NCBI GenBank assembly: GCA_026195255.1
Contig: JAPHSS010000002.1
Span: forward strand, 124,001-188,000
DNA length: 64,000 nucleotides
Direction: 5' to 3'
Source: Gammaproteobacteria bacterium
GTDB lineage: Bacteria; Pseudomonadota; Gammaproteobacteria; SZUA-229
Position numbers and translations under genes: made by a program. The notes under the pieces are model-generated. The model ran no database searches, was not told the origin of the DNA, and saw only the letters and a program-made list of their open reading frames with translations. Within the stretch, counting starts at the first letter, position 1. Each line of letters starts with the position of its first letter. Shown here piece after piece: positions 1-64,000 of the stretch.

Positions 1-153
1 AACGAAAGCCTCTGCCATTCCTCTCCAGAAATAATCCGATGAGTATTGCATTAGGTAAGCGCATGCGAAAAATGAGGTGATGGCTGAGAATAGGTAGTAG
101 TGGGCATTGTTCAGGGTTCTAAACTGGTAGAGCTTTACGTTGTTCAGGCACAT
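1..153 (-). CDS. Unidentified membrane protein, 5' end only (runs off the left edge)
   Basis: An open minus-strand frame begins with ATG at 151-153 and stays open to the window edge, 51 codons. The product starts MCLNNVKLYQFRTLNNAHYY and continues with a hydrophobic stretch (LFSAITSFFACAYLM) and an aromatic segment (YSSDYFWRG), which looks like the start of a small membrane protein. I do not recognise the family. The ATG lies inside the terminal repeat of the inverted-repeat element at 141-312, so the original 5' end may have been displaced by insertion. A purine-rich GAGGGAG directly abuts the ATG, too close for a normal ribosome site. The frame is also open further upstream through the element without another ATG, but a GTG exists there. 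It may be a truncated pseudogene. Confidence 0.4.
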   Translation of the reverse strand, partial: MCLNNVKLYQFRTLNNAHYYLFSAITSFFACAYLMQYSSDYFWRGMAEAFV

Positions 154-312
154 CTCCCTCGGGGAAAGGTTGACACTTTTTGGCGCCCTGTCCCCTGTTG
201 TGATGCCATCAAGAGTATTGCGGAGTCGGTTCACGACACTGCCAGCGCATAGTGGTATGGGTTAAGGGGACAGGGCACAAAAAGCAGTGACCTTTCCCCG
301 AGGGAGATGTTC
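141..312. repeat. MITE-like inverted-repeat element, copy 1
   Basis: Two long imperfect arms face each other. The left arm is about 150-196 (ACATCTCCCTCGGGGAAAGG..., ending CCTGTCCCCT) and the right arm about 264-310 (AGGGGACAGGG..., ending CCCCGAGGGAGATGT). They enclose a ~67-bp centre. A second copy lies at 41796-41986. The centres match over long runs such as GATGCCATCAAGAG and CAGCGCATAGTGGTATGGGT. No transposase is encoded. The inward GGGGACAG/CTGTCCCC ends recall palindromes found beside REP-associated (Y1/RAYT) transposases, but that is a resemblance only. It sits just upstream of the rnpB promoter. Confidence 0.75.
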
Positions 313-368
313 CATAGCAAGGTTCGCTAATGTATATAAGCAAACAATTATTATTCATCAACTTATGT

Positions 369-374
369 TATAAT
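369..374 (+). promoter_or_regulatory. -10 box of the rnpB promoter
   Basis: A perfect TATAAT lies seven bases before the first base of the RNase P RNA (about 382), as expected for a strong stable-RNA promoter. No good TTGACA is visible about 17 bases upstream; the region is only AT-rich. A GCGC stretch at 377-380 lies between the box and the RNA start. Confidence 0.6.
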
Positions 375-381
375 TAGCGCC

Positions 382-745
382 GAAGTTGGCTGGGCAATCG
401 CTGTATGATTTTATCATAGAGAGGAAAGTCCGGGCTCCAAAGGGCAGGGTGCCAGGTAACGCCTGGGGGGTGTAATGCCCACGGCTAGTGCAACAGAAAG
501 ATACCGCCTCCGCCTACTTTTAGTGGGTTGAGGTAAGGGTGAAATGGTGCGGTAAGAGCGCACCGCGTTTACTGGTAACAGTGACGGCAAGGTAAACCCC
601 ACCTGGAGCAAGACCAAATAGAGAAGCTGAGGCGCGGCCCGTGCTGCTTCTGGGTAGGTCGCTTGAGGCGCATAGTGATGTGCGTCCTAGATGAATGATT
701 GTCACGACTTCGGTTGTACAGAACCCGGCTTACAGGCCAACTTCC
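382..745 (+). ncRNA. rnpB: RNase P RNA (bacterial type A)
   Basis: This is the catalytic RNA of RNase P, which removes 5' leaders from pre-tRNAs. The universally conserved 5' core GAGGAAAGTCCGGGCTCC is at 421-438. The conserved ACAGAAA-type core element is near 492-500 and the AAGGGTGAAA...GGTAAGAGCGCACCG block is at about 535-565. The P1 helix is formed by GAAGTTGGC (382-390) and GCCAACTTC (736-744), which fixes both ends. The length of about 364 nt fits the family. Short open frames inside this interval on both strands are chance frames within the RNA. A U-tract follows directly, so P1 probably also acts in termination. Confidence 0.95.
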
Positions 746-753
746 CTTTTTTT
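736..753 (+). terminator. 3' end of rnpB: P1 strand plus T-run
   Basis: The 3' strand of helix P1 (736-744) is followed by CC and seven T residues (747-753), which makes an intrinsic terminator at the mature 3' end of RNase P RNA. Confidence 0.55.
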
Positions 754-754
754 C

Positions 755-880
755 CGCTGCTCGCTCAGCTTACGCCTGACGGGTCGCATGGCTTCGTTGG
801 GCAATGGACATTTACATTTGTAAACTCACATTGCCCGCCTTGCCCTGCAACCCGTCAGACGCAACCTGAACGAGCGCTCT
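755..880. repeat. Long imperfect palindrome (~125 bp) downstream of rnpB
   Basis: The centre is TTTACATTTGTAAA (811-824). GGGCAATG at 799-806 pairs with CATTGCCC at 829-836. Further out, GCCTGACGGGT near 774-784 pairs with ACCCGTCAGACG near 850-861, and CGCTC (762-766) pairs with GAGCG (872-876). There are mismatches and small indels between these blocks. It looks like a dispersed palindromic element rather than a gene. A plus-strand frame spanning 691-996 crosses the end of rnpB and this palindrome and is not considered coding. Confidence 0.6.
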
Positions 881-903
881 CCTCCGACGTAACTATACCT
901 GTG

Positions 904-932
904 CTCAGGCTTTGCCTGAGGAACCTTTTTTT
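904..932 (+). terminator. Hairpin with T-run
   Basis: Stem CTCAGGC (904-910) and GCCTGAG (914-920) with a TTT loop, then GAACC and seven T (926-932). The five-base gap between stem and T-run is longer than ideal. A second hairpin follows at once, GTTTGCAC (934-941), TTT, GTGCAAAC (945-952). They may be terminators behind rnpB or part of the same palindrome-rich patch. Confidence 0.4.
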
Positions 933-1006
933 AGTTTGCACTTTGTGCAAACTGTCTCGTTCTTGTGATTCTTCTGAGGGAGGGGCAGGCACGTAGATTG
1001 ATCTCG

Positions 1007-1028
1007 TTCCCACGGTCCTCCGTGGGAA
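1007..1028. repeat. Short palindromic repeat (TTCCCACGG / CCGTGGGAA)
   Basis: A perfect 9-bp stem, TTCCCACGG (1007-1015) and CCGTGGGAA (1020-1028), with loop TCCT. Palindromes of this kind (GTTCCCACG...CGTGGGAA) are common dispersed intergenic elements in many gammaproteobacterial genomes. The rest of the 746-1150 gap (about 1030-1150) is AT-rich and holds nothing I recognise. Confidence 0.5.
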
Positions 1029-1150
1029 TGCATAGGTAATTTATACGCGAGATTTGAAATGTAATTCGAGCCACATTCTATTTTTTGTCACTTACTTAAA
1101 ATCTCAGTGCGCTTTGTGTCTCTGTGGCTTATTTCTATAGTTTAAAGGCC

Positions 1151-1798
1151 TTATTTTGTTTTCTGCATAGGTTTAACCACAGTCAAACCCAGTGACTCCC
1201 AGTTCTGCATGCCGCCCCGGTAATATTTTATGCGCGCTGCCGGGTAGCCGAATTGTAAAAGTATTCTGATGGCTGTTGGGGATTGGCCGCACCATATTCC
1301 GTTACAGTACATAATGATGGTTTTTGCGTTATTGAAATTCAACGCGTTGCCTGTATTGAGTACATTGAATTTATCTTCCATTATTTCAAGCGCGCGTTCT
1401 TCGTTTTTAAACTCTGTGAAAGGTATGTTAATAGTGCCTGGTATAGTGCCGCGTTTTACCCATGCGTCTGTGCGAGAATCGATGATCATTAAATTTTCAT
1501 TACCGCCACTTATTTTCTTTAGGTAATTGATCATTTCTAAACTACCAATGGTTTCTACAGCGTGAGGTTTGAAGGGATGCATGGGCTGTATCTTGCCGCG
1601 GTGTGTTTTCTGGAAGTATTTGCTGATTATGTTATCGCGGTTCTGGTTGCGCTTTATGGTTACTGTTTGTCCATTATGTTTGACGTCTATGCTGTAAAGT
1701 TCATGGTTAATCATGACTTTTTTGGTTTTTTCTTCAGCAAAAACCGTGAAAGTTAAGGTTAATGATATTAATAGGCTGCAAATGATAGTTTTAGGCAT
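1151..1798 (-). CDS. Exported rhodanese-like protein
   Basis: A 215-residue protein with a signal peptide (residues 1-21, ending TVFA before EEKTKK), a basic linker of about 70 residues and a C-terminal rhodanese domain. In the domain, LMIIDSRTDAWVKRGTIPG is the substrate-entry region, MYCNGIWCGQSP the active-site loop, and YYRGGMQNWESLGL the usual C-terminal GG..W signature. The first loop cysteine should be the catalytic persulfide carrier. The loop is longer than the usual six residues and has a second cysteine. A periplasmic sulfurtransferase or thiol-handling role is inferred. It is divergent from mraZ, alone on its strand, and preceded by a palindrome (1823-1845). Confidence 0.8.
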   Translation of the reverse strand: MPKTIICSLLISLTLTFTVFAEEKTKKVMINHELYSIDVKHNGQTVTIKRNQNRDNIISKYFQKTHRGKIQPMHPFKPHAVETIGSLEMINYLKKISGGNENLMIIDSRTDAWVKRGTIPGTINIPFTEFKNEERALEIMEDKFNVLNTGNALNFNNAKTIIMYCNGIWCGQSPTAIRILLQFGYPAARIKYYRGGMQNWESLGLTVVKPMQKTK

Positions 1799-1822
1799 AA
1801 ATGTCTCTTATTTTGCTGGTTA

Positions 1823-1845
1823 TTACACTATTTTATATAGTGTAA
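1823..1845 (-). promoter_or_regulatory. Palindrome in the rhodanese promoter region
   Basis: TTACACTA (1823-1830) and TAGTGTAA (1838-1845) form an 8-bp inverted repeat with a 7-bp AT spacer, ending 25 bases upstream of the rhodanese start codon. Its size and place suit a dimeric repressor site; the regulator is unknown. The remainder of the 1799-2207 gap is AT-rich up to the palindrome and promoter of mraZ. Confidence 0.4.
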
Positions 1846-2030
1846 ATTATCTCTGAATAATAGTGGATTTTGCCATTCCGGGTAAACTTCTAAAAAATAC
1901 CTAAATTTCTTAAATACCATCTTAAGTTAAAGTAATTTATTAAGTTGTCATCCCAACCTGTTGAGTTATCTTTTCTTATTCCGTTTGTCCGCGTGTAAAT
2001 TATGTGAAGTAGCTCTAAGTTGTTGTCATA

Positions 2031-2048
2031 TAAGGAAATATTTCCTTA
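2031..2048. promoter_or_regulatory. Perfect 18-bp palindrome upstream of the mraZ promoter
   Basis: TAAGGAAAT followed directly by ATTTCCTTA is a perfect 18-bp palindrome ending 18 bases before the -35 box of the mraZ promoter. That position suits an activator or repressor of the dcw cluster. No known regulator is assigned. Confidence 0.4.
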
Positions 2049-2066
2049 TTTATCCTGTGTTTTTGC

Positions 2067-2096
2067 TTGACAGTGGTGGGTAGTGGTACCTATAGT
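2067..2096 (+). promoter_or_regulatory. dcw cluster promoter (Pmra)
   Basis: TTGACA (2067-2072) and TATAGT (2091-2096) with an 18-bp spacer form a near-consensus sigma-70 promoter about 110 bases before mraZ. It should drive the whole mraZ-to-ftsZ unit. Confidence 0.7.
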
Positions 2097-2105
2097 TCGG
2101 TTATG

Positions 2106-2140
2106 TGGGGAAATGTGGGTGAATGTGGGTGAATGTGCAT
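2106..2140 (+). promoter_or_regulatory. MraZ operator: TGGGN repeats at 10-bp spacing
   Basis: TGGGG (2106-2110), TGGGT (2116-2120) and TGGGT (2126-2130) recur exactly every 10 bases, with a decayed fourth unit TGCAT (2136-2140). E. coli MraZ is known to bind TGGGN repeats separated by 5 bases in its own promoter and to repress the operon. Another TGGGT lies between -35 and -10 (2077-2081). This layout supports MraZ autoregulation here. Confidence 0.75.
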
Positions 2141-2207
2141 TTTTCGACACAGGGCTACCTGAATACAGGTAGGGCGAAAATATAAAAATGGCGAATTAAT
2201 AATAAAC

Positions 2208-2666
2208 ATGATTTTTCGTGGCATTAACAATCTAACGCTGGATGCAAAGGGCCGAATGGCTATTCCCTCGCGTTACCGTGACAAGCTCATGGAGTCTTGT
2301 GGTGGGCGATTGATAGTGACGGTTGATCGTGATCGTTGTTTGTTGGTGTATCCGCAGCATGAGTGGGAAGTGATAGAAGCTCAAATTGCCAGTTTGCCAA
2401 GTTTGAATAAACAGTCGCGTTTATTGCAGCGTTTGTTAATTGGTCATGCAACAGAGGCAGAGCTGGATAGTCAGGGGCGCATCTTGTTACCAAACATGCT
2501 GCGTGATTATGCCGGGCTTGATAAAAAATGCGTACTGATTGGTCAGGGTAAGAAATTTGAAATCTGGGATGAATTGTTGTGGACGGAAAATCAGCAAGTC
2601 TGGTTAGCTGAAGCGGATAGTGATGAAGGTGAGTTGCCGAGCGCATTGGAAAGTTTGTCACTCTAA
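2208..2666 (+). CDS. mraZ: Transcriptional regulator MraZ
   Basis: A 152-residue protein with two AbrB-like SpoVT/MraZ repeats: residues ~5-50 (GINNLTLDAKGRMAIPSRYRD) and ~78-125 (ATEAELDSQGRILLPNMLRDY). Each carries the DxxGRxxxP signature. MraZ assembles as a ring and binds TGGGN direct repeats; such repeats lie 70-100 bases upstream of this start. It is the first gene of the dcw cluster, and its TAA overlaps the ATG of rsmH by one base. The ATG at 2208 is the only good start because an earlier ATG (2188) meets a stop after a few codons. No strong Shine-Dalgarno is visible. Confidence 0.96.
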   Translation: MIFRGINNLTLDAKGRMAIPSRYRDKLMESCGGRLIVTVDRDRCLLVYPQHEWEVIEAQIASLPSLNKQSRLLQRLLIGHATEAELDSQGRILLPNMLRDYAGLDKKCVLIGQGKKFEIWDELLWTENQQVWLAEADSDEGELPSALESLSL

Positions 2667-3604
2667 TGGAGGCGTCGACAAATCAGCATCGACCGGTTCT
2701 GCTTAATGAAACGATCGAGGCGCTGGCTATAAAGGCTGATGGTTTTTATCTTGATGGTACATTTGGTCGAGGCGGGCATAGTGCAAAAATTCTTGAAGCG
2801 CTGAGTGAGAAAGGAAGGCTTATAGCGTTTGACCAGGATCCGCAGGCAATTAAAGTTGCTGAAGAGAAATTTGCAGGTGATTCAAGGTTTGAAATAGTAC
2901 AGCGTAATTTTGAAGACCTGCAAGACGTTGTGGCTGATCATGGAATGATGAAAAAAGTTGATGGGGTGTTACTGGATATAGGGGTTTCATCACCACAACT
3001 GGACGATGCATCAAGAGGGTTTAGTTTTATAAAACCGGGGCCGTTAGATATGCGTATGAATCCAGGCGTTGGGCAGTCAGCAGCAGAGTGGTTAGCTAGC
3101 GTAACAGAATATGATCTGACTACGGTTTTAATGCATTTCGGAGAAGAAAAATTTGCGCGACGTATTGCTAATGCAATTGTTGAAACTCGAAAAGAAACGC
3201 TTATAGACGATACGGTGCAGCTGGCAAATATTATTGAAGCGGCAATACCAGTTAAGCCAAAAAACAAACACCCGGCTACAAAAAGTTTTCAGGCAATTCG
3301 GATACATATAAATCGAGAGCTAGAGGTGTTAGAGCGAGCATTGCAATCAGCTTTAAATGTGCTGGCAATAGGTGGGCGTCTTGCAGTTATTAGTTTCCAT
3401 TCGTTAGAAGATAGAATGGTAAAAAGATATTTCAGGAACGTATCAAGGGGGCCGCAAATTCCTAAAGATATTCCTGTATTAGCAAAAGATTTACAACAGC
3501 CTTATAAGTTGGTTGGTAAAGCAGTTAAACCTGGTAAGCAGGAACTGCTTGAAAATCCCCGGTCACGTAGTTCGGTATTACGTGTGATAGAGAGGGTGAT
3601 GTGA
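2666..3604 (+). CDS. rsmH: 16S rRNA m4C1402 methyltransferase RsmH (MraW)
   Basis: A 312-residue S-adenosylmethionine-dependent enzyme that methylates N4 of C1402 in 16S rRNA. Visible signatures are HRPVLLNETIEAL at the N-terminus, the SAM site FYLDGTFGRGGHSAKIL (about 27-43), GVLLDIGVSSPQLD, and the C-terminal RLAVISFHSLEDRMVKRYF. Length is normal for the family. It overlaps mraZ by one base, and its stop overlaps the GTG start of ftsL (GTGA), indicating tight translational coupling within the dcw cluster. Confidence 0.96.
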   Translation: MEASTNQHRPVLLNETIEALAIKADGFYLDGTFGRGGHSAKILEALSEKGRLIAFDQDPQAIKVAEEKFAGDSRFEIVQRNFEDLQDVVADHGMMKKVDGVLLDIGVSSPQLDDASRGFSFIKPGPLDMRMNPGVGQSAAEWLASVTEYDLTTVLMHFGEEKFARRIANAIVETRKETLIDDTVQLANIIEAAIPVKPKNKHPATKSFQAIRIHINRELEVLERALQSALNVLAIGGRLAVISFHSLEDRMVKRYFRNVSRGPQIPKDIPVLAKDLQQPYKLVGKAVKPGKQELLENPRSRSSVLRVIERVM

Positions 3605-3870
3605 AAATGATGTGGATAATGGTCGCAATACTGGTTTTAGCGACGATGGGTTCTGCAGTAGGGGTTATTTATAGTAAACACCAAACCAGAAAAATGTTTG
3701 TGAGTTTGCAGAAGTTGCACAAACAGATTGATGAATTAAATATTGAATGGGGTCAATTGCAGCTTGAGCAAAGCGCATGGTCTTCGCATGGCAGAATTGA
3801 AAAAATTGCACGTAAAAAATTACAAATGACATTGCCAAAAGCAAATGAAATTATATATATAAAACAATGA
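3601..3870 (+). CDS. ftsL: Cell division protein FtsL
   Basis: An 89-residue bitopic protein with a short cytoplasmic end, one membrane segment (about 5-23, WIMVAILVLATMGSAVGVIY) and a periplasmic coiled-coil-like region ending in the family-typical RIEKIARKKLQM. FtsL joins FtsB and FtsQ in the divisome and helps activate the FtsWI synthase. Identification rests on size, topology and its place between rsmH and ftsI. The start is GTG at 3601, overlapping the rsmH stop; ATG at 3607 is an alternative. The stop overlaps the ftsI ATG (ATGA). Confidence 0.9.
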   Translation: MKMMWIMVAILVLATMGSAVGVIYSKHQTRKMFVSLQKLHKQIDELNIEWGQLQLEQSAWSSHGRIEKIARKKLQMTLPKANEIIYIKQ

Positions 3871-5579
3871 AAAATAAAAATTATAAACCACATTATCAAT
3901 TTAGGCGCATTGTAGTTTTGTCTGTATTCGCATTGATAATTGTGGGTTTATTTTGGCGTGCTCTGGATATGCAGGTTATCAATCAGCCATTCTTCAAGCA
4001 ACAAGGTGATGCGCGCCATCTTCGTGTCGTTCCAATATCGGCACACCGCGGTGATATATATGATAGGAATGGCGAACCTTTGGCAATTAGCACACCCGTT
4101 GATTCTGTTTGGGTGAATCCAAAAGAAATTAAAAATGATTTACATCGCGTTACTGAAATAGCTAAAACGTTAAAAATTAATTCACAACACCTGAAAAATA
4201 AATTAGCCAAAAACGCGAATAGAGAATTTGTTTATATTCTTAGGCAAGTGGCACCAGAACTAGCTGGGAAAATAAAGGCGTTGTCAATTCCAGGTGTTTA
4301 CCTGCAGCGTGAATACAAAAGATATTATCCGGCCGGTGAAGTTACTTCGCATGTAATAGGTTTTGCGAATGTTGATGATAAAGGTCAGGAGGGGTTAGAG
4401 CTCGCTTATGATGAATGGTTAAGAGGTGATCCCGGGGCTAAGAGGGTTATTAGAGACAGGTTAGGTCAGGTTGTTGATGATATTGAAAGAATCAAAACTG
4501 CTGAACCTGGGAAATCGGTGCAGCTCAGTATTGACCGGCGAATACAATATCTTGCTTATCAATCATTAAAATCAGCAGTAAAAGAACATAAAGCCATTGC
4601 AGGATCTGCAGTGGTTTTAGACGTTCATACAGGTGAAGTTCTTGCGATGGTCAATCAGCCATCTTTTAATGCAAATGATAGAAGCCAGCTAAAGCCGGGT
4701 GTTTATAGAAATCGATCAGTTACTGACGTGTTTGAACCCGGTTCAACAATGAAGCCATTTACCATCGCGGCGGCACTCGAAACGGGGCGTTGGCATCCAA
4801 AAGATAATGTGCGCACATCTCCGGGTTATTACAAAGTGCAGGGCAACACGATTAAGGATATGCGTGATTATGGAAAAATAAATCTTGAAGATATTATTTT
4901 AAAATCAAGTAATGTTGGTGTAAGTAAGGTTGCTTTATCTCTCGACCAGGAGCAGCAGTTAGATATGTATCTAAAGCTCGGATTCGGCGTAAATAGTGGC
5001 AGTGGTTTTCCGGGGGAGAGAAATGGTAATTTGCGCACAGGCCACTTAAGTGATTTTGAGCGTGCGACCATGTCATTTGGTTATAGTTTATCTGTAACGC
5101 CATTGCAATTAGCGAGAGCATATTCCGCGATTGCTGCAAATGGAATTGTTCACCCTGTTTCATTTTTACGTAAGGATGAGCCTGTTGAAGGTGAGCGGGT
5201 AATGAGTGAGGCAACGGCTAAAAAAGTTCGCCGTATGATGGAGCGAGTAGTGGGGCCGGAAGGTACGGCAAATAAGGCATCTATTGCTAATTACCGAGTG
5301 GCAGGTAAAACAGGAACGGTTCATAAATTTATATCAGGCGGTTATGCAGAAGATCGATATTTGTCCGTTTTTGCGGGCATAGCCCCGGCATCAGATCCAC
5401 GGTTAGTTATGATTGTCATGTTGAATGAGCCGCGTAATGGAAAATATTTTGGCGGTCAGGTTGCAGCACCCGTTTTTTCCAGGGTTATATCAGGTGCATT
5501 GCGGTTACTCGATATTGCGCCTGATGATTTATCTTATGTACAGAAAAAACCCCTGAAGGTAAATGGTGAGAGCGCATGA
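3867..5579 (+). CDS. ftsI: Septal peptidoglycan transpeptidase FtsI (PBP3)
   Basis: A 570-residue class B penicillin-binding protein. It has a membrane anchor at about 15-37, a PBP dimerisation domain (about 60-210, AHRGDIYDRNGEPLAIS) and a transpeptidase domain from about 245. The catalytic motifs are STMK with Ser293, SSN (LKSSNVG) and KTGT (AGKTGTVHK). It crosslinks septal peptidoglycan in the periplasm together with FtsW. Length matches the family. It starts inside the ftsL stop and its own stop overlaps the murE start (ATGA). Confidence 0.97.
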   Translation: MKNKNYKPHYQFRRIVVLSVFALIIVGLFWRALDMQVINQPFFKQQGDARHLRVVPISAHRGDIYDRNGEPLAISTPVDSVWVNPKEIKNDLHRVTEIAKTLKINSQHLKNKLAKNANREFVYILRQVAPELAGKIKALSIPGVYLQREYKRYYPAGEVTSHVIGFANVDDKGQEGLELAYDEWLRGDPGAKRVIRDRLGQVVDDIERIKTAEPGKSVQLSIDRRIQYLAYQSLKSAVKEHKAIAGSAVVLDVHTGEVLAMVNQPSFNANDRSQLKPGVYRNRSVTDVFEPGSTMKPFTIAAALETGRWHPKDNVRTSPGYYKVQGNTIKDMRDYGKINLEDIILKSSNVGVSKVALSLDQEQQLDMYLKLGFGVNSGSGFPGERNGNLRTGHLSDFERATMSFGYSLSVTPLQLARAYSAIAANGIVHPVSFLRKDEPVEGERVMSEATAKKVRRMMERVVGPEGTANKASIANYRVAGKTGTVHKFISGGYAEDRYLSVFAGIAPASDPRLVMIVMLNEPRNGKYFGGQVAAPVFSRVISGALRLLDIAPDDLSYVQKKPLKVNGESA

Positions 5580-7105
5580 TGGCAGCCATTAAGAATAATC
5601 ATTCAGTCGTTACATTAAAGCAGTTATTAAATGGCTTGCCTGTAAGTGAATATTTACCTGAAATTGAAGTTCAGGGCTTAACGCTGGATAGTCGTGAAGT
5701 CGAGCCCGGGTATGTTTTTATAGCACTGGAAGGACAGCTTGATCATGGTCTGGCTTATGCTGAAACAGCAATAAGTAGAGGCGCTGTTGCCGTTTTATGT
5801 GATGAGAAATTTGATCAATATTGTCAGCAAATATTGTCCAGACTTATGTCCAGAGCAATATGTGTGCCGGTTAGGGACTTGCAGGAAAAACTGGCTGGGA
5901 TGGCCTGTCGGTTTTATGGTAATCCATCAGAGAAAATATTCATCAGTGGTGTTACGGGTACCGATGGTAAAACATCTGTAAGCCACTTTATTGCACAGGC
6001 AATGAAACAGGCATATGGCTTATCTGCGGTGATTGGAACACTCGGTAATGGTTTGATAGATGACCTGCAAGAATCAAGTCATACAACTCCAGATATTATT
6101 AATTTGCAAAAAATGTTAGCAGGCTTTTATGAAAGGGGAGTTGAGCATGTTGCAATGGAGGTGTCTTCACATGGGCTTGATCAGAAGCGGGTGGCTAATG
6201 TAGATTTTGATGTTGCTGTGTTAACCAACTTATCAAGAGATCATCTTGATTATCATGGTGATATTGAATCTTATAAACAGGCCAAGAAAAAATTATTTAC
6301 AGAAAACTCTAGCAAATCTCTGGTGTTAAATGTGGATGATGCATTCGGCGTTGAAATATTTAATGAGCATAAAAATAATCAAACTGTCTGGTTGTATGGC
6401 TTGGATGAAGCTAATGCAAGGCAAAGTAAATTTTACGCGTTTGCATCGAATATCCGTAACGCTGTAAATGGTATTGATTTCACCCTGAATAGTTCAAAAG
6501 GTGTAGCTGATGTTAATGTTAAGCTGATTGGTGAATTCAATATTTATAATGTATTGGCCTGTGCTTGTGTTTTATTAGAAAGCGGAATTAATTTTAATCA
6601 CGTTGTTAAGTATATTGAAAAATTACATACAGTCGCAGGTCGAATGGAGTTGCTTGCATTTAAAGACAAACCATCAGTCGTTATAGATTATGCACATACA
6701 CCAGAAGCTTTAACACAGGCTTTAATCAACGTGCGTAAACACACATCAGGAAAAGTTATTTGTGTGTTTGGTTGTGGTGGTGACAGAGATATAGGTAAAC
6801 GACCGCTTATGGCCAAAGCGGCAGAAGAATTATCGGATTTAGTTATTTTAACTAATGATAACCCGAGAAGCGAAGACCCTTTAAAAATCATTGATGATAT
6901 AAAGCAGGGTATTTCAAATGAAATTAAGTTAATTGTAGAAATCGATAGAAAAAAAGCTATTCAGCATGCGATTGAAATTTCAGCAGCTGAAGATATGATT
7001 TTGATTGCAGGTAAAGGCCATGAATCATATCAAATCATTAGAGATAAAAAAATAGCCTTTAGTGATAAAGAAATAGCGCTGTCATTTTTAGGTGTACTTC
7101 AATGA
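5576..7105 (+). CDS. murE: UDP-MurNAc-tripeptide synthetase MurE (meso-DAP adding)
   Basis: A 509-residue Mur ligase that adds the third stem residue to UDP-MurNAc-L-Ala-D-Glu in the cytoplasm. The ATP loop is GVTGTDGKTS with Lys132. The central domain has NLSRDHLDYHGD and the C-terminal domain has DYAHTPEAL. The DNPR motif at 428-431 is the known signature of meso-diaminopimelate rather than lysine specificity. Two adjacent ATGs (5576, 5579) are possible starts; the first overlaps the ftsI stop. It overlaps murF by four bases. Confidence 0.96.
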   Translation: MMAAIKNNHSVVTLKQLLNGLPVSEYLPEIEVQGLTLDSREVEPGYVFIALEGQLDHGLAYAETAISRGAVAVLCDEKFDQYCQQILSRLMSRAICVPVRDLQEKLAGMACRFYGNPSEKIFISGVTGTDGKTSVSHFIAQAMKQAYGLSAVIGTLGNGLIDDLQESSHTTPDIINLQKMLAGFYERGVEHVAMEVSSHGLDQKRVANVDFDVAVLTNLSRDHLDYHGDIESYKQAKKKLFTENSSKSLVLNVDDAFGVEIFNEHKNNQTVWLYGLDEANARQSKFYAFASNIRNAVNGIDFTLNSSKGVADVNVKLIGEFNIYNVLACACVLLESGINFNHVVKYIEKLHTVAGRMELLAFKDKPSVVIDYAHTPEALTQALINVRKHTSGKVICVFGCGGDRDIGKRPLMAKAAEELSDLVILTNDNPRSEDPLKIIDDIKQGISNEIKLIVEIDRKKAIQHAIEISAAEDMILIAGKGHESYQIIRDKKIAFSDKEIALSFLGVLQ

Positions 7106-8442
7106 TGACGTTATCTCAAGCGACAAAAATATTAAACGGAACTCTAAAAGGCAAAGATGTGGAGTTTTCTGATGTCTCAACAGATACGCGAAATATAAAA
7201 AAGGGTGATCTATATATAGCGTTGAAAGGCGAATCTTTTGATGGGCATGATTATATTGGGCAGGCAGAACAGGCAGGTGCAATCGCTGCAATTGTGCACG
7301 AAGAACTGGTAACTAATTTACCTGTTATAAAAGTTGAAGATACACGAAAGGCTTTAGGGGGGCTGGCGTCGGCCTGGCGACAATCATTCAGTGGCAAAGT
7401 TGTAGCAATTACGGGAAGTAATGGAAAAACCACTGTAAAAGAAATGGTGTCAGCCATAGCAGCGAAGCAGGGTGAGGTTTTGGCAACACGGGGTAATTTT
7501 AATAATGATATTGGGTTGCCGCTCACTTTGTTACGCATGGAACAAGAAGATTTTTCTGTTATAGAGATGGGTGCTAATCATCCAGGTGAAATCTCAAACT
7601 TAACGCGCATTACAAAACCAGATGTGGCGTTAATCAATAATGCAGGACCGGCACACCTTGAAGGATTTGGCTCATTAAAGGGAGTTGCGCAGGCAAAAGG
7701 TGAGATCTATCAGGGCTTATCTAATGATGGTGTGGTAGTTCTAAACAGGGATGATGAGTTTTCAGATTACTGGGCCGAGTTGGCGGATGGGAAAAGAATA
7801 GTCTCTTTTTCAATGAAAGATAAATCTGCCGATATATTCGGGGAGTGGCAGCAGTCAGATACAGGTGGCGTCTTAATTGTTACTACAGATAATGAAAATA
7901 TAATCATAAAGCTTAATGTTTATGGTTTACATAATGCGATGAATGCATTAGCTGCAATTGCTGTTGCGAATGCGCTTGATATAAATTCTGAATATATTGT
8001 TCAGGCTTTAGAAGAATTTGTAGCGGTTAAAGGAAGGCTTGAGTTTCATAAAGTGGGTAATAATATCACACTGATAGATGATACTTATAATGCAAATCCA
8101 GCATCATTAGCTGCAGGTATTGAAGTGTTAACTGAATTGCCCGGGCAGCACTGGCTTGTATTAGGTGATATGGGTGAGTTAGGTGATGAAGAGCGACGAG
8201 TGCATTTTGATGCTGGAATGAAAGCTCGAACAGCAGGTGTTAATTATTTATTGACGATTGGAGAAGCGAGTCGTTATGCGGTAGATGCGTTTGGTGAGAA
8301 CGCTCAAAATTTTAAAACAAAAGCTGAGCTGGTCGCATTTATAAAAGAACACCAGACGGAAGAGCTGGGAATATTGGTAAAAGGTTCGAGATTTATGCAT
8401 ATGGAGCAAATAGTTGAATCAATAATAAAGGGGTCTACCTGA
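7102..8442 (+). CDS. murF: UDP-MurNAc-tripeptide:D-Ala-D-Ala ligase MurF
   Basis: A 446-residue Mur ligase that attaches D-Ala-D-Ala to complete the UDP-MurNAc-pentapeptide. It shows the N-terminal substrate-binding region ([21 protein letters not shown]), the ATP loop [13 protein letters not shown], the GAGxPG-like ligand region ([13 protein letters not shown]) and [12 protein letters not shown] in the C-terminal domain. Length and motifs are regular. It starts within the murE stop (ATGATGACG) and its last base is the first base of the mraY ATG. Confidence 0.96.
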
Positions 8443-9524
8443 TGTTGCTCTGGCTTGCCGATTACCTAACACAATTTCATAGTGGATTTAATGTTTTTCG
8501 TTATCTTACTTTACGTGCAATATTGGGCGCATTAACTGCTTTAAGTATTTCATTGATAATTGGCCCATCAATGATTAGAAAATTAACAATGTATAAGATT
8601 GGTCAGAATATTCGTGATGATGGTCCTCAAGCGCATTTATCTAAAGCAGGCACACCTACAATGGGTGGCTCATTAATTATTGTTGCGGTAGCAATTAGTA
8701 CGCTGTTGTGGATGGATATTCATAATCGTCAGGTAATTGTTGCACTTGTCGTTACTCTGTTATTTGGTGGAATTGGATTCGTTGACGATTTTAAAAAGTT
8801 AAAAGGTGGAAATAGTAAAGGTTTATCAGCGAAAGCAAAATACTTCTGGCAAACAGTATTTGGTCTGGGAGCAGCTATTTATCTTTATCAAACAGCAAAG
8901 CAGCCAATTGAAACAACCTTGATTATTCCGTTTATGAAAGATGCAATGATTCCTCTAGGAGCAGGGTTTATTGCATTAACTTATTTTGTGATTGTAGGCA
9001 CTAGTAATTCGGTTAACTTAACTGATGGGCTTGATGGGTTGGCTATATTACCTACGGTTATGGTTGCTGGTGCACTAGGTGTGTTTGCTTATCTCACGGG
9101 TAATATAAATTTTGCAAATTATTTGAGCATACCTTATATCAGTGGAGTTGGAGAGCTGGTTGTTTTTTGTGGTGCCCTGGTTGGCGCAGGTTTAGGCTTT
9201 TTATGGTTTAACACTTACCCTGCGCAGGTATTTATGGGTGATGTTGGCGCGTTAGCGCTAGGTGCAGCGCTGGGTATAGTTGCTGTATTGGTTAGGCAGG
9301 AACTGGTTTTATTAATTATGGGTGGGGTTTTTGTTATGGAAACTGTATCGGTAATTTTACAAGTGGCTTCATTTAAATTAACGGGCAGACGAATTTTTAG
9401 AATGGCACCATTGCATCATCATTTTGAATTAAAAGGATGGCCGGAACCTCGGGTGATTGTACGTTTCTGGATTATTACGGTAATACTGGTTCTTATTGGT
9501 TTGGCCTCGTTAAAGGTTAGATAA
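8442..9524 (+). CDS. mraY: Phospho-MurNAc-pentapeptide translocase MraY
   Basis: A 360-residue polytopic membrane enzyme that makes lipid I from UDP-MurNAc-pentapeptide and undecaprenyl phosphate. It has about ten hydrophobic segments. Family signatures include [18 protein letters not shown] (the DD motif), [30 protein letters not shown] and the late [12 protein letters not shown] histidine motif. It shares one base with murF. A 43-base gap to murD is the first real gap in the cluster. Confidence 0.97.
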
Positions 9525-9567
9525 ATTTTACATTATTAATTAATGTTTTGTTTAGGGTTAAAGGGTT

Positions 9568-10971
9568 ATGGGCGTAACTGCAGATACATTGTCGAGTATT
9601 TCAGTAGCAGCATTGGTAACAGCTATGGTTACAGATGATAGTCAAAATTCAGAATATGTTCTGGTCGTCGGTTTAGGTGTGACGGGGCTTTCGGTTGTGC
9701 GTTTTTTACATAAACAACAAAAAAATATTGTAGTGGTAGATAGTAGAAATAAACCGCCAGGCTTGCAGGAGTTAGAAAACGAGTTTCCTGATGTAAGCAT
9801 ATATTTAGGAAAGTTTGATGAAGCTCTCTTTATGGGGGCGCAGCAAATTATAGTTAGTCCTGGAGTATCATTGAAAGAGCCTGTAATTGATCATGCTATG
9901 AACCAGGGTGTTGATGTTGTCGGTGATATAGAATTATTTGCACAAATGATTAGTGCACCAGTAATAGCGGTAACGGGCTCTAATGGCAAAAGTACGGTAA
10001 TAAGTTTATTAGGCGAAATGGCACAAACTGCAGGTATTAATGCTGTCGTTGGTGGGAATATTGGTATACCGGCATTGGACTTAATTAATTCTAATGCGGA
10101 TTTGTATATTCTTGAATTGTCCAGTTTTCAATTAGAAAGTCTGCATAGTTTAAAGCCGGTTGCAGCTGCAGTTTTAAATGTAAGCCCTGATCATATGGAT
10201 CGTTATGATAGTTATGAAGAATATATAGAAGCAAAACAACATATTTATAATGCCTGCAAAGTAGCGGTGATAAATAGAGATGACGAACGTGTTGAGGCTA
10301 TGCAGGCAGGGCATAATTTTGTTTCAGGTTTTACCTTAAAGCAGCCAGCCCACGGTGATTATGGATTACGAATATTTGAAGGTAAAACATGGTTATGTAA
10401 AGGTGGCAAAAAGCTGATTTCAGCGGATGAAATTAAAATGCCCGGTACACATAATTTAGCAAATGCATTAGCAGCGTTAGCACTGGGTGAAGCTGCAAGT
10501 ATATCAATGCATGACATGTTAACTGCTTTGAAAAAATTCACAGGATTGAAACATAGAACTCAATGGGTTGCTGAAAAAAATCATGTGACATGGGTGAATG
10601 ACTCTAAAGGTACAAATGTTGGCGCAACCCTGGCAGCGATAACAGGTATAAAAGCAATAAATAAAATAATGCTTATAGCCGGTGGTATTGCAAAAGATGC
10701 AGATTTTAGCCCGCTTAAAGATGCAGTTTGCGAGAATGTAAGAGCAGTCGTGTTAATGGGTAAAGATGCACCGCAAATTGAACAGGTTTTACAGGCTTGT
10801 GTGCCGGTTTTTTATGCTAAAGACATGCAGGAAGCAGTACAGATTGCCGCCGACCTGTCGCATCCTGGAGACACAGTTTTGTTGTCGCCAGCATGCGCGA
10901 GTTTTGACATGTTTAATAGTTATGAACATCGTGGTGATGTTTTTATAAAATCGATAGAGGACCTGCAATGA
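9568..10971 (+). CDS. murD: UDP-MurNAc-L-Ala:D-Glu ligase MurD
   Basis: A 467-residue Mur ligase that adds D-glutamate. It has an N-terminal Rossmann-like fold (VLVVGLGVTGLSVVRFL), the ATP loop VTGSNGKSTV, LSSFQLE, NVSPDHMDRY, and the C-terminal LLSPACASFDMF. The ATG at 9568 follows an AGGG-rich leader. It gives about 20 residues before the usual start of the domain; an ATG at 9625 would give a more standard N-terminus but has no clear ribosome site. It overlaps ftsW by four bases. Confidence 0.95.
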   Translation: MGVTADTLSSISVAALVTAMVTDDSQNSEYVLVVGLGVTGLSVVRFLHKQQKNIVVVDSRNKPPGLQELENEFPDVSIYLGKFDEALFMGAQQIIVSPGVSLKEPVIDHAMNQGVDVVGDIELFAQMISAPVIAVTGSNGKSTVISLLGEMAQTAGINAVVGGNIGIPALDLINSNADLYILELSSFQLESLHSLKPVAAAVLNVSPDHMDRYDSYEEYIEAKQHIYNACKVAVINRDDERVEAMQAGHNFVSGFTLKQPAHGDYGLRIFEGKTWLCKGGKKLISADEIKMPGTHNLANALAALALGEAASISMHDMLTALKKFTGLKHRTQWVAEKNHVTWVNDSKGTNVGATLAAITGIKAINKIMLIAGGIAKDADFSPLKDAVCENVRAVVLMGKDAPQIEQVLQACVPVFYAKDMQEAVQIAADLSHPGDTVLLSPACASFDMFNSYEHRGDVFIKSIEDLQ

Positions 10972-12257
10972 ACGTAGGTCAATTATTTCAGCAAACACAT
11001 AATATAGTCAGAGATCGATCTGCTAAAACGAGTGTAGATAAGCCTGTTTTACTCGAAGGCATGGACGGTGTGCTGATCATGCTGGTTCTTAGTCTATTGG
11101 GTATTGGGCTTGTGATGGTGGCGTCAGCATCGATTACTATTGCTGATAGTAAAACATCAACACCATTTTTCTATTTATATCGACAGTTGATTGCAGCAGG
11201 AATTGGTTTAATAGCGGTAATGGCAATATTTAGAATAAGGCTGGTGTACTGGGAAAAATCGGGAATGATTTTGTTGGCATTATCGTTTGCCATGGTTGTT
11301 TTAGTGTTAATTCCGGGTATTGGTAAAACTGTTAATGGTTCAACTCGATGGATACCAATCGGCGTTTTAAATTTACAGGTATCAGAAGTTGTTAAATTAT
11401 TTTTAATGATTTATGTGGCTGGTTATCTGGTAAGGCATGGAGAGCAGGTTCGTTCAAGTTTATGGGGCTTTTTAAAGCCAATGATTATGATAGGTCTGAT
11501 TTGTCTATTTCTTCTGCTTGAGCCAGATTTTGGCGCGTCTGTAGTAATCATGCTTACTGTATTGGGGATGACGTTTATAGCTGGTGTGCGTTTTACCCAG
11601 TTTCTGGCAGTGATTACTTTATTTGGATCAGCCGCCACATTACTTGTTGTTACATCACCATATCGTTTACAGAGATTAACCGCTTTTGTTAATCCCTGGG
11701 CTGATCCTTTCGATAGTGGTTTTCAGCTAACACAATCGTTAATTGCAATAGGTTCTGGTGGCTGGACAGGTGTAGGCCTGGGGTCAAGTGTGCAAAAACT
11801 ATTTTATTTACCAGAGGCGCATACAGATTTTCTATTTGCAGTTATGGCTGAAGAATTGGGCCTTATTGGTGTGGTTGTCGTGATTGGGTTATATACAAGC
11901 CTGGTGTTCAGAGCGTTTATGATTGCAAGAAAAGCAGAGTCATGTGGTAACCAGTTTGCTGCATATTTATCATACGGTATAGGAATCTGGTTAGGCTTGC
12001 AGGCATTTATAAATATCGGCGTAAATATGGGAGTTCTACCTACTAAAGGTTTAACTTTACCATTGATGAGTTACGGGGGTAGTAGTTTAATCATCGTTAG
12101 TGCATCGATAGGTTTGTTATTAAGAGTGTCTTACGAATGCTCAAATGGTCAGGCAATGACCAGGAAGTCTTCCGCAGCTAGTAAAAGGAAAACTAAGAAG
12201 CCAGTTACAAGAAGAAAAAATAAAGATCTTCGTGATCTGATTAAGGAGGCAGCATGA
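10968..12257 (+). CDS. ftsW: Septal peptidoglycan glycosyltransferase FtsW (SEDS)
   Basis: A 429-residue SEDS-family membrane protein with about ten hydrophobic segments after a 40-residue cytoplasmic N-terminus. It polymerises glycan strands at the septum as partner of FtsI. Typical blocks are GIGLVMVASAS, TVNGSTRWIPIGVLNLQVSEVVKLF, LLLEPDFGASVVI, PEAHTDFLFAVMAEELGLIG and GVLPTKGLTLPLMSYGGSSL. The tail is lysine/arginine-rich and cytoplasmic. It overlaps murD and murG by four bases each. Confidence 0.96.
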   Translation: MNVGQLFQQTHNIVRDRSAKTSVDKPVLLEGMDGVLIMLVLSLLGIGLVMVASASITIADSKTSTPFFYLYRQLIAAGIGLIAVMAIFRIRLVYWEKSGMILLALSFAMVVLVLIPGIGKTVNGSTRWIPIGVLNLQVSEVVKLFLMIYVAGYLVRHGEQVRSSLWGFLKPMIMIGLICLFLLLEPDFGASVVIMLTVLGMTFIAGVRFTQFLAVITLFGSAATLLVVTSPYRLQRLTAFVNPWADPFDSGFQLTQSLIAIGSGGWTGVGLGSSVQKLFYLPEAHTDFLFAVMAEELGLIGVVVVIGLYTSLVFRAFMIARKAESCGNQFAAYLSYGIGIWLGLQAFINIGVNMGVLPTKGLTLPLMSYGGSSLIIVSASIGLLLRVSYECSNGQAMTRKSSAASKRKTKKPVTRRKNKDLRDLIKEAA

Positions 12258-13342
12258 ATCGTGAATTAATGCGCCCCGTAATGATAATGGCTGGTGGAAC
12301 AGGTGGGCATGTATATCCCGCGTTAGCTGTAGCTGACGAATTAAAGCAACGTGGTGTACCGGTTGTGTGGATGGGAACTAAAAAAGGTATTGAGGCTCGA
12401 TTAGTACCCGATGCAGGTATAGAAGTTGAGTGGTTAGGTATGAGTGGTTTGCGAGGCAAAGGTGCTTTGACATTATTGTTTGCCCCAGTAAAGATTATTA
12501 TGGCCTGTTATCAGGCGTTAAGAATATTACAAAAACGTAAACCGTCAGTTGTATTAGGTATGGGGGGGTTTGTTTCTGCACCTGGTGGATTAATGGCGTG
12601 GCTTTCACGTGTGCCATTACTTATTCATGAACAAAATGCTGTGCCGGGAATGAGTAATCGTTTGTTATCAAAATTTGCAGATAAAGTAATGGCGGCATTT
12701 CCTAATAGTTTTAAAACTGAATCGATTCATGTGGGTAATCCGGTGAGACGAGCAATAACTTCGTTGTCATCACCTGAGCAAAGAAATAAAGAAAGGCACG
12801 GCGCTTTGCGAATTTTAATATTTGGTGGAAGTTTAGGGGCAGCCAGGTTAAATGAAATTGTGCCTCAGGCCTGTGCAGGTATTTTAAATGAAAGAGAGCT
12901 GTTAATAAAACATCAGGCTGGCCCCGGTAATTTTGATCAGACTCGATTGAATTATGCGCATTTAAAAGTAAAAGCTGAGGTGCTTGAATATATAGATAAT
13001 ATGGAGTCAATGTACTCATGGGCTGATTTGGTTATATGCAGAGCGGGGGCTATGACAATTGCAGAGTTAGCCGCGGCGGGTGTTGCATCAATACTTGTTC
13101 CGTACCCTTATGCAGTTGATGATCACCAGACATTTAATGCAAAATATTTGAGTGATGCCGGTGCGGCTATTCTGCTAAAGCAAGAAGATTTAAGTGTTGA
13201 AGCATTAGTTGATGTATTGAAAAAAATGGATCGCGAAAAAACCCTGGAAATGGCTAATAAAGCAAGACAATTAGGTATGCCAGAATCAACGAAACTAGTG
13301 GCTGAAGTATGTTTAGTAGCGGGAGGGTACGATGTTAATTGA
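12254..13342 (+). CDS. murG: Lipid II synthase MurG
   Basis: A 362-residue GT28 glycosyltransferase that transfers GlcNAc to lipid I on the inner face of the membrane. The N-terminal glycine motif is MAGGTGGHVYPALAVA. GMGGFVSAPGG, LIHEQNAVPGMSNRLL and the C-terminal CRAGAMTIAELAAAG with PYPYAVDDHQTFNA (UDP-GlcNAc site) are present. A strong AAGGAGG (12243-12249) precedes the ATG, which overlaps the ftsW stop. The 3' end overlaps murC by 11 bases. Confidence 0.97.
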   Translation: MNRELMRPVMIMAGGTGGHVYPALAVADELKQRGVPVVWMGTKKGIEARLVPDAGIEVEWLGMSGLRGKGALTLLFAPVKIIMACYQALRILQKRKPSVVLGMGGFVSAPGGLMAWLSRVPLLIHEQNAVPGMSNRLLSKFADKVMAAFPNSFKTESIHVGNPVRRAITSLSSPEQRNKERHGALRILIFGGSLGAARLNEIVPQACAGILNERELLIKHQAGPGNFDQTRLNYAHLKVKAEVLEYIDNMESMYSWADLVICRAGAMTIAELAAAGVASILVPYPYAVDDHQTFNAKYLSDAGAAILLKQEDLSVEALVDVLKKMDREKTLEMANKARQLGMPESTKLVAEVCLVAGGYDVN

Positions 13343-14741
13343 AACTCACCCTATGCGTAAAATACAGCGTGTTCACTTTGTTGGTATTGGTGGTGTCGGA
13401 ATGTGCGGGATAGCAGAGGTTTTATTAAACCTTGGTTATAAAGTGTCTGGCTCAGATGTTAAAGAAAATGTAGCTATTCAGCGATTATTAAAACAAGGCG
13501 CAAAAGTATTTATCGGTCAAAAAGCAAGTAATGTAGAGGATGTGGAAGTTGTCGTTGTGTCAACGGCTATTGCGGCGGATAACGTCGAAGTGGTAGCGGC
13601 AAAAGAACATCGCATTCCTGTTATTCGTCGAGCAGAAATGTTAGCTGAAATTATGCGTTTTAGACACGGTATTGCAATAGCAGGAACTCACGGTAAAACA
13701 ACGACGACTAGTTTAACTGCAAGTTTGTTAATAGAAGCAGGCCTTGATCCGACTTATGTAATTGGTGGTAAGTTAAATAGTGCAGCAACAAATGCAAAGT
13801 TGGGTGCGGGAAAATATTTTGTAGCAGAAGCAGATGAAAGTGATGCGTCATTTTTATTGCTTCAACCAATGATGGCGGTGGTAACAAATATAGATGCAGA
13901 TCATCTTGAAACGCATGATGGTGATTTTGAAAGATATAAACATTCATTTATAGAGTTTTTACATCATTTGCCTTTCTACGGGAAGGCTGTTATCTGCCTT
14001 GATGATGCTGAAAATAAACAGATTATGGATAAGGTGTCGCGACCTGTAATTACATATGGTATTGATTCGAACGCAGATGTAAAAGCTGAAAACATTCGAT
14101 GTAATGGTATGCAATGCCATTTTGATCTTGTTTTACCTGAAATGAATAAAACAACTGAAATTACCTTGAATATGCCGGGTAAGCATAATGTTTTAAATTC
14201 ACTTGCTGCGATTACCATTGCTCACTTACTAGGTGTAGATACTTCTGTTATGCAAAAAGCATTACTTGAATTTGATGGTATTGGTAGAAGAATGCAGCAG
14301 TATGGTGATATTAAAACAGAAAAAGGAAGTGTTTTATTAGTAGACGACTACGCGCATCACCCTACAGAAATTAAAGCTACTCTGGAAGCAGCAAAAAATG
14401 CCTGGAGTGAGCGTCGAATCGTAGTTGTTTTTCAACCGCATCGTTATACACGTACGCGTGATTTATTTGAAGATTTTAGTCAGGTGCTTTCAAAAGCAGA
14501 TGCTTTAATTGTTACTGAAATATATCCAGCTGGTGAAGAGCATATAGTGGGTGCTGATGGTAGGGCTTTATGTGCTGCGATTCGTGCCCGAGGTCGGGTG
14601 AATCCAGTATTTGTAGAAGACTTAAAAGATTTAAACGCCTCAATTATAGATGTGATTGAAGAAGGCGATGTTTTGCTTACATTAGGCGCAGGCAGTATCG
14701 GTTCGATAGCAGAGCAATTATCGGAGGCGTTAGCAAAATGA
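13332..14741 (+). CDS. murC: UDP-MurNAc:L-Ala ligase MurC
   Basis: A 469-residue Mur ligase that starts the peptide stem by adding L-alanine. It shows VHFVGIGGVGMCGIAEVL, the ATP loop IAGTHGKTTTTSL, VAEADESDASFLLL, TNIDADHLETHDGDF, VDDYAHHPTEIKAT and VVFQPHRYTRTRDL. The ATG at 13332 sits behind GGGAGG and overlaps murG by 11 bases. The in-frame Met at residue 8 is a possible alternative start. The stop overlaps the murB start. Confidence 0.96.
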   Translation: MLIETHPMRKIQRVHFVGIGGVGMCGIAEVLLNLGYKVSGSDVKENVAIQRLLKQGAKVFIGQKASNVEDVEVVVVSTAIAADNVEVVAAKEHRIPVIRRAEMLAEIMRFRHGIAIAGTHGKTTTTSLTASLLIEAGLDPTYVIGGKLNSAATNAKLGAGKYFVAEADESDASFLLLQPMMAVVTNIDADHLETHDGDFERYKHSFIEFLHHLPFYGKAVICLDDAENKQIMDKVSRPVITYGIDSNADVKAENIRCNGMQCHFDLVLPEMNKTTEITLNMPGKHNVLNSLAAITIAHLLGVDTSVMQKALLEFDGIGRRMQQYGDIKTEKGSVLLVDDYAHHPTEIKATLEAAKNAWSERRIVVVFQPHRYTRTRDLFEDFSQVLSKADALIVTEIYPAGEEHIVGADGRALCAAIRARGRVNPVFVEDLKDLNASIIDVIEEGDVLLTLGAGSIGSIAEQLSEALAK

Positions 14742-15643
14742 TGACGGCTTCCAGGTTACATAATTATAAGGGTACTTTATTATTTGATGAGCCGATGTCA
14801 AAACATACAAGTTGGCGTATAGGTGGCACGGCAGATAAATTTTATACACCTGTTGATATAGATGATCTTTCTGTTTTTTTAAACGAGTTGCCGGAAAATG
14901 ATGAGTTATTGTTTTTAGGTTTAGGTAGTAACTTACTGGTAAGAGATAAGGGGATTAGAGGCGCAGTGGTTTCCTTAAAGGGATGTTTGTCAGAAATAGA
15001 AACATTAGATGATAGTTCTGTGCGAGTGGGTGCCGGTACAAGTTGTGCGAAGTTAGCTAGATACTGTCACAGAAATAACTTGATTGGAGGCGAGTTTTTT
15101 GCGGGTATACCTGGACTATTAGGTGGTGCGCTTGCAATGAATGCAGGTGCTTTCGGAGGTGAAACATGGTGTCTTGTAAAATCCGTGATTACTATAGATA
15201 GACAGGGTAATACGTATACTCGAACAGCCAGTGATTATGAAATTAACTATAGAAGTGTAAAAGGGCATGAAAACGAATGGTTTGTCAGTGCAGATTTACA
15301 GTTTGTGTTGGGTGATGGCGAGGCTGCAGCGTTGAGAGTTAAAGAGCTATTAAGTAAGCGAGCAATCACTCAACCAACAGGTTTGCCTAGTTGTGGTTCA
15401 GTTTTTAAAAATCCAGAAAATGACTATGCTGCACGCCTTATCGAGGCAAGTGGTTTAAAAGGGTATGCAATTGGTGATGCTGTAGTTTCAGAAAAGCATG
15501 CTAATTTCATAATTAATTCAAATCAGGCAAAAGCAAGTGATGTAGAGGCGTTAATAAAGTACGTACAGAAGATCGTTAAAAATAAACAGGCAGTTAATCT
15601 GCAGACTGAAGTGAAAATTGTCGGGGAGTTGGACAATGAGTAA
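14738..15643 (+). CDS. murB: UDP-N-acetylenolpyruvoylglucosamine reductase MurB (short, type II)
   Basis: A 301-residue FAD enzyme that reduces UDP-GlcNAc-enolpyruvate to UDP-MurNAc. It has KHTSWRIGGTADKF, the FAD-binding GLGSNLLVRD and GIPGLLGGALAMNAGAFGGE. The catalytic serine lies in SCGSVFKNP and the C-terminal glutamate in LQTEVKIVG. At about 300 residues it is of the shorter type II MurB rather than the ~340-residue E. coli type I. It starts within the murC stop and overlaps ddl by eight bases. Confidence 0.95.
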   Translation: MMTASRLHNYKGTLLFDEPMSKHTSWRIGGTADKFYTPVDIDDLSVFLNELPENDELLFLGLGSNLLVRDKGIRGAVVSLKGCLSEIETLDDSSVRVGAGTSCAKLARYCHRNNLIGGEFFAGIPGLLGGALAMNAGAFGGETWCLVKSVITIDRQGNTYTRTASDYEINYRSVKGHENEWFVSADLQFVLGDGEAAALRVKELLSKRAITQPTGLPSCGSVFKNPENDYAARLIEASGLKGYAIGDAVVSEKHANFIINSNQAKASDVEALIKYVQKIVKNKQAVNLQTEVKIVGELDNE

Positions 15644-16553
15644 CTTTAAAAATGTGGCAGTGTTAATGGGTGGCTGGTCAGCTGAACGTGAGGTTTCATT
15701 AAATAGTGGAAAGGCGGTTTATGAAGCATTATGCCGTCAGGGGATTAATGCGACTGCGGTAGATGTAGGTAGAAATATTTGTGAGCAATTAAAGCAAGGT
15801 CAGTTTAGCCACGTTTTTAATATTATGCATGGTCGTGGAGGAGAAGACGGTCAAGTGCAAGGGGTTCTGGATATACTGCAATTACCTTATACAGGCACAG
15901 GTGTTTTAGGTTCTGCTCTAGCAATGGATAAATTTCGTTGTAAGCATTTATGGCGGGGAATGGGTTTACCAACGCCTGACTTCATGGAATTAAAGCATGA
16001 AACAGATTGTGATGAGGCGCTCAAACGCCTTGGTCTGCCATTAATGATTAAACCAGTGCTGGAGGGATCAAGTATAGGGATTAGCAAAGTAAATAACAGT
16101 GATGAGATATTAGCGGCATGGGAAAAAGCTAAAAACTGTGGTGGCGTTGTCATGGCTGAAAAATTTATTCAGGGAAAAGAGTATACAGCTGCAGTTCTAG
16201 GTGATCAGGTACTGCCCATGATTCGTCTGGAAACTGAGAATGACTTTTATGACTATCAGGCAAAGTATGTATCTAATGATACACAATATATATGTCCGTG
16301 TGGTCTATCAGATTCGGATGAAATTGAACTTGGAAAATTAATGCTCCAGGCATATAAAGCGTTGATGTGCGAAGGCTGGGGCCGTGTTGATTTTATGTTA
16401 GATGAAAAACACAATCCATGGTTGATAGAGGTAAATACAGTGCCTGGCATGACGGATCATAGTTTGGTACCGATGGCGGCAAAACATGCAGGTATGTCGT
16501 TTGAAGAGCTGGTATTTAATATTCTTCAGGGAGCCTCGTTACATGATAGTTAA
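15636..16553 (+). CDS. ddl: D-alanine--D-alanine ligase Ddl
   Basis: A 305-residue ATP-grasp enzyme that makes the D-Ala-D-Ala used by MurF. It has VAVLMGGWSAEREVSLNSG, the HGRGGEDGQVQG loop, KPVLEGSSIGISKV, AEKFIQGKEYTAAVLG and the C-terminal LIEVNTVPGMTDHSLVPMAA. The frame is also open from a TTG at 15618, but ATG 15636 has GGGGAG (15623-15628) at proper spacing and gives the family-typical N-terminus, so I chose it. It overlaps murB by eight bases and ftsQ by eleven. Confidence 0.95.
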   Translation: MSNFKNVAVLMGGWSAEREVSLNSGKAVYEALCRQGINATAVDVGRNICEQLKQGQFSHVFNIMHGRGGEDGQVQGVLDILQLPYTGTGVLGSALAMDKFRCKHLWRGMGLPTPDFMELKHETDCDEALKRLGLPLMIKPVLEGSSIGISKVNNSDEILAAWEKAKNCGGVVMAEKFIQGKEYTAAVLGDQVLPMIRLETENDFYDYQAKYVSNDTQYICPCGLSDSDEIELGKLMLQAYKALMCEGWGRVDFMLDEKHNPWLIEVNTVPGMTDHSLVPMAAKHAGMSFEELVFNILQGASLHDS

Positions 16554-17373
16554 AAACTGGAAAAGTAAAAGCAAAAGAAACAAAAGGACCAAACGTGCAG
16601 CAGTTAAAAATAGTCAGGCAGTTGTTGGGCGAAGAGTAAAGAAACGTGATGTTGAAAAAATATCCAGTAGATTAAAAGAAATTTTAGTTTATGTGTGGAA
16701 ACCTAAATTGATCTCAGTGTGCGTTGTTTTTTTATTAATGATATTCAGTTATAAAAACATTGAACTGGATAATTTGTTTCCAATACAGTCAGTTAAAATT
16801 GAAGGTGAGTTTGATTTTTTAGATAAAAATCAACTTCGAGATCAAGCTATACCAGTTGTTAAAGGTGGTTTTTTTAATGTCAATTTACCTGCGGTTAGAA
16901 ATGCACTGGTAAATTTGCCATGGGTGGAAGATGTTTCAGTAAGAAGGTTATGGCCTGATCAATTATTGGTAAGAGTTATTGAGAAACAGCCCGTTGTTTT
17001 GTGGGGAAATGATGGGGTAATAAGTTCAAAGGGGAAATTGTTTACTCCTTTAAAAAAACCAACTATTGAGTTGCCTCATTTAACTGGGCCGCAGGGGCAG
17101 CATAAAGTAATGTTACAGGAATTAGCAAGAATGCAGGCCTGGTTATTAGAAACGGGTTTATATATTAAAAGTGTAGATTTGAATGCAAGGCGATCATGGA
17201 CATTAATAATGACGTCTGGTATGGAATTAAGACTGGGGCGCAAACAAATGCATGAACGATTAGATCGTTTTGTTTCTGTATACAAAGAGACATTAGAAGT
17301 TGAAAAACGTGAAATTAAACATATTGATATGCGGTACACCAATGGCTTTGCAGTAGCCTGGAAAGAGGCATAA
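16543..17373 (+). CDS. ftsQ: Cell division protein FtsQ
   Basis: A 276-residue bitopic divisome protein. A very basic cytoplasmic N-terminus of about 45 residues is followed by one membrane segment (about 52-68, ISVCVVFLLMIFSY). Next come a POTRA domain (FPIQSVKIEGEFDFLDKNQLRDQ) and an FtsQ-type beta domain (LPWVEDVSVRRLWPDQLLVRVIEKQPV). It bridges early and late divisome proteins with FtsL and FtsB. The frame extends upstream to 16486 inside ddl, but ATG 16543 has AGGGAG at 16528-16533 and is the credible start. Confidence 0.93.
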   Translation: MIVKNWKSKSKRNKRTKRAAVKNSQAVVGRRVKKRDVEKISSRLKEILVYVWKPKLISVCVVFLLMIFSYKNIELDNLFPIQSVKIEGEFDFLDKNQLRDQAIPVVKGGFFNVNLPAVRNALVNLPWVEDVSVRRLWPDQLLVRVIEKQPVVLWGNDGVISSKGKLFTPLKKPTIELPHLTGPQGQHKVMLQELARMQAWLLETGLYIKSVDLNARRSWTLIMTSGMELRLGRKQMHERLDRFVSVYKETLEVEKREIKHIDMRYTNGFAVAWKEA

Positions 17374-17378
17374 GAGTA

Positions 17379-18614
17379 ATGACAAAAAAAACAGATAAGA
17401 ATCTAATTGTTGGTCTGGATATAGGCACCTCTAAAGTTGTTGCTATAGTCGGTGAGATAACACCTGAGGGTCAAATTGAAATCATAGGTCTTGGCTCTCA
17501 TCCGTCTAGAGGTATAAAAAAAGGTGTAGTTGTAAACATCGAGTCGACAGTGCAATCAATTCAGCGAGCAATTGAAGAGGCAGAATTAATGGCGGGCTGT
17601 CAGATTAACTCTGTTTATGCAGGAATAGCCGGCAGTCATATTAAAAGCATTAATTCACACGGTATAGTTGCAATAAAAGATCGTGAAGTAAGTGAGATGG
17701 ATCTTGACAGGGTCATTGATGCTGCACGTGCAGTTGCGATACCAGCTGATCAACGCATATTACATATATTGCCGCAGGAATTTATCGTTGATGAGCAAGA
17801 AGGTATACGCGAACCAATTGGTATGTCTGGTGTTCGACTGGAAGCAAAAGTTCATTTAGTAACTGGTGCAGTAGGTGCAGCACAAAATATTATTAAGTGT
17901 GTGCGTCGATGTGGGCTCGAAGTTGACGATATTATTTTAGAGCAGCTTGCATCAAGTTACTCAGTTTTAACAGAAGATGAAAAAGAACTTGGTGTTTGTC
18001 TGGTTGACATTGGTGGTGGCACGACAGATATTGCGGTTTTCTCAGAAGGTGCGATAAAACATACCGCAGTAATTCCAATAGCGGGTGATCAGGTGACGAA
18101 TGATATTGCAGTTGCTTTGCGTACACCAACTCAATACGCGGAAGAAATTAAAACTAAATATGCGTGTGCTTTAAGGCAGTTAGCAAATGCTGACGAAACG
18201 ATTGAAGTACCAAGTGTGGGTGACAGAGCACCGCGCAAATTATCGAGACAAACATTAGCTGAAGTTGTTGAACCACGATACGAGGAACTACTGAGTTTAG
18301 TTTTATCAGAATTAAGAAAAAGTGGTTTCGAAGATATTATTGCTGCAGGTGTAGTTCTCACTGGTGGTAGTTCAAAAATGGATGGGGTTGTGGACCTTGC
18401 AGAAGAAATATTCCACATGCCTGTGAGACTCGGCTCACCACAATATGTAAGTGGTTTATCCGATGTGGTTTCAAATCCAATACACTCAACCGGTGTTGGT
18501 TTGTTGTTATTTGGAGAGCAACATCAAAGCAGCGGAACACAATATTTCTCAACAGAGGGGGGCATGAAAGGCATATGGGGACGAATGAAAAGCTGGTTTC
18601 AGGGGAACTTTTAA
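17379..18614 (+). CDS. ftsA: Cell division protein FtsA
   Basis: A 411-residue actin-like ATPase that tethers FtsZ to the membrane. Visible parts are the phosphate-1 loop LIVGLDIGTSKVVAIVGE, the 1C domain (about 85-165), phosphate-2 LVDIGGGTTDIAVF, the adenosine motif GVVLTGGSSKMDGV and the C-terminal amphipathic membrane-targeting helix (GIWGRMKSWFQGNF). It starts five bases after ftsQ. A 108-base AT-rich gap to ftsZ may hold an extra ftsZ promoter; it contains a 7-bp hairpin, CAAACAA/TTGTTTG (18674-18694). Confidence 0.97.
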   Translation: MTKKTDKNLIVGLDIGTSKVVAIVGEITPEGQIEIIGLGSHPSRGIKKGVVVNIESTVQSIQRAIEEAELMAGCQINSVYAGIAGSHIKSINSHGIVAIKDREVSEMDLDRVIDAARAVAIPADQRILHILPQEFIVDEQEGIREPIGMSGVRLEAKVHLVTGAVGAAQNIIKCVRRCGLEVDDIILEQLASSYSVLTEDEKELGVCLVDIGGGTTDIAVFSEGAIKHTAVIPIAGDQVTNDIAVALRTPTQYAEEIKTKYACALRQLANADETIEVPSVGDRAPRKLSRQTLAEVVEPRYEELLSLVLSELRKSGFEDIIAAGVVLTGGSSKMDGVVDLAEEIFHMPVRLGSPQYVSGLSDVVSNPIHSTGVGLLLFGEQHQSSGTQYFSTEGGMKGIWGRMKSWFQGNF

Positions 18615-18722
18615 TCATGAGTTTAATGCGCCCATATAAATGTTGGGTGAAGCAAAATTTTACAAATAATACTCAAACAATAAATATTTGTTTGAAAAAT
18701 AAAATAAACGAGGAGATCACAC

Positions 18723-19862
18723 ATGTTTGAATTGATGGATTCAGTTGCACAAGATGCTGTCATAAAAGTAGTTGGAGTTGGCGGTGGCGGTGGCAATGCA
18801 GTAACACACATGATGTCTACGGGTATAGAAGGTGTGGATTTTATTTGCGCAAATACCGATGCACAGGCATTGACTAAAATTAGTGGCGCCACATCATTAC
18901 AAATAGGCACCAACATTACAAAGGGTTTAGGTGCCGGAGCAAATCCTGATGTGGGTCGTCAGGCGGCATTAGAAGATCGTGAACGTATCCAGGAAATAAT
19001 TATGGGTGCTGATATGATCTTTGTTACTGCGGGCATGGGGGGCGGAACCGGAACGGGTGCAGCTCCTGTGGTTGCACAGATTGCCAGAGACATGGGTATA
19101 CTTTGTGTAGGTGTTGTAACAAAACCATTTGTGTTTGAAGGCGCGAATCGCATGAAAATAGCGCAAAATGGTATACATGAACTTAGTCAGCATGTTGATT
19201 CGTTAATCACCATTCCTAACGATAAGTTATTAAGTGTTTATGGTCGTGAATTTGATTTAATGAATGCATTTAATGGCGCAAATGATGTTTTACATAATGC
19301 AGTGCAGGGTATTACTGAGTTGATTACACACCCAGGTGTTATTAATGTCGACTTCGCGGATGTGCGCACAGTGATGTCACAAAACGGTATGGGTATGATG
19401 GGGTCAGGTATTGCAAGTGGTGAAGCTCGTGCAAGTCTTGCTGCTGAGGCCGCTGTTGCCAGCCCATTACTAGAAGACGTAAATATTTCAGGTGCGCGGG
19501 GTATTCTGGTTAATGTAACCGGCACTAATTTAACATTGGGTGAGTTCGAAGATATTGGCGCGATTATTAGTTCATTTGCCTCTGATGAAGCCATTGTGGT
19601 TATGGGTACGGCGATAGACCCTGAGTTAGAAGATGAATTGCGAGTTACTGTTGTGGCAACGGGGTTGGGTAACTGTGCGCCTAAAACAGGCCATAAAGAT
19701 CCAATGAAAATTGTTAAGCGCACCACTACCGGTGAAGTGGACTACGGTGATTATGACAAACCTACCATTCAGCGTAAAAAAGCATCTGGAAATGGCTTAA
19801 GCGGTTCGCTTGATGATGAAATGCTGGATATACCTGCATTTTTAAGACGTCAGGCAGATTAG
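18723..19862 (+). CDS. ftsZ: Cell division tubulin homologue FtsZ
   Basis: A 379-residue GTPase that forms the Z ring. The tubulin signature GGGTGTG is at 106-112 (GMGGGTGTGAAPV). The N-terminal KVVGVGGGGGNAV and the T7-loop region VDFADVRTVM are present. The C-terminal peptide DIPAFLRRQAD is the conserved site for FtsA and ZipA. A strong GAGGAG lies seven bases before the ATG. It is the last gene of the dcw cluster; no clear terminator was found after it. Confidence 0.98.
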   Translation: MFELMDSVAQDAVIKVVGVGGGGGNAVTHMMSTGIEGVDFICANTDAQALTKISGATSLQIGTNITKGLGAGANPDVGRQAALEDRERIQEIIMGADMIFVTAGMGGGTGTGAAPVVAQIARDMGILCVGVVTKPFVFEGANRMKIAQNGIHELSQHVDSLITIPNDKLLSVYGREFDLMNAFNGANDVLHNAVQGITELITHPGVINVDFADVRTVMSQNGMGMMGSGIASGEARASLAAEAAVASPLLEDVNISGARGILVNVTGTNLTLGEFEDIGAIISSFASDEAIVVMGTAIDPELEDELRVTVVATGLGNCAPKTGHKDPMKIVKRTTTGEVDYGDYDKPTIQRKKASGNGLSGSLDDEMLDIPAFLRRQAD

Positions 19863-19995
19863 GCTTAAATATGATGTAGTGACAGGGCTCTAATATTGAA
19901 TAGAAGGTGATATCCATGAAAATTTGCTCTTGTGAAATTGAGTTGCATGAGATATTTACAGTTATTAAATACATGTATTGAAAATGTGCGCGAGT

Positions 19996-20026
19996 TTGAT
20001 GTTTTATCAAATTAATAGCTTATAAT
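19996..20026 (+). promoter_or_regulatory. Possible lpxC promoter
   Basis: TATAAT at 20021-20026 has a weak TTGATG (19996-20001) 19 bases upstream. A second TATAAT lies at 20069-20074. Either could start lpxC transcription in the 281-base gap after ftsZ. A small GCCATT/AATGGC hairpin (20106-20120) lies just before the ribosome site. Confidence 0.35.
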
Positions 20027-20143
20027 ATTCATCAGCAGTTTATTATGTTGATTTATGACAAAAACATGTATAATCCGCGCAAACTTGTCCTCTAAGGGGC
20101 ATTTCGCCATTAAAAATGGCCTAATACTAAGGAATTTTGACTT

Positions 20144-21055
20144 TTGATTTGTCAACGCACCATCAAAAATGTTATTCGTGCAACCGGCGTCGGTTTGCAC
20201 ACAGGCAATAAGGTATATTTAACTTTACGTCCAGCTGCGCCAGATACAGGAATCGTTTTTAGACGAGTAGATCTTGATCAACCTGTTGATATTCATGCGA
20301 AGGCAAGTAATGTCTGTGATACTAAACTATCAACAACGATTGGTGAGAATGGCGCAAAAGTTTCAACAGTGGAACACTTGTTATCAGCTATGGCTGGTTT
20401 AGGTATTGATAATGCCTATGTTGACGTAAGTGCTGATGAAGTGCCAATAATGGATGGTAGTTCAGGCCCGTTTGTATTTTTATTGCAATCTGCAGGTATC
20501 ATTGAACAGGCTGTCGCGAAGCGGTTTATACGTATTAAAAAGACGATTTTAGTAGAAGAAGAAGACAAATGGGCGAAATTCGAGCCATTTGAAGGATTTA
20601 AAGTAGGTTTTACTATCGACTTTAATCACCCTGTTTTTAATGGCACTCCTCAAAAAGCAGAAATTGACTTCTCATCAACCTCCTTTGTAAAAGAGGTAAG
20701 TCGTGCACGTACTTTTGGGTTTATGAGTGATTTTGAAAAATTACGTGAAAACAACCTGGCGTTAGGTGCGAGCCTTGATAATGCCATTGGTGTTGATGAT
20801 TTTCGAGTTTTAAATGAAGATGGCCTGCGTTATCAGGACGAATTTGTAAAACATAAAATATTAGATGCGATTGGCGACCTTTATCTATTAGGCCACAGCT
20901 TAATAGGCGCATATTCAGGTTATCGTTCGGGTCATGCGTTGAATAACACATTACTAAAGACATTAATAGCAAGACCTGACGCCTGGGAAGAAGTTACATT
21001 TGAAGATGAAGAAGCGGTTTCTCCGATCTCATACTCAAAACCAGTTCAGGCATAA
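20144..21055 (+). CDS. lpxC: UDP-3-O-acyl-GlcNAc deacetylase LpxC, TTG start
   Basis: A 303-residue zinc enzyme for the committed step of lipid A synthesis. Zinc and catalytic motifs are [17 protein letters not shown] (first His), [14 protein letters not shown] (His and Asp) and SGHALNN. The N-terminus, read from TTG as [21 protein letters not shown], aligns with the E. coli start MIKQRTLK..., and no ATG or GTG is available nearby. AAGGA (20129-20133) lies ten bases upstream. A weak TTG start may keep expression low. It is convergent with dciA. Confidence 0.96.
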
Positions 21056-21084
21056 TCATAAGATGTTCTTGATTATATCCAGGC

Positions 21085-21111
21085 AAAAAACCTGATTTAT
21101 TCAGGTTTTTT
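21085..21111. terminator. Bidirectional terminator between lpxC and dciA
   Basis: AAAAAACCTGA (21085-21095), loop TTTAT and TCAGGTTTTTT (21101-21111) form a perfect hairpin with an A-tract on one side and a T-tract on the other, so it can stop transcription from both strands. It overlaps the stop codon of the minus-strand gene. Confidence 0.85.
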
Positions 21112-21516
21112 GGTTTTACGGGAAAGTTTAAGCAGGGCAGCCTGCAGTTCAGGATCATTTACACAGTGCGCTGTTTGTTCGATAAGTACAGAGTTTTGAT
21201 GGCTTATTGTGCGGTAAACAGGTGCTTTTTCTGGAATAATACGTTTTTTAGGGCTAAGTTTTAAGACGACACGGGTTAATTTGATACCCGCATGTTGATG
21301 TAGTGCTTCTAAAATTGTTTGGCTATAAAGTCGCAACCTGGTTTGCCATACAGGTGAGTCGGTTAGAATAACTAACTGATTATTTCTAATATCTGCAATT
21401 TCCATGTGTTCGTGACAATCTAACGGTAAGGAAATCTTAACAGCATGGCTCAGTCGATTTAACTCGAGAGCTTTTTTCTTGAATCTTTGGCTGAGTTTCG
21501 CGGAGATATTTTGCAT
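21097..21516 (-). CDS. dciA: DciA-type DnaB helicase loader (DUF721)
   Basis: A 139-residue protein with a DUF721 domain over about residues 10-105 (LSHAVKISLPLDCHEHMEIADI...LVILTDSPVWQTRLRLYSQTIL). The pattern VxTDSPxWxxxLR is typical of the family. DciA is the common ancestral loader of the replicative helicase in bacteria without DnaC. Its place between lpxC and the M23 peptidase/secA pair is the same as in Pseudomonas. The short basic C-terminal tail is probably disordered. Confidence 0.8.
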   Translation of the reverse strand: MQNISAKLSQRFKKKALELNRLSHAVKISLPLDCHEHMEIADIRNNQLVILTDSPVWQTRLRLYSQTILEALHQHAGIKLTRVVLKLSPKKRIIPEKAPVYRTISHQNSVLIEQTAHCVNDPELQAALLKLSRKTKKPE

Positions 21517-21687
21517 TGTGATCAGGTTCAGTTTTGTTGTTTAAAATTTGATCAAAAACTTGTGATTTAACTATTTTATGTCAAAATCACCTGTTAGGGT
21601 TAAGAATTTTTATACCTAACCTGTTTGAGCTATTAAAGGTTATAGGCTATTCTTAAGGTTGTACATTAACATTTAAAGTTTTCATGC

Positions 21688-22590
21688 ATGGATATAATAT
21701 TACTAAGTAAATTTAGAGGTAGGCCCTGTCGTGTTCAAATAGGCAGTCCGGTTCAGCTTATCATGTTGTCAGTATTTGCCGTGCTTTTCTCTGGTGCACT
21801 GGGCATGATGGGTTACTGGATTGGTCAATCACAGGCGTCATCATCAAGTGTTAGCTCGATAAAGCAAGAAATAAAATTACAAAGACAGTTAATTAACCAA
21901 ACACGATTTAATGCTCGTGCAGATATAGATGCATTAGCAGCCAGATTAGGCGAGATTCAGGCACATGCAATGCGTTTAAATGCATTGGGTCAGAAACTGG
22001 TAACTATAGCAAAACTAGATCGAGGCGAGTTTAACTTTGAAGCAGCCCCTGGTCTTGGCGGTCCAGATGAGCCAGGCTTACAGGAGATGGATTTTGGCAG
22101 TGAAATTGATACTGTTATAGCTGAGTTAGAAGATCGAGAGCAACAGTTAAGTGTATTAGAAAATATACTAATGAGTAGTCATATGCAGGATGAGGTGTTT
22201 CCTGCAGGTCGCCCAATAAAGCGCGGCTGGATTTCATCTTACTATGGTACGCGTACAAATCCATTTACCGGTAAGTTACAATTTCATAAGGGTATGGATT
22301 TCGCGGCTAAATCGGGTTCTAGTGTACTAGCTGTTGCCGGGGGCGTCGTTACATGGTCGAGCAAGCGTTACGGATATGGTAATTTAGTAGAAATAAATCA
22401 TGGTAATGGTTATATAACCCGTTACGCGCACAATAAAAGCAATCTTGTATCGGTAGGTGATACGGTTAAAAAAGGCCAGGTTGTTTCGCTTATGGGTTCT
22501 ACAGGTCGATCTACAGGTCCTCACGTTCATTTTGAGGTTTTAAAAAATGGTCGTCAGATTAATCCGCAAAAGTTCGTTCAGAATAAATAA
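21688..22590 (+). CDS. Membrane-anchored M23 (LytM) peptidase
   Basis: A 300-residue protein with a membrane segment at about 27-50 (LIMLSVFAVLFSGALGMMGYW), a coiled-coil-prone region (about 55-165) and an M23 domain (about 180-300). Metal and active-site motifs are HKGMDFAAKSGS (HxxxD) and PHVHFEV (HxH). It should cleave peptidoglycan crosslinks, or regulate such cleavage, in the periplasm. Both zinc motifs are intact, so activity is likely. It lies between dciA and secA, a conserved gammaproteobacterial order. Confidence 0.85.
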   Translation: MDIILLSKFRGRPCRVQIGSPVQLIMLSVFAVLFSGALGMMGYWIGQSQASSSSVSSIKQEIKLQRQLINQTRFNARADIDALAARLGEIQAHAMRLNALGQKLVTIAKLDRGEFNFEAAPGLGGPDEPGLQEMDFGSEIDTVIAELEDREQQLSVLENILMSSHMQDEVFPAGRPIKRGWISSYYGTRTNPFTGKLQFHKGMDFAAKSGSSVLAVAGGVVTWSSKRYGYGNLVEINHGNGYITRYAHNKSNLVSVGDTVKKGQVVSLMGSTGRSTGPHVHFEVLKNGRQINPQKFVQNK

Positions 22591-22893
22591 TCTTAACTTC
22601 AGGTATTAGTAAGCTCAGGTATAAATGATCATTGATGGGCACGGCAATCTGCCAAGATCCATCAATGGTCTGATGTTAAAATGCAGCCACAGCGCGGTGC
22701 AAAAGAGCTAATTGCTGGTTATTACCGAGGATATTAACGCGAACATATTTAAAATCAGTCATACATTGACATATATATCAAAATAAACTCGAATAAATTC
22801 ATTTTTTTGCACTCTCACCCTTAAGCCATCAGGCTTTCTAAGGCATAATACAGCCTCTATTTTTAAGTAAAACAGTAGTTATAAGGACTCATA
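22591..22893. other. Gap before secA with a nested inverted repeat
   Basis: This 303-base gap holds a 9-bp inverted repeat, CATTGATGG (22630-22638) and CCATCAATG (22659-22667), enclosing a smaller GGCA...TGCC pair. A 28-codon frame (ATG 22625 to TAA 22711) crosses it but has no ribosome site I trust. No SecM- or VemP-like arrest peptide is recognisable. The rest is AT-rich and probably contains the secA promoter, which I cannot place. Confidence 0.35.
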
Positions 22894-25626
22894 ATGGCAT
22901 CAACTCTAGTGCGAAAAATTTTTGGCAGCCGCAATGACCGCCAGGTAAAAAAATATCGCAAAATAGTTAAACATATCAATAGTCTTGAACCTGAGTTTGA
23001 AAGCTTAAGTGATGAGCAACTGGGCGCAAAAACGGTAGAATTCAGACAAAGATTTGATAAGGGTGAAACGCTTGACTCTCTACTACCAGAAGCTTTTGCA
23101 ACGGTGAGAGAAGCAGGTAAACGTGTTCTGGGTATGCGTCACTTTGATGTGCAGTTGATTGGCGGCATAGTTCTACATAATGGCAATATTGCAGAAATGC
23201 GCACAGGTGAAGGTAAAACATTAGTTGCGACTTTGGCGACCTACCTGAATACGCTATCATCAAAAGGCGTGCATGTAATTACAGTTAATGATTATTTAGC
23301 ACAACGTGATGCCGCCTGGATGGGCAAAATCTATTCGTTTCTTGGTTTAAGCACGGGTGTTGTCATTAATGGCATGGATCCATTATCTAAAAAGCAGGCT
23401 TATGCATCAGATATAACTTACGGAACAAACAACGAGTTTGGTTTTGATTATCTGCGCGATAATATGGCATTTAGTGTTGATGAAAAAGTCCAGCGAGAAT
23501 TGAATTTTGCAGTAATTGATGAAGTGGATTCAATTCTAATTGATGAAGCCCGTACACCACTTGTTATTTCGGGGCCGACTAATGACAACTCCGAGTTATA
23601 TGTAAAATTTAATGAGTTAGTGAAAGAGCTAGAACAAGGTGTAGAAGCCGAGACAAAAGAAGATGAGCCGACAGGTGATTACACTGTAGACGAAAAAAAT
23701 AAACAGGTACATATAACTGAACAGGGTCATGAAAAAGTTGAAGCGTTATTAATTCGAGAAGGTATTCTTGATGAAAATGACAGCTTGTACAGTGCAACAA
23801 ATATAAATTTAATTCATTATTTAACAGCGTCTATTCGTGCCAATGTATTATTCCATAAAGATGTGAGTTATATCATTCAAGATGGAAAAATTGTTATTGT
23901 AGACGAATTCACCGGTCGAACTATGGAAGGCCGTCGCTGGTCGGACGGTTTACATCAGGCCATAGAAGCGAAAGAAAAAGTAAATATAGAAAATGAAAAT
24001 CAAACTTTAGCGTCTATAACTTTTCAGAATTACTTCCGCTTATATGAAAAGTTATCTGGTATGACAGGTACGGCTGATACTGAGGCTTTTGAATTTCAGT
24101 CTATCTACAATCTAGAAGTAATGGTTATTCCCACCAATCTTGAAGTGGCAAGAGTAGATCATGGTGATTTAATTTTCTTATCGGTAGAAGAAAAGTTTAA
24201 TGCAATCGCAGAAGATGTAAAAGACTGTATCGAACGTAAGCAGCCAGTACTGGTTGGTACTGCTTCAATTGAAGCATCTGAGCATCTATCGAGTTTATTA
24301 AATAAGCTGAAAGTTAAACACAACGTGTTAAATGCAAAACAACATGAGAGAGAAGCCGGAATTATTGCTGAAGCCGGTGTGCCTGGAGCGGTAACAATTG
24401 CTACCAATATGGCTGGTCGTGGCACGGATATAGTATTAGGCGGTAACCTTGATGTTGAGATGGCCAATAAAGGAGAAGTTACTGACGAAGAAAAAGAAAG
24501 GATGACTGAGCAATGGAAGCAAAGACATGAAGAAGTATTGGCAGCAGGGGGCTTACATGTAATTGGTAGTGAGCGTCATGAATCACGTCGCATAGATAAT
24601 CAGCTACGTGGCCGTTCTGGTCGACAGGGTGATGCGGGTTCTACACGATTTTATCTTTCATTAGAGGATGATCTGATGCGTATATTCGCGTCGGATAAAA
24701 TGTCTGGTCTAATGAAAAAACTAGGCATGGAAGAGGGCGAAGCAATAGAGCATCCCTGGGTGTCAAGAGCAATTGAAAATGCCCAGCGTAAAGTTGAAGG
24801 CCATAACTTCGATATTCGTAAGCAGCTACTAGAATATGATGATGTTGCAAATGATCAACGTAAAGTTGTTTACCAGCAGCGAAATGAAATGATGGCTAAA
24901 GAAGATCTGAGCGATATTATTGAATCAGTGCGTAGTGATGTTGTTAATACAGTTGTCTCGAGCTTTGTTCCCGCAGGTACATTAGAAGAACAGTGGGATA
25001 TAGAAGGTCTTCAAAAAACACTAGAAGAAGATACCGGTCAGCACTTTAATATTCAGAAGTGGCTGGATGAAGATGACCAGCTTAATGAATATACACTTCC
25101 AGAAAAAGTAACCGAAGAGCTAGTTGCTGTCTACAAAGAAAAAGAAAATAAAATCGGCAAGGAAGAATTACGCCGTTTTGAAAAGTATGTCTTATTACAG
25201 GTGCTTGATTCACACTGGAAAGAGCATCTAGCCGCAATGGATTATTTACGTCAGAGTATTAATTTACGTGCGATGGCACAAAAAAATCCAAAGCAGGAAT
25301 ATAAGCGTGAATCATTCGAAATGTTCACAGAGATGTTAGAACAGATAAAATATGAAGTTATAACAACTTTGTCTAGAGTTGAAATCCGCTCTCAGGAAGA
25401 GATTGATGAATTAGAGCGTCAGCAACAAATGCCTACGGATATGAATTATGAGCATGCTGATGCAACCTTGCCTGCTGATGATAATGAAAAGCCTGCAGGC
25501 CAGGCAGGTAATCAGGCAGATCAGCAACAGCCCTTTGTTAGAAATGATAAAAAAATAGGTCGTAACGACCCCTGTTATTGTGGTTCAGGGAAAAAGTTCA
25601 AGCAATGTCATGGAAAGTTAAGTTGA
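22894..25626 (+). CDS. secA: Preprotein translocase ATPase SecA
   Basis: A 910-residue motor that pushes preproteins through SecYEG. It has Walker [14 protein letters not shown] with Lys108, the DEAD-type [21 protein letters not shown], the preprotein crosslinking domain (about 230-370), NBD2 with [14 protein letters not shown], and the helical scaffold and wing domains. The C-terminal zinc/SecB-binding site is [17 protein letters not shown] (CxCx8CH). Length matches the family. The start sits at the family-typical [16 protein letters not shown]. argJ follows after one base. Confidence 0.98.
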
Positions 25627-25627
25627 T

Positions 25628-26845
25628 ATGGCTGTCAATTTAACTGAACCAGAATCGCTGCTACCTGTAAAAGGCGTACGGCTTGCATCTGTAACAGCAG
25701 GTATTAAAAAAAACCAGACTGACGATCTTGTATTAATTGAACTAGCAAAAAATAGTCAATGTGCAGCTGTGTTTACGCAAAATAAATTTTGTGCCGCCCC
25801 GGTGACCCTAGCAAAGAAACATTTACAAACAAAAACGCCTGAGTTTCTTCTAGTTAATTCTGGTAATGCCAACGCAGGTACAGGCAAGCAAGGCATGTTA
25901 GATGCGTTACAAAGTTGCGAGTTAGTAGCAGCACTGACCAACTGTGATGTTAATGAAGTTTTACCTTTCTCAACGGGTGTTATCGGTGAAAATTTACCTG
26001 TAGATAAAATTGCCGCCGCCCTGCCTGATTTATATGATCAGTTATTAGAAGATAACTGGGTTAAAGCTGGGCGAGGCATTATGACAACGGATACCAAATT
26101 AAAAGGTATCTCTCGTCAGATTCAATTGCAGGGAAAAACAGTTACGGTTACCGGACTTTCAAAAGGTGCGGGAATGATACAGCCGAATATGGCGACAATG
26201 TTAAGTTATATTGCAACAGATGCGGCAATTAATAAAAATTTGTTGCAGCAGTGTTTAAACTCGGCAGTACAGTTGTCTTTTAATTCAATTACTGTTGATA
26301 GCGATACATCCACTAATGATGCCTGTGTATTAATGTCTACAGGTCAGGCAGATAATGAAATCATTACTGATCACAGTTCTGACGAATATCAAAAGATATT
26401 AAATGTGATTACAGAGGTTTGTTTGTATCTTGCCCAGGCAATTATTCGAGATGCTGAAGGTGCAACTAAGTTTGTCACTTTACAGGTAAATACAGCCGGC
26501 TCAATTGATGATGCGCGCAAGGTGGCTTATACGGTTGCGCATTCACCGCTTGTTAAAACGGCTTTATTTGCCAGTGATCCAAACTGGGGACGTATCCTGG
26601 CTGCTGTAGGCAGGGCAGGTGTTGAATTTGATATTGACAACATACAAATTTATTTAGGCGATGTATGTATCGTTTCGGCTGGTGGTCGTGATGCGGCTTA
26701 TACCGAAGAGCAGGGCCAAAAGGTAATGAATCAGCAGGAGATCACTATTCGAATTGAACTGAATGCTGGAGATTCTTCTGCCTGTATCTGGACCAGTGAT
26801 CTATCATATGATTATGTGAAAATAAATTCTGAGTATCGTAGCTAA
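25628..26845 (+). CDS. argJ: Ornithine acetyltransferase / N-acetylglutamate synthase ArgJ
   Basis: A 405-residue enzyme of the cyclic arginine pathway that moves the acetyl group from N-acetylornithine to glutamate. The autoproteolysis site MIQPNMATMLSYIATDA is intact with Thr190, the new N-terminal nucleophile of the beta chain. GRGIMTTDT, DSDTSTNDAC and SDPNWGRILAAVGRAG are further family blocks. It is translationally linked to secA. Whether it is mono- or bifunctional cannot be read from the sequence. Confidence 0.95.
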   Translation: MAVNLTEPESLLPVKGVRLASVTAGIKKNQTDDLVLIELAKNSQCAAVFTQNKFCAAPVTLAKKHLQTKTPEFLLVNSGNANAGTGKQGMLDALQSCELVAALTNCDVNEVLPFSTGVIGENLPVDKIAAALPDLYDQLLEDNWVKAGRGIMTTDTKLKGISRQIQLQGKTVTVTGLSKGAGMIQPNMATMLSYIATDAAINKNLLQQCLNSAVQLSFNSITVDSDTSTNDACVLMSTGQADNEIITDHSSDEYQKILNVITEVCLYLAQAIIRDAEGATKFVTLQVNTAGSIDDARKVAYTVAHSPLVKTALFASDPNWGRILAAVGRAGVEFDIDNIQIYLGDVCIVSAGGRDAAYTEEQGQKVMNQQEITIRIELNAGDSSACIWTSDLSYDYVKINSEYRS

Positions 26846-26881
26846 TTTTAATAGCTGCTTAAAATAATGTAGATTAATGTT

Positions 26882-27823
26882 ATGTCTGAGCTGGTTCATG
26901 TCGCAGTTGCCATTATTTTAAATCACAACAAAGAAGTACTTGTTTCACTTAGAGCTAAAGATTCGCATCAGGGTGGTTTGTGGGAGTTTCCTGGAGGCAA
27001 GCTTGAGCAATCAGAGACTGTTAGAGAGGCTTTAAAACGTGAAATATATGAAGAGCTGAATATTACAGTCTTAAGTGCAAGATCATTTAAAAAAATTGAA
27101 TTTCAATACCCCGAAAAAACGGTATTGTTAGATGTTTGGCTAATTCAATCATTTACGGGTGAAGCAGTAGGTGCTGAAGGTCAGCAGATCAAGTGGCAAG
27201 CGATAAATGATTTAAGAGCAGAAGATTTTCCTGCAGCAAACCGCGCCATTATTAATTCATTACAGTTGCCTGATAAATATATGATTACAGGGCCGTATAC
27301 GGATATTAACGATTTTGTATTAAAATTAGAATCAAGTCTTAAAAGTGGAATCTCACTAGTTCAATTAAGATGTAAAAAATCTTCAGAAGATGAGTATAAA
27401 AAACTAGCCAATAAAGCAATATCTCTTTGTAAGTCATATAATGCAAAAATACTGCTGAACACGACAGATAAACTTTATTCTAGTTTTGATGCTGATGGTT
27501 TGCACCTAACTAGTCAAATGCTAAATTCAATTCAGCAACGCCCGATAAGCGGTAATTTACTGCTTTCGGTATCATGTCATACACTCGATGAAATCAAAAA
27601 AGCTAAACAGCTTAATGCAGACATTATTTTATTATCTCCAGTAAAAGAAACCACGAGTCATCCGGGAGTGCAGGGTATAGGCTGGGAAAAATTTAAACAT
27701 CTCTCTAAAGATATCGAATATCCGGTATATGCATTAGGTGGAATGTCTGCAAATGATATGGCTGATGCAAAAAACAATGGTGCGCAGGGTATTGCAGCAA
27801 TTACTGGTTTTTGGGGTGAATGA
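26882..27823 (+). CDS. Nudix hydrolase fused to a ThiE/TenI-like domain
   Basis: A 313-residue two-domain protein. The N-terminal MutT-like Nudix domain (about 1-130) has the full Nudix box GGKLEQSETVREALKREIYEELNI and should remove oxidised nucleotides such as 8-oxo-dGTP. The C-terminal domain (about 135-313) is a TIM barrel of the thiamine-phosphate synthase type (MITGPYTDINDF..., ADGLHLTSQ, ILLSPVKETTSHPG, YALGGMSANDMADAKNNGAQGIAAI). Such fusions are known next to argJ/secA in Pseudomonas-like genomes. The role of the second domain is unclear. It overlaps the next gene by four bases. Confidence 0.88.
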   Translation: MSELVHVAVAIILNHNKEVLVSLRAKDSHQGGLWEFPGGKLEQSETVREALKREIYEELNITVLSARSFKKIEFQYPEKTVLLDVWLIQSFTGEAVGAEGQQIKWQAINDLRAEDFPAANRAIINSLQLPDKYMITGPYTDINDFVLKLESSLKSGISLVQLRCKKSSEDEYKKLANKAISLCKSYNAKILLNTTDKLYSSFDADGLHLTSQMLNSIQQRPISGNLLLSVSCHTLDEIKKAKQLNADIILLSPVKETTSHPGVQGIGWEKFKHLSKDIEYPVYALGGMSANDMADAKNNGAQGIAAITGFWGE

Positions 27824-28269
27824 TTGTGAAGGCTACTCTGGTTTTTATTCTGATTTTAGGGTTTACGTTTATTTTAGGTAAATGGTTAGGCTCGCAGAAA
27901 ATAGATGAGCCTGTAAAGCAGACATTTAATGTTTCATTATGTGATCCGACAAAAAATGTTTGTGAGTTCGAATTTAAAAAAGCAATATTTGTTCTCGAAT
28001 TTAAAGGAACTCCTTCGGGACTTGTTCCTTTTGAAGTTTCAGTTAAGTCAAAAACCAGTCAGCCAGATTCAATTGAGTTGTCTTTTGAAATGGACGGAAT
28101 GGATATGGGTTACAATGTATATAATTTAAAGAAATTTAATTCTGACTGGATTGCAGAAGTGATTTTACCGGTTTGTTCTTTGGGTAGAAATGACTGGTTG
28201 ATGAAAGTTAAACTTGTGCTTGAAGAAGAGTCGCAAGTGACTGTATTTAAATTCACACAATCAGATTAG
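27820..28269 (+). CDS. Small membrane-anchored protein, function unknown
   Basis: A 149-residue protein with one N-terminal membrane segment (about 4-22, ATLVFILILGFTFILGKWL) and a periplasmic domain rich in beta strands. It contains two cysteines close together (SLCDPTKNVCEF) and a later FEMDGMDMGYNVYNL block. Methionine-rich, Ig-like periplasmic domains of this sort occur in copper-handling and FixH-like proteins, but I cannot assign a family. Its ATG overlaps the Nudix-ThiE stop, so it is co-translated. It is convergent with zapD. Confidence 0.7.
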   Translation: MIVKATLVFILILGFTFILGKWLGSQKIDEPVKQTFNVSLCDPTKNVCEFEFKKAIFVLEFKGTPSGLVPFEVSVKSKTSQPDSIELSFEMDGMDMGYNVYNLKKFNSDWIAEVILPVCSLGRNDWLMKVKLVLEEESQVTVFKFTQSD

Positions 28270-28294
28270 TTGAATAGCTTGCCTGACGCTGTAT

Positions 28295-29065
28295 CTATAA
28301 GATACAACAGGATAGTTTAAAGTCTATATTGCTTTTATCCTGTTCAGGTCGATGAGCCATATTTCCTTCTTTAAGAAAACGAATGGTAAAACGATGTTTG
28401 CCTGCGCTTATTTCAGGAAATACCGTTGTATCGTGAGGCAGTATGACGCGAATCAATAAGCAGGTTAGATTAGAATCAAGATTTTTCTGATAAAAACCGT
28501 CTTCAGCTATTTCGTCTATCGCATCAGTGCTGTCCCTGATTACCTGCAAGATTAAATCAATAGCTTTATTTAATGTTGCAAAGGGTTGAAACCACTCTTC
28601 TAAGGTTTCTATGCGTTTTTCATAAGGTTGATTCAACCAATGAGCATAAACAGGAAGGTCGAATTCACATAAACCACCAGGCATGCTTAAGCGTTGGCGT
28701 ATTGCATTAAGTAATTCATGTTGTTGTAATTCATGGCCAATACTGCCACCTATGTTGTGGAGCTCCTGTAGGCATATTTTCTGTTCACTGATGATATCTA
28801 AAAGTTTGCCGTGATTTATGTCGGGAATCTCAACAAACGATTGTAAATTGATGTTCTGGCGTTCAAGTTCTTTTATGGTTTCGCGTTTAATATCTCCACG
28901 AGATAACATGCTTAATATATCAAGAATAGCTTTAACTGCGCTGTGAGTATCCCACTCGGACTTATGAGTGATATGCTGATTAAACCGCCGGAATAGATGT
29001 TCCAGCCGTAGGAAAGTACGGATGTGCTCATTGAGGGGCTGTTCAAAAATAAGTTGTTTGGGCAT
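28295..29065 (-). CDS. zapD: Z-ring associated protein ZapD
   Basis: A 256-residue cytoplasmic protein (DUF1342 family) that crosslinks FtsZ filaments through the FtsZ C-terminal peptide. Recognised by the N-terminal IFEQPLNEHIRTFLRLEHLF, the C-MPGGLCEFDLPVYAHWL block and the final strand region. It lies downstream of coaE. yacG, which accompanies these two in E. coli, is absent: the coaE-zapD gap is only 103 bases. A small palindrome (28291-28305) overlaps its stop codon. Confidence 0.92.
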   Translation of the reverse strand: MPKQLIFEQPLNEHIRTFLRLEHLFRRFNQHITHKSEWDTHSAVKAILDILSMLSRGDIKRETIKELERQNINLQSFVEIPDINHGKLLDIISEQKICLQELHNIGGSIGHELQQHELLNAIRQRLSMPGGLCEFDLPVYAHWLNQPYEKRIETLEEWFQPFATLNKAIDLILQVIRDSTDAIDEIAEDGFYQKNLDSNLTCLLIRVILPHDTTVFPEISAGKHRFTIRFLKEGNMAHRPEQDKSNIDFKLSCCIL

Positions 29066-29168
29066 ATTTCATAAAAATCTAGTGCTAATTGGGTATTTTG
29101 ACATAAAAAAAGCCAGAACATAAGCCCTGATAAATACTCAGTATCGAATTGATCAAAATATAGTTATG

Positions 29169-29783
29169 TCAGTCAGTATCGGGTTTATTGTTTGCTAACT
29201 GAGAGTATTTGGTGTGAAGTCTTTTTACCTGTTCTTTTAATGAGCTTGTAGATTGACTGTTATCAATTATATCATCTGCTAATTTTAATCTTGTTTCGCG
29301 TGAGACCTGTGACTTCAGAATGGATTTGATTTCATCAAGATCACGTTGATCTCGTTTCAAGGTGCGCTCAATTTGTTGTTCTTCTTTACAGTCAATAACA
29401 AGTATTCGATCGTATTCGGATTGTTGATTTGTTTCTATCAATAATGGAATAGCAATAATTACATAAGAAGATTTGAGTTTTTTAATTTTTTTTTGTATAA
29501 CTTTTTTGATTTCAGGGTGCAGTATTGACTCTAAATGGAGGCGATCATCTTCATTATTAAAAACCTTTTCCGCGAGTGCTTTTCTATTTAAAGAACCATC
29601 TTTTAATACAATACTGTCGCCGAAATATTTGCTGATTTCAATTAGAGCGGGGGAGCCTGGCTCGACTATTCGTCGAGCAATAATATCTGTGTCTATTACC
29701 GGGATGTGGTGTTGTTTGTTAAATAAATTACAGACAGTGCTTTTTCCACAGCCAATGCCGCCTGTTAAGGCAATTTTGATCAT
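29169..29783 (-). CDS. coaE: Dephospho-CoA kinase CoaE
   Basis: A 204-residue P-loop kinase that phosphorylates dephospho-CoA in the last step of coenzyme A synthesis. P-loop GGIGCGKST is near residue 8. DTDIIARRIVEPGSPAL, SILHPEIKKVI and VIAIPLLIETNQQSEYDRILVID follow the family order. It sits two bases downstream of pilD, as in other gammaproteobacteria where coaE ends the pilBCD operon. Confidence 0.95.
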   Translation of the reverse strand: MIKIALTGGIGCGKSTVCNLFNKQHHIPVIDTDIIARRIVEPGSPALIEISKYFGDSIVLKDGSLNRKALAEKVFNNEDDRLHLESILHPEIKKVIQKKIKKLKSSYVIIAIPLLIETNQQSEYDRILVIDCKEEQQIERTLKRDQRDLDEIKSILKSQVSRETRLKLADDIIDNSQSTSSLKEQVKRLHTKYSQLANNKPDTD

Positions 29784-29785
29784 GT

Positions 29786-30667
29786 TTATATACTAAGCCA
29801 GATCTGGTTAATATCTGCTCCCCAGATAAAAGCAATCCAGCCAGCAATAGCAAGATAGGGGCCGAATGGAATGGGTATGCTTTTATCGTGTTTGCTAACC
29901 AGTATCATGCTTACACCTATAATGGCGCCGACTAGAGACGACAGTAAAATTATTTGGGGTAACATCATCCAGCCCATCCATGCACCTAAAGCCGCTAGTA
30001 ATTTAAAATCACCGTAACCCATGCCTTCTTTTCCGGTTACTAATTTGAATAGCTTATAAATAGACCAGAGAATTAGATAACCTGCTACAGCGCCAAACAC
30101 TGACGACTCTAGACTGGTATAGAGTTCTGATGTGTTGACAATAATTCCTAACCATAAAAGCGGTAGAGTGATGTTATCAGGTAATAGCTGAGTTTTCGCA
30201 TCAATCATAGTCAGCGCAACCAGTGCCCATGTAAAGATTAAGGCAAAAAGCGTTTCAATAGTCACACCGAATTTAATGGCAACTAATACTGATAGTGCTG
30301 CCGTGACGGCTTCAATTATTGGGTATTGTGCAGAGATATGAACTTTACAGGAAGAACATTTACCGCGTAATAAGAGGTAGCTTAGTACAGGTATATTTTC
30401 CCAGACGCGGATTTTATGTCCACATTTAGGGCAGGTAGAGTCAGGCTTGGATAGATTAAAGACGTCTGTGCTTTTATCGTCTTCTAATTCGAGAAAATTC
30501 TTGCAGTCATTACGCCACTCATTCTCTAGCATAATTGGTAGCCTGTAAATAACAACATTTAAAAAGCTACCAACTGACAAACCAAGAAAAATTACAAAGC
30601 TATAAAAAAAACCGGGGTATAAAGTAAAGGCCTCTATAATTGATTGTAAAATATTAAGCTCCAACAA
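29786..30667 (-). CDS. pilD: Type IV prepilin peptidase / N-methyltransferase PilD
   Basis: A polytopic aspartic peptidase that cleaves the short leader of prepilins at G|F and methylates the new N-terminus. It has the zinc-binding CPKCGHKIR...CSSCK, the first catalytic Asp in MIDAKTQLLPD and the second in GYGDFKLLAALGAWMG. The frame extends to an ATG at 30715, but that would overlap pilC by 62 bases. The TTG codons at 30667 or 30664 give a normal N-terminus (LELNILQSIIEAF...) and I prefer one of them. The exact start is uncertain; the product is about 293 residues. Confidence 0.92.
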   Translation of the reverse strand: MLELNILQSIIEAFTLYPGFFYSFVIFLGLSVGSFLNVVIYRLPIMLENEWRNDCKNFLELEDDKSTDVFNLSKPDSTCPKCGHKIRVWENIPVLSYLLLRGKCSSCKVHISAQYPIIEAVTAALSVLVAIKFGVTIETLFALIFTWALVALTMIDAKTQLLPDNITLPLLWLGIIVNTSELYTSLESSVFGAVAGYLILWSIYKLFKLVTGKEGMGYGDFKLLAALGAWMGWMMLPQIILLSSLVGAIIGVSMILVSKHDKSIPIPFGPYLAIAGWIAFIWGADINQIWLSI

Positions 30668-31886
30668 TCTCGCCCATTTTGAAGATGGGTAGATACATTG
30701 CGATAACCAGTCCACCGATGACTACTGCAAGAAATGCCATAATAAGAGGTTCCATCAGGGCAGTGAGCGAATCTACCGAGTCATCTACCTGAGCTTCATA
30801 AAAGTCTGCAACTTTACCTAACATTTCATCAAGTGCGCCAGACTCTTCACCAATTGATACCATTTGGACAACCATGTTTGGAAACAGATCGGGAAAATTT
30901 TGTAGACTGCTCTGTAACTGTAAACCACTGGATAGATCATCTCGTAGAACTAATATGGCTTTCACATACTCGTTGTTACCAGAAGCACCAGCAACAGAAT
31001 CCATTGCCTCAACTAGAGGTACACCTGCAGCAAACATGGTTGCGAGTGTTCTTGAAAATCTGGCTATTGATGAGTTTTTAACTAAGCTGCTTACAACAGG
31101 AATTTTTAAATAAAGTCTATCCAGTTGATCACGGAATGCCTTTGATCGTTTATAGATCTGCCCGACACCCGTGATAATACCAATAATACCACCAAATACG
31201 GCCCACCAGTAAGCCACCATAAAATCAGAAATCCCCACAACAAATAGTGTAAAAGCGGGTAAGTCTGCACCAAAGCTACCAAACATTGACGCAAAAGTAG
31301 GTACTACAAAAATCAGCAGTATGGCAGATACTATAACGGCTACAACTAATACCGAAATTGGGTAAGTCATGGCTTTTTTGATTTTTGACTTTAGTGCTTC
31401 GGTTTTTTCTTTGTAAGTGGCAATTTTTTCTAATAATGTTTCTAAAGCACCGGACTGTTCGCCAGCCTCAACAAGATTGCAGAATAAATCGTCAAAGTAC
31501 ATTGGGTGTTTGCTTATCGCATCGGCAAAACTACCACCGGCTTCGACATCTGCTTTGACAGCATAAATTAAATCCGACATGTTTTTGTTAGAGTTGCCGT
31601 CAGCAGTTATATCAAACGACTGAACAAGTGGTACACCTGCTTTCATCATGGTGGCCATCTGCCGACTGAAAATGCAGATATCGGCGGGTTTAATTGCTTT
31701 TCCTTTGGAGGCGCCGAACAAACCCGCGGATTTTTTAGCTACTTTCTTTGGAACAATTCCCTGTTTTCTTAATTCTGCTTTAACAAGGTCTTGACTAGTC
31801 GCACTAATTTCTCCTTTTAAAACCCTGCCGTCTTTGTTTTTGCCTTCCCAGGTAAATACACTTTTTTCTAATTTTTTCTGCGCCAT
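30654..31886 (-). CDS. pilC: Type IV pilus inner-membrane platform protein PilC
   Basis: A 410-residue protein with two T2SSF domains (about 70-195 and 275-395). Signatures are FSRQMATMMKAGVPLVQSFDI in the first, the paired FSRTLATMFAAGVPLVEAMDS in the second, and three to four hydrophobic segments including the C-terminal LIMAFLAVVIGGLVIAMYLPIF. It couples the PilB motor to pilin assembly. The gene starts two bases after pilB and overlaps the pilD 5' end. Confidence 0.95.
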   Translation of the reverse strand: MAQKKLEKSVFTWEGKNKDGRVLKGEISATSQDLVKAELRKQGIVPKKVAKKSAGLFGASKGKAIKPADICIFSRQMATMMKAGVPLVQSFDITADGNSNKNMSDLIYAVKADVEAGGSFADAISKHPMYFDDLFCNLVEAGEQSGALETLLEKIATYKEKTEALKSKIKKAMTYPISVLVVAVIVSAILLIFVVPTFASMFGSFGADLPAFTLFVVGISDFMVAYWWAVFGGIIGIITGVGQIYKRSKAFRDQLDRLYLKIPVVSSLVKNSSIARFSRTLATMFAAGVPLVEAMDSVAGASGNNEYVKAILVLRDDLSSGLQLQSSLQNFPDLFPNMVVQMVSIGEESGALDEMLGKVADFYEAQVDDSVDSLTALMEPLIMAFLAVVIGGLVIAMYLPIFKMGEIVGA

Positions 31887-31888
31887 TT

Positions 31889-33595
31889 TTAATCCTTGGT
31901 CACCCGGTTAATTTCTTCCAGGCTGGTTACACCGCTCATTGCTTTCTTAATTGCTGATTGTCTCAGGTCTGCAATACCTTCTTTGCTTGCCTGATCACCT
32001 AATTCTAATGCATTGCCTTCACGCATAATGATTCGGCCCATCTCTTCAGATATTTTCATTACCTGATAAATGCCTACACGCCCCTTGTAACCTTTGTCAC
32101 ATTGATCGCAACCAACCGCTTTATATAGTTTGATTGAGTTAATTTCAGACTCAGGGAAACCTTCTTCGATTAAAGTTTCTTTAGGAATTTTTTCTTCAGT
32201 TTTGCAGTGTTCACATAACCGTCTGGCTAAACGCTGAGCGATAATTAAGTTAACAGCAGAGGCTATATTAAAAGGAGGTACACCCATATTTATAAGGCGT
32301 GATAATGTTTGTGGAGCATCATTGGTATGAAGGGTGGACATAACCATATGGCCCGTTTGCGCGGCCTTAATGGCTATACTGGCGGTTTCAAGGTCGCGTA
32401 TTTCTCCAACCATGATGATGTCTGGATCTTGTCTTAAAAATGCCCGTAGTGTTGAATTAAAGTCTAAGCCAACTTTGGGGTTCATATTAACCTGATTAAT
32501 TCCTTCCAGGTTAATTTCTACCGGGTCTTCGGCAGTTGATATATTTCTATCTTCTGTGTTTAAAATATTCAAACCCGTATAAAGTGATACGGTTTTACCA
32601 CTGCCCGTTGGTCCAGTAACTAGAATCATGCCATAAGGGTTGGCCAGAGCATCCATATAAGTCTGCTTCTGTTCTGGTTCATAACCTAACATATCTATAC
32701 CCAGTTTAGCCGCAGATGCATCTAAAATACGAAGCACAATTTTTTCACCAAATAATGTGGGGCAGGTGTTTACACGAAAATCGATGGCTTTGTTTTTAGA
32801 TATGCGCATTTTAATACGCCCATCCTGTGGAACACGTCGTTCAGCGGTATCCATGCGAGACATAACTTTAATACGAGCAGAAAGTCTTCCACCCATAGCG
32901 TTAGGCGGTGATGCTACTTCACGTAATACACCATCTATACGTAAGCGAACTCTGTAACGTTTCTCATAGGGTTCAAAATGAATATCTGACGCACCTTTTT
33001 TAATGGCATCGAGAAGCACTTTATTAACAAAGCGAACGACGGGGGTATCATCTGCATCAGAACTTGAGGCGCTTTCATCGGAGGCCTCCGCTTCCGTATC
33101 ATCAAAATCTACATCATCCAGATCTTCGTCAAGCATGTCAGACATGCCGTCATCTTTAGCTTCTAACGCAACCTCAATAAATTTAGTGAGTTTGTCGGCC
33201 TCTACAAGAACCGCTTCGGTATTTATACCGGTCTGAAATTTAATCTCATCGATGCCAACTAAATTGGTTGGTTCTGCCAGGGCGACATAAAGCCGGTTAC
33301 CGCGTTTGTAAACAGGGATTGCCTGATGTTTTTTAATGAGGGCTTCATCAACCAGACCTAAAGGAACAGAGTCTTTATCTAATGCATCTAAATCAAGAAG
33401 TGGTATACCAAATTCATTGGCAGCAACTGTCGCCAGTTTATTAGCGGCGATAAGCTTTTTAGTAACAAGATACTGACTTAAATTTAACTTTTCTTTCTTA
33501 GCATCTGCCTGAGCGCTTAATGCAGTGCTTTCATCTATAAGGCCATCAACGACTAATCGCCGTGATAACCCGCTGAGTTTTGTGTCTGGAGGCAT
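31889..33595 (-). CDS. pilB: Type IV pilus extension ATPase PilB
   Basis: A 568-residue secretion-type ATPase. It has an N-terminal GspE/MshEN domain (about 30-150), an acidic linker (about 152-185), and a RecA-like core with Walker A GPTGSGKTVSLYT (Lys334) and the Asp-box/Walker B region DPDIIMVGEIRDLETASIA. A tetracysteine zinc site CEHCKTEEKI...CDQC follows. It powers pilus extension from the cytoplasm. It heads pilB-pilC-pilD-coaE. No pilT retraction ATPase is in the window. Confidence 0.96.
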   Translation of the reverse strand: MPPDTKLSGLSRRLVVDGLIDESTALSAQADAKKEKLNLSQYLVTKKLIAANKLATVAANEFGIPLLDLDALDKDSVPLGLVDEALIKKHQAIPVYKRGNRLYVALAEPTNLVGIDEIKFQTGINTEAVLVEADKLTKFIEVALEAKDDGMSDMLDEDLDDVDFDDTEAEASDESASSSDADDTPVVRFVNKVLLDAIKKGASDIHFEPYEKRYRVRLRIDGVLREVASPPNAMGGRLSARIKVMSRMDTAERRVPQDGRIKMRISKNKAIDFRVNTCPTLFGEKIVLRILDASAAKLGIDMLGYEPEQKQTYMDALANPYGMILVTGPTGSGKTVSLYTGLNILNTEDRNISTAEDPVEINLEGINQVNMNPKVGLDFNSTLRAFLRQDPDIIMVGEIRDLETASIAIKAAQTGHMVMSTLHTNDAPQTLSRLINMGVPPFNIASAVNLIIAQRLARRLCEHCKTEEKIPKETLIEEGFPESEINSIKLYKAVGCDQCDKGYKGRVGIYQVMKISEEMGRIIMREGNALELGDQASKEGIADLRQSAIKKAMSGVTSLEEINRVTKD

Positions 33596-33743
33596 AACAC
33601 AGCCTAAGGGTTATAATTAGTTGATTTTTCAATAAAATAACAGAACGAATCTATTAATACTAGAAGATAATAGCTTAAATCAGGTCGATATCAACTATTT
33701 GCCTGTTATTACTAAAGATTGATGGTTTTTATTTGAAAGAGGT

Positions 33744-33778
33744 CGCATTCATCTATAAAAAATAGATGAATGCGTTTT
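33744..33778. terminator. Strong hairpin between the minor pilin and pilB
   Basis: CGCATTCATCTAT (33744-33756) and ATAGATGAATGCG (33762-33774) form a perfect 13-bp stem with an AAAAA loop. TTTT follows on the plus strand. Read on the minus strand it lies 60-90 bases after the minor pilin stop and could end that transcript, although the minus-strand flank is not a clean T-run. Confidence 0.5.
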
Positions 33779-33832
33779 AAATTTTAAGGTCTAACAAACT
33801 TGAGGTAGGTGGCATATAAAACTTGTTTTTTA

Positions 33833-34249
33833 TTAATTGCCGCCGGTTACCGTGCCACCACATTTGGTTGAAGAAACTTCAATATTATAAGAGGTTAAAA
33901 TATTACCAGTTGAGCCAGCAGTTACGACATATTGATATACACCCTGATCATCCGGGTCCCAATGAAGCCCTGTCATTAGAGCATTTGTTGTGTCGCCTTC
34001 ATTGTGAGTACCTGCAAGATAGGTCTGGTTTTCCTGTTGGTAACTTTCTTCAAAACCTCTTAATGTAATAAGATTGGTTTGTGCCGTTGCGGAGCAACCG
34101 GAACTGATATAACCCTGATAAGATGGAATAGCAATGCTGACAATTACGCCGAGTATGGCCACGGTTACCATCAGCTCTATTAGTGAAAAGCCATTATTTC
34201 TTCTAATTGCGCACATGTTCAAGTCTGCCTTTATATTCTTTTTATACAT
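33833..34249 (-). CDS. Type IV minor pilin (PilE-like)
   Basis: A 138-residue prepilin. The class III leader ends at G20 before [28 protein letters not shown], with the invariant Glu at mature position 5 that guides assembly. If translation starts at the Met at 34216 the leader is a more usual nine residues (MCAIRRNNG). The C-terminal part has WDPDDQGVYQYVV, seen in PilE-type minor pilins, and cysteines (GCSATAQ, STKCGG) that may form a disulfide. Monocistronic; processed by PilD. Confidence 0.85.
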   Translation of the reverse strand: MYKKNIKADLNMCAIRRNNGFSLIELMVTVAILGVIVSIAIPSYQGYISSGCSATAQTNLITLRGFEESYQQENQTYLAGTHNEGDTTNALMTGLHWDPDDQGVYQYVVTAGSTGNILTSYNIEVSSTKCGGTVTGGN

Positions 34250-34425
34250 AGTCCTAGCATAAACCAGCTTGTACTAATTGAAACGCTATTTATGACTGGA
34301 CGGTGGAAAAAATAGGACGATTAACTTCTTATGCAAGTTCTATCGCGTTAATTGTGTACCAAAGTAAAAGTCATATATGCAAATAGCCAGACCAGTAGTT
34401 AGACTGACTATTCAGATAAGAGTCT

Positions 34426-34857
34426 TTATTCTTTAGTAAAAGTAATCTGTGCCATGTGTGTAGACCAGGCCTGACCTTTAGGATCGTTGCCCGTTAAAGG
34501 TTGAATAGTCACAGTCGCTGGGGCTACCATGCCTTCCAGATCAGTTACAGAAATACCTATCTGGGTGGCATTTCCCGCTGCTGCAAAAGCTGTTACAGCA
34601 CCATCAAGTGGTGATGTTTTACCTCCGGAGTTTAAAATGCCGACGACATCAGAGGTGCACGTTTCATTAGGAATGCCGCATTTGGCAAGTTCAGATTTAA
34701 TCAGGGAAACCGCTGTCGCGAAGTTGCTTCTTACTGCGCTAATTTTACTGCCTGCAATATAGTTCTGATACGAAGGAATGGCTATAGAGGCTAAAATGCC
34801 GATGATTGCGACAACAATCATTAATTCGATGAGTGTAAAGCCTTTATTATTATTCAT
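34426..34857 (-). CDS. Type IV major-type pilin, second paralogue
   Basis: A 143-residue prepilin with leader MNNNKG, cleavage before [18 protein letters not shown] and Glu at mature position 5. It is a close paralogue of the pilin at 35041-35472: residues 6-42 are identical and both end in [20 protein letters not shown]6C pair (C60, C67) is shared, and there is no C-terminal disulfide loop. The ribosome site is weak, and I see no sigma-54 promoter, so expression may differ from the first copy. Confidence 0.9.
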
Positions 34858-34990
34858 GATATTTTACTCGCAAACACGTATTCAACATGAAAAGTTTAGC
34901 GACAATTTAATGCTGGTTATTTTCTACGTTGAATTTTAAATAATTTAAGCTGGAAGTTGTACGGGTACTGAAGAGGTGACTAACTTTGTG

Positions 34991-35017
34991 AAAAAAGACA
35001 GGCTCAGTTTGAGCCTG
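34991..35017 (-). terminator. Terminator of the first pilin gene
   Basis: CAGGCTCA (34999-35006), loop GTT and TGAGCCTG (35010-35017) form a perfect 8-bp GC-rich stem, with a T-run on the minus strand (complement of 34991-34998). It lies just after the stop of the pilin at 35041 and separates the two pilin genes. Confidence 0.8.
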
Positions 35018-35040
35018 CTTTTATATTAGATTAAAGAGGT

Positions 35041-35472
35041 TTACTCTTTAGTCATAGTCACAGAAGTCATGTGAGTAGTCCAAAGTGCACCTTTTGGATC
35101 ATTACCAGTTAATGGGTCGATATTTACTGTACCAGCAGCTGCAAGGCCATCAAGGTCAGTTACAGTGATACCAATTGAGTCAGCTGTTGCTACTAAAGCG
35201 AATGCGTCTGCAGCACCATTTAGAGGCGATTTTTTGCCGCCAGAATTCATATCAGCAACTGCAGTCGTTGTGCATGATTCAGTTGGGATTGCGCATTTAG
35301 CTAATTCAGATTTAACAAAAGATACCGCAGCAGCAAAGTTGCCTTTTACAGCACTGATTTTACTACCTGCAATGTAATTCTGGTAAGAAGGAATAGCGAT
35401 TGAGGCTAGAATGCCGATGATCGCAACAACGATCATTAATTCGATTAATGTAAAACCTTTAACGTTCTTCAT
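35041..35472 (-). CDS. pilA: Type IV major pilin PilA
   Basis: A 143-residue prepilin: leader MKNVKG, then [20 protein letters not shown] with Glu at mature position 5. The long N-terminal helix is followed by an alpha/beta head. Cysteines 60 and 67 (KCAIPTESC) are close together instead of forming the C-terminal loop known in Pseudomonas and Neisseria pilins. It has a strong AGGAGA ribosome site, a sigma-54 promoter at 35579-35594 and its own terminator, so it is probably the main pilus subunit. pilR lies upstream on the same strand. Confidence 0.92.
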
Positions 35473-35578
35473 GGGTAGATCTCCTGGTAATTCGATAAAA
35501 TGTTTGATTGGAAGTTATTAGCATTATGCATATAACATGTTCTTAGCAATCTGCCTCATTTGAGGTTGTAAGATTATA

Positions 35579-35594
35579 TGCAGACCTTGTGCCA
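35579..35594 (-). promoter_or_regulatory. Sigma-54 promoter of pilA
   Basis: On the minus strand this reads TGGCACAAGGTCTGCA: the -24 element TGGCAC, and the -12 element CTGCA with the GC at the right distance (consensus TGGCAC-N5-TTGCA). It starts about 107 bases before the pilA ATG. pilA in Pseudomonas is known to depend on sigma-54 and PilR, and pilR is the neighbouring gene here. Confidence 0.8.
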
Positions 35595-35692
35595 GTTTAT
35601 AAAAATAAAAATTTAAACTATATTAAACAAATGGTTATAGATAAGTAATGTGTTTATAAGGTGCTGGTTAATAATGAAATAAATGTACAATT

Positions 35693-35709
35693 TTGTCAAA
35701 AAGTGACAA
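35693..35709. promoter_or_regulatory. Candidate PilR upstream activating site
   Basis: TTGTCA (35693-35698), five bases, TGACAA (35704-35709) form an inverted repeat about 100 bases upstream of the -24 element. This is the usual place for an NtrC-family enhancer site. The TGTC core matches the motif reported for PilR in Pseudomonas as I recall it. The remaining bases of the 35473-35787 gap hold only the pilA leader and AT-rich DNA. Confidence 0.5.
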
Positions 35710-35787
35710 TTTTGTAAGTAATGAGCATACAGGCTGGTTTTAAAGTGAGTTTGTTTGGCTAAGCCAGTGGGTTGTCTTGTGAATTTA

Positions 35788-37140
35788 TTAATCGATGTCT
35801 AATTTTTCAAGCCGGTAGCGAAGTTGGCGGAGTGTTATTCCTAATAGTTTAGCGGCGGCAGTTTTATTCCAGCGGGTTTGTTCCAGCGCCTGCAATATAG
35901 AGTCCTTTTCCTGAGTAGCTAATTCCATGGTATTAAGGTTTTTGTGCTCGATAGGCACTGGTGAGTGTTTATGCGGTTTGTTTTTCGGTAATTGCAAGTC
36001 TTGAATGGTTATCTTATTGTTTTCAGACATAGCTAAAGCTCGTTCCAGGATATTTTCCAGTTCACGAACATTTCCGGGAAATGAGTATTCGCAGAGCTCT
36101 TTAAGCGCGTCTTCATTTAATGTTGGCATAGAATCAAAATTTGATTTATCACATAATCGTTGCATTAGAAATTCAGCGAGAGCTTGTATATCTTCAGAAT
36201 GCTCCCTCAATGGGGGAACCACCAGTTCTATTACATTTATTCTATAAAAAAGATCCTCTCTAAACTTACCCTGACTTACGAGCTGTGTTAAATCTTTATG
36301 ACTTGCGCTTAAAATACGAACATCAATACTTTCTTCAGTCGTGCTGCCAATGGGGCGTATTGCTTTTTCCTGAATAGCGCGAAGTAATTTAACCTGCATC
36401 TGTAAAGGCAGGTCAGCTACCTCATCTAAAAACAATGTACCGCCATCAGCCGATTTAAAAAGGCCGTCTTTATCGGTGTTAGCTCCAGTAAAACTACCTT
36501 TTATATGTCCAAAAAATTCACTTTCCATAAGTTCAGTTGGAATAGCACCGCAGTTAACAGCAATAAAAGGGGAATCAACCCGTGCGCCATATTCATGTAT
36601 TAAATGGGCGGTGAGTTCTTTTCCGCAACCAGATTCACCATATATATAAACAGGCGCCTGGCTTCGTGCGAGCTTCTGGATCTTGTTATTCAGATCTTTT
36701 ATCACCTCTGATTCACCCAGTAATGTATATTTGCCTGTATTTTTGGCGGAAGTATTTTTTAAACCAGGTAGCTTTATGGCTGAATTCACGAGGTTTCGTA
36801 ATACATGTAAATCAACGGGTTTAGATACAAAGTCAAAAGCACCGAGTTTTAATGCTTTAATGGCAAGTTCCATATTGCCGTAGGCTGTAATAACAGCCAC
36901 AGGAATTTCTGAATGATGCTTTTGAATAAAGTTAATTACCTCAATGCCATCGCCGTCAGGCAGGTTCATATCAGTAATACATAAATTGAATGTTTCTGTC
37001 TTCAGTAACTCTATCGCTTGTTGTACGGTGTAGGCTGTGCGCACTGAAAGCCCCATGCGACTAAGCGTGATTTCGGCTAATTCACATAAATCAGGTTCAT
37101 CATCTATAATAAGCGCTTTAATAGATTTGTTAGAAGTCAC
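35788..37140 (-). CDS. pilR: Sigma-54 response regulator PilR
   Basis: A 450-residue NtrC-family activator. The receiver domain (about 8-120) has its phospho-acceptor Asp in CITDMNLPDG. The AAA+ domain has Walker A GESGCGKELTAHLI, the sigma-54 contact loop as GSFTGA (usually GAFTGA) and Walker B GGTLFLDEVADLP. A Fis-type helix-turn-helix ends the protein (NKTAAAKLLGITLRQLRYRLE). It should receive phosphate from PilS and switch on pilA. Unlike in Pseudomonas, pilS is not directly adjacent: a divergent gene separates them. Confidence 0.93.
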   Translation of the reverse strand: MTSNKSIKALIIDDEPDLCELAEITLSRMGLSVRTAYTVQQAIELLKTETFNLCITDMNLPDGDGIEVINFIQKHHSEIPVAVITAYGNMELAIKALKLGAFDFVSKPVDLHVLRNLVNSAIKLPGLKNTSAKNTGKYTLLGESEVIKDLNNKIQKLARSQAPVYIYGESGCGKELTAHLIHEYGARVDSPFIAVNCGAIPTELMESEFFGHIKGSFTGANTDKDGLFKSADGGTLFLDEVADLPLQMQVKLLRAIQEKAIRPIGSTTEESIDVRILSASHKDLTQLVSQGKFREDLFYRINVIELVVPPLREHSEDIQALAEFLMQRLCDKSNFDSMPTLNEDALKELCEYSFPGNVRELENILERALAMSENNKITIQDLQLPKNKPHKHSPVPIEHKNLNTMELATQEKDSILQALEQTRWNKTAAAKLLGITLRQLRYRLEKLDID

Positions 37141-37208
37141 TGTGATAAGTTACCCTTTTAAAAAGTATTCAGTGCAAATTTAAACATAATTAAGCGGAGA
37201 CTCAAGTA

Positions 37209-37961
37209 ATGTTGTTCAGGTTAAAGGCATTTGGCTTGCATTTATTAGCCAGTATGTGTGTTATTTCAGTTTTTTTAGCATTTGTTTTTCTTATCTGGTA
37301 CCCAGAGCCTTATTATAAAATTTATGGTGTATGGGGTGCAATAAAAATTGTCGTCGGTGTAGACCTGATTATAGGTCCTTTATTAGTACTAATAGTGTTT
37401 AATGAATCAAAAAAAGCATCTGAATTAGGACGTGATTTGTTTATTATTGTATTTTTTCAATTGAGTGCATTTATTTGGGGGGTGCATATCACCCATGCTG
37501 TTAGACCAAGCTTTAGTGTGTTCCATGAAGGTACATTTTACCTTTTTTCAAAACAGGATGTTGATGTGGCTAGAATGGACAATAAGAAACTTGTACCTGC
37601 ATTTTGGCAACCAGCTACAAAAGTATACGTTAAACCGCCTAAAGATAAAGAAGAATATAATCATATATATGCACATTTAATTGATGCTGATAAACGCCCT
37701 GATGTAATGTATTTGACAGAACGTTATTTACCTCTAATCGAAATTGAAAAAAAAGTGATAGATTCTGCTCTTAATATTAAAAGCGCATTAAAACAACCTG
37801 AAAAAGAAAATTTAATCAATGCTTTTTTGATGGGAAAAGAAAAAGAATTAAGTGAATGTTTGTTTTATTCTGTTAAGGGCGCTAACACTCACGTAACAAT
37901 GGTCGTAGATAAATTGTCAGGGGAAACAATAGGATATATTGAAGCAAATCTTGAATATTAA
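37209..37961 (+). CDS. Type IV pilin accessory protein, TfpX/TfpZ family
   Basis: A 250-residue protein with three to four hydrophobic segments in the first ~105 residues (FGLHLLASMCVISVFLAFVFLIWYP; VGVDLIIGPLLVLIVF; LFIIVFFQLSAFIWGVH) and a C-terminal soluble domain. The FGLHLLAS, WYP.PY and VDLIIGPLLTLIVF-type blocks match TfpX/TfpZ proteins, which help specific pilins assemble or be modified. It stands alone on the plus strand between pilR and pilS. Confidence 0.8.
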   Translation: MLFRLKAFGLHLLASMCVISVFLAFVFLIWYPEPYYKIYGVWGAIKIVVGVDLIIGPLLVLIVFNESKKASELGRDLFIIVFFQLSAFIWGVHITHAVRPSFSVFHEGTFYLFSKQDVDVARMDNKKLVPAFWQPATKVYVKPPKDKEEYNHIYAHLIDADKRPDVMYLTERYLPLIEIEKKVIDSALNIKSALKQPEKENLINAFLMGKEKELSECLFYSVKGANTHVTMVVDKLSGETIGYIEANLEY

Positions 37962-38042
37962 TATGTGGTAACAAGTAGATTGAGAAAGTATGTGCTTATG
38001 GCGTTTGAGGATGATAGAGGAATATAAACAGGAGGAGTATAT

Positions 38043-38078
38043 ATGTTTGGTGTAGTGTTTTTTACAGTATACGAATAA
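38043..38078 (+). other. Possible 11-residue microORF with strong ribosome site
   Basis: AGGAGG (38030-38035) lies seven bases before an ATG that opens MFGVVFFTVYE and a stop. The peptide is hydrophobic and ends in an acidic residue. It follows the TfpZ-type gene by 80 bases. The ribosome site is among the best in the window, but so short a frame may be chance. Nothing else is recognised in the 37962-38208 gap. Confidence 0.3.
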
Positions 38079-38208
38079 CTTATATTGAAGTGGTGTATAA
38101 CTTTGTAAGTTTGCCAGATACATTTAGGCATACTGCATCAATTATATATTTTAATTTTTAAAGGCGCAGATGCGTAATGTTTTTGAAAAGTTTTTAATGC
38201 TGTGATTC

Positions 38209-39831
38209 TTAGTCCTTTGTTGATGATAAAAACTGAATTCTAAAGCAGTTTCCTTGATCATTAACTCCTAAATACCTCATTTTTCCGCGATTGCTTTCTA
38301 CAATTTCTTTAGAAATGTATAACCCAAGACCAGTACCTTGTGAGTTTGTAGTAAAAAAGGGATCAAATATTTGCTCTGATAATTCTTTTGGAATACCCGG
38401 GCCATTATCTATAACATCTAGATAAGGTTGTTTCTCAGTATCATCAAAACCAATAATCATATTAATTGAAACTTTGCTTTGTGGTTTGTCATTGTGGCTA
38501 ATTGCATTTGATGTGAGGTTGCAAATAATTTGATATAAGTGACTAGAATCAAATAGTATTTTAAAGCTATTAGATTTAACTTTAATTATGAGTTGCTTTT
38601 CCTGCAGTCCATTATTTTCGATAAGTTCTTTTTTAAAGTTTTCAAGCCAGTTTTTTAAATCGATAGATTCAGGTGCGCCCCGGTCTTGTCGTGATAGTTG
38701 TAATACGTTATTTATTACCTTATCGAGTTTATGCACCTGCGTGGAAATTATATCGGTTAATTTCTTGTCTGCAGGGTCTAGATTTGATTCGCTCAATAAT
38801 TGTGAGGCATGATTAATGCCACTTAGGGGGTTGCGTATTTCATGTGCAATACTGGCGGTTAATTTTCCCAGTGATGCTAGTTTTATTTGCTGAAAACGCT
38901 GGTTAAGACGAGTCGCATCTTCCAGAAAAATTAAAGTATCACCTGCATAAGGTGATGTGTTGTCTAAAGATCTGAATCCAGGTTGAATATCTGGTAAACC
39001 CTGTTGTTGTGAAATAGCTTTATGGTACATTTGTGGATGTTGTTGCCATTCTAGAAATCGTGCATCAAGGCTCGGCAAAATGTTTTCTAGTAATGGGTTA
39101 TCTTTTAAAGATAAATTTCCTAATATTGACTCAGCCGAGCTATTTGCCATACGTATATGACCGCTATTATCGACAACGAGAATACCTGTGCGCATATTCT
39201 GTATGATGTTCTCGTTTAATTTTTCAAGATTGATTAAATCTACCGATTGTTGACTTGCCAGTTTTTCATATTCTCTGGCCCGTTGAGAAAGTATCGATGC
39301 AAGCATGCTTGAGCCGAAAAATACCAATCCCATAATTCCGGCGAAAGCAAATACACTTGCAGGTGCTATGTTGTTGAGGAAGTTATAAGTTTGTTCAAAT
39401 AATACTGTGATTGATGCAACGGCAGCGAAAAGATAGGAATCTCTGCTACGTAAAAATGTGCCTGTTGCAACAATATTGATTACAAGTAGTATGCTAAGGG
39501 CGCTAATAAGGCCGCCACTATAATGCATCATAAGTGTTATCAATAAGATATCGTTGATACTGGCAAGTATGACCTGGGCTTCAAATTTTATGATTTTTTT
39601 ATATTCAATAAAAATGAATATCAGGCTGGAAAAAAAGAATGTCAGGCTTGTTGTTAAAAAATAATCTGGATTGAATTGTCCGAGAAAGCCGCCTAATGCT
39701 TCGGTTTTGAAAAAAATGAATATTGCAAATGAAAGCGTCAGGCGGTAATAGTTGAAATGCCTTAACGGCCTCCAGGTTTGGGCTTCGTCTTGAGGAATGC
39801 CTGGATTAATCGCGTTTTCAGGTAAGCTCAA
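38209..39831 (-). CDS. pilS: Sensor histidine kinase PilS
   Basis: A 540-residue membrane kinase with about six membrane segments (residues ~25-185), a PAS domain (about 205-320, NIIQNMRTGILVVDNSGHIRMAN) and a kinase core. The phospho-acceptor His lies in SIAHEIRNPLSGINHASQL. The N box is NLTSNAISHND and the G boxes are DNGPGIPKE and GTGLGLYISKEI. Polytopic sensor plus PAS is the PilS layout; in Pseudomonas it senses pilin in the membrane. It overlaps the small gene upstream by four bases. Confidence 0.92.
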   Translation of the reverse strand: MSLPENAINPGIPQDEAQTWRPLRHFNYYRLTLSFAIFIFFKTEALGGFLGQFNPDYFLTTSLTFFFSSLIFIFIEYKKIIKFEAQVILASINDILLITLMMHYSGGLISALSILLVINIVATGTFLRSRDSYLFAAVASITVLFEQTYNFLNNIAPASVFAFAGIMGLVFFGSSMLASILSQRAREYEKLASQQSVDLINLEKLNENIIQNMRTGILVVDNSGHIRMANSSAESILGNLSLKDNPLLENILPSLDARFLEWQQHPQMYHKAISQQQGLPDIQPGFRSLDNTSPYAGDTLIFLEDATRLNQRFQQIKLASLGKLTASIAHEIRNPLSGINHASQLLSESNLDPADKKLTDIISTQVHKLDKVINNVLQLSRQDRGAPESIDLKNWLENFKKELIENNGLQEKQLIIKVKSNSFKILFDSSHLYQIICNLTSNAISHNDKPQSKVSINMIIGFDDTEKQPYLDVIDNGPGIPKELSEQIFDPFFTTNSQGTGLGLYISKEIVESNRGKMRYLGVNDQGNCFRIQFLSSTKD

Positions 39832-40067
39832 TTGTTCTGCTTCCAGTCATGCAGGTGTTGTGTGCTACAAAATGCTTTATCACCTCTAAAGATAGCATCT
39901 TCATTCGGTATATAGGTTTTACATTGTAAGCACTGTACAGTGTCTTGATTGCTGTTATTAGACACTGAGGATGTTTTATTAGACTCTAATTTGAAGCGCT
40001 GCATAACAGCGCGTACAAGCAATAACACCACAACAACAAAAATAATAGTTAAAACACTTTTAAACAT
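39828..40067 (-). CDS. Small zinc-ribbon-like membrane protein (PP0621 family)
   Basis: A 79-residue protein with an N-terminal membrane segment (about 4-22), a short polar linker and a C-terminal motif CLQCKTYIPNEDAIFRGDKAFCSTQHLHDW. Two cysteine pairs/histidine ligands in this pattern suggest a small zinc knuckle. It belongs with the PP0621-type proteins that often precede pilS. Function unknown. It overlaps pilS by four bases, so the two are co-translated. Confidence 0.75.
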   Translation of the reverse strand: MFKSVLTIIFVVVVLLLVRAVMQRFKLESNKTSSVSNNSNQDTVQCLQCKTYIPNEDAIFRGDKAFCSTQHLHDWKQNN

Positions 40068-40133
40068 ATGCAGCCACAGCCCTTATCTCTGGTAAAATCC
40101 TAATATTGAAACTATTCTAAACTAATACACACT

Positions 40134-41756
40134 ATGACTAAAGCTGTACAACTATGCCTCGTTCAGGAAAAGTTCCTTGTAGGTGATATCAAAGGCAATA
40201 CTCGCAAGATTTTAACTCTATCACGCCTCGCGAAACAGGCTGGAGCGGATATTGCTGTTTTTCCCGAATTGGCATTAAGTGGTTACCCACCTGAAGACCT
40301 GTTATTACGACAGGGCTTTATTCGTCAGATTGAAGCCGCTATCGAAGAAATTGCTAAAAACACCGGTGAAATGCTGGTGGTATTTGGCTCACCTCGACTA
40401 CATCAGAATGAGTTATTTAATGCGGTAATTGTTTGTGAAAAGGGCAGAGTCATTGGTGAATACTATAAATATAGTTTGCCTAATTATTCGGTATTTGATG
40501 AAAAGCGTTATTTTCAGGCCGGCCATAAACCCCTGGTCATCAATTGTAAAGAGCAGAAAATAGGCATAGTCATATGCGAGGATGCCTGGTTTGATGAGCC
40601 GATGGAGCAAGCACAGGCTGCAGGGGCTGATGCTATTGTTATTTTAAATGCTTCTCCCTATCATCGAAATAAGCACCAGCAACGACTGGATATGTTACGT
40701 GACCGTCAAAAGAAAGTGCCTTTGCCGTTTTTCTACCTAAATTTAGTCGGCGGACAGGATGAGCTGGTATTTGATGGTGATTCTCTGGTTATGAATGCGC
40801 AGTCTGAACTTGTGGGTCGTGGGCCTGACTTTGATAGTGTTTTACTTCATTACCAGTTGCACGCTGATAAACAGATTACAGCGATTGACACGCGCTTTTA
40901 TCAACCGGAAAGTGAACTGGCCAGTTTATATAAGGCACTGGTAACGGCGGTGCGTGATTATGTGAAGGGTAATGGCTTTAACGGTGTGGTAATCGGTCTG
41001 TCAGGCGGGGTTGATTCTGCCTTAACGCTGGCTATTGCAGCGGATGCTCTGGGTGCAGATCAGGTTCACGCGGTAATGATGCCATCAAGATATAGCGCAC
41101 AAATGAGTCTGCATGATGCACGTGCTCAGGCTGAGATTATGGGTGTTAAGTATAAAGAAATTTCAATTGAACCCACTTTCCAGGCTTTTCTGGAAACCCT
41201 GAAAGAAGAGTTTACCGGTACAGAAACGGATACTACAGAAGAAAATATTCAGGCTCGTTGCCGCGGTGTTATTTTAATGGCCTTATCTAATAAATCAGGC
41301 CGCATGGTGCTGACAACGGGTAATAAAAGTGAAATGGCAGTGGGTTACAGCACTTTGTATGGTGATATGGCAGGTGGTTTTGCACCTTTAAAAGATGTAG
41401 AAAAACAGCTGGTTTATGCTCTGTGTGATTATAGAAATTCTGTTAGTCAGGTTATCCCGCAACGTGTACTCGACAGACCGCCATCGGCTGAACTAAGACC
41501 AGACCAGGAAGACCAGGACAGCTTGCCGGATTACGCAATTCTCGATGCAATTCTAAGAATGAGTGTTGAAGAAGACCTGCCAAAACAGCAGATTATTGAT
41601 GCAGGTTATGATCAGCAAACGGTCGAGAGAGTACTGGGTATGGTGCAGATAAATGAGTATAAGCGCCGTCAGGCACCACCGGGAGTAAGGGTTACGCAAC
41701 GTGCCTTTGGGCGCGACAGGCGATACCCCATTACGTCGGGATATAGAAGAAGCTGA
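40134..41756 (+). CDS. nadE: Glutamine-dependent NAD+ synthetase NadE
   Basis: A 540-residue two-domain enzyme for the last step of NAD synthesis. The N-terminal nitrilase-type glutaminase domain has the catalytic triad Glu45 (FPELALSGYP), Lys112 (YYKYSLPNY) and Cys148 (VICEDAWF). The C-terminal synthetase domain has the PP-loop GLSGGVDSALTLAIA and TTGNKSEMAVGYSTLYGDMAGGF. All key residues are present, so it can use glutamine directly. The gene is followed by the inverted-repeat element. Confidence 0.96.
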   Translation: MTKAVQLCLVQEKFLVGDIKGNTRKILTLSRLAKQAGADIAVFPELALSGYPPEDLLLRQGFIRQIEAAIEEIAKNTGEMLVVFGSPRLHQNELFNAVIVCEKGRVIGEYYKYSLPNYSVFDEKRYFQAGHKPLVINCKEQKIGIVICEDAWFDEPMEQAQAAGADAIVILNASPYHRNKHQQRLDMLRDRQKKVPLPFFYLNLVGGQDELVFDGDSLVMNAQSELVGRGPDFDSVLLHYQLHADKQITAIDTRFYQPESELASLYKALVTAVRDYVKGNGFNGVVIGLSGGVDSALTLAIAADALGADQVHAVMMPSRYSAQMSLHDARAQAEIMGVKYKEISIEPTFQAFLETLKEEFTGTETDTTEENIQARCRGVILMALSNKSGRMVLTTGNKSEMAVGYSTLYGDMAGGFAPLKDVEKQLVYALCDYRNSVSQVIPQRVLDRPPSAELRPDQEDQDSLPDYAILDAILRMSVEEDLPKQQIIDAGYDQQTVERVLGMVQINEYKRRQAPPGVRVTQRAFGRDRRYPITSGYRRS

Positions 41757-41795
41757 TAGCTCATCAGTAATTTAGGTGAATCTCAACTGAACGTG

Positions 41796-41986
41796 ATTAC
41801 CCTGTTCAGGCGCATCTCCCTCGGGGAAAGACCGCGCTTTTTGCGCTCTGTCCCCTGTTTGATGCCATCAAGAGTTTGGCGGAGTCGGTTTATGACACTA
41901 TCAGCGCATAGTGGTATGGGTTAAGGGGACGGAGCGCCAAACAGCGGCGGTCCATCCCCGATGGAGATGGGCATGAACAGGGTAAT
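41796..41986. repeat. MITE-like inverted-repeat element, copy 2
   Basis: 191 bp with terminal inverted repeats beginning ATTACCCTGTTCA (41796-41808) and ending TGAACAGGGTAAT (41974-41986). Long imperfect arms run inward to CTGTCCCC and GGGGACGG. The centre (GATGCCATCAAGAG..., CGGAGTCGGTT, CAGCGCATAGTGGTATGGGTT) matches copy 1 closely, while the arm sequences differ more but still pair. It fills the space between the convergent nadE and bamD genes and ends four bases from the bamD stop codon, where it may double as a terminator. Confidence 0.8.
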
Positions 41987-41989
41987 GTT

Positions 41990-42775
41990 TTAGTTTGCTG
42001 GTGCTTCCAGTTCAGTATCACCACTGGCTATAAGCTGGCTTCCAACAACTGGGTTAACATCCAGCACAGATTGTGCATCTGCAGCCAGATCATGCAAACC
42101 TAGATTTTTATAAGATTTGACCATGATTGCCAGCGCTTCTCTGCTGGCGGGGGTTGTTGGATAGGTTTCTAATACATATTGACCGCGCTTGGCTGCGGCC
42201 AACCAGGCTTCACGTTTTATGTAGTAATTGGCTGCATGTAATTCAGCTTTTGCTAACTGGTTACGCAGGTAAAGCATATGCTGGTATGAATTCATGGCAT
42301 AACGGCTATCGGGATAACGCTCAACCAGGGTTGAAAAACTGCGTAAAGCATCATTCATCGATTTGTTATCATGCTGTGACAGGTCACGTGTAAAATAACT
42401 ATCGAGAAAACCGCTGCCCCGGTTGTAGTCTGCCAGACCTTTTAAATACCAGGCATAGTCAACATTTGGATCCCTGGGGTTTATTCGAATAAAGCGGTCT
42501 GCAGCTGCGATGGCAGATTCTGGTTCTTCGAATTTATAATAAGCATAAGCAACATCAAGCTGAGCTTGTCTGGCATAAGGGCTAAAGGGGAAACGAGCTT
42601 CCAGGTTTTCAAGATTTCTGATAGCCTCTTCGAATTCACCAGCCTCTAATGCCATAGTGGCTTCATCGTAGAAATCCAGTGCGCTCCAGTCGGCATAAAT
42701 ATCTTTTTTTACGCCGTCATCACTGCACGCGATGAGAAACAAAGATAAGATAAGTGTAGAAAGTAATCGTGTCAT
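41990..42775 (-). CDS. bamD: Outer-membrane assembly lipoprotein BamD
   Basis: A 261-residue lipoprotein of the BAM complex that inserts beta-barrels. The signal ends in lipobox LIAC with Cys17. TPR-like repeats fill the rest (DEATMALEAGEFEEAIRNLENLEARFPFSPYARQAQLDVAYAYYKFEEPESAIAAADRFIRINP). The block GLADYNRGSGFLDSYFTRDLSQHD is typical of BamD. Length matches the family. It is divergent from rluD, the same arrangement as in many gammaproteobacteria. Confidence 0.95.
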   Translation of the reverse strand: MTRLLSTLILSLFLIACSDDGVKKDIYADWSALDFYDEATMALEAGEFEEAIRNLENLEARFPFSPYARQAQLDVAYAYYKFEEPESAIAAADRFIRINPRDPNVDYAWYLKGLADYNRGSGFLDSYFTRDLSQHDNKSMNDALRSFSTLVERYPDSRYAMNSYQHMLYLRNQLAKAELHAANYYIKREAWLAAAKRGQYVLETYPTTPASREALAIMVKSYKNLGLHDLAADAQSVLDVNPVVGSQLIASGDTELEAPAN

Positions 42776-42875
42776 AATTGCAGCATCGTATGGTTTCGTA
42801 AAATAAAGGTTAAATAGTGTTAATTGAAATTGAACAAGTCAAAGCCATTTCGGCATTATACAAGAGAAGTCGTCT

Positions 42876-43898
42876 ATGTCCGATGGTATAAATCACGAAA
42901 TTGTAAAAATAACCGTTCCGCTGGAGTACGCATCCCAGAGGTTGGACGCAGTTTTAGTGAAAATGTTCCCTGATTATTCCCGCAGTCGACTGCAGCAGTG
43001 GATAAAAGCGGAGCGGGTTTTATTGGATGGGGTAATACCAAGGGCCAAAGATAAAGTTATTGGCGGTGATCAGCTTGAATTGCATATAGAGCATGAAATT
43101 CTTGATCAGGGTGTTGTCGCTCAGGATATGAATCTGGATATCGTTTATGAAGATGATGATATTCTGGTTGTAAATAAACCTGTTGGGCTGGTAGTGCATC
43201 CAGCAGCAGGACACGCGGATGGTACGCTGCAAAATGGTTTGTTATTTCATGATGACAAATTACATGAGGTGCCTCGTTCAGGTATCGTACATCGTCTTGA
43301 TAAGGATACTTCCGGTTTACTGGTTGTCGCTAAAACACTTAAAGCGCATAAATTACTGGTTGAACAGTTACAGGCGCGCACGGTTCATAGAGAGTATCAG
43401 GCGATCGTTTTTGGTGTATTAACTTCGGGTGGTACGGTTGATATCGGTATTGGTCGTCATGGTCGTGACCGAAAAAAGATGGCAGTAAAAGCGGAAGGCA
43501 AACAGGCGATCACGCATTTTCGTGTGTTAGATCGTTATCGTGGGCATAGTCGAATTAAGGTTAATCTTGAGACAGGTCGTACCCATCAAATACGTGTGCA
43601 TATGGCACATATCAAACATCCATTAGTTGGTGATCAAACTTACGGTGGAAGATTGCAGCTTCCCCAGGGGTGTGGAGATGCTTTAAAAGAGATGTTGCGT
43701 GGTTTTAGTCGTCAGGCATTACACGCGCGTAAACTGGGCTTAATCCATCCATCTACGGGTAAACATATGGAATGGAAGGCGCCCTTACCAGACGATATGA
43801 AACAACTTATAGCTGTGCTTGAGGATGATATAGCCAGGGATATAACGGAAGACGATTACGATCTGGAGGATTTCTCAGATGAATATACACATGAGTGA
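42876..43898 (+). CDS. rluD: 23S rRNA pseudouridine synthase RluD
   Basis: A 340-residue enzyme making pseudouridines in helix 69 of 23S rRNA. It has an N-terminal S4 RNA-binding domain (about 16-75, RLDAVLVKMFPDYSRSRLQQWI) and a catalytic domain with the active Asp in HRLDKDTSGLLVVAK, plus ETGRTHQIRVHMAH. An unusually acidic tail (DITEDDYDLEDFSDEYTHE) ends the protein. It pairs divergently with bamD and precedes pgeF, as in E. coli. Confidence 0.95.
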   Translation: MSDGINHEIVKITVPLEYASQRLDAVLVKMFPDYSRSRLQQWIKAERVLLDGVIPRAKDKVIGGDQLELHIEHEILDQGVVAQDMNLDIVYEDDDILVVNKPVGLVVHPAAGHADGTLQNGLLFHDDKLHEVPRSGIVHRLDKDTSGLLVVAKTLKAHKLLVEQLQARTVHREYQAIVFGVLTSGGTVDIGIGRHGRDRKKMAVKAEGKQAITHFRVLDRYRGHSRIKVNLETGRTHQIRVHMAHIKHPLVGDQTYGGRLQLPQGCGDALKEMLRGFSRQALHARKLGLIHPSTGKHMEWKAPLPDDMKQLIAVLEDDIARDITEDDYDLEDFSDEYTHE

Positions 43899-43925
43899 TC
43901 AAATATTTCCGATTGAAATGAACGA

Positions 43926-44717
43926 GTGACTGATATTAACGGACACATTATAAAACCAGACTGGCCTGCAGCCGAAAATATCCATGCCTTTTGTACAACG
44001 CGTAAAAACGGGGTCAGCACAGGTGTTTATGCCGGAAATAATCTAGGTCTTCATGTTGAAGACAACCCTCAACATGTTCTGGCCAATCGACAGCAAATGA
44101 TTCGCCAGTTTAACCTTCCAGAAGAACCGCGCTGGCTCGATCAGGTGCATGGAAATCGGGTGATCAATGCCAATTATATATACCCAGGTTCTTTGAGTGG
44201 GCAAAAAGATAATAATCAGTTAACCCAGACAGATGGATTATTGGCAGATGCCTCATTTAGTGAAACGGCTAATACGGTATGTGCCGTTATGACGGCTGAT
44301 TGTTTGCCTATGCTAATTTGTAACAGAAAGGGTAATAAAGTGGCTGCTGCGCATGTCGGCTGGCGCGGCCTTGCCGATGATGTTATTGAAGCCACGGTAG
44401 CATCGCTTAGTGAAAGACACAGTGAACTTCTGATCTGGTTAGGCCCTGCCATTGGAGCGCACGCTTTTGAAGTAGGTGAAGAAGTTTTTAATATCTTTGT
44501 TAATAATCAGCCGAAAGCCATAGAAGCGTTTAAACAAAATCGCCAGGGTCATTATCTGGCAGATATTTATCTTCTGGCAAAATTACGCTTACACAATATC
44601 GGTATCAGGGAAATATATGGTGGCGAATATTGCACCTATACTGATGCGGATCAATTTTATTCCTATCGCCGAGATGGTAAAACAGGACGCCAGGCTAGTT
44701 TAATCTGGTTTGAATAA
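43926..44717 (+). CDS. pgeF: Purine nucleoside phosphorylase / copper oxidase-like PgeF (YfiH, LACC1 family)
   Basis: A 263-residue protein of the DUF152 family. The zinc ligands His75 (DQVHGNRV), Cys126 (MTADCLPML) and His143 (AAHVGWRGLA) are intact. Related proteins act on adenosine and inosine, and E. coli YfiH has also been linked to peptidoglycan quality control. The start is GTG at 43926; no ATG in frame gives a full domain. It lies 27 bases after rluD, the same pair as in E. coli, followed by gcvR. Confidence 0.9.
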   Translation: MTDINGHIIKPDWPAAENIHAFCTTRKNGVSTGVYAGNNLGLHVEDNPQHVLANRQQMIRQFNLPEEPRWLDQVHGNRVINANYIYPGSLSGQKDNNQLTQTDGLLADASFSETANTVCAVMTADCLPMLICNRKGNKVAAAHVGWRGLADDVIEATVASLSERHSELLIWLGPAIGAHAFEVGEEVFNIFVNNQPKAIEAFKQNRQGHYLADIYLLAKLRLHNIGIREIYGGEYCTYTDADQFYSYRRDGKTGRQASLIWFE

Positions 44718-44742
44718 AGCCTCATAATTTTGGGAGAAAAAA

Positions 44743-45255
44743 ATGAAGTGCTCAGTATTAACACTGGTTGGTGCAGATCAGGCAGGTATTGTTGCCGCAG
44801 TGACAGACGCTCTTTATAAGCAGGGTTGCAGTTTAGCTCAGGCGTCTATGATGCGTCTGGGTGCAAATTTTGCCATTATGTTACGTGTCTCCCATGATGA
44901 AGCAAAGGACCTGCGAAATATACTAAGCGAGATATGTGAAAACATGAGTTTGCATTTACATATAGATGAAGATGTAGATACAGACGTTTTAAGGCCTGAT
45001 CCCGATGTGCAGGTTACAGTTTATGGTGCAGATAGAAACGGCATCGTCGCACAGGTGACTTCAGCTTTAGCCGTGGCAGGTTTAAATATCATCGATCTTG
45101 AAACGGATCTTGGTGGTACTAAAGACAAACCAATTTACATAATGACTTTAGAGGGGCTGGCTACTAAAGGTGTTGAATCATTACAAAATGCACTGAACGC
45201 TCTTAACTCTGATATTGAAGTAAACCTTGATGAAATAAATACATTAAGGGGATAG
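44743..45255 (+). CDS. gcvR: GcvR-like double ACT-domain regulator
   Basis: A 170-residue protein made of two ACT domains: residues ~2-75 (SVLTLVGADQAGIVAAVTDALYKQGCSL) and ~88-165 (VQVTVYGADRNGIVAQVTSALAVAGLNI). E. coli GcvR has this structure and modulates the glycine-cleavage activator GcvA. Here the target is not known because no gcv genes are near. A GGGAGAA ribosome site precedes the ATG. It is followed by a deformylase six bases later. Confidence 0.82.
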   Translation: MKCSVLTLVGADQAGIVAAVTDALYKQGCSLAQASMMRLGANFAIMLRVSHDEAKDLRNILSEICENMSLHLHIDEDVDTDVLRPDPDVQVTVYGADRNGIVAQVTSALAVAGLNIIDLETDLGGTKDKPIYIMTLEGLATKGVESLQNALNALNSDIEVNLDEINTLRG

Positions 45256-45261
45256 GATTTA

Positions 45262-45759
45262 ATGGAAATTTTGACCTACCCGGATCAGCGCTTAAAACAA
45301 ATATCAGAAAGTGTCGAGTCTATTGATAAAGACGTATTAAATTTCATACATGAATTAGAGCAGGCCCGTATGGCAGGTCCAGGTGCTGTCGGTATTGCAG
45401 CACCTCAGGTTAATAATTTTCAAAGAATAGTTATTGTTGATGTATCAGATATGCGCAAACCAGTGGATAACCACGGGCATCTGATTATGATTAATCCTGA
45501 AATTGCCGCCTGGGATGGCATGCATATGGGGCGTGAAGGCTGTTTGTCTGTACCTGACTTCACCGGTAATGTTATTCGGGCTGAAAAAATCAAACTAAAT
45601 TATATGGATGAAACAGGTGAGACCCATGAATTTGAATCAAGCGGTTTCGAGGCTAGAGCAATACAGCATGAACTTGATCATCTCGACGGCCTGTTATTTC
45701 TTGATCGACTGGTAAGCCGACGCAGTGATTTGTTTAAACGTAAAAATTATAAAAAATAG
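45262..45759 (+). CDS. def: Peptide deformylase
   Basis: A 165-residue metalloenzyme that removes the formyl group from new proteins. The three motifs are present: GAVGIAAPQVN, EGCLSVP (metal Cys) and QHELDHLDG (HExxH). Length is typical. It is not in the usual def-fmt pair but behind gcvR, so this may be a second deformylase in the genome. The gene ends in a lysine-rich tail (KRKNYKK). Confidence 0.9.
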   Translation: MEILTYPDQRLKQISESVESIDKDVLNFIHELEQARMAGPGAVGIAAPQVNNFQRIVIVDVSDMRKPVDNHGHLIMINPEIAAWDGMHMGREGCLSVPDFTGNVIRAEKIKLNYMDETGETHEFESSGFEARAIQHELDHLDGLLFLDRLVSRRSDLFKRKNYKK

Positions 45760-45844
45760 CGTTTGATAAATCCGCACAATGCAACATATTCTCTAAGAAT
45801 CATCTATTATTAACCTAAATAAGTTATCGAATTATAGATTATAT

Positions 45845-48262
45845 ATGCCAAAAGGATTAAATTTAGATATATCACAATCCAATGCATTGGCGATAAGCCT
45901 GTGCAACCTCGGGTTATGTGATTATTGCTTGCCACCGACACCTGTTCTGAATTTTTCTAATTCCTGGGCTCAAATTTTAGGTTACACAGCCGAAGAAATT
46001 CCTCCAGCTGAAATTTTTCATAGCTGGTGGGGACAACAAATTCATTCCGATGATCACGCACGAGTGATTAGTCTTTTTAATCAGCTCTATTCCGGGGATT
46101 TAAAAAAACTAAGTTGTACTATGCGGGTTAAACGCAAACTGGGAGACTGGTGTGAAGTTGAAGTTATCGCCAGTGTTATAAAACGTGATGTAAAAGGATG
46201 GGCGCAACACGTTTTTACTGTGATGCGTGATCTGGCGGCAAGTGAAAACAGATACAAGCGTATAGTTGAAAACTTAAATGAAGGTATCTGGGTCATTGAT
46301 CGATATAATAATATCCGTTTCGTGAATCAGGCACTAGTCGATATGCTGGGTTACAGTATTGAAGATATGTTAGGGGTACCCGTATTTGATTTTGAAAATA
46401 ACAATAATCAGAAGGTATTAAAAAAACAGATAAGTGAAAGAAAAAAAGGCTTATCCAGTGTTTATGAAATAGAGCTTTTACATAAAAAGGGCCACAGTGT
46501 TTTAATTCAGGTTGAATCTGCTCCCTTATTAGATGAGCAGAACAGGTTTGATGGTTTTGTTGAAGGCATAAAGGATATGACAGATATTCGTAGCCAGCAA
46601 TTAAAACTGAAAATGCTTTCGTCTGCTGTTGAACAAAGTGGTTCTATGGTTTTAATAACAGATAAAGATGCAAATATTGAATATGCTAATCCTAAATTGT
46701 GTGAAATAACAAAATATACAAAAGAAGAATTGTTGAATCAAAATGCCAGTATATTTCAGCCTGAAGATATTGATGTGCAGGAGATGGCAGATTTATGGAA
46801 GAGGATAAATCAGGGGCAGGACTGGCAAGGAGAAATGCAACTTAGAAAAAAAGAAGGAGGTAATATATGGGTATTAATGTCTGTTTCATCTATTACCAAT
46901 GAAATGTCTGCAATTACGCATTTCGTTACTGTTTTTGAAGATGTGTCACAACTAAAAGAAGCGCATTTAAAAATGGAAGAGCTGGCATATGTTGATAGCT
47001 TAACCGGGTTGGCAAATCGTATATTATTTAGAGACAGGTTAGAACAAGTTTTAAAAAGTTTGAAAAGAACAGAAGCTACGGCCGCATTATTATACCTGGA
47101 TTTAGATGAGTTTAAACGAATTAACGACTCCCTGGGACATGATGTTGGCGATGCAGTTTTAATGAAGGTGGCTGAAACTTTACGACAATGTGTGAGGTAT
47201 CAGGATACGGTTGCACGAATGGGTGGAGATGAATTCGTTATTTTACTGACGGATATCGACGGTATGTCAGGTGCTTCTTCTGTTGCAAGAAAAATAATGG
47301 ATGCTATGTCCGAGCCCATTCGCCTGCTAAAGAATGAAATATTAATTTCTCCCAGTATCGGTATTACACTCGCGCCAGCAGATAGTTTGAATGCTGATAT
47401 TTTATTAAAAAATGCAGATATGGCAATGTATAAAGCCAAGTCATCCGGTAGAAATAATTATCAGTTTTTTACTGAAGAAATGAATACGCAAATTGTTGAT
47501 CATTTGAGTATAGAGAATGATTTGCGGCAAGCTTTAAATAGTAATCAGTTGCATGTTAAGTATCAACCTAAGTGTGATATTAAAACTAAAAAACTGGTTG
47601 GAGTAGAGGCCTTGATAAGGTGGAATCATCCAACTAAAGGAGAGTTGTCACCAGAGTACTTTATCCCCATTGCAGAAACTGCGGGATTAATGGTGAAACT
47701 GGGCAAATGGGTTTTAAGAACTGCGTGTAAAGAAATCAAGAGCCTGGAGCAGAAAGGTATGCCCGATATTGAGTTAGCTGTGAATTTATCAACCCGTCAG
47801 TTTCGTGACCCTTATCTTTTAGAAACGATACAGAACACATTGGCGGAAACAGATTTTAAAGCCGTTAAACTTGAACTTGAAATTACTGAAACTACATTGA
47901 TGGAACAAATTGATCATGCAATTGATTTGCTGGATCAGATTAAAGCATTAGGTATATCACTTACCATTGATGATTTTGGAACCGGTTACTCTTCACTTAA
48001 CTATTTAAAACGTTTGCCTATTGATACACTAAAAATAGATAAAGCGTTTATTACAGATATACCCAATGATAAAGATGATATGGAAATTGCAGCAGCGGTA
48101 ATTGCCATGGCTCATAAGCTGGGTTTAACTGTTGTTGCCGAAGGTGTAGCAACTAAAGAACATTGGGCATTTCTAGAAAAAAACAAGTGTGATATAGCTC
48201 AGGGGTACTTAATGGGGAAACCCATGTTGACCGATGAATTATTGAGCAAGTTTTTGAATTAA
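45845..48262 (+). CDS. PAS-PAS-PAS-GGDEF-EAL cyclic-di-GMP enzyme
   Basis: An 805-residue soluble protein with three PAS domains (about 25-130, 135-250, 260-375), then GGDEF and EAL domains. The cyclase site GGDEF (460-464) is intact, with an inhibitory RxxD site (RYQD) five residues before it. The EAL domain keeps EAL (588-590), DDFGTGYSSL and AEGVATKEH, so both synthesis and breakdown of cyclic-di-GMP look possible. No membrane segment is seen; the first PAS region is rich in cysteine (LCNLGLCDYC) and may sense redox or a metal. Confidence 0.9.
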   Translation: MPKGLNLDISQSNALAISLCNLGLCDYCLPPTPVLNFSNSWAQILGYTAEEIPPAEIFHSWWGQQIHSDDHARVISLFNQLYSGDLKKLSCTMRVKRKLGDWCEVEVIASVIKRDVKGWAQHVFTVMRDLAASENRYKRIVENLNEGIWVIDRYNNIRFVNQALVDMLGYSIEDMLGVPVFDFENNNNQKVLKKQISERKKGLSSVYEIELLHKKGHSVLIQVESAPLLDEQNRFDGFVEGIKDMTDIRSQQLKLKMLSSAVEQSGSMVLITDKDANIEYANPKLCEITKYTKEELLNQNASIFQPEDIDVQEMADLWKRINQGQDWQGEMQLRKKEGGNIWVLMSVSSITNEMSAITHFVTVFEDVSQLKEAHLKMEELAYVDSLTGLANRILFRDRLEQVLKSLKRTEATAALLYLDLDEFKRINDSLGHDVGDAVLMKVAETLRQCVRYQDTVARMGGDEFVILLTDIDGMSGASSVARKIMDAMSEPIRLLKNEILISPSIGITLAPADSLNADILLKNADMAMYKAKSSGRNNYQFFTEEMNTQIVDHLSIENDLRQALNSNQLHVKYQPKCDIKTKKLVGVEALIRWNHPTKGELSPEYFIPIAETAGLMVKLGKWVLRTACKEIKSLEQKGMPDIELAVNLSTRQFRDPYLLETIQNTLAETDFKAVKLELEITETTLMEQIDHAIDLLDQIKALGISLTIDDFGTGYSSLNYLKRLPIDTLKIDKAFITDIPNDKDDMEIAAAVIAMAHKLGLTVVAEGVATKEHWAFLEKNKCDIAQGYLMGKPMLTDELLSKFLN

Positions 48263-48331
48263 AATCAACTGCGTGTTATAACTCTAGGTGCTTTTGGTGG
48301 TTGTTTTATAACCCGGAGTTTTAGTCTATCC

Positions 48332-48357
48332 CTTGAAATTTTTTGATCAACCCATAT
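48332..48357 (+). promoter_or_regulatory. Sigma-32 heat-shock promoter of clpB
   Basis: CTTGAAA (48332-48338) and CCCATAT (48351-48357) with the correct spacing match the sigma-32 consensus CTTGAA-N13-CCCATNT. The preceding TCTATCC also fits. It lies 36 bases before the clpB ATG. Confidence 0.8.
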
Positions 48358-48392
48358 CTTCTAGTTAATAGAAAATTTACCGAGGACATGCC

Positions 48393-50969
48393 ATGAGAAT
48401 GGATCGATTAACCAGCAAATTTCAAATGGCGCTCTCTGAAGCGCAATCACTCGCAGTTGGGCGAGATCATCAGTTTATAGAACCATTACACCTCATGCTG
48501 GCATTGCTTGACCAGGATGGTGGGTCGGTGCGTCATTTATTAAGCATGAGCAATGTAAATGTGAATGGTTTGCGTTCAAAACTGGGAGAGGAGATTGAGC
48601 ACTTTCCCCAGGTTGAAGGTAATGAAGGAGAGATTCATCTTTCCAATGATTTAGGTCGCCTGTTAAATGTAACAGATAAGTTAGCACAGAAACGTAAAGA
48701 CGATTATATCTCTAGTGAATTGTTCGTACTTGCGGCAATTGAGGAAAAATCGCGTATTGGTGACATTTTAAGAGAGTTTGGTGCCGATAAAAAATCCCTG
48801 GAAGAAGCAATTGAAAAAGTACGTGGCGGGCAGAGTGTAAATGACCCAAATGCAGAAGATCAAAGGCAGGCACTTGAGAAATATACTGTTGATGTAACTG
48901 AACGAGCTGAACAGGGTAAATTAGATCCTGTGATTGGTCGAGATGAAGAAATTCGGCGAACAGTTCAGGTATTGCAAAGACGTACAAAAAACAACCCGGT
49001 TCTAATTGGTGAACCGGGCGTTGGTAAAACGGCTATTGTTGAAGGACTGGCTCAACGTATTGTTAATGGCGAAGTACCCGATGGTATAAAAGGTAAACGT
49101 TTATTGTCGCTTGATTTAGCGGCATTAATTGCCGGTGCAAAATTTCGCGGTGAGTTTGAAGAACGTTTAAAAGCGGTTCTAAATGACCTGTCGAAACAGG
49201 AAGGTCAGGTTATCTTATTTATTGATGAAATTCATACTATGGTAGGCGCAGGTAAATCTGAGGGCGCTATGGATGCAGGTAATATGTTAAAACCTGCACT
49301 TGCCAGAGGTGAGTTACATTGTGTAGGCGCAACAACGCTTGATGAGTATCGCAAATATATAGAAAAAGATGCAGCACTTGAAAGACGCTTTCAAAAGGTA
49401 CTGGTTGACGAACCCAGTGTTGAAGATACCATTGCAATTTTGCGTGGTTTAAAAGGCCGCTATGAAGTTCATCATGGTGTTGATATAACTGACCCGGCAA
49501 TTGTTTCTGCCGCAGTATTATCACATCGTTATGTTACTGATCGCCAGTTGCCTGATAAAGCCATAGATTTAATTGATGAAGCGGCAAGTCGTATTCGCAT
49601 GGAAATTGACTCTAAACCGGAAGTCATGGACAGGCTGGAGCGTCGTTTAATTCAATTAAAAATTGAACGCGAAGCGCTGACCAAAGAAGATGACAGAGCA
49701 TCAAAAGAACGTTTGTTAAAGTTACAGGAAGAGATTGATGGGCTTGAGCAGGAGTATCAGACGCTAGAAGAAGTATGGTTGGCTGAAAAAGCGGCTTTAC
49801 ATGGTAGCGCCAGTATTAAGGAAAAATTAGAACAGGCTCGCCTGGAATTAGAAACCGCACGTCGAGCTAATGATTTAGCACGTATGTCTGAATTGCAGTA
49901 TGGGCGTATTCCAGAACTTGAAAAAGAACTGGATATGGCTTCGCAGGCAGAAATGCAGGAAATGACTCTGTTACGTAACCGTGTCACCGAAGAAGAGATT
50001 GCCGAAGTTGTTTCAAGAGCAACAGGCATACCTGTTTCGAAAATGATGGAAGGTGAAAAAGATAAATTGCTGCGCATGGAAGATGAGATAACCAGGCGTG
50101 TTGTCGGGCAGGAAGAAGCGGTTATTTCTGTTTCTAATGCAATAAGACGATCACGCGCCGGCCTGTCTGATCCTAATCGCCCAAATGGTTCGTTTTTATT
50201 TTTAGGCCCTACTGGTGTGGGTAAAACGGAGTTAACAAAAGCACTGGCAAAATTCATGTTTGACACAGAAGATGCGATGGTTCGCATTGATATGTCTGAG
50301 TTTATGGAAAAACACTCAGTGGCCAGATTAATAGGTGCACCACCGGGTTATGTTGGTTATGAAGAAGGCGGATATTTAACAGAAGCGGTACGCCGTAAAC
50401 CTTATTCAGTTATTTTGCTGGATGAAGTGGAAAAAGCGCACCCGGATGTTTTTAATGTTCTGCTTCAGGTTTTAGATGATGGTCGCTTAACAGATGGTCA
50501 GGGACGTACGGTTGATTTCAGAAATACGGTTATTATTATGACATCTAATCTCGGCTCTCAGCATATACAGGAATATAGTGATAAAGGTGACTACGAAGGA
50601 ATGAAATCTGCGGTAATGGAAGTTGTCGGTAAGCACTTCAGACCAGAATTCATAAACAGGATTGATGAATCTGTTGTATTCCATACTTTAGGGCGTGAGC
50701 AAATTCGCTCTATCACGGCAATACAGGTTGATATTTTACGTCAACGGTTACAGGAAAGGGAATTAGGCCTTGAGCTAAGTGAAGCGGTGCTTGATAAACT
50801 GGGCGATGCAGGGTTTGATCCGGTATATGGAGCAAGACCACTGAAAAGAGCTATTCAACAGAGTCTTGAGAATCCGTTAGCGCAGTTGTTATTGCAGGGC
50901 GAATTCATCGCCGGGGATGTCATAGCGGTTGAGATTGACGGAGATAAGTTGAGCTTTAAAAAGGCCTAG
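48393..50969 (+). CDS. clpB: Disaggregase chaperone ClpB
   Basis: An 858-residue AAA+ protein that works with DnaK to rescue aggregated proteins. It has an N-terminal double Clp-N domain (about 1-145), NBD1 with Walker [13 protein letters not shown] (Lys212), the long coiled-coil M domain (about 405-525), and NBD2 with Walker [12 protein letters not shown] (Lys611) and the pore loop [13 protein letters not shown]. The M domain distinguishes it from ClpA and ClpC. It stands alone behind a sigma-32 promoter. Confidence 0.98.
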
Positions 50970-50985
50970 AGTTTAGGACAGCTGT

Positions 50986-51021
50986 ATTTAGGTTAGTGGG
51001 TTTATCCTCACTAACCTAAAT
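50986..51021. terminator. Hairpin between clpB and the ComFB-like gene
   Basis: ATTTAGGTTAGTG (50986-50998) and CACTAACCTAAAT (51009-51021) form a perfect 13-bp stem with a 10-base loop. It lies between two convergent genes. There is no T-run beyond a few bases, so it may act as a weak bidirectional terminator or protect 3' ends. Confidence 0.5.
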
Positions 51022-51049
51022 CACTGCCTGGTATAATTGAGAACACTCA

Positions 51050-51337
51050 TTACTCTTCGTAACGTTCATCTTTGTTAAAATTTTCGGTGATGTATTCAAC
51101 TGCTTTATCAACTTTTTCCTTAACATCATCCATCATTTGAACTCTTTCTGCAGATTCCAGATAAAAAGCCATATCAATCTCATGTCGCATATAGCGGGAT
51201 GGTAGTTTTGATAATGCATAACATGCCACATCAAGAAAGAAATCTGCTGATTGCTCAGTGTGGTTGGGTATTATTTCAGCCTGTAGGTAGTCAATAACCA
51301 GGTGCTCGTAAAAATTATGAATGCTGGTGAAGTCCAT
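51050..51337 (-). CDS. ComFB-like protein
   Basis: A 95-residue protein whose pattern HNFYEHLVIDYLQ...FLDVACYALSKLPSRYMRHEIDMAFYLESAERVQMM follows the late-competence ComFB family (NxxExxV, DxxAxALNxLPxRY). The cysteine cluster seen before DIxALAL in many ComFB proteins is replaced here by EQSADFFLDVACYAL, with a single Cys. ComFB-like domains have been implicated in cyclic-dinucleotide signalling in cyanobacteria; here the role is unknown. It is a single gene convergent with clpB. Confidence 0.6.
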   Translation of the reverse strand: MDFTSIHNFYEHLVIDYLQAEIIPNHTEQSADFFLDVACYALSKLPSRYMRHEIDMAFYLESAERVQMMDDVKEKVDKAVEYITENFNKDERYEE

Positions 51338-51401
51338 GAAAATTACTCAAAATTAATATGTTAACGATTGTTTTAGTATAGATCATCGCAGCAAAATTGT
51401 G

Positions 51402-51932
51402 TTAATAGTCGTTCGCATTATCACCCGAATCCAGTTCAACCACCTCTCGAATATATTTAAAAATTTGCCGAAAGGCTACAGGCGGTTTATTGGTTTTCTT
51501 TTCTTTATTAATGTTTCTTACTAGTTGCCTGAGGTGACTACGATCAGCCTGAGGGTGTTCTTCTATAAAGGCATTAATAGCCTTGTCACCATTTTCAATA
51601 ATGGCATCTCGCCATTTTTCCATACGTTTAAAATCAGCATTATAAATATCGTGTTTATGTAATACACGTTCTAACTGGCTTGCTAGAGTCTCATCTCCCA
51701 GGCCACGCATGATTTTCGCAATAAAGTGTTTCTGTCGTTTAAGCGCGCTATTGGATTTTATACGTTGCGCCTCTTCAATTGCGCTACGTAACTCATCGTC
51801 CATATTAATCTGATCAAGTTCTTCTTTGTTGAGTGCGATCAGTTTTTCACCGAGTTGCAAAACATCATCACATTCTTTCTTTCGTTGGGTTTTGCTAACC
51901 CAGTCGTCGTCTTCCTGGTTTATATCAGTCAT
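51402..51932 (-). CDS. darP: Ribosome-associated protein DarP (YjgA, DUF615)
   Basis: A 176-residue, charged, helical protein matching the YjgA/DUF615 family: KTQRKKECDDVLQLGEKLIALNKEELDQI, then RQKHFIAKIMRGLG, then AFIEEHPQADRSHLRQLVRNINKEK. It promotes late assembly of the 50S subunit in E. coli. Length is typical. It lies 12 bases downstream of the DUF3108 gene on the same strand. Confidence 0.92.
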   Translation of the reverse strand: MTDINQEDDDWVSKTQRKKECDDVLQLGEKLIALNKEELDQINMDDELRSAIEEAQRIKSNSALKRQKHFIAKIMRGLGDETLASQLERVLHKHDIYNADFKRMEKWRDAIIENGDKAINAFIEEHPQADRSHLRQLVRNINKEKKTNKPPVAFRQIFKYIREVVELDSGDNANDY

Positions 51933-51944
51933 CTTGGATTCTGT

Positions 51945-52745
51945 TTAAATTAGGTTAAAGTGGGTGATTAACATACGTGCACTTAAGTCATTATCTTTAT
52001 ATTGTTCAATTTTTAAAGGCAGATAATAGTGGTTTTTTGATAACCAGACATATGACATACGTCGTCCGCCTTCTTTGATTATCTTAAATTTTAATACCGG
52101 CACCTTCTGGTTTTCAAATTCTATATCTTCGGTGTCTTCTAGAGTATAGGTGTATTTGCGTATATGTCCCTTGTCCGTAATATAAAAGCTATTGCTGGTT
52201 ATAACCGGGTTTTGTTGTAAGTCATTACTCATTAACAGGGGTATAAGCTGTCGGCTCCAGACTAAATGTTCGGTTTGCAGTTTATAAGGTTTGAATTTAT
52301 AAGAGCCATTAATCAGCGTTTTACCGTTTACTGAGTGGTCGAATAAAATTTGCTGGTTTTTCTTATGTTTTTTTTCCTGAGTATAAAGATAACTTTGCTG
52401 TTCAGGTTGTGTTAAATCAGACGTTTCAGGCCAGTTTAAAATACTGATTTCAGTCGGATTAGCTTTTAAAAAAAAAGCTGCGAATCCTTTCGCGGTTGCC
52501 ACCGATGAGTAACTAATAACACCTTTCTCATAGAGCAGTTTATTTTTCAAATTTCCCACGTAACTGCCATATTTTTCAATGCGGTATGTACTCTGGTGAT
52601 TAGCGGGTAGTTTAAAGCTGGAATCAGATGCGGCCTGTACGTTAGTGAATAAAACAGGCAAAGCACTTAGTGTTAAAGCAAATAACAGCAGGAAACAGGC
52701 TTTTGTGCGGTAAACAGTTAATTGACGAGCTGGTTGTTGATCCAT
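51945..52745 (-). CDS. Exported DUF3108 protein
   Basis: A 266-residue protein with a signal sequence (about 10-38, ACFLLLFALTLSALPVLFTNVQA) and a DUF3108 beta-rich domain (YRIEKYGSYVGNLKNKLLYEKGVISYSSVATAKGFAAFF... through MSYVWLSKNHYYLPLKIEQY). It is likely periplasmic, possibly ligand- or lipid-binding; its function is not known. It overlaps purN by 28 bases, and this purM-purN-DUF3108 order is common in gammaproteobacteria. Confidence 0.82.
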   Translation of the reverse strand: MDQQPARQLTVYRTKACFLLLFALTLSALPVLFTNVQAASDSSFKLPANHQSTYRIEKYGSYVGNLKNKLLYEKGVISYSSVATAKGFAAFFLKANPTEISILNWPETSDLTQPEQQSYLYTQEKKHKKNQQILFDHSVNGKTLINGSYKFKPYKLQTEHLVWSRQLIPLLMSNDLQQNPVITSNSFYITDKGHIRKYTYTLEDTEDIEFENQKVPVLKFKIIKEGGRRMSYVWLSKNHYYLPLKIEQYKDNDLSARMLITHFNLI

Positions 52746-53383
52746 TTGGCCGGGGTTTCCAGTAGTTGTTTATCCAGTACAGGCTGTTGATTTATGACTT
52801 TGAGTCGCCCCTGTGCCACCCACTCTATAACCATTGGGTAAATGATATGTTCCTGTTGATGAATGCGTTGTTGTAGTGATTCAGCTGTATCAGTTTCTTC
52901 TACATCAATGACTGCCTGTAAGACCAATGGGCCGCCATCGAGTTCATTATTCACATAATGCACACTTACACCATGTTGTTTTACACCGGCATCAAGTGCG
53001 CGTTGGTGGGTGTTAAGGCCGGTGAATTCTGGTAGCAGAGACGGGTGTATGTTTAACAGCCGGCCAGCGTAATGTTTTACAAACTCATCAGTCAGTATGC
53101 GCATAAAACCCGCTAGTATGACCAGGTCAGGCTTGTGACGATCTATTTCCTGAATGAGTTGCTGGTCAAATGCTTCACGGCTTGTAAATTGTTTGTGATC
53201 GAGGGTTAGTGCAGGTATTTTAACAGCCTGTGCACGTGTTAATCCTTTAACCCCCGGGCGGTTACTTATAACTGCTTTTATATTGGCATGTAACTTACCT
53301 GCTGTAATTGCGTCAATAATGGCCTGTAAATTTGTGCCATTACCAGAAATCAGCACAACAATATCGATATTGGGGGTACTCAT
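52718..53383 (-). CDS. purN: GAR transformylase PurN
   Basis: A 221-residue enzyme that formylates glycinamide ribonucleotide using 10-formyl-THF. It has VLISGNGTNLQAIIDAI, LAGFMRILTDEFV, the catalytic Asn/His block LNIHPSLLPEFTG and the Asp in ELDGGPLVLQ. It lies eleven bases after purM and forms purM-purN as in E. coli. Confidence 0.95.
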   Translation of the reverse strand: MSTPNIDIVVLISGNGTNLQAIIDAITAGKLHANIKAVISNRPGVKGLTRAQAVKIPALTLDHKQFTSREAFDQQLIQEIDRHKPDLVILAGFMRILTDEFVKHYAGRLLNIHPSLLPEFTGLNTHQRALDAGVKQHGVSVHYVNNELDGGPLVLQAVIDVEETDTAESLQQRIHQQEHIIYPMVIEWVAQGRLKVINQQPVLDKQLLETPAKWINNQLVN

Positions 53384-53394
53384 TAAAAACAGGC

Positions 53395-54453
53395 TTAATC
53401 AATTATAACGTCAGGTGCACCGTTTGAGCTGGTGATTTTTCCCAGTTTAAATGCGGCTTCGCCAGCACTGTTAAGTACATCAATAGCAGTATCTGCATCT
53501 TCTTCATTTACAACGAGTACCATGCCTATTCCACAGTTAAAGGTGCGATACATTTCCAGATCTTCAATATTGCCCTGCTGCTGTAACCATTTAAATACAG
53601 CAGGTAATTCCCAGCTATTTACATCAATTTGTGCACGGGTATTTTCTGGCATAACACGGGGCAGGTTTTCTGTTAAACCACCACCTGTGATATGAGACAT
53701 GGCATTAATATCAATTTGTTCAAGTAATGCATGGATGCTTTTAACATAAATGCGTGTAGGGGCTAACAGGGCCTCCCCTAGAGATTGATTGCCGCAGGCT
53801 TCGCTTAAGTCTGCGTTGCTCACTTCCAGGACTTTACGAATAAGTGAATAACCATTTGAGTGTGGGCCTGATGAGGCGATGCCGATTAACACATTGCCGG
53901 CTTCTACTTTGCTGCTATCTATAATTTTGTCTTTTTCAACAATGCCTACGCAGAATCCGGCCAGGTCATAATCACCTTCACTGTACATGCCCGGCATTTC
54001 TGCGGTTTCACCACCGGTTAATGCGCAGCCAGACTGGATGCAGCCTTCAGCAATTCCTTTTATGACATCTGTGGCTACCGCAGTATCAAGCTTGCCGGTT
54101 GCGTAGTAATCAAGAAAATAAAGAGGTTCAGCACCTAAAACCAGTATGTCGTTAACACACATAGCCACCAGGTCAATGCCGATGGTGTCATGTTTGTTCA
54201 TTTGCAGTGCTAGTTTCAGTTTTGTGCCTACACCATCGGTACCAGATACCAGCACGGGTTTCTGATAACGGTCGAGAGGAATTTCGAATAAGGCGCCAAA
54301 GCCACCCAGCCCGCCTATAACTTCCGGGCGCATGGTTTTTTTGACATGGGGCTTTATTTGTTCAACCAGATCTGCACCTGCGTCTATATCGACACCGGCA
54401 TCACGGTAATTAAGGGATTGATTAGTTGATTTTTGTGAATCTGTTTGAGACAT
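53395..54453 (-). CDS. purM: AIR synthetase PurM
   Basis: A 352-residue enzyme that closes the imidazole ring of 5-aminoimidazole ribonucleotide. It shows [83 protein letters not shown] and [15 protein letters not shown]. It is the first gene of purM-purN and is divergent from the DUF2066 gene. The short N-terminal tail is rich in Ser/Gln. Confidence 0.96.
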
Positions 54454-54520
54454 TGCGAACCTGGTAAACCATGACGATTAAAAGATGTGGTATTGTACAT
54501 CTTCCTGGCAATGGTCACGA

Positions 54521-55753
54521 ATGAAAATGAACCGTAAAACAATATTTTTTAGTATTTTTATCATCTTTATGCTGTCTGCAAATGTGCAGGCATACACTAT
54601 TAAGCATATCTACGAAGTTAATTTGCCTGTTATCAGTCAGGAAAAGCAAATTCGGGGGGCTGCTTTTGAGCAGGGCTTAATCGAAGTTTCTGTACGCATA
54701 TCCGGTAACAGTCTGGCTCCCACACAGATTGATTTGAAAAAAGCCACACGTATGGTGCGTCAATATCGTTATAAAGCGATGACCGAGCCTGAAATAGAGT
54801 CGTATATGAAGAAAACCGGTGCTTTGATCGCGCCCAGGTTTAAATTGTGGATGCAGTTCGATGGTGCAAAGGTTAAACAGTTGTTACGTGATAATGGTTT
54901 GCCAATATGGGGTTATCAACGGCCAAATGTATTAGTCTGGTTAGCCGTTAAAGACGGCCGAAATCGGTATTTGCTTAAAAATTCAGATGTATCGCAAATT
55001 AAAGATGCGGTGACAAATGAGGCCAAACAACGTGGTCTGCCCGTTATCTGGCCAGAATATGATAGACAGGATGAACAGGTTGTTAAGTTCATTGATATCT
55101 GGGGCGAGTTCTGGGAGCCAATTAAGCAGGCAAGTAAACGTTATCCTGTTGATGCTATTGTGCTAGGGCGTATGAACTGGTCAAACGGTAGCTGGACCGT
55201 TAACTGGTCATTATTGATGGAAGATCAGACCCAGAGCTGGAAACTATCCGCTTTAGACCTGGATGTGCTCATGAGTAGTGGGGTCGGTGTTGCTACTGAT
55301 CATATATCCAGTCGCTTTGCGGTATTTTCAGATAGTGCAAATGATGGTGAGTTATTACTGAGAGTGAGTGATTTAGATAGTGTGAGTCGTTATGCAAAAG
55401 CCTCGCATTACTTATCGTCACTCGCACCGGTAAAAAATGTTTATGCTACCGAGGTGGGGCGGTCACAGGTTGATTTCCATATTGAATTGAGTGGAGATGA
55501 AAGTGATTTAAAACGAATTATCGCATTGGGTAAAGTACTGGTACCAGATAATCGACCAGACATTCAACCAGAAAATCAAACAGATATAACAGATACTGCC
55601 GCTTCTGAATCAGCAGAGCTTTCGCCTGAAAATCAGCCTGAGTCTACACAACAGACAACAGATGAAACACAAAATGAACCGTTGGGTGAGAAAACCAATA
55701 GTTTGTTACCCGTTGTTTTACCAAAAATTTTAAAATACAGGCTTAATGGATGA
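54521..55753 (+). CDS. Exported DUF2066 protein
   Basis: A 410-residue protein from the ATG at 54521 (another lies at 54527). It has a signal peptide (NRKTIFFSIFIIFMLSANVQA) and a DUF2066 domain over about 30-350 (YEVNLPVISQEKQIRGAAFEQGLIEVSVRISG...). A Gln/Glu/Thr-rich linker and a short C-terminal tail follow. The frame is open from 54485, but that start would put polar residues before the signal. Function unknown; the place between purM and perM/hda is conserved in gammaproteobacteria. It overlaps perM by four bases. Confidence 0.82.
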   Translation: MKMNRKTIFFSIFIIFMLSANVQAYTIKHIYEVNLPVISQEKQIRGAAFEQGLIEVSVRISGNSLAPTQIDLKKATRMVRQYRYKAMTEPEIESYMKKTGALIAPRFKLWMQFDGAKVKQLLRDNGLPIWGYQRPNVLVWLAVKDGRNRYLLKNSDVSQIKDAVTNEAKQRGLPVIWPEYDRQDEQVVKFIDIWGEFWEPIKQASKRYPVDAIVLGRMNWSNGSWTVNWSLLMEDQTQSWKLSALDLDVLMSSGVGVATDHISSRFAVFSDSANDGELLLRVSDLDSVSRYAKASHYLSSLAPVKNVYATEVGRSQVDFHIELSGDESDLKRIIALGKVLVPDNRPDIQPENQTDITDTAASESAELSPENQPESTQQTTDETQNEPLGEKTNSLLPVVLPKILKYRLNG

Positions 55754-56838
55754 ATCAAATATCGGACTCTCAAAAATGGATGATATTACTGGTAATTTCC
55801 ATCAGCGGTTATGTTCTGTATTTATTGTCGCCAGTATTAATGCCTTTTTTTGCAGCGGCATTACTGGCTTATCTGGGAGATCCAATTGCAGATCGCCTGG
55901 AAATGAAATTTCAACCCAGGTTTTCAAAAAAAATATCGCGTAGCATTGCCGTTACTATTGTATTTATTACCCTGTTTGTAATGTTAACAATTATGGCTTT
56001 CCTGATTTTGCCATTATTAGGGCAGCAGGTCGGTTATTTGATTTCAAATATGCCAGCTTATCTGGATCATATTCAAAATAATGTTTTACCAATAGCGACA
56101 AAATATATTTCCATAGACACATCAATATTTAATCTGCAATCATTTAAAGAATTATTCTCGACTCATTATGTACAGGCAGGAGGGGTTGTTTCTCAAATAG
56201 TTTCTTCTATTGCATCTTCAGGTTTAGTATTAGCGGCATGGCTGGCTAATATGATATTAATACCTGTTGTTACCTTTTATTTGTTGCGAGACTGGGATGT
56301 GCTGATAACACATATAGATGAATTGTTGCCTAGAAAATATTTACATGTAATTAGAAAACTTGCAAAAGAATCGGATGAGGTTTTATCAGCATTTTTACGG
56401 GGTCAGTTTGTCGTTATGCTGGCTTTAGGTGCTGTGTACTCAACGGGTTTATGGTTTATAGATTTAAAGCTAGCTCTGTTAATAGGCATGCTGGCCGGGC
56501 TGGTCAGTTTTGTGCCTTATCTGGGGTTTATAGTAGGTATAGTGGTGGCCAGCATTGCTATGTTGTTGCAAACACATGATGTGATGCAGTTAATACCGGT
56601 TGTAATTGTTTTTAGTATCGGGCAAATGCTGGAAGGTATGTTGTTAACTCCTGTGCTGGTAGGAGATAAAATAGGCCTTCATCCAGTCGCTGTAATTTTT
56701 GCAGTTCTGGCGGGAGGTCAGTTATTTGGTTTTGTTGGTATTTTACTGGCTCTGCCAATTGCCGCCGTTTTGGTTGTTATGTTGCGCTATATCCGCCATG
56801 AATATAAGTCCAGTTCCGTTTTTAATGATGCGGCTTGA
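55750..56838 (+). CDS. perM: PerM / AI-2E-type transporter family protein
   Basis: A 362-residue membrane protein with about eight hydrophobic segments and a central soluble region (about 110-150). It has LMPFFAAALLAYLGDPIADRLE, FLRGQFVVMLALGAVYSTGLW, LAGLVSFVPYLGFIVGIVVA and the C-terminal GLHPVAVIFAVLAGGQLFGFVGILLALP, all typical of the AI-2E transporter superfamily. Substrate unknown. It precedes hda as in E. coli (perM near hda). Confidence 0.88.
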   Translation: MNQISDSQKWMILLVISISGYVLYLLSPVLMPFFAAALLAYLGDPIADRLEMKFQPRFSKKISRSIAVTIVFITLFVMLTIMAFLILPLLGQQVGYLISNMPAYLDHIQNNVLPIATKYISIDTSIFNLQSFKELFSTHYVQAGGVVSQIVSSIASSGLVLAAWLANMILIPVVTFYLLRDWDVLITHIDELLPRKYLHVIRKLAKESDEVLSAFLRGQFVVMLALGAVYSTGLWFIDLKLALLIGMLAGLVSFVPYLGFIVGIVVASIAMLLQTHDVMQLIPVVIVFSIGQMLEGMLLTPVLVGDKIGLHPVAVIFAVLAGGQLFGFVGILLALPIAAVLVVMLRYIRHEYKSSSVFNDAA

Positions 56839-56863
56839 AAAATAATCTAATTTTTAATTAATC

Positions 56864-57568
56864 ATGTTTACTCAGTTAACTTTAGACTTAGCACTAAAAG
56901 ATAGTTTTACCTTTGATAATTTTGTTATGGGAGGTGACCAGCTGTTGCTGGACCTTTTAAAAAGCAAAACAGATGATATTGAAAAACAGGTGTATATATG
57001 GGGAGCTCATAATACGGGTAAGACTCATTTGTTACAGGCCATCTGTCAGTTTCATGCAGATAGAAATAAAAAACTCAGTTATTTGCCTTTGCATCAATTA
57101 ATTGAGTACTCCCCCGAGGTGTTTCAGGGGCAGGAAGAAATGGATATTTGCTGTATCGATGATATACAGCTACTACACAATAAACCGCAATGGCAGGAGG
57201 CATTATTTGATTTAATAAACCGCTTTAGAGAAAATAATGCAAAAGGAAATAATGTTCGGTTGTTTCTGGCTGCAGATCAGCCACCGGCTGAAATTAATAT
57301 AGATCTTAAAGATTTAATTTCACGATTACAATGGGGGCCCGTTTTCAGGTTGAGTTCATTAAGTGATTTAGAAAAGTCTCAGGCATTACAGCAACGGGCA
57401 CTTTGTCGAGGTTTTGAGCTGGCAGATAATGTAGCGAAATATTTACTTAATAACTGTAATCGAGATATGGCCGATCTTTTTGCTGTGCTGGATGCTCTGG
57501 ATAAAGCGCAATTACAGCAGCATCGACGACTGACTATTCCATTTGTTAAGTCTGTATTGGGTGACTGA
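56864..57568 (+). CDS. hda: DnaA regulatory inactivator Hda
   Basis: A 234-residue AAA+ protein homologous to DnaA domain III. With the DNA-loaded sliding clamp it stimulates DnaA-ATP hydrolysis. The N-terminal QLTLDL is a clamp-binding motif. The Walker A region is WGAHNTGKTHLLQAICQ, Walker B is CCIDDIQLL, and sensor motifs follow. It ends three bases from the stop of the convergent DUF3530 gene. Confidence 0.93.
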   Translation: MFTQLTLDLALKDSFTFDNFVMGGDQLLLDLLKSKTDDIEKQVYIWGAHNTGKTHLLQAICQFHADRNKKLSYLPLHQLIEYSPEVFQGQEEMDICCIDDIQLLHNKPQWQEALFDLINRFRENNAKGNNVRLFLAADQPPAEINIDLKDLISRLQWGPVFRLSSLSDLEKSQALQQRALCRGFELADNVAKYLLNNCNRDMADLFAVLDALDKAQLQQHRRLTIPFVKSVLGD

Positions 57569-57571
57569 TCA

Positions 57572-58381
57572 TTACAGTGTATTAAGCCAGTCGGTGACTT
57601 CTTTTAATAATGCATCTCCGCGATCTGTGAAATAATGATCTGACTTTGCAACAACCCGTTGTTGTGATTTTGAATTTCCGGCCTGTTTTATTCTGTTCAA
57701 TCTACGCTTGGCATTTCTGTGTACCGCGGGGAAATCATTCTCTCCCCGAATATCTAACACAGGTATTTTAATATCTTCTAATGCAAATGGTTGTAACATT
57801 GGTTGGCCATAGTCAGTTGAACCCATGCCCACCCCGATGAATGCACTTATTCCGGATGCAGGGTTTTTGTGTAACCAGTCAAAAGCCATGTGAACACCAC
57901 AACTATGGGCAAGAATAATAATATTTTCAGCGCCTTTTTCTTTTAAAAATTTAACTGCGGATTCAATTCTGGGGTGGGACTGAGGCAGTATTTTCAAATA
58001 GTCGTAAAATGAGGATTGATTGCTTAATACAGGCATTTGAATTGAAAGTGTGTTCCAGCCGTATTCAGGTAAACCAGTACGCAGCGGGTAGACCAGCTCA
58101 GGCCAGTTTGGGTGATATCCACGGCCATGAATAATAATGATGGAACCTTTTGCCGGCTGCTCATCAGACTCCATATAAATGGATAAAAATTCATTTGAGT
58201 CAGCTTTTAATAAAACGACTTCACCGTCCATTACATAATCGGCGACCTGGTCTCTCATGCGTTTTTCTTTGGCAATATCAGACGCGTAAGCGGGTAGAAA
58301 AAAGCCCGTTATGTAAAGCAGAAATAACGCTTGAATATATGTTTTATCGATATGCCTGATCATGACGCTAAGTTTAGACAA
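57572..58381 (-). CDS. Exported alpha/beta hydrolase-like protein (DUF3530)
   Basis: A 269-residue protein with an N-terminal hydrophobic export signal (about 15-33, YIQALFLLYITGFFLPAYA). The alpha/beta fold includes IIIIHGRGYHPNWPEL, the nucleophile elbow ILAHSCGVHMAF (Ser in AHSxG), VLDIRGENDFPAV (acid) and a late His in KSDHYF. It resembles DUF3530 proteins; substrate unknown. Stop codons of this gene and hda are three bases apart. Confidence 0.8.
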   Translation of the reverse strand: MSKLSVMIRHIDKTYIQALFLLYITGFFLPAYASDIAKEKRMRDQVADYVMDGEVVLLKADSNEFLSIYMESDEQPAKGSIIIIHGRGYHPNWPELVYPLRTGLPEYGWNTLSIQMPVLSNQSSFYDYLKILPQSHPRIESAVKFLKEKGAENIIILAHSCGVHMAFDWLHKNPASGISAFIGVGMGSTDYGQPMLQPFALEDIKIPVLDIRGENDFPAVHRNAKRRLNRIKQAGNSKSQQRVVAKSDHYFTDRGDALLKEVTDWLNTL

Positions 58382-58483
58382 TATTGATGTGTTTTGCTTT
58401 GAAATTTTATAAATATATTATTAGAAGAGGCGTGCCATTCGAGTGTATGGGAGTGGATGGCGGGTGGCTAAATATCTGCTGCT

Positions 58484-58906
58484 TCAGGCAGTGGTCTGAC
58501 TTTCAACCAGAGGAAATATTTTATTGCTTTCAAATTCAATGCGTTGCTGAATCTTATCTAACATGTCTAGTGAGTTACCACAAAAGGCTTGCTGATCATG
58601 GTCAACACCGGATGTTTTGCACCAGAGTTTTACATAACATGAAAATTCTTTTTTAATTTCTTTGGCGCTATCATGAAAGCGTTGGGCAATATCACTAATA
58701 TCCGGGTTATGATTTTTGGCTAGCTCTGAATAGAGCGAGTTATCTTCAAAAACCAGATGCATCCATACCTTTTCATTAAAACGTGAAACCAGGCCACACA
58801 CAAATGGATTGTTGACCAGTTTCTCGTTGCTAATTAAAACACGTAAAACTTCGATTAAATCAGAAATTTCCTGATTCTGCTTTTTGAGCTCGCTGAGGGA
58901 ATACAT
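58484..58906 (-). CDS. Degenerate hemerythrin-like protein
   Basis: A 140-residue four-helix protein with hemerythrin-like helices (SLSELKKQNQEISDLIEVLRVLI; VWMHLVFEDNSLYSELAKN). An HxxxE pair (HLVFE) is kept, but the first iron His is replaced in NQEISDLI and the late HxxxxD helix reads QQRIEFESNKIFPLVE. Iron binding is therefore doubtful. It may be a non-metal relative acting as a sensor or partner. It is a single gene with no operon partner. Confidence 0.7.
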   Translation of the reverse strand: MYSLSELKKQNQEISDLIEVLRVLISNEKLVNNPFVCGLVSRFNEKVWMHLVFEDNSLYSELAKNHNPDISDIAQRFHDSAKEIKKEFSCYVKLWCKTSGVDHDQQAFCGNSLDMLDKIQQRIEFESNKIFPLVESQTTA

Positions 58907-58980
58907 ATTAGTTCCAGTTGAATTAAGCGGGTATGCCTAGGTTAACGTGATGAAAAAAATAAAAAATGATCTATATCAAA

Positions 58981-59370
58981 TCAATCTTCAGTATCTGAAT
59001 TAGCAGGGTTTTGCGCATTATTTGCCATACCCTGATAACGTGTATACAACATAGTCCCTATAAAAAACAGAATACTTAACAAACTAAAAACAACACCAAA
59101 ATTACGCGTGCTTTCATCTCCGGCGTACCAGACACCGATAATAAAATAGAATAATGCCAGGTACATAGCCCATGCGTGAGTGTACACCCTGCCATGTAAT
59201 ATTCCCCGTAGAGGAAACATAAGTGGGCCTACCTGTACGAGTAGAGTAATTGACATGAATTTAGCGTCCAGTGGATTGACTAATATATGCCAGACAGGAA
59301 TAAATGTAAGTAAGCCAAAATAGCCCACTAGTGTACTGAGTCTTGATAGTTTAATTTTATTCATTGACAT
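58981..59370 (-). CDS. DUF2069 membrane protein
   Basis: A 129-residue protein with four hydrophobic segments (LSTLVGYFGLLTFIPVWHIL; LLVQVGPLMFPLRGIL; WAMYLALFYFIIGVWY; VFSLLSILFFIGTMLY). The pattern GPLMFPLRGILHGRVYTHAWAMYLALFYFIIGV is characteristic of DUF2069. Function unknown. It directly abuts the WrbA-type gene on the same strand, an order seen in many gammaproteobacteria. Confidence 0.85.
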   Translation of the reverse strand: MSMNKIKLSRLSTLVGYFGLLTFIPVWHILVNPLDAKFMSITLLVQVGPLMFPLRGILHGRVYTHAWAMYLALFYFIIGVWYAGDESTRNFGVVFSLLSILFFIGTMLYTRYQGMANNAQNPANSDTED

Positions 59371-59967
<597 letters not shown>

Positions 59968-60321
59968 TTATAAAATCTCAAGTATAGATTCAGTAGGTCT
60001 GCCTATAGCTGCTTTGCCATTGTTTATAACTATAGGTCGTTCGATAAGTTTTGGAAATTTAACCATCGCCTCAATTAGCTGGTCGCGACTAAGAGATTCG
60101 TCAGATAAGTTGTTTTCCTTATATTCCTGCTCATGGGTGCGCATCAGTTGTCGAGGCTGACAATTCAGCATATTGAGTATGTCTTCAAGTTCCTGTTTAG
60201 TGGGTGGTGTTTTGAGGTATTCTACAACTTCAGGGTTTACTCCTTTCTCTGTAAGAAGTGTCATGGCCATACGAGATTTAGAGCACCGTGGATTATGGAA
60301 TATTTTTATAGTTTCAGTCAT
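59968..60321 (-). CDS. ArsC-family arsenate reductase (YfgD-like)
   Basis: A 117-residue thioredoxin-fold protein. The catalytic Cys lies in HNPRCSKSRMAM, and the FPKLIERPIV and GRPTESIL regions follow the family. It uses glutaredoxin/glutathione. In E. coli the related gene yfgD lies next to hda, as here. Without arsR or arsB nearby, the natural substrate is not certain to be arsenate. Confidence 0.9.
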   Translation of the reverse strand: MTETIKIFHNPRCSKSRMAMTLLTEKGVNPEVVEYLKTPPTKQELEDILNMLNCQPRQLMRTHEQEYKENNLSDESLSRDQLIEAMVKFPKLIERPIVINNGKAAIGRPTESILEIL

Positions 60322-60422
60322 CTTTTAAAGACCCTGGTTATGCTTTATAGTTGGGGCAGGCAAGAATAACGTATTTACAGACGTACCACTAGGTGTCAGT
60401 AAGTATATGGTCTAAATATGAT

Positions 60423-60455
60423 ATAGGTCACACTCGTAAATTAAAGCTGACCTAT
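60423..60455. promoter_or_regulatory. Inverted repeat upstream of the LysM lipoprotein gene
   Basis: ATAGGTCA (60423-60430) and TGACCTAT (60448-60455) form a perfect 8-bp inverted repeat with a 17-base spacer. The repeat ends 13 bases before the TTGACA at 60469. This suits a dimeric activator or repressor site. Confidence 0.4.
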
Positions 60456-60468
60456 TTGGGGGATTTGC

Positions 60469-60497
60469 TTGACACTTCATGGTGTCGTTGCTAATTT
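60469..60497 (+). promoter_or_regulatory. Putative promoter of the LysM lipoprotein gene
   Basis: TTGACA (60469-60474) with TAATTT (60492-60497) at 17 bases; the -35 is perfect and the -10 weak, which would suit an activator-dependent promoter. Confidence 0.45.
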
Positions 60498-60538
60498 CCC
60501 CTACTAACTATATAAAAAGTCTACCGGAGACGAACAAG

Positions 60539-61210
60539 ATGAAATTTAACCACCTTTTAAAATCATTTTTTATGATGATGCTAGTTTTAGGCCTTGTTGC
60601 AGGTTGTGCATCAACTCCAGAAGATGGTGACGCTGTTGTTGATCAGGCAACTGCAGAACAGGCAATTGCAGATGCAAAGTCTAGCAATGCGCAGGCAAAG
60701 AAAATGAATGCTGAATGGCGTGATACAGGAAAGATCATTGCAAGTGCTGAAGCAGCATTAGCAGATGGTGATTACGCGAAAGCAACTGAACTAGCTAATA
60801 AAGCACAGCGTCAGGCTGAAGCTGCTATAAAACAGGCGAAAGCTGAAGAAGCCAGATTGAAAGACAGTGCTGTAATTTCGGGTGCTTCAGAAGATGATGC
60901 ATCTTCAAGACAGGGTGGAGCAGCGATGTCTAGTGGTGATGATTCATATGAAGTAGTAGGTGGTGATAACTTATGGAACATTTCTGCTAAAGATAACATT
61001 TACTCTAACCCATACCAGTGGCCATTAATTTATAAAGCAAACCGTGGTCAAATTAAAGATGCTGATTTAATTCATCCTGGTCAGGTATTTGATATCGATC
61101 GAAGTGCATCAGGTGCTGATATAGATGCAGCTGTTAATCATGCTAAAACGCGTGGTGCATGGTCTGTAGGCACAACAGAGGCTTCTGATGAGGCATATCT
61201 TGCACAGTAA
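60539..61210 (+). CDS. Lipoprotein with a helical alanine-rich region and LysM domain
   Basis: From ATG 60539 (CGGAG in front) a 223-residue lipoprotein. The signal peptide ends in a lipobox with Cys23 (LVAGC). An Ala/Lys/Gln-rich helical region (about 40-105) with a DUF4398-like pattern follows. A C-terminal LysM domain (about 135-190, YEVVGGDNLWNISAK...YQWPLIYKANRGQI) should bind peptidoglycan. It may link the outer membrane to the wall. The frame is open from 60479, but that extension precedes the signal and is rejected. It has its own terminator. Confidence 0.85.
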   Translation: MKFNHLLKSFFMMMLVLGLVAGCASTPEDGDAVVDQATAEQAIADAKSSNAQAKKMNAEWRDTGKIIASAEAALADGDYAKATELANKAQRQAEAAIKQAKAEEARLKDSAVISGASEDDASSRQGGAAMSSGDDSYEVVGGDNLWNISAKDNIYSNPYQWPLIYKANRGQIKDADLIHPGQVFDIDRSASGADIDAAVNHAKTRGAWSVGTTEASDEAYLAQ

Positions 61211-61237
61211 GTTAACTCTTGTTTAGTGTGGTATTTG

Positions 61238-61267
61238 AAAGGGTTCGCATTTGCGAACCCTTTTTTT
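61238..61267 (+). terminator. Intrinsic terminator after the LysM lipoprotein
   Basis: AAAGGGTTCGCA (61238-61249), loop TT and TGCGAACCCTTT (61252-61263) followed by further T residues give a classic rho-independent terminator. Confidence 0.9.
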
Positions 61268-61351
61268 AGGTTAAATTAAGTAAAAAAACCAAATATTCTA
61301 AGATGCCTGTCTTATAATATGAGTTTAACTGGTTAAAATAAAGTGTCGGAT

Positions 61352-61897
61352 ATGAGTAAACTTCATTTGCAATTAAATCTAGTGCTTTTCATAGCCATTT
61401 TAGTTTCTTCAATGCAGACTAAACTCTATGCCAGCGAGCAGGCTTTTTTTGATAAAAGTTTTGGGGATTTCTCCGAAGAGCTTGAAATAGCCAAAGAAGA
61501 AGGTAAAAAGGGTGTTTTTATCTTTTTTGAAATGGATGAATGCCCGTTCTGTCATCGCATGAAAACAACTGTTCTGAATCAGTCTGAAGTCCTTTCATTT
61601 TACAAAAAACATTTCAAAATATTTCAGGTGAATATTGAAGGTGATGTTGAAATGACTGATTTTCAGGGAAATGATACCACCCAAAAAGACTTTTCATTTA
61701 AGCAGCAGAGAGTTCGTGCAACACCTGTGTTTGCCTTTTTTGATTTAAATGGTAAAAGAGTCGTTAAATATACTGGCCCAACATCTAGTGTAGAGGAATT
61801 TATCTGGCTGGGTGAGTACATGGTGAATGAAGATTATAAAAAGTCTAGTTTTACTCGTTATAAACGAGCTAGACGGCAATCTGAATCAGCTAATTGA
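61352..61897 (+). CDS. Exported thioredoxin-fold protein with CPFC site
   Basis: A 181-residue protein from ATG 61352 (a GTG at 61343 is an alternative). A signal peptide (LVLFIAILVSSMQTKLYA) precedes a thioredoxin domain with active site DECPFCHRM near residue 65 and the cis-Pro in VRATPVFAFFDLNGKRV. This fits the SoxW/thioredoxin-2 type of periplasmic thiol reductases. No sox genes are visible. A basic tail ends the protein (RYKRARRQSES). It leads into the export-system genes at 61939 and 63246. Confidence 0.82.
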   Translation: MSKLHLQLNLVLFIAILVSSMQTKLYASEQAFFDKSFGDFSEELEIAKEEGKKGVFIFFEMDECPFCHRMKTTVLNQSEVLSFYKKHFKIFQVNIEGDVEMTDFQGNDTTQKDFSFKQQRVRATPVFAFFDLNGKRVVKYTGPTSSVEEFIWLGEYMVNEDYKKSSFTRYKRARRQSESAN

Positions 61898-61938
61898 AAA
61901 ATTAGAATAGTAAATTGCGAAGTATATAAGTCATAAGC

Positions 61939-63216
61939 GTGAATACTTTAAATAAATTAATCTGTTTGTTTTTCTGCCTGATAAATATACCTGTTGTTTT
62001 AGCAGAGGCTTTACCCGATCCTCTCAGTTTGCAACAAGCAATAGAGTTAGCGGGTGACTTACAGCATTATCAATTGATTGAAGCAGAAGCATCAATACTG
62101 GCTGCACAATCTGTAGTAGAACAGGCAGAAGCTAGTTTGGGTTTTAAAGCGCAACTAGAAATAGAGGCGGCTTATATTGAACCGTCACGAATAGCAATTG
62201 ATCAGTCATCCAATGATAGTCGTGTTTCACTTCGAATGACTAAGCCAATTTACAACTTTGGTTCAAGTGCTGCAGATATTCAGGCGGCACAAACCGAACA
62301 GCTTGCAATACAAAATCATATGCCATATATAATTGGCTTAAGAAAGATAGATATTGCAAAACAGTTTTTTGAGGTAATTTTAAGTGACTTAAAATACGCC
62401 TGGGATAATGAATCTATGGCAGTTGCATATATTCGTTTTGAGTCAGCGCAAGATCGGCATGCATTATCTCAGGTATCCGATGTAGATCTTTTAGAAGCAG
62501 AAAATAGTTACATCGATATACTCCATCAGCGACAGTTAAGTGAAATAAATCAACGCCATAGTAGAGCTGTGTTAGCTGAATTGCTTAACAGGCCAACAGA
62601 ATTACCATCAAATTTAAAATTTCCCTTATTAGATTTTTCGGACAATGAAATCGTAGACTATCCAGAATTGCTGGAAAAAATCATGTTAAGTAATCCGCAA
62701 GTATCTCTGGAAAAAAAACGTCTGGAAGCAGCAAGTCAAAGGATTTCGGCAGCAGCTAAAAAATTCGGCCCGAGACTGGATGCAGAAGTTGAGTTGTCAG
62801 AATACGCTCGTTTAACTGGTTCAAATGATGACTGGCGTGCTCAGCTAAATCTTGTGATTCCATTGTATGAAAATAGCAGTATTAAAAAAGATGTTTCCAT
62901 GGCACGAGCTGCATGGCTTAAGCAGCGAGCTAGTTTGCTTAATATAGAAAACAATCTACGTAAACGTGTATTAGCCTTATGGCAAAAAAACGATGTCTTA
63001 AGTAAGCGTAAAAAACAACTCGAGACCTCGCAGGAGTTTAGAGAACTGAGTCTTGATAAAAGTCGTGCCTTATATGAAATGGAGGTTCAGACTAACTTAG
63101 GTAGCTCATTGGTTGCAATTTCAGAAATACAATATAAAAAAGCAAAGAATGATTTTGAGCTTTTTTTGGCCAGGATGCAATTACGCTTATTATCAGGTGA
63201 AACTAATTTGTTTTAG
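61939..63216 (+). CDS. TolC-type outer-membrane efflux protein
   Basis: A 425-residue protein with a signal peptide (residues 1-22, ending VVLA) and two outer-membrane-efflux repeats of helices and strands: ~30-220 (DPLSLQQAIELAGDLQHYQLIEAEASILAAQSVVEQAEA) and ~235-420 (MLSNPQVSLEKKRLEAASQRISAAAKKFGPRLDAEVE). It should form a channel through the outer membrane. The start is GTG at 61939. The next gene is a periplasmic adaptor, which points to a tripartite export system. Confidence 0.85.
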   Translation: MNTLNKLICLFFCLINIPVVLAEALPDPLSLQQAIELAGDLQHYQLIEAEASILAAQSVVEQAEASLGFKAQLEIEAAYIEPSRIAIDQSSNDSRVSLRMTKPIYNFGSSAADIQAAQTEQLAIQNHMPYIIGLRKIDIAKQFFEVILSDLKYAWDNESMAVAYIRFESAQDRHALSQVSDVDLLEAENSYIDILHQRQLSEINQRHSRAVLAELLNRPTELPSNLKFPLLDFSDNEIVDYPELLEKIMLSNPQVSLEKKRLEAASQRISAAAKKFGPRLDAEVELSEYARLTGSNDDWRAQLNLVIPLYENSSIKKDVSMARAAWLKQRASLLNIENNLRKRVLALWQKNDVLSKRKKQLETSQEFRELSLDKSRALYEMEVQTNLGSSLVAISEIQYKKAKNDFELFLARMQLRLLSGETNLF

Positions 63217-63245
63217 CAATAGACATGCATTAAGTGGTTATTAAC

Positions 63246-64000
63246 ATGAAACAGAAAAAACACACAGTCAGGTATGAGTTAATAATGATAAAAAGTAGAT
63301 TATTACTTACAGGTTTACTATTAAGTTTTTGCACAAGCTCTTTAGCCGTTGAGCTGGATGCACAGCTTGACTGGTCAGGTTACCAAAAATATGGTTTTGC
63401 TGTGAATGGCGTTATTGAAAACGTAACTTCAGATATTGGCCAAAAAGCTAAGCAAGGAAGTGTTTTAGCTAATTTGATCTCTGCACCCTTTAAGTACAGA
63501 ATTCAAAAATGTCAGGCAACAACAAAAAAGTTCGAGCCACTGGTATTTGATGCAAAGTTAGAATTTGAACAGGCAGAAGAGCTATTTGAGAGGACGGTGC
63601 TGTCTGAGGTCGAGTTACAAAAAATTGATGGACGATATAAGAATTTAATTGAACAACAGAATGAGGCTAAAGCAGATTGTTTGTTAGAACAATGGGATAT
63701 GAAATTGTCTGTTCTAAAAGCCAGCGAATCTATCTATGTTATAAATTCTAACATGGTGTCCGGCATGGTTATTTCTGATGAAAATAAATCTGCTATATAT
63801 ATTGAATCTGTTTCATCAAAAAAAGCATCGGCTATTGCGGCTTTAAGTTATGTGCAGAAAAAACAATTTAGTATCGGGCAGGAGTTAACTGTGCTTATCG
63901 ATCAGCAGGAATTTTCTGCAAAAGTTAAATCCATTGATATGAAACCGAATAAAGAAAACAAATATCAAGTTAGAGCTGAGTTTAATTATGCAAACATGGT
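63246..64000 (+). CDS. Periplasmic adaptor (membrane fusion protein-like), 3' end cut off
   Basis: An open frame from ATG 63246 to the window end, more than 250 codons. The Met at 63285 may be the true start because MIKSRLLLTGLLLSFCTSSLA is a clean signal peptide. Next come a lipoyl-like half motif (FAVNGVIENVTSDIGQKAKQGSVLANL), a helical hairpin (about 80-165) and a beta-rich part (FSIGQELTVLIDQQEFSAKVKSID). This is the HlyD/RND adaptor layout with a short hairpin. It lies 29 bases after the TolC-type gene, so the inner-membrane pump probably follows outside the window. Confidence 0.75.
   Translation, partial: MKQKKHTVRYELIMIKSRLLLTGLLLSFCTSSLAVELDAQLDWSGYQKYGFAVNGVIENVTSDIGQKAKQGSVLANLISAPFKYRIQKCQATTKKFEPLVFDAKLEFEQAEELFERTVLSEVELQKIDGRYKNLIEQQNEAKADCLLEQWDMKLSVLKASESIYVINSNMVSGMVISDENKSAIYIESVSSKKASAIAALSYVQKKQFSIGQELTVLIDQQEFSAKVKSIDMKPNKENKYQVRAEFNYANM

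Follow-up and report, generated by a model that had tools for sequence, protein, structure and literature searches.

The palindromic element described here is likely a non-autonomous REP dimer (REPIN/BIME-like) of the GGGG-tagged 'TIR' type whose spread is probably owed to Y1 transposases of TIRYT/RAYT type. Its high copy number is confined to one gammaproteobacterial genus among the genomes searched. Dimers with unlike halves and GGGG-tagged TIR repeats are already known; what is unusual in this family is the presence of interiors that appear flipped in place at orthologous sites, and the unlikeness of the two hairpin tips of a single element.

Anatomy, copy number and distribution

Two copies lie in the window, which is the whole 64,000-nucleotide stretch analysed (positions 124001-188000 of contig C29 of genome G000, a 3.56-Mb draft assembly of 70 contigs). 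An earlier note on this DNA had described two inverted-repeat copies at these places with a near-identical centre, and alignment of the copies bears out both points: the centres align, and the outer arms pair in copy 1 (137-182 with 278-323, 78% complementary) and in copy 2 (41796-41835 with 41947-41986, 88% complementary). The features of the two copies, in window coordinates unless a contig is named, are as follows.

137-323, no strand assigned: copy 1, whole element, bounded by its outer inverted repeat (own-genome match at 124135-124309 of C29)
161-195, plus strand: copy 1, left arm hairpin, weak, with a degenerate tip (arm model, 62.3 bits at 149-196)
196-265, no strand assigned: copy 1, conserved centre, with an imperfect inverted repeat of its own (two-copy alignment)
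266-299, minus strand: copy 1, right arm hairpin (arm model, 68.4 bits at 265-311)
41796-41986, no strand assigned: copy 2, whole element, bounded by its outer inverted repeat (the 191-bp query of the genome search)
41823-41855, plus strand: copy 2, left arm hairpin (arm model, 68.7 bits at 41811-41856)
41856-41924, no strand assigned: copy 2, conserved centre (two-copy alignment)
41925-41959, minus strand: copy 2, right arm hairpin, with a tip unlike that of the left arm (arm model, 62.8 bits at 41924-41971)

When folded as single strands, positions 141-289 (z -4.14) and 41820-41960 (z -7.42) each did better than all 200 of 200 shuffles. The arm model finds exactly these four arms in the window and no other match up to E=10. 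Folded individually as DNA, the left and right arms reach -6.1 kcal/mol (z -1.18, with 26 of 200 shuffles equally good) and -6.9 kcal/mol (z -1.85) in copy 1, and -10.1 kcal/mol (z -3.85) and -11.5 kcal/mol (z -3.70) in copy 2.

Inspection of 30 copies showed each arm to be a separate imperfect hairpin. The arms are mostly of 31-36 nt and follow the pattern GGGG-A-x-[A/G]-G...C-[T/C]-G-T-CCCC with two kept mismatches. An example is GGGG-AAAG-GTC-xxx-TTTTT-yyy-GCCC-TG-TCCCC, plus variants, in which the tip xxx/yyy differs from copy to copy (CTC/GAG, GCG/CGC, GCC/GGC, CAC/GTG, CTT/AAG and others). The arms are inverted around a centre of ~70 bp that occurs in either orientation among copies, and the arm starts are 113-116 bp apart in 13 of 13 inverted pairs (26 of the 67 own-genome arms listed). 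The stretch beyond the hairpins, CAGGCACATCTCCATC, is fairly conserved over 51 aligned arms and AGGCRCATCTCCCTCGGGGAAAG is common to both window copies, so the ends are less diverged than had been supposed; in some of the 51 arms this flank is quite different (ATTGCTTTACTC and similar). Solo or half elements also occur, and those at L068, L069, L072, L073, L074, L085 and L049 form a single-arm sub-family in which the left flank is common to all (CAGTTAAACA..TTACCCCGCTAAGG), as is a stretch on the inner side that ends in GATGTTCGGTGTAGTAACCCAGTCC.

The supposition that this is a two-copy element was not borne out, and with it falls the first of the conditions that the earlier note had set against its own proposal, a genome with these two copies alone. 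The 191-bp query gave 69 rows in its own genome that resolve into at least 40 distinct places, 36 of which span at least 120 bp, and the figure of 40 is a lower bound because the count comes from the best 40 of 93 candidates scored. The arm model, with up to 114 matches scored per genome, places at least 113 arm hairpins in this genome and, among the matches listed, at least 107 in G004, at least 105 in G002, 29 in G003 and 27 in G001, all relatives of the same genus. Elsewhere in the family, the matches listed number three in G032, two in G025 and one in G016, with none in the remaining 46 of 54 family genomes under stricter filters. A DNA search gave matches in 7 of 58 genomes, namely all five genomes of the genus and, with weak matches, two more from the family. 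Across 369 genomes of the class, with up to 16 matches scored in each, the matches listed fall in three genomes of the genus, in G119 (seven) and singly in four others. The other-family loci inspected in G119 (five) and in G360, G124 and G142 (one each) are lone GGGGACAG...CTGTCCCC palindromes; the G299 locus has no such palindrome by pattern, and tblastn of Y1 proteins against these loci (G119, G360, G124, G142 and G299) gave no match at 1e-4. Named records that contain the centre are the MAGs N1D-Bin_4 and OB6.

Pairing and likeness of the arms

The arms had been described as diverged yet still pairing. This holds within each arm, where the stem covaries, but not between the arms, where covariation does not rise above that of shuffled data. 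From 42 elements, 41 were retained when the g3 element L093 was omitted and 36 when five near-duplicates or orthologues were also omitted; a 32-element alignment leaves out four long-armed elements from these 36, and a 51-arm alignment holds the distinct arms of up to 36 nt. At stem position 9, every one of the 82 arms of these 41 elements has either A-T (34) or G-C (48); at position 7 the states are A-T in 69, G-C in 10 and others in 3. The left arm's own stem contains 28 double-change cells in the 32-element alignment (8.4 in shuffles; 0/500), and the local stem of the 51 distinct arms contains 63 (15.2 in shuffles; 0/500), where cells count sequences rather than events. The absence of covariation in the arms, which the earlier note had named as evidence against its proposal, is thus excluded. 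When the same inner strand is instead paired across arms, there are 11 double changes as against 9.3 in shuffles (211/500). The share of paired cells is higher across arms (91.6%) than in the local stem (84.7%), but it sits at the level of cross-arm shuffles (91.8%) because these columns scarcely vary, and compensation between arms was rejected as a kept feature. Of the 51 arms, 49 lack a pair at position 10 and 35 lack one at position 6, and one-sided pair states such as G-U occupy only 8 cells, compared with the 63 double changes. The covariation and the kept mismatches together indicate that the co-varying structure is a local hairpin with two mismatches.

The two arms of a single element resemble each other no more than do arms taken from different elements: whole-arm similarity is 0.528 compared with 0.538 on permutation, and 3154 of 5000 permutations were at least as alike as observed. 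The tips of one element, in contrast, are less alike than permuted tips (0.078 vs 0.198, sd 0.042, P 0.0008, n=36), in a test that was chosen post hoc with the arms already seen and that may be affected by the absence of perfect palindromes from draft assemblies. The result is similar for the element's own genome alone (P 0.0018, n=26) and for the first three tip bases (P 0.007), and identical tips occur in 0 of 36 elements when 1.02 are expected (P 0.33). An earlier study reports dimers with unlike halves in several REP families, states that the preference for unlike halves 'has no obvious explanation', and proposes an escape from palindrome cleavage by SbcCD (PMC3733652).

Y1 transposase genes and related repeats

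There are seven Y1_Tnp matches in the element's own genome, and the five Y1 proteins scanned all match the NCBIfam model of the REP-associated tyrosine transposase: one scores above the 80-bit cut-off and the other four fall short of it. Five of the seven genes carry or adjoin repeats of the GGGG type, with continuations other than those of the arms.

L031 Y1 gene: GGGGTCAGAC at both ends
L033 Y1 gene: GGGGTCAGGT at both ends
L035 Y1 gene: ACCTGACCCC on the one side covered
L032 Y1 gene: GGGGACACGATAC at both ends
L034 Y1 gene: TTAAAGGGGTCGGTGAC at both ends

No GGGG-type ends were found at the L036 and L037 Y1 genes. Y1 elements of G009 and G315 end in TTAAAGGGGACGGAGGG and ATAGGGGACGGAGGG, respectively, which are close to the inner end of the arm, TTAAGGGGACRGRGC, and in G001 a hairpin resembling a half element, CGGGGACAGAGCTTGCTTTTTAATCTCTGTCC, recurs around a truncated Y1 gene. 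No arm lies within ~1.5 kb of the seven own Y1 loci save one chance-like match with two mismatches, and 43 Y1 loci of the family, a subset of its Y1 matches in draft genomes, have ends other than these arms. Within the own genome, wide arm pairs enclose no Y1 gene, and no autonomous arm-Y1-arm element was found among the 67 model matches listed and 77 exact pattern matches. In the arm-rich genome G004, the single Y1 match has ends of a type other than GGGG. The lack of a transposase with matching ends, which had also been named as evidence against a mobile hairpin, thus holds in part, related end motifs being all that turned up, and the link between the family and these Y1 genes is one of end type and not of a matched pair. 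In the Y1 elements of L031, L150 and L157, one side bears two to four tandem units of the end motif (CTCTGACCCC or GTCTGACCCC).

The earlier proposal of a mobile single-stranded hairpin of the Y1/RAYT type pointed in the right direction, given the many copies, the presence or absence at orthologous sites, the REP-like imperfect hairpins and the Y1 genes with GGGG-type ends, but its reasoning from arms that pair with each other did not survive. TIRYT genes are described, in one study, as Y1 genes with GGGGWSAS ends whose TIR repeats are dispersed and dimeric (PMC3733652), and another places most TIRYT in subclass 2.1 (PMC6006769). Like the TIRs of TIRtrons and TIRYT, the family has GGGG-tagged inverted-repeat ends that are dispersed, often dimeric and in some cases self-complementary, in genomes that bear Y1 genes. 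It differs from them in that each arm is an imperfect hairpin that keeps two mismatches, and in that the search turned up no Y1 gene bearing these arms. The motifs of the arm are GGGGAAAG/GGGGATGG on the outside and GGGGACAG/GGGGACGG on the inside; GGGGWSAS is fitted by GGGGACAG, at many inner ends, but not by GGGGACGG, GGGGAAAG or GGGGATGG.

The family resembles the REPINs, BIMEs and REPs of RAYT (TnpA_REP) in being an inverted pair of intergenic hairpins in tens to hundreds of copies, with an imperfect stem, a variable tip and unlike halves, and differs from REPINs and BIMEs in its long conserved spacer, outer inverted repeats and interiors flipped in place. Among the canonical features of REPs, it has short imperfect, multi-copy and intergenic hairpins, in inverted pairs of fixed spacing; none of the seven own Y1 loci is a cognate RAYT gene with this repeat on its flanks. 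The 51 arms have a CATC/CCTC-type flank and a GGGG foot, with neither a GTAG (GTRG) nor a CGTC tag there. Stem mismatches are kept in the arms as in the REPs of E. coli, and for the latter it is stated, in one study, that the mismatch bulge is required and the loop structural (PMC8266576).

MITEs such as ERIC, Correia/NEMIS and YPAL are palindromic, intergenic elements of 100-200 bp in tens of copies. They share the size and palindromy of the present family, which differs in consisting of two self-folding hairpins, with no proven terminal repeat or target duplication.

Orthologous sites and inverted interiors

Two sites were compared across relatives for occupancy. At site 2 the element is present in G000 and G002, G001 is empty, and in G004 the gap contains different copies. 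At site 1, G000 and G004 have the element; it is missing from G001 and also from G002, whose flanks are 92-95% identical. Because G004 shares part of the left flank at site 1, a loss in G002 is likelier than a gain in G000, so this relative probably lost the element. No clean insertion boundary or target duplication was established at the two sites compared, and occupancy is biased toward presence since the loci of other genomes were mostly fetched for holding the element.

Interiors were compared for 20 orthologous pairs, ten with G002, the nearest relative, and ten with G001 or G004. Of the ten sites shared with G002, three have an interior inverted between colinear flanks and seven have it direct (five by interior scoring; L012/L224 and L017/L102, which were cut by the interior finder, were judged direct separately). 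The clear-cut case is L014/L109, with flanks 95% and 90% identical, in which the interior is 91% identical when flipped and 56% when direct, and the same rare long-tip arm is on the left in one genome and on the right in the other. At L005/L205 the scores are 0.84 flipped and 0.61 direct, and the arm with the GCG tip moved with the flip; at L004/L215 they are 0.84 and 0.64, and the arms changed too. The direct sites L001/L161 and L027/L110 are 99-100% identical. In the comparisons with G001 and G004, L024/L090 (G001) is strongly inverted (0.80 vs 0.66), L043/L221 and L006/L171 are weakly inverted (each 0.70 vs 0.64), L002/L225 and L010/L201 are direct, three pairs are undecided and two could not be scored. 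Long-tip arms, which are rare (L014, L029, L040, L068, L074 and L085) and carry an extra tip hairpin, GCTGCCCA...TGGGGC or similar, can be used as markers of such flips. A description of in-place flipping of such repeats was not found among the literature listings searched or in PMC3116915 and PMC3733652, whose text lacks the word 'inversion'.

It could be argued that the flips are artefacts of assembly, or that other copies replaced the originals independently without any inversion, in a family that is an ordinary decaying repeat. The genomes behind the flips are drafts of at least 70 contigs, near-palindromes assemble poorly, and the arms of L004/L215 are altered besides the interior; nevertheless, the conserved flanks, the transposed long-tip arm and the gap between flipped and direct identity at L014/L109, together with the GCG-tip arm that moved along with the interior at L005/L205, make this explanation unlikely.

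Within-arm covariation is also compatible with a structured RNA, in which the hairpins would act in transcripts at gene ends, for instance by stabilising 3' ends or as a terminator or insulator. This alternative can also draw on copy 1, which lies directly upstream of rnpB, and on the setting of 26 own-genome elements, 9 of which are between convergent, 2 between divergent and 11 between tandem ORFs (the others being 3 inside mechanically called frames and 1 at a contig end), in which the excess of convergent gaps is not significant (9/22 elements vs 4/24 window gaps, Fisher p 0.10). It is less favoured, and we hold it to be quite improbable, because Rfam yields no match over the elements at gathering scores (only RNase P is found in the window), because one-sided pair states are few, and because an interior that lies in either orientation at orthologous sites implies that no fixed strand is transcribed. 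A classical MITE, in which the outer inverted repeat CTGTTCAGGCACATCTCC would be the terminal repeat of a DDE-type insertion sequence with the inner hairpins as passengers, would account for an outer stretch that is conserved past the hairpins and inverted in both copies. The covariation, however, is in the arm hairpins and not at the outer ends, the outer flank is quite different in some arms, and solo arms occur, so there is very little probability left for this origin. A protein-coding reading was rejected: the reading frame that had been noticed as open through both copies is not a feature of the family, since the number of cores with a given frame open ranges from 0 to 11 out of 36, and core lengths are spread over the three remainders modulo 3 (17, 11 and 8).

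To return to the REP dimer, a Y1 (HUH) transposase of TIRYT/RAYT type, supplied in trans, may recognise the hairpins as folded single strands of DNA, and the family could have spread in this way. By analogy with the REPs of E. coli, the lower stem and its mismatches would be the part recognised and the tip a structural filler; a tip that is free filler would explain why tips vary with compensation. Unlike tips might stop the whole palindrome from pairing perfectly and so avoid its cleavage or deletion. Interiors could be flipped by recombination or strand switching between the inverted arms, or by re-insertion, between which the data do not separate. The scarcity of one-sided states (8 vs 63) fits DNA-level or module-wise change better than stepwise compensation in an RNA, and no role in the cell need be assumed apart from possible effects at gene ends. 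A speculative extension, to which we assign only a small likelihood, is an invertible REP dimer, in which a Y1 transposase or strand switching at the hairpins would repeatedly excise or re-copy the interior and restore it to its site facing either way, and selection against perfect palindromes would keep the tips unlike.

If this extension were true, the family would amount to a set of small invertible hairpin pairs spanning the genus, a new outcome of TnpA_REP/TIRYT action. The spread of REP-like repeats and the unlike halves of doublets are unsettled matters for which this family offers countable tests: stem covariation within arms, tips less alike than permuted ones, and flips between two close genomes. 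In addition, it places a GGGG-tagged family in a genus with several Y1 genes of the same end type, where a cognate pair can be sought.

Other repeats were observed beside the elements. A second dispersed repeat lies directly downstream of rnpB (window 763-871) and has matches in G001, G002, G003 and G004, and a palindrome of the type CTCGTTCCCACG...CGTGGGAATGC (window ~1003-1031) belongs to another repeat family that also stands beside elements in L004, L072 and L085. Insertion sequences that target REPs are known (PMC8450116). An insertion sequence with ends GAATGGCACTAAGTTAAG is found in five places at apparently one target inside the arm hairpin, around CGCTCTGTCCC, and contigs break there (ends of contigs at L057, L078 and L083; starts at L021 and L026).
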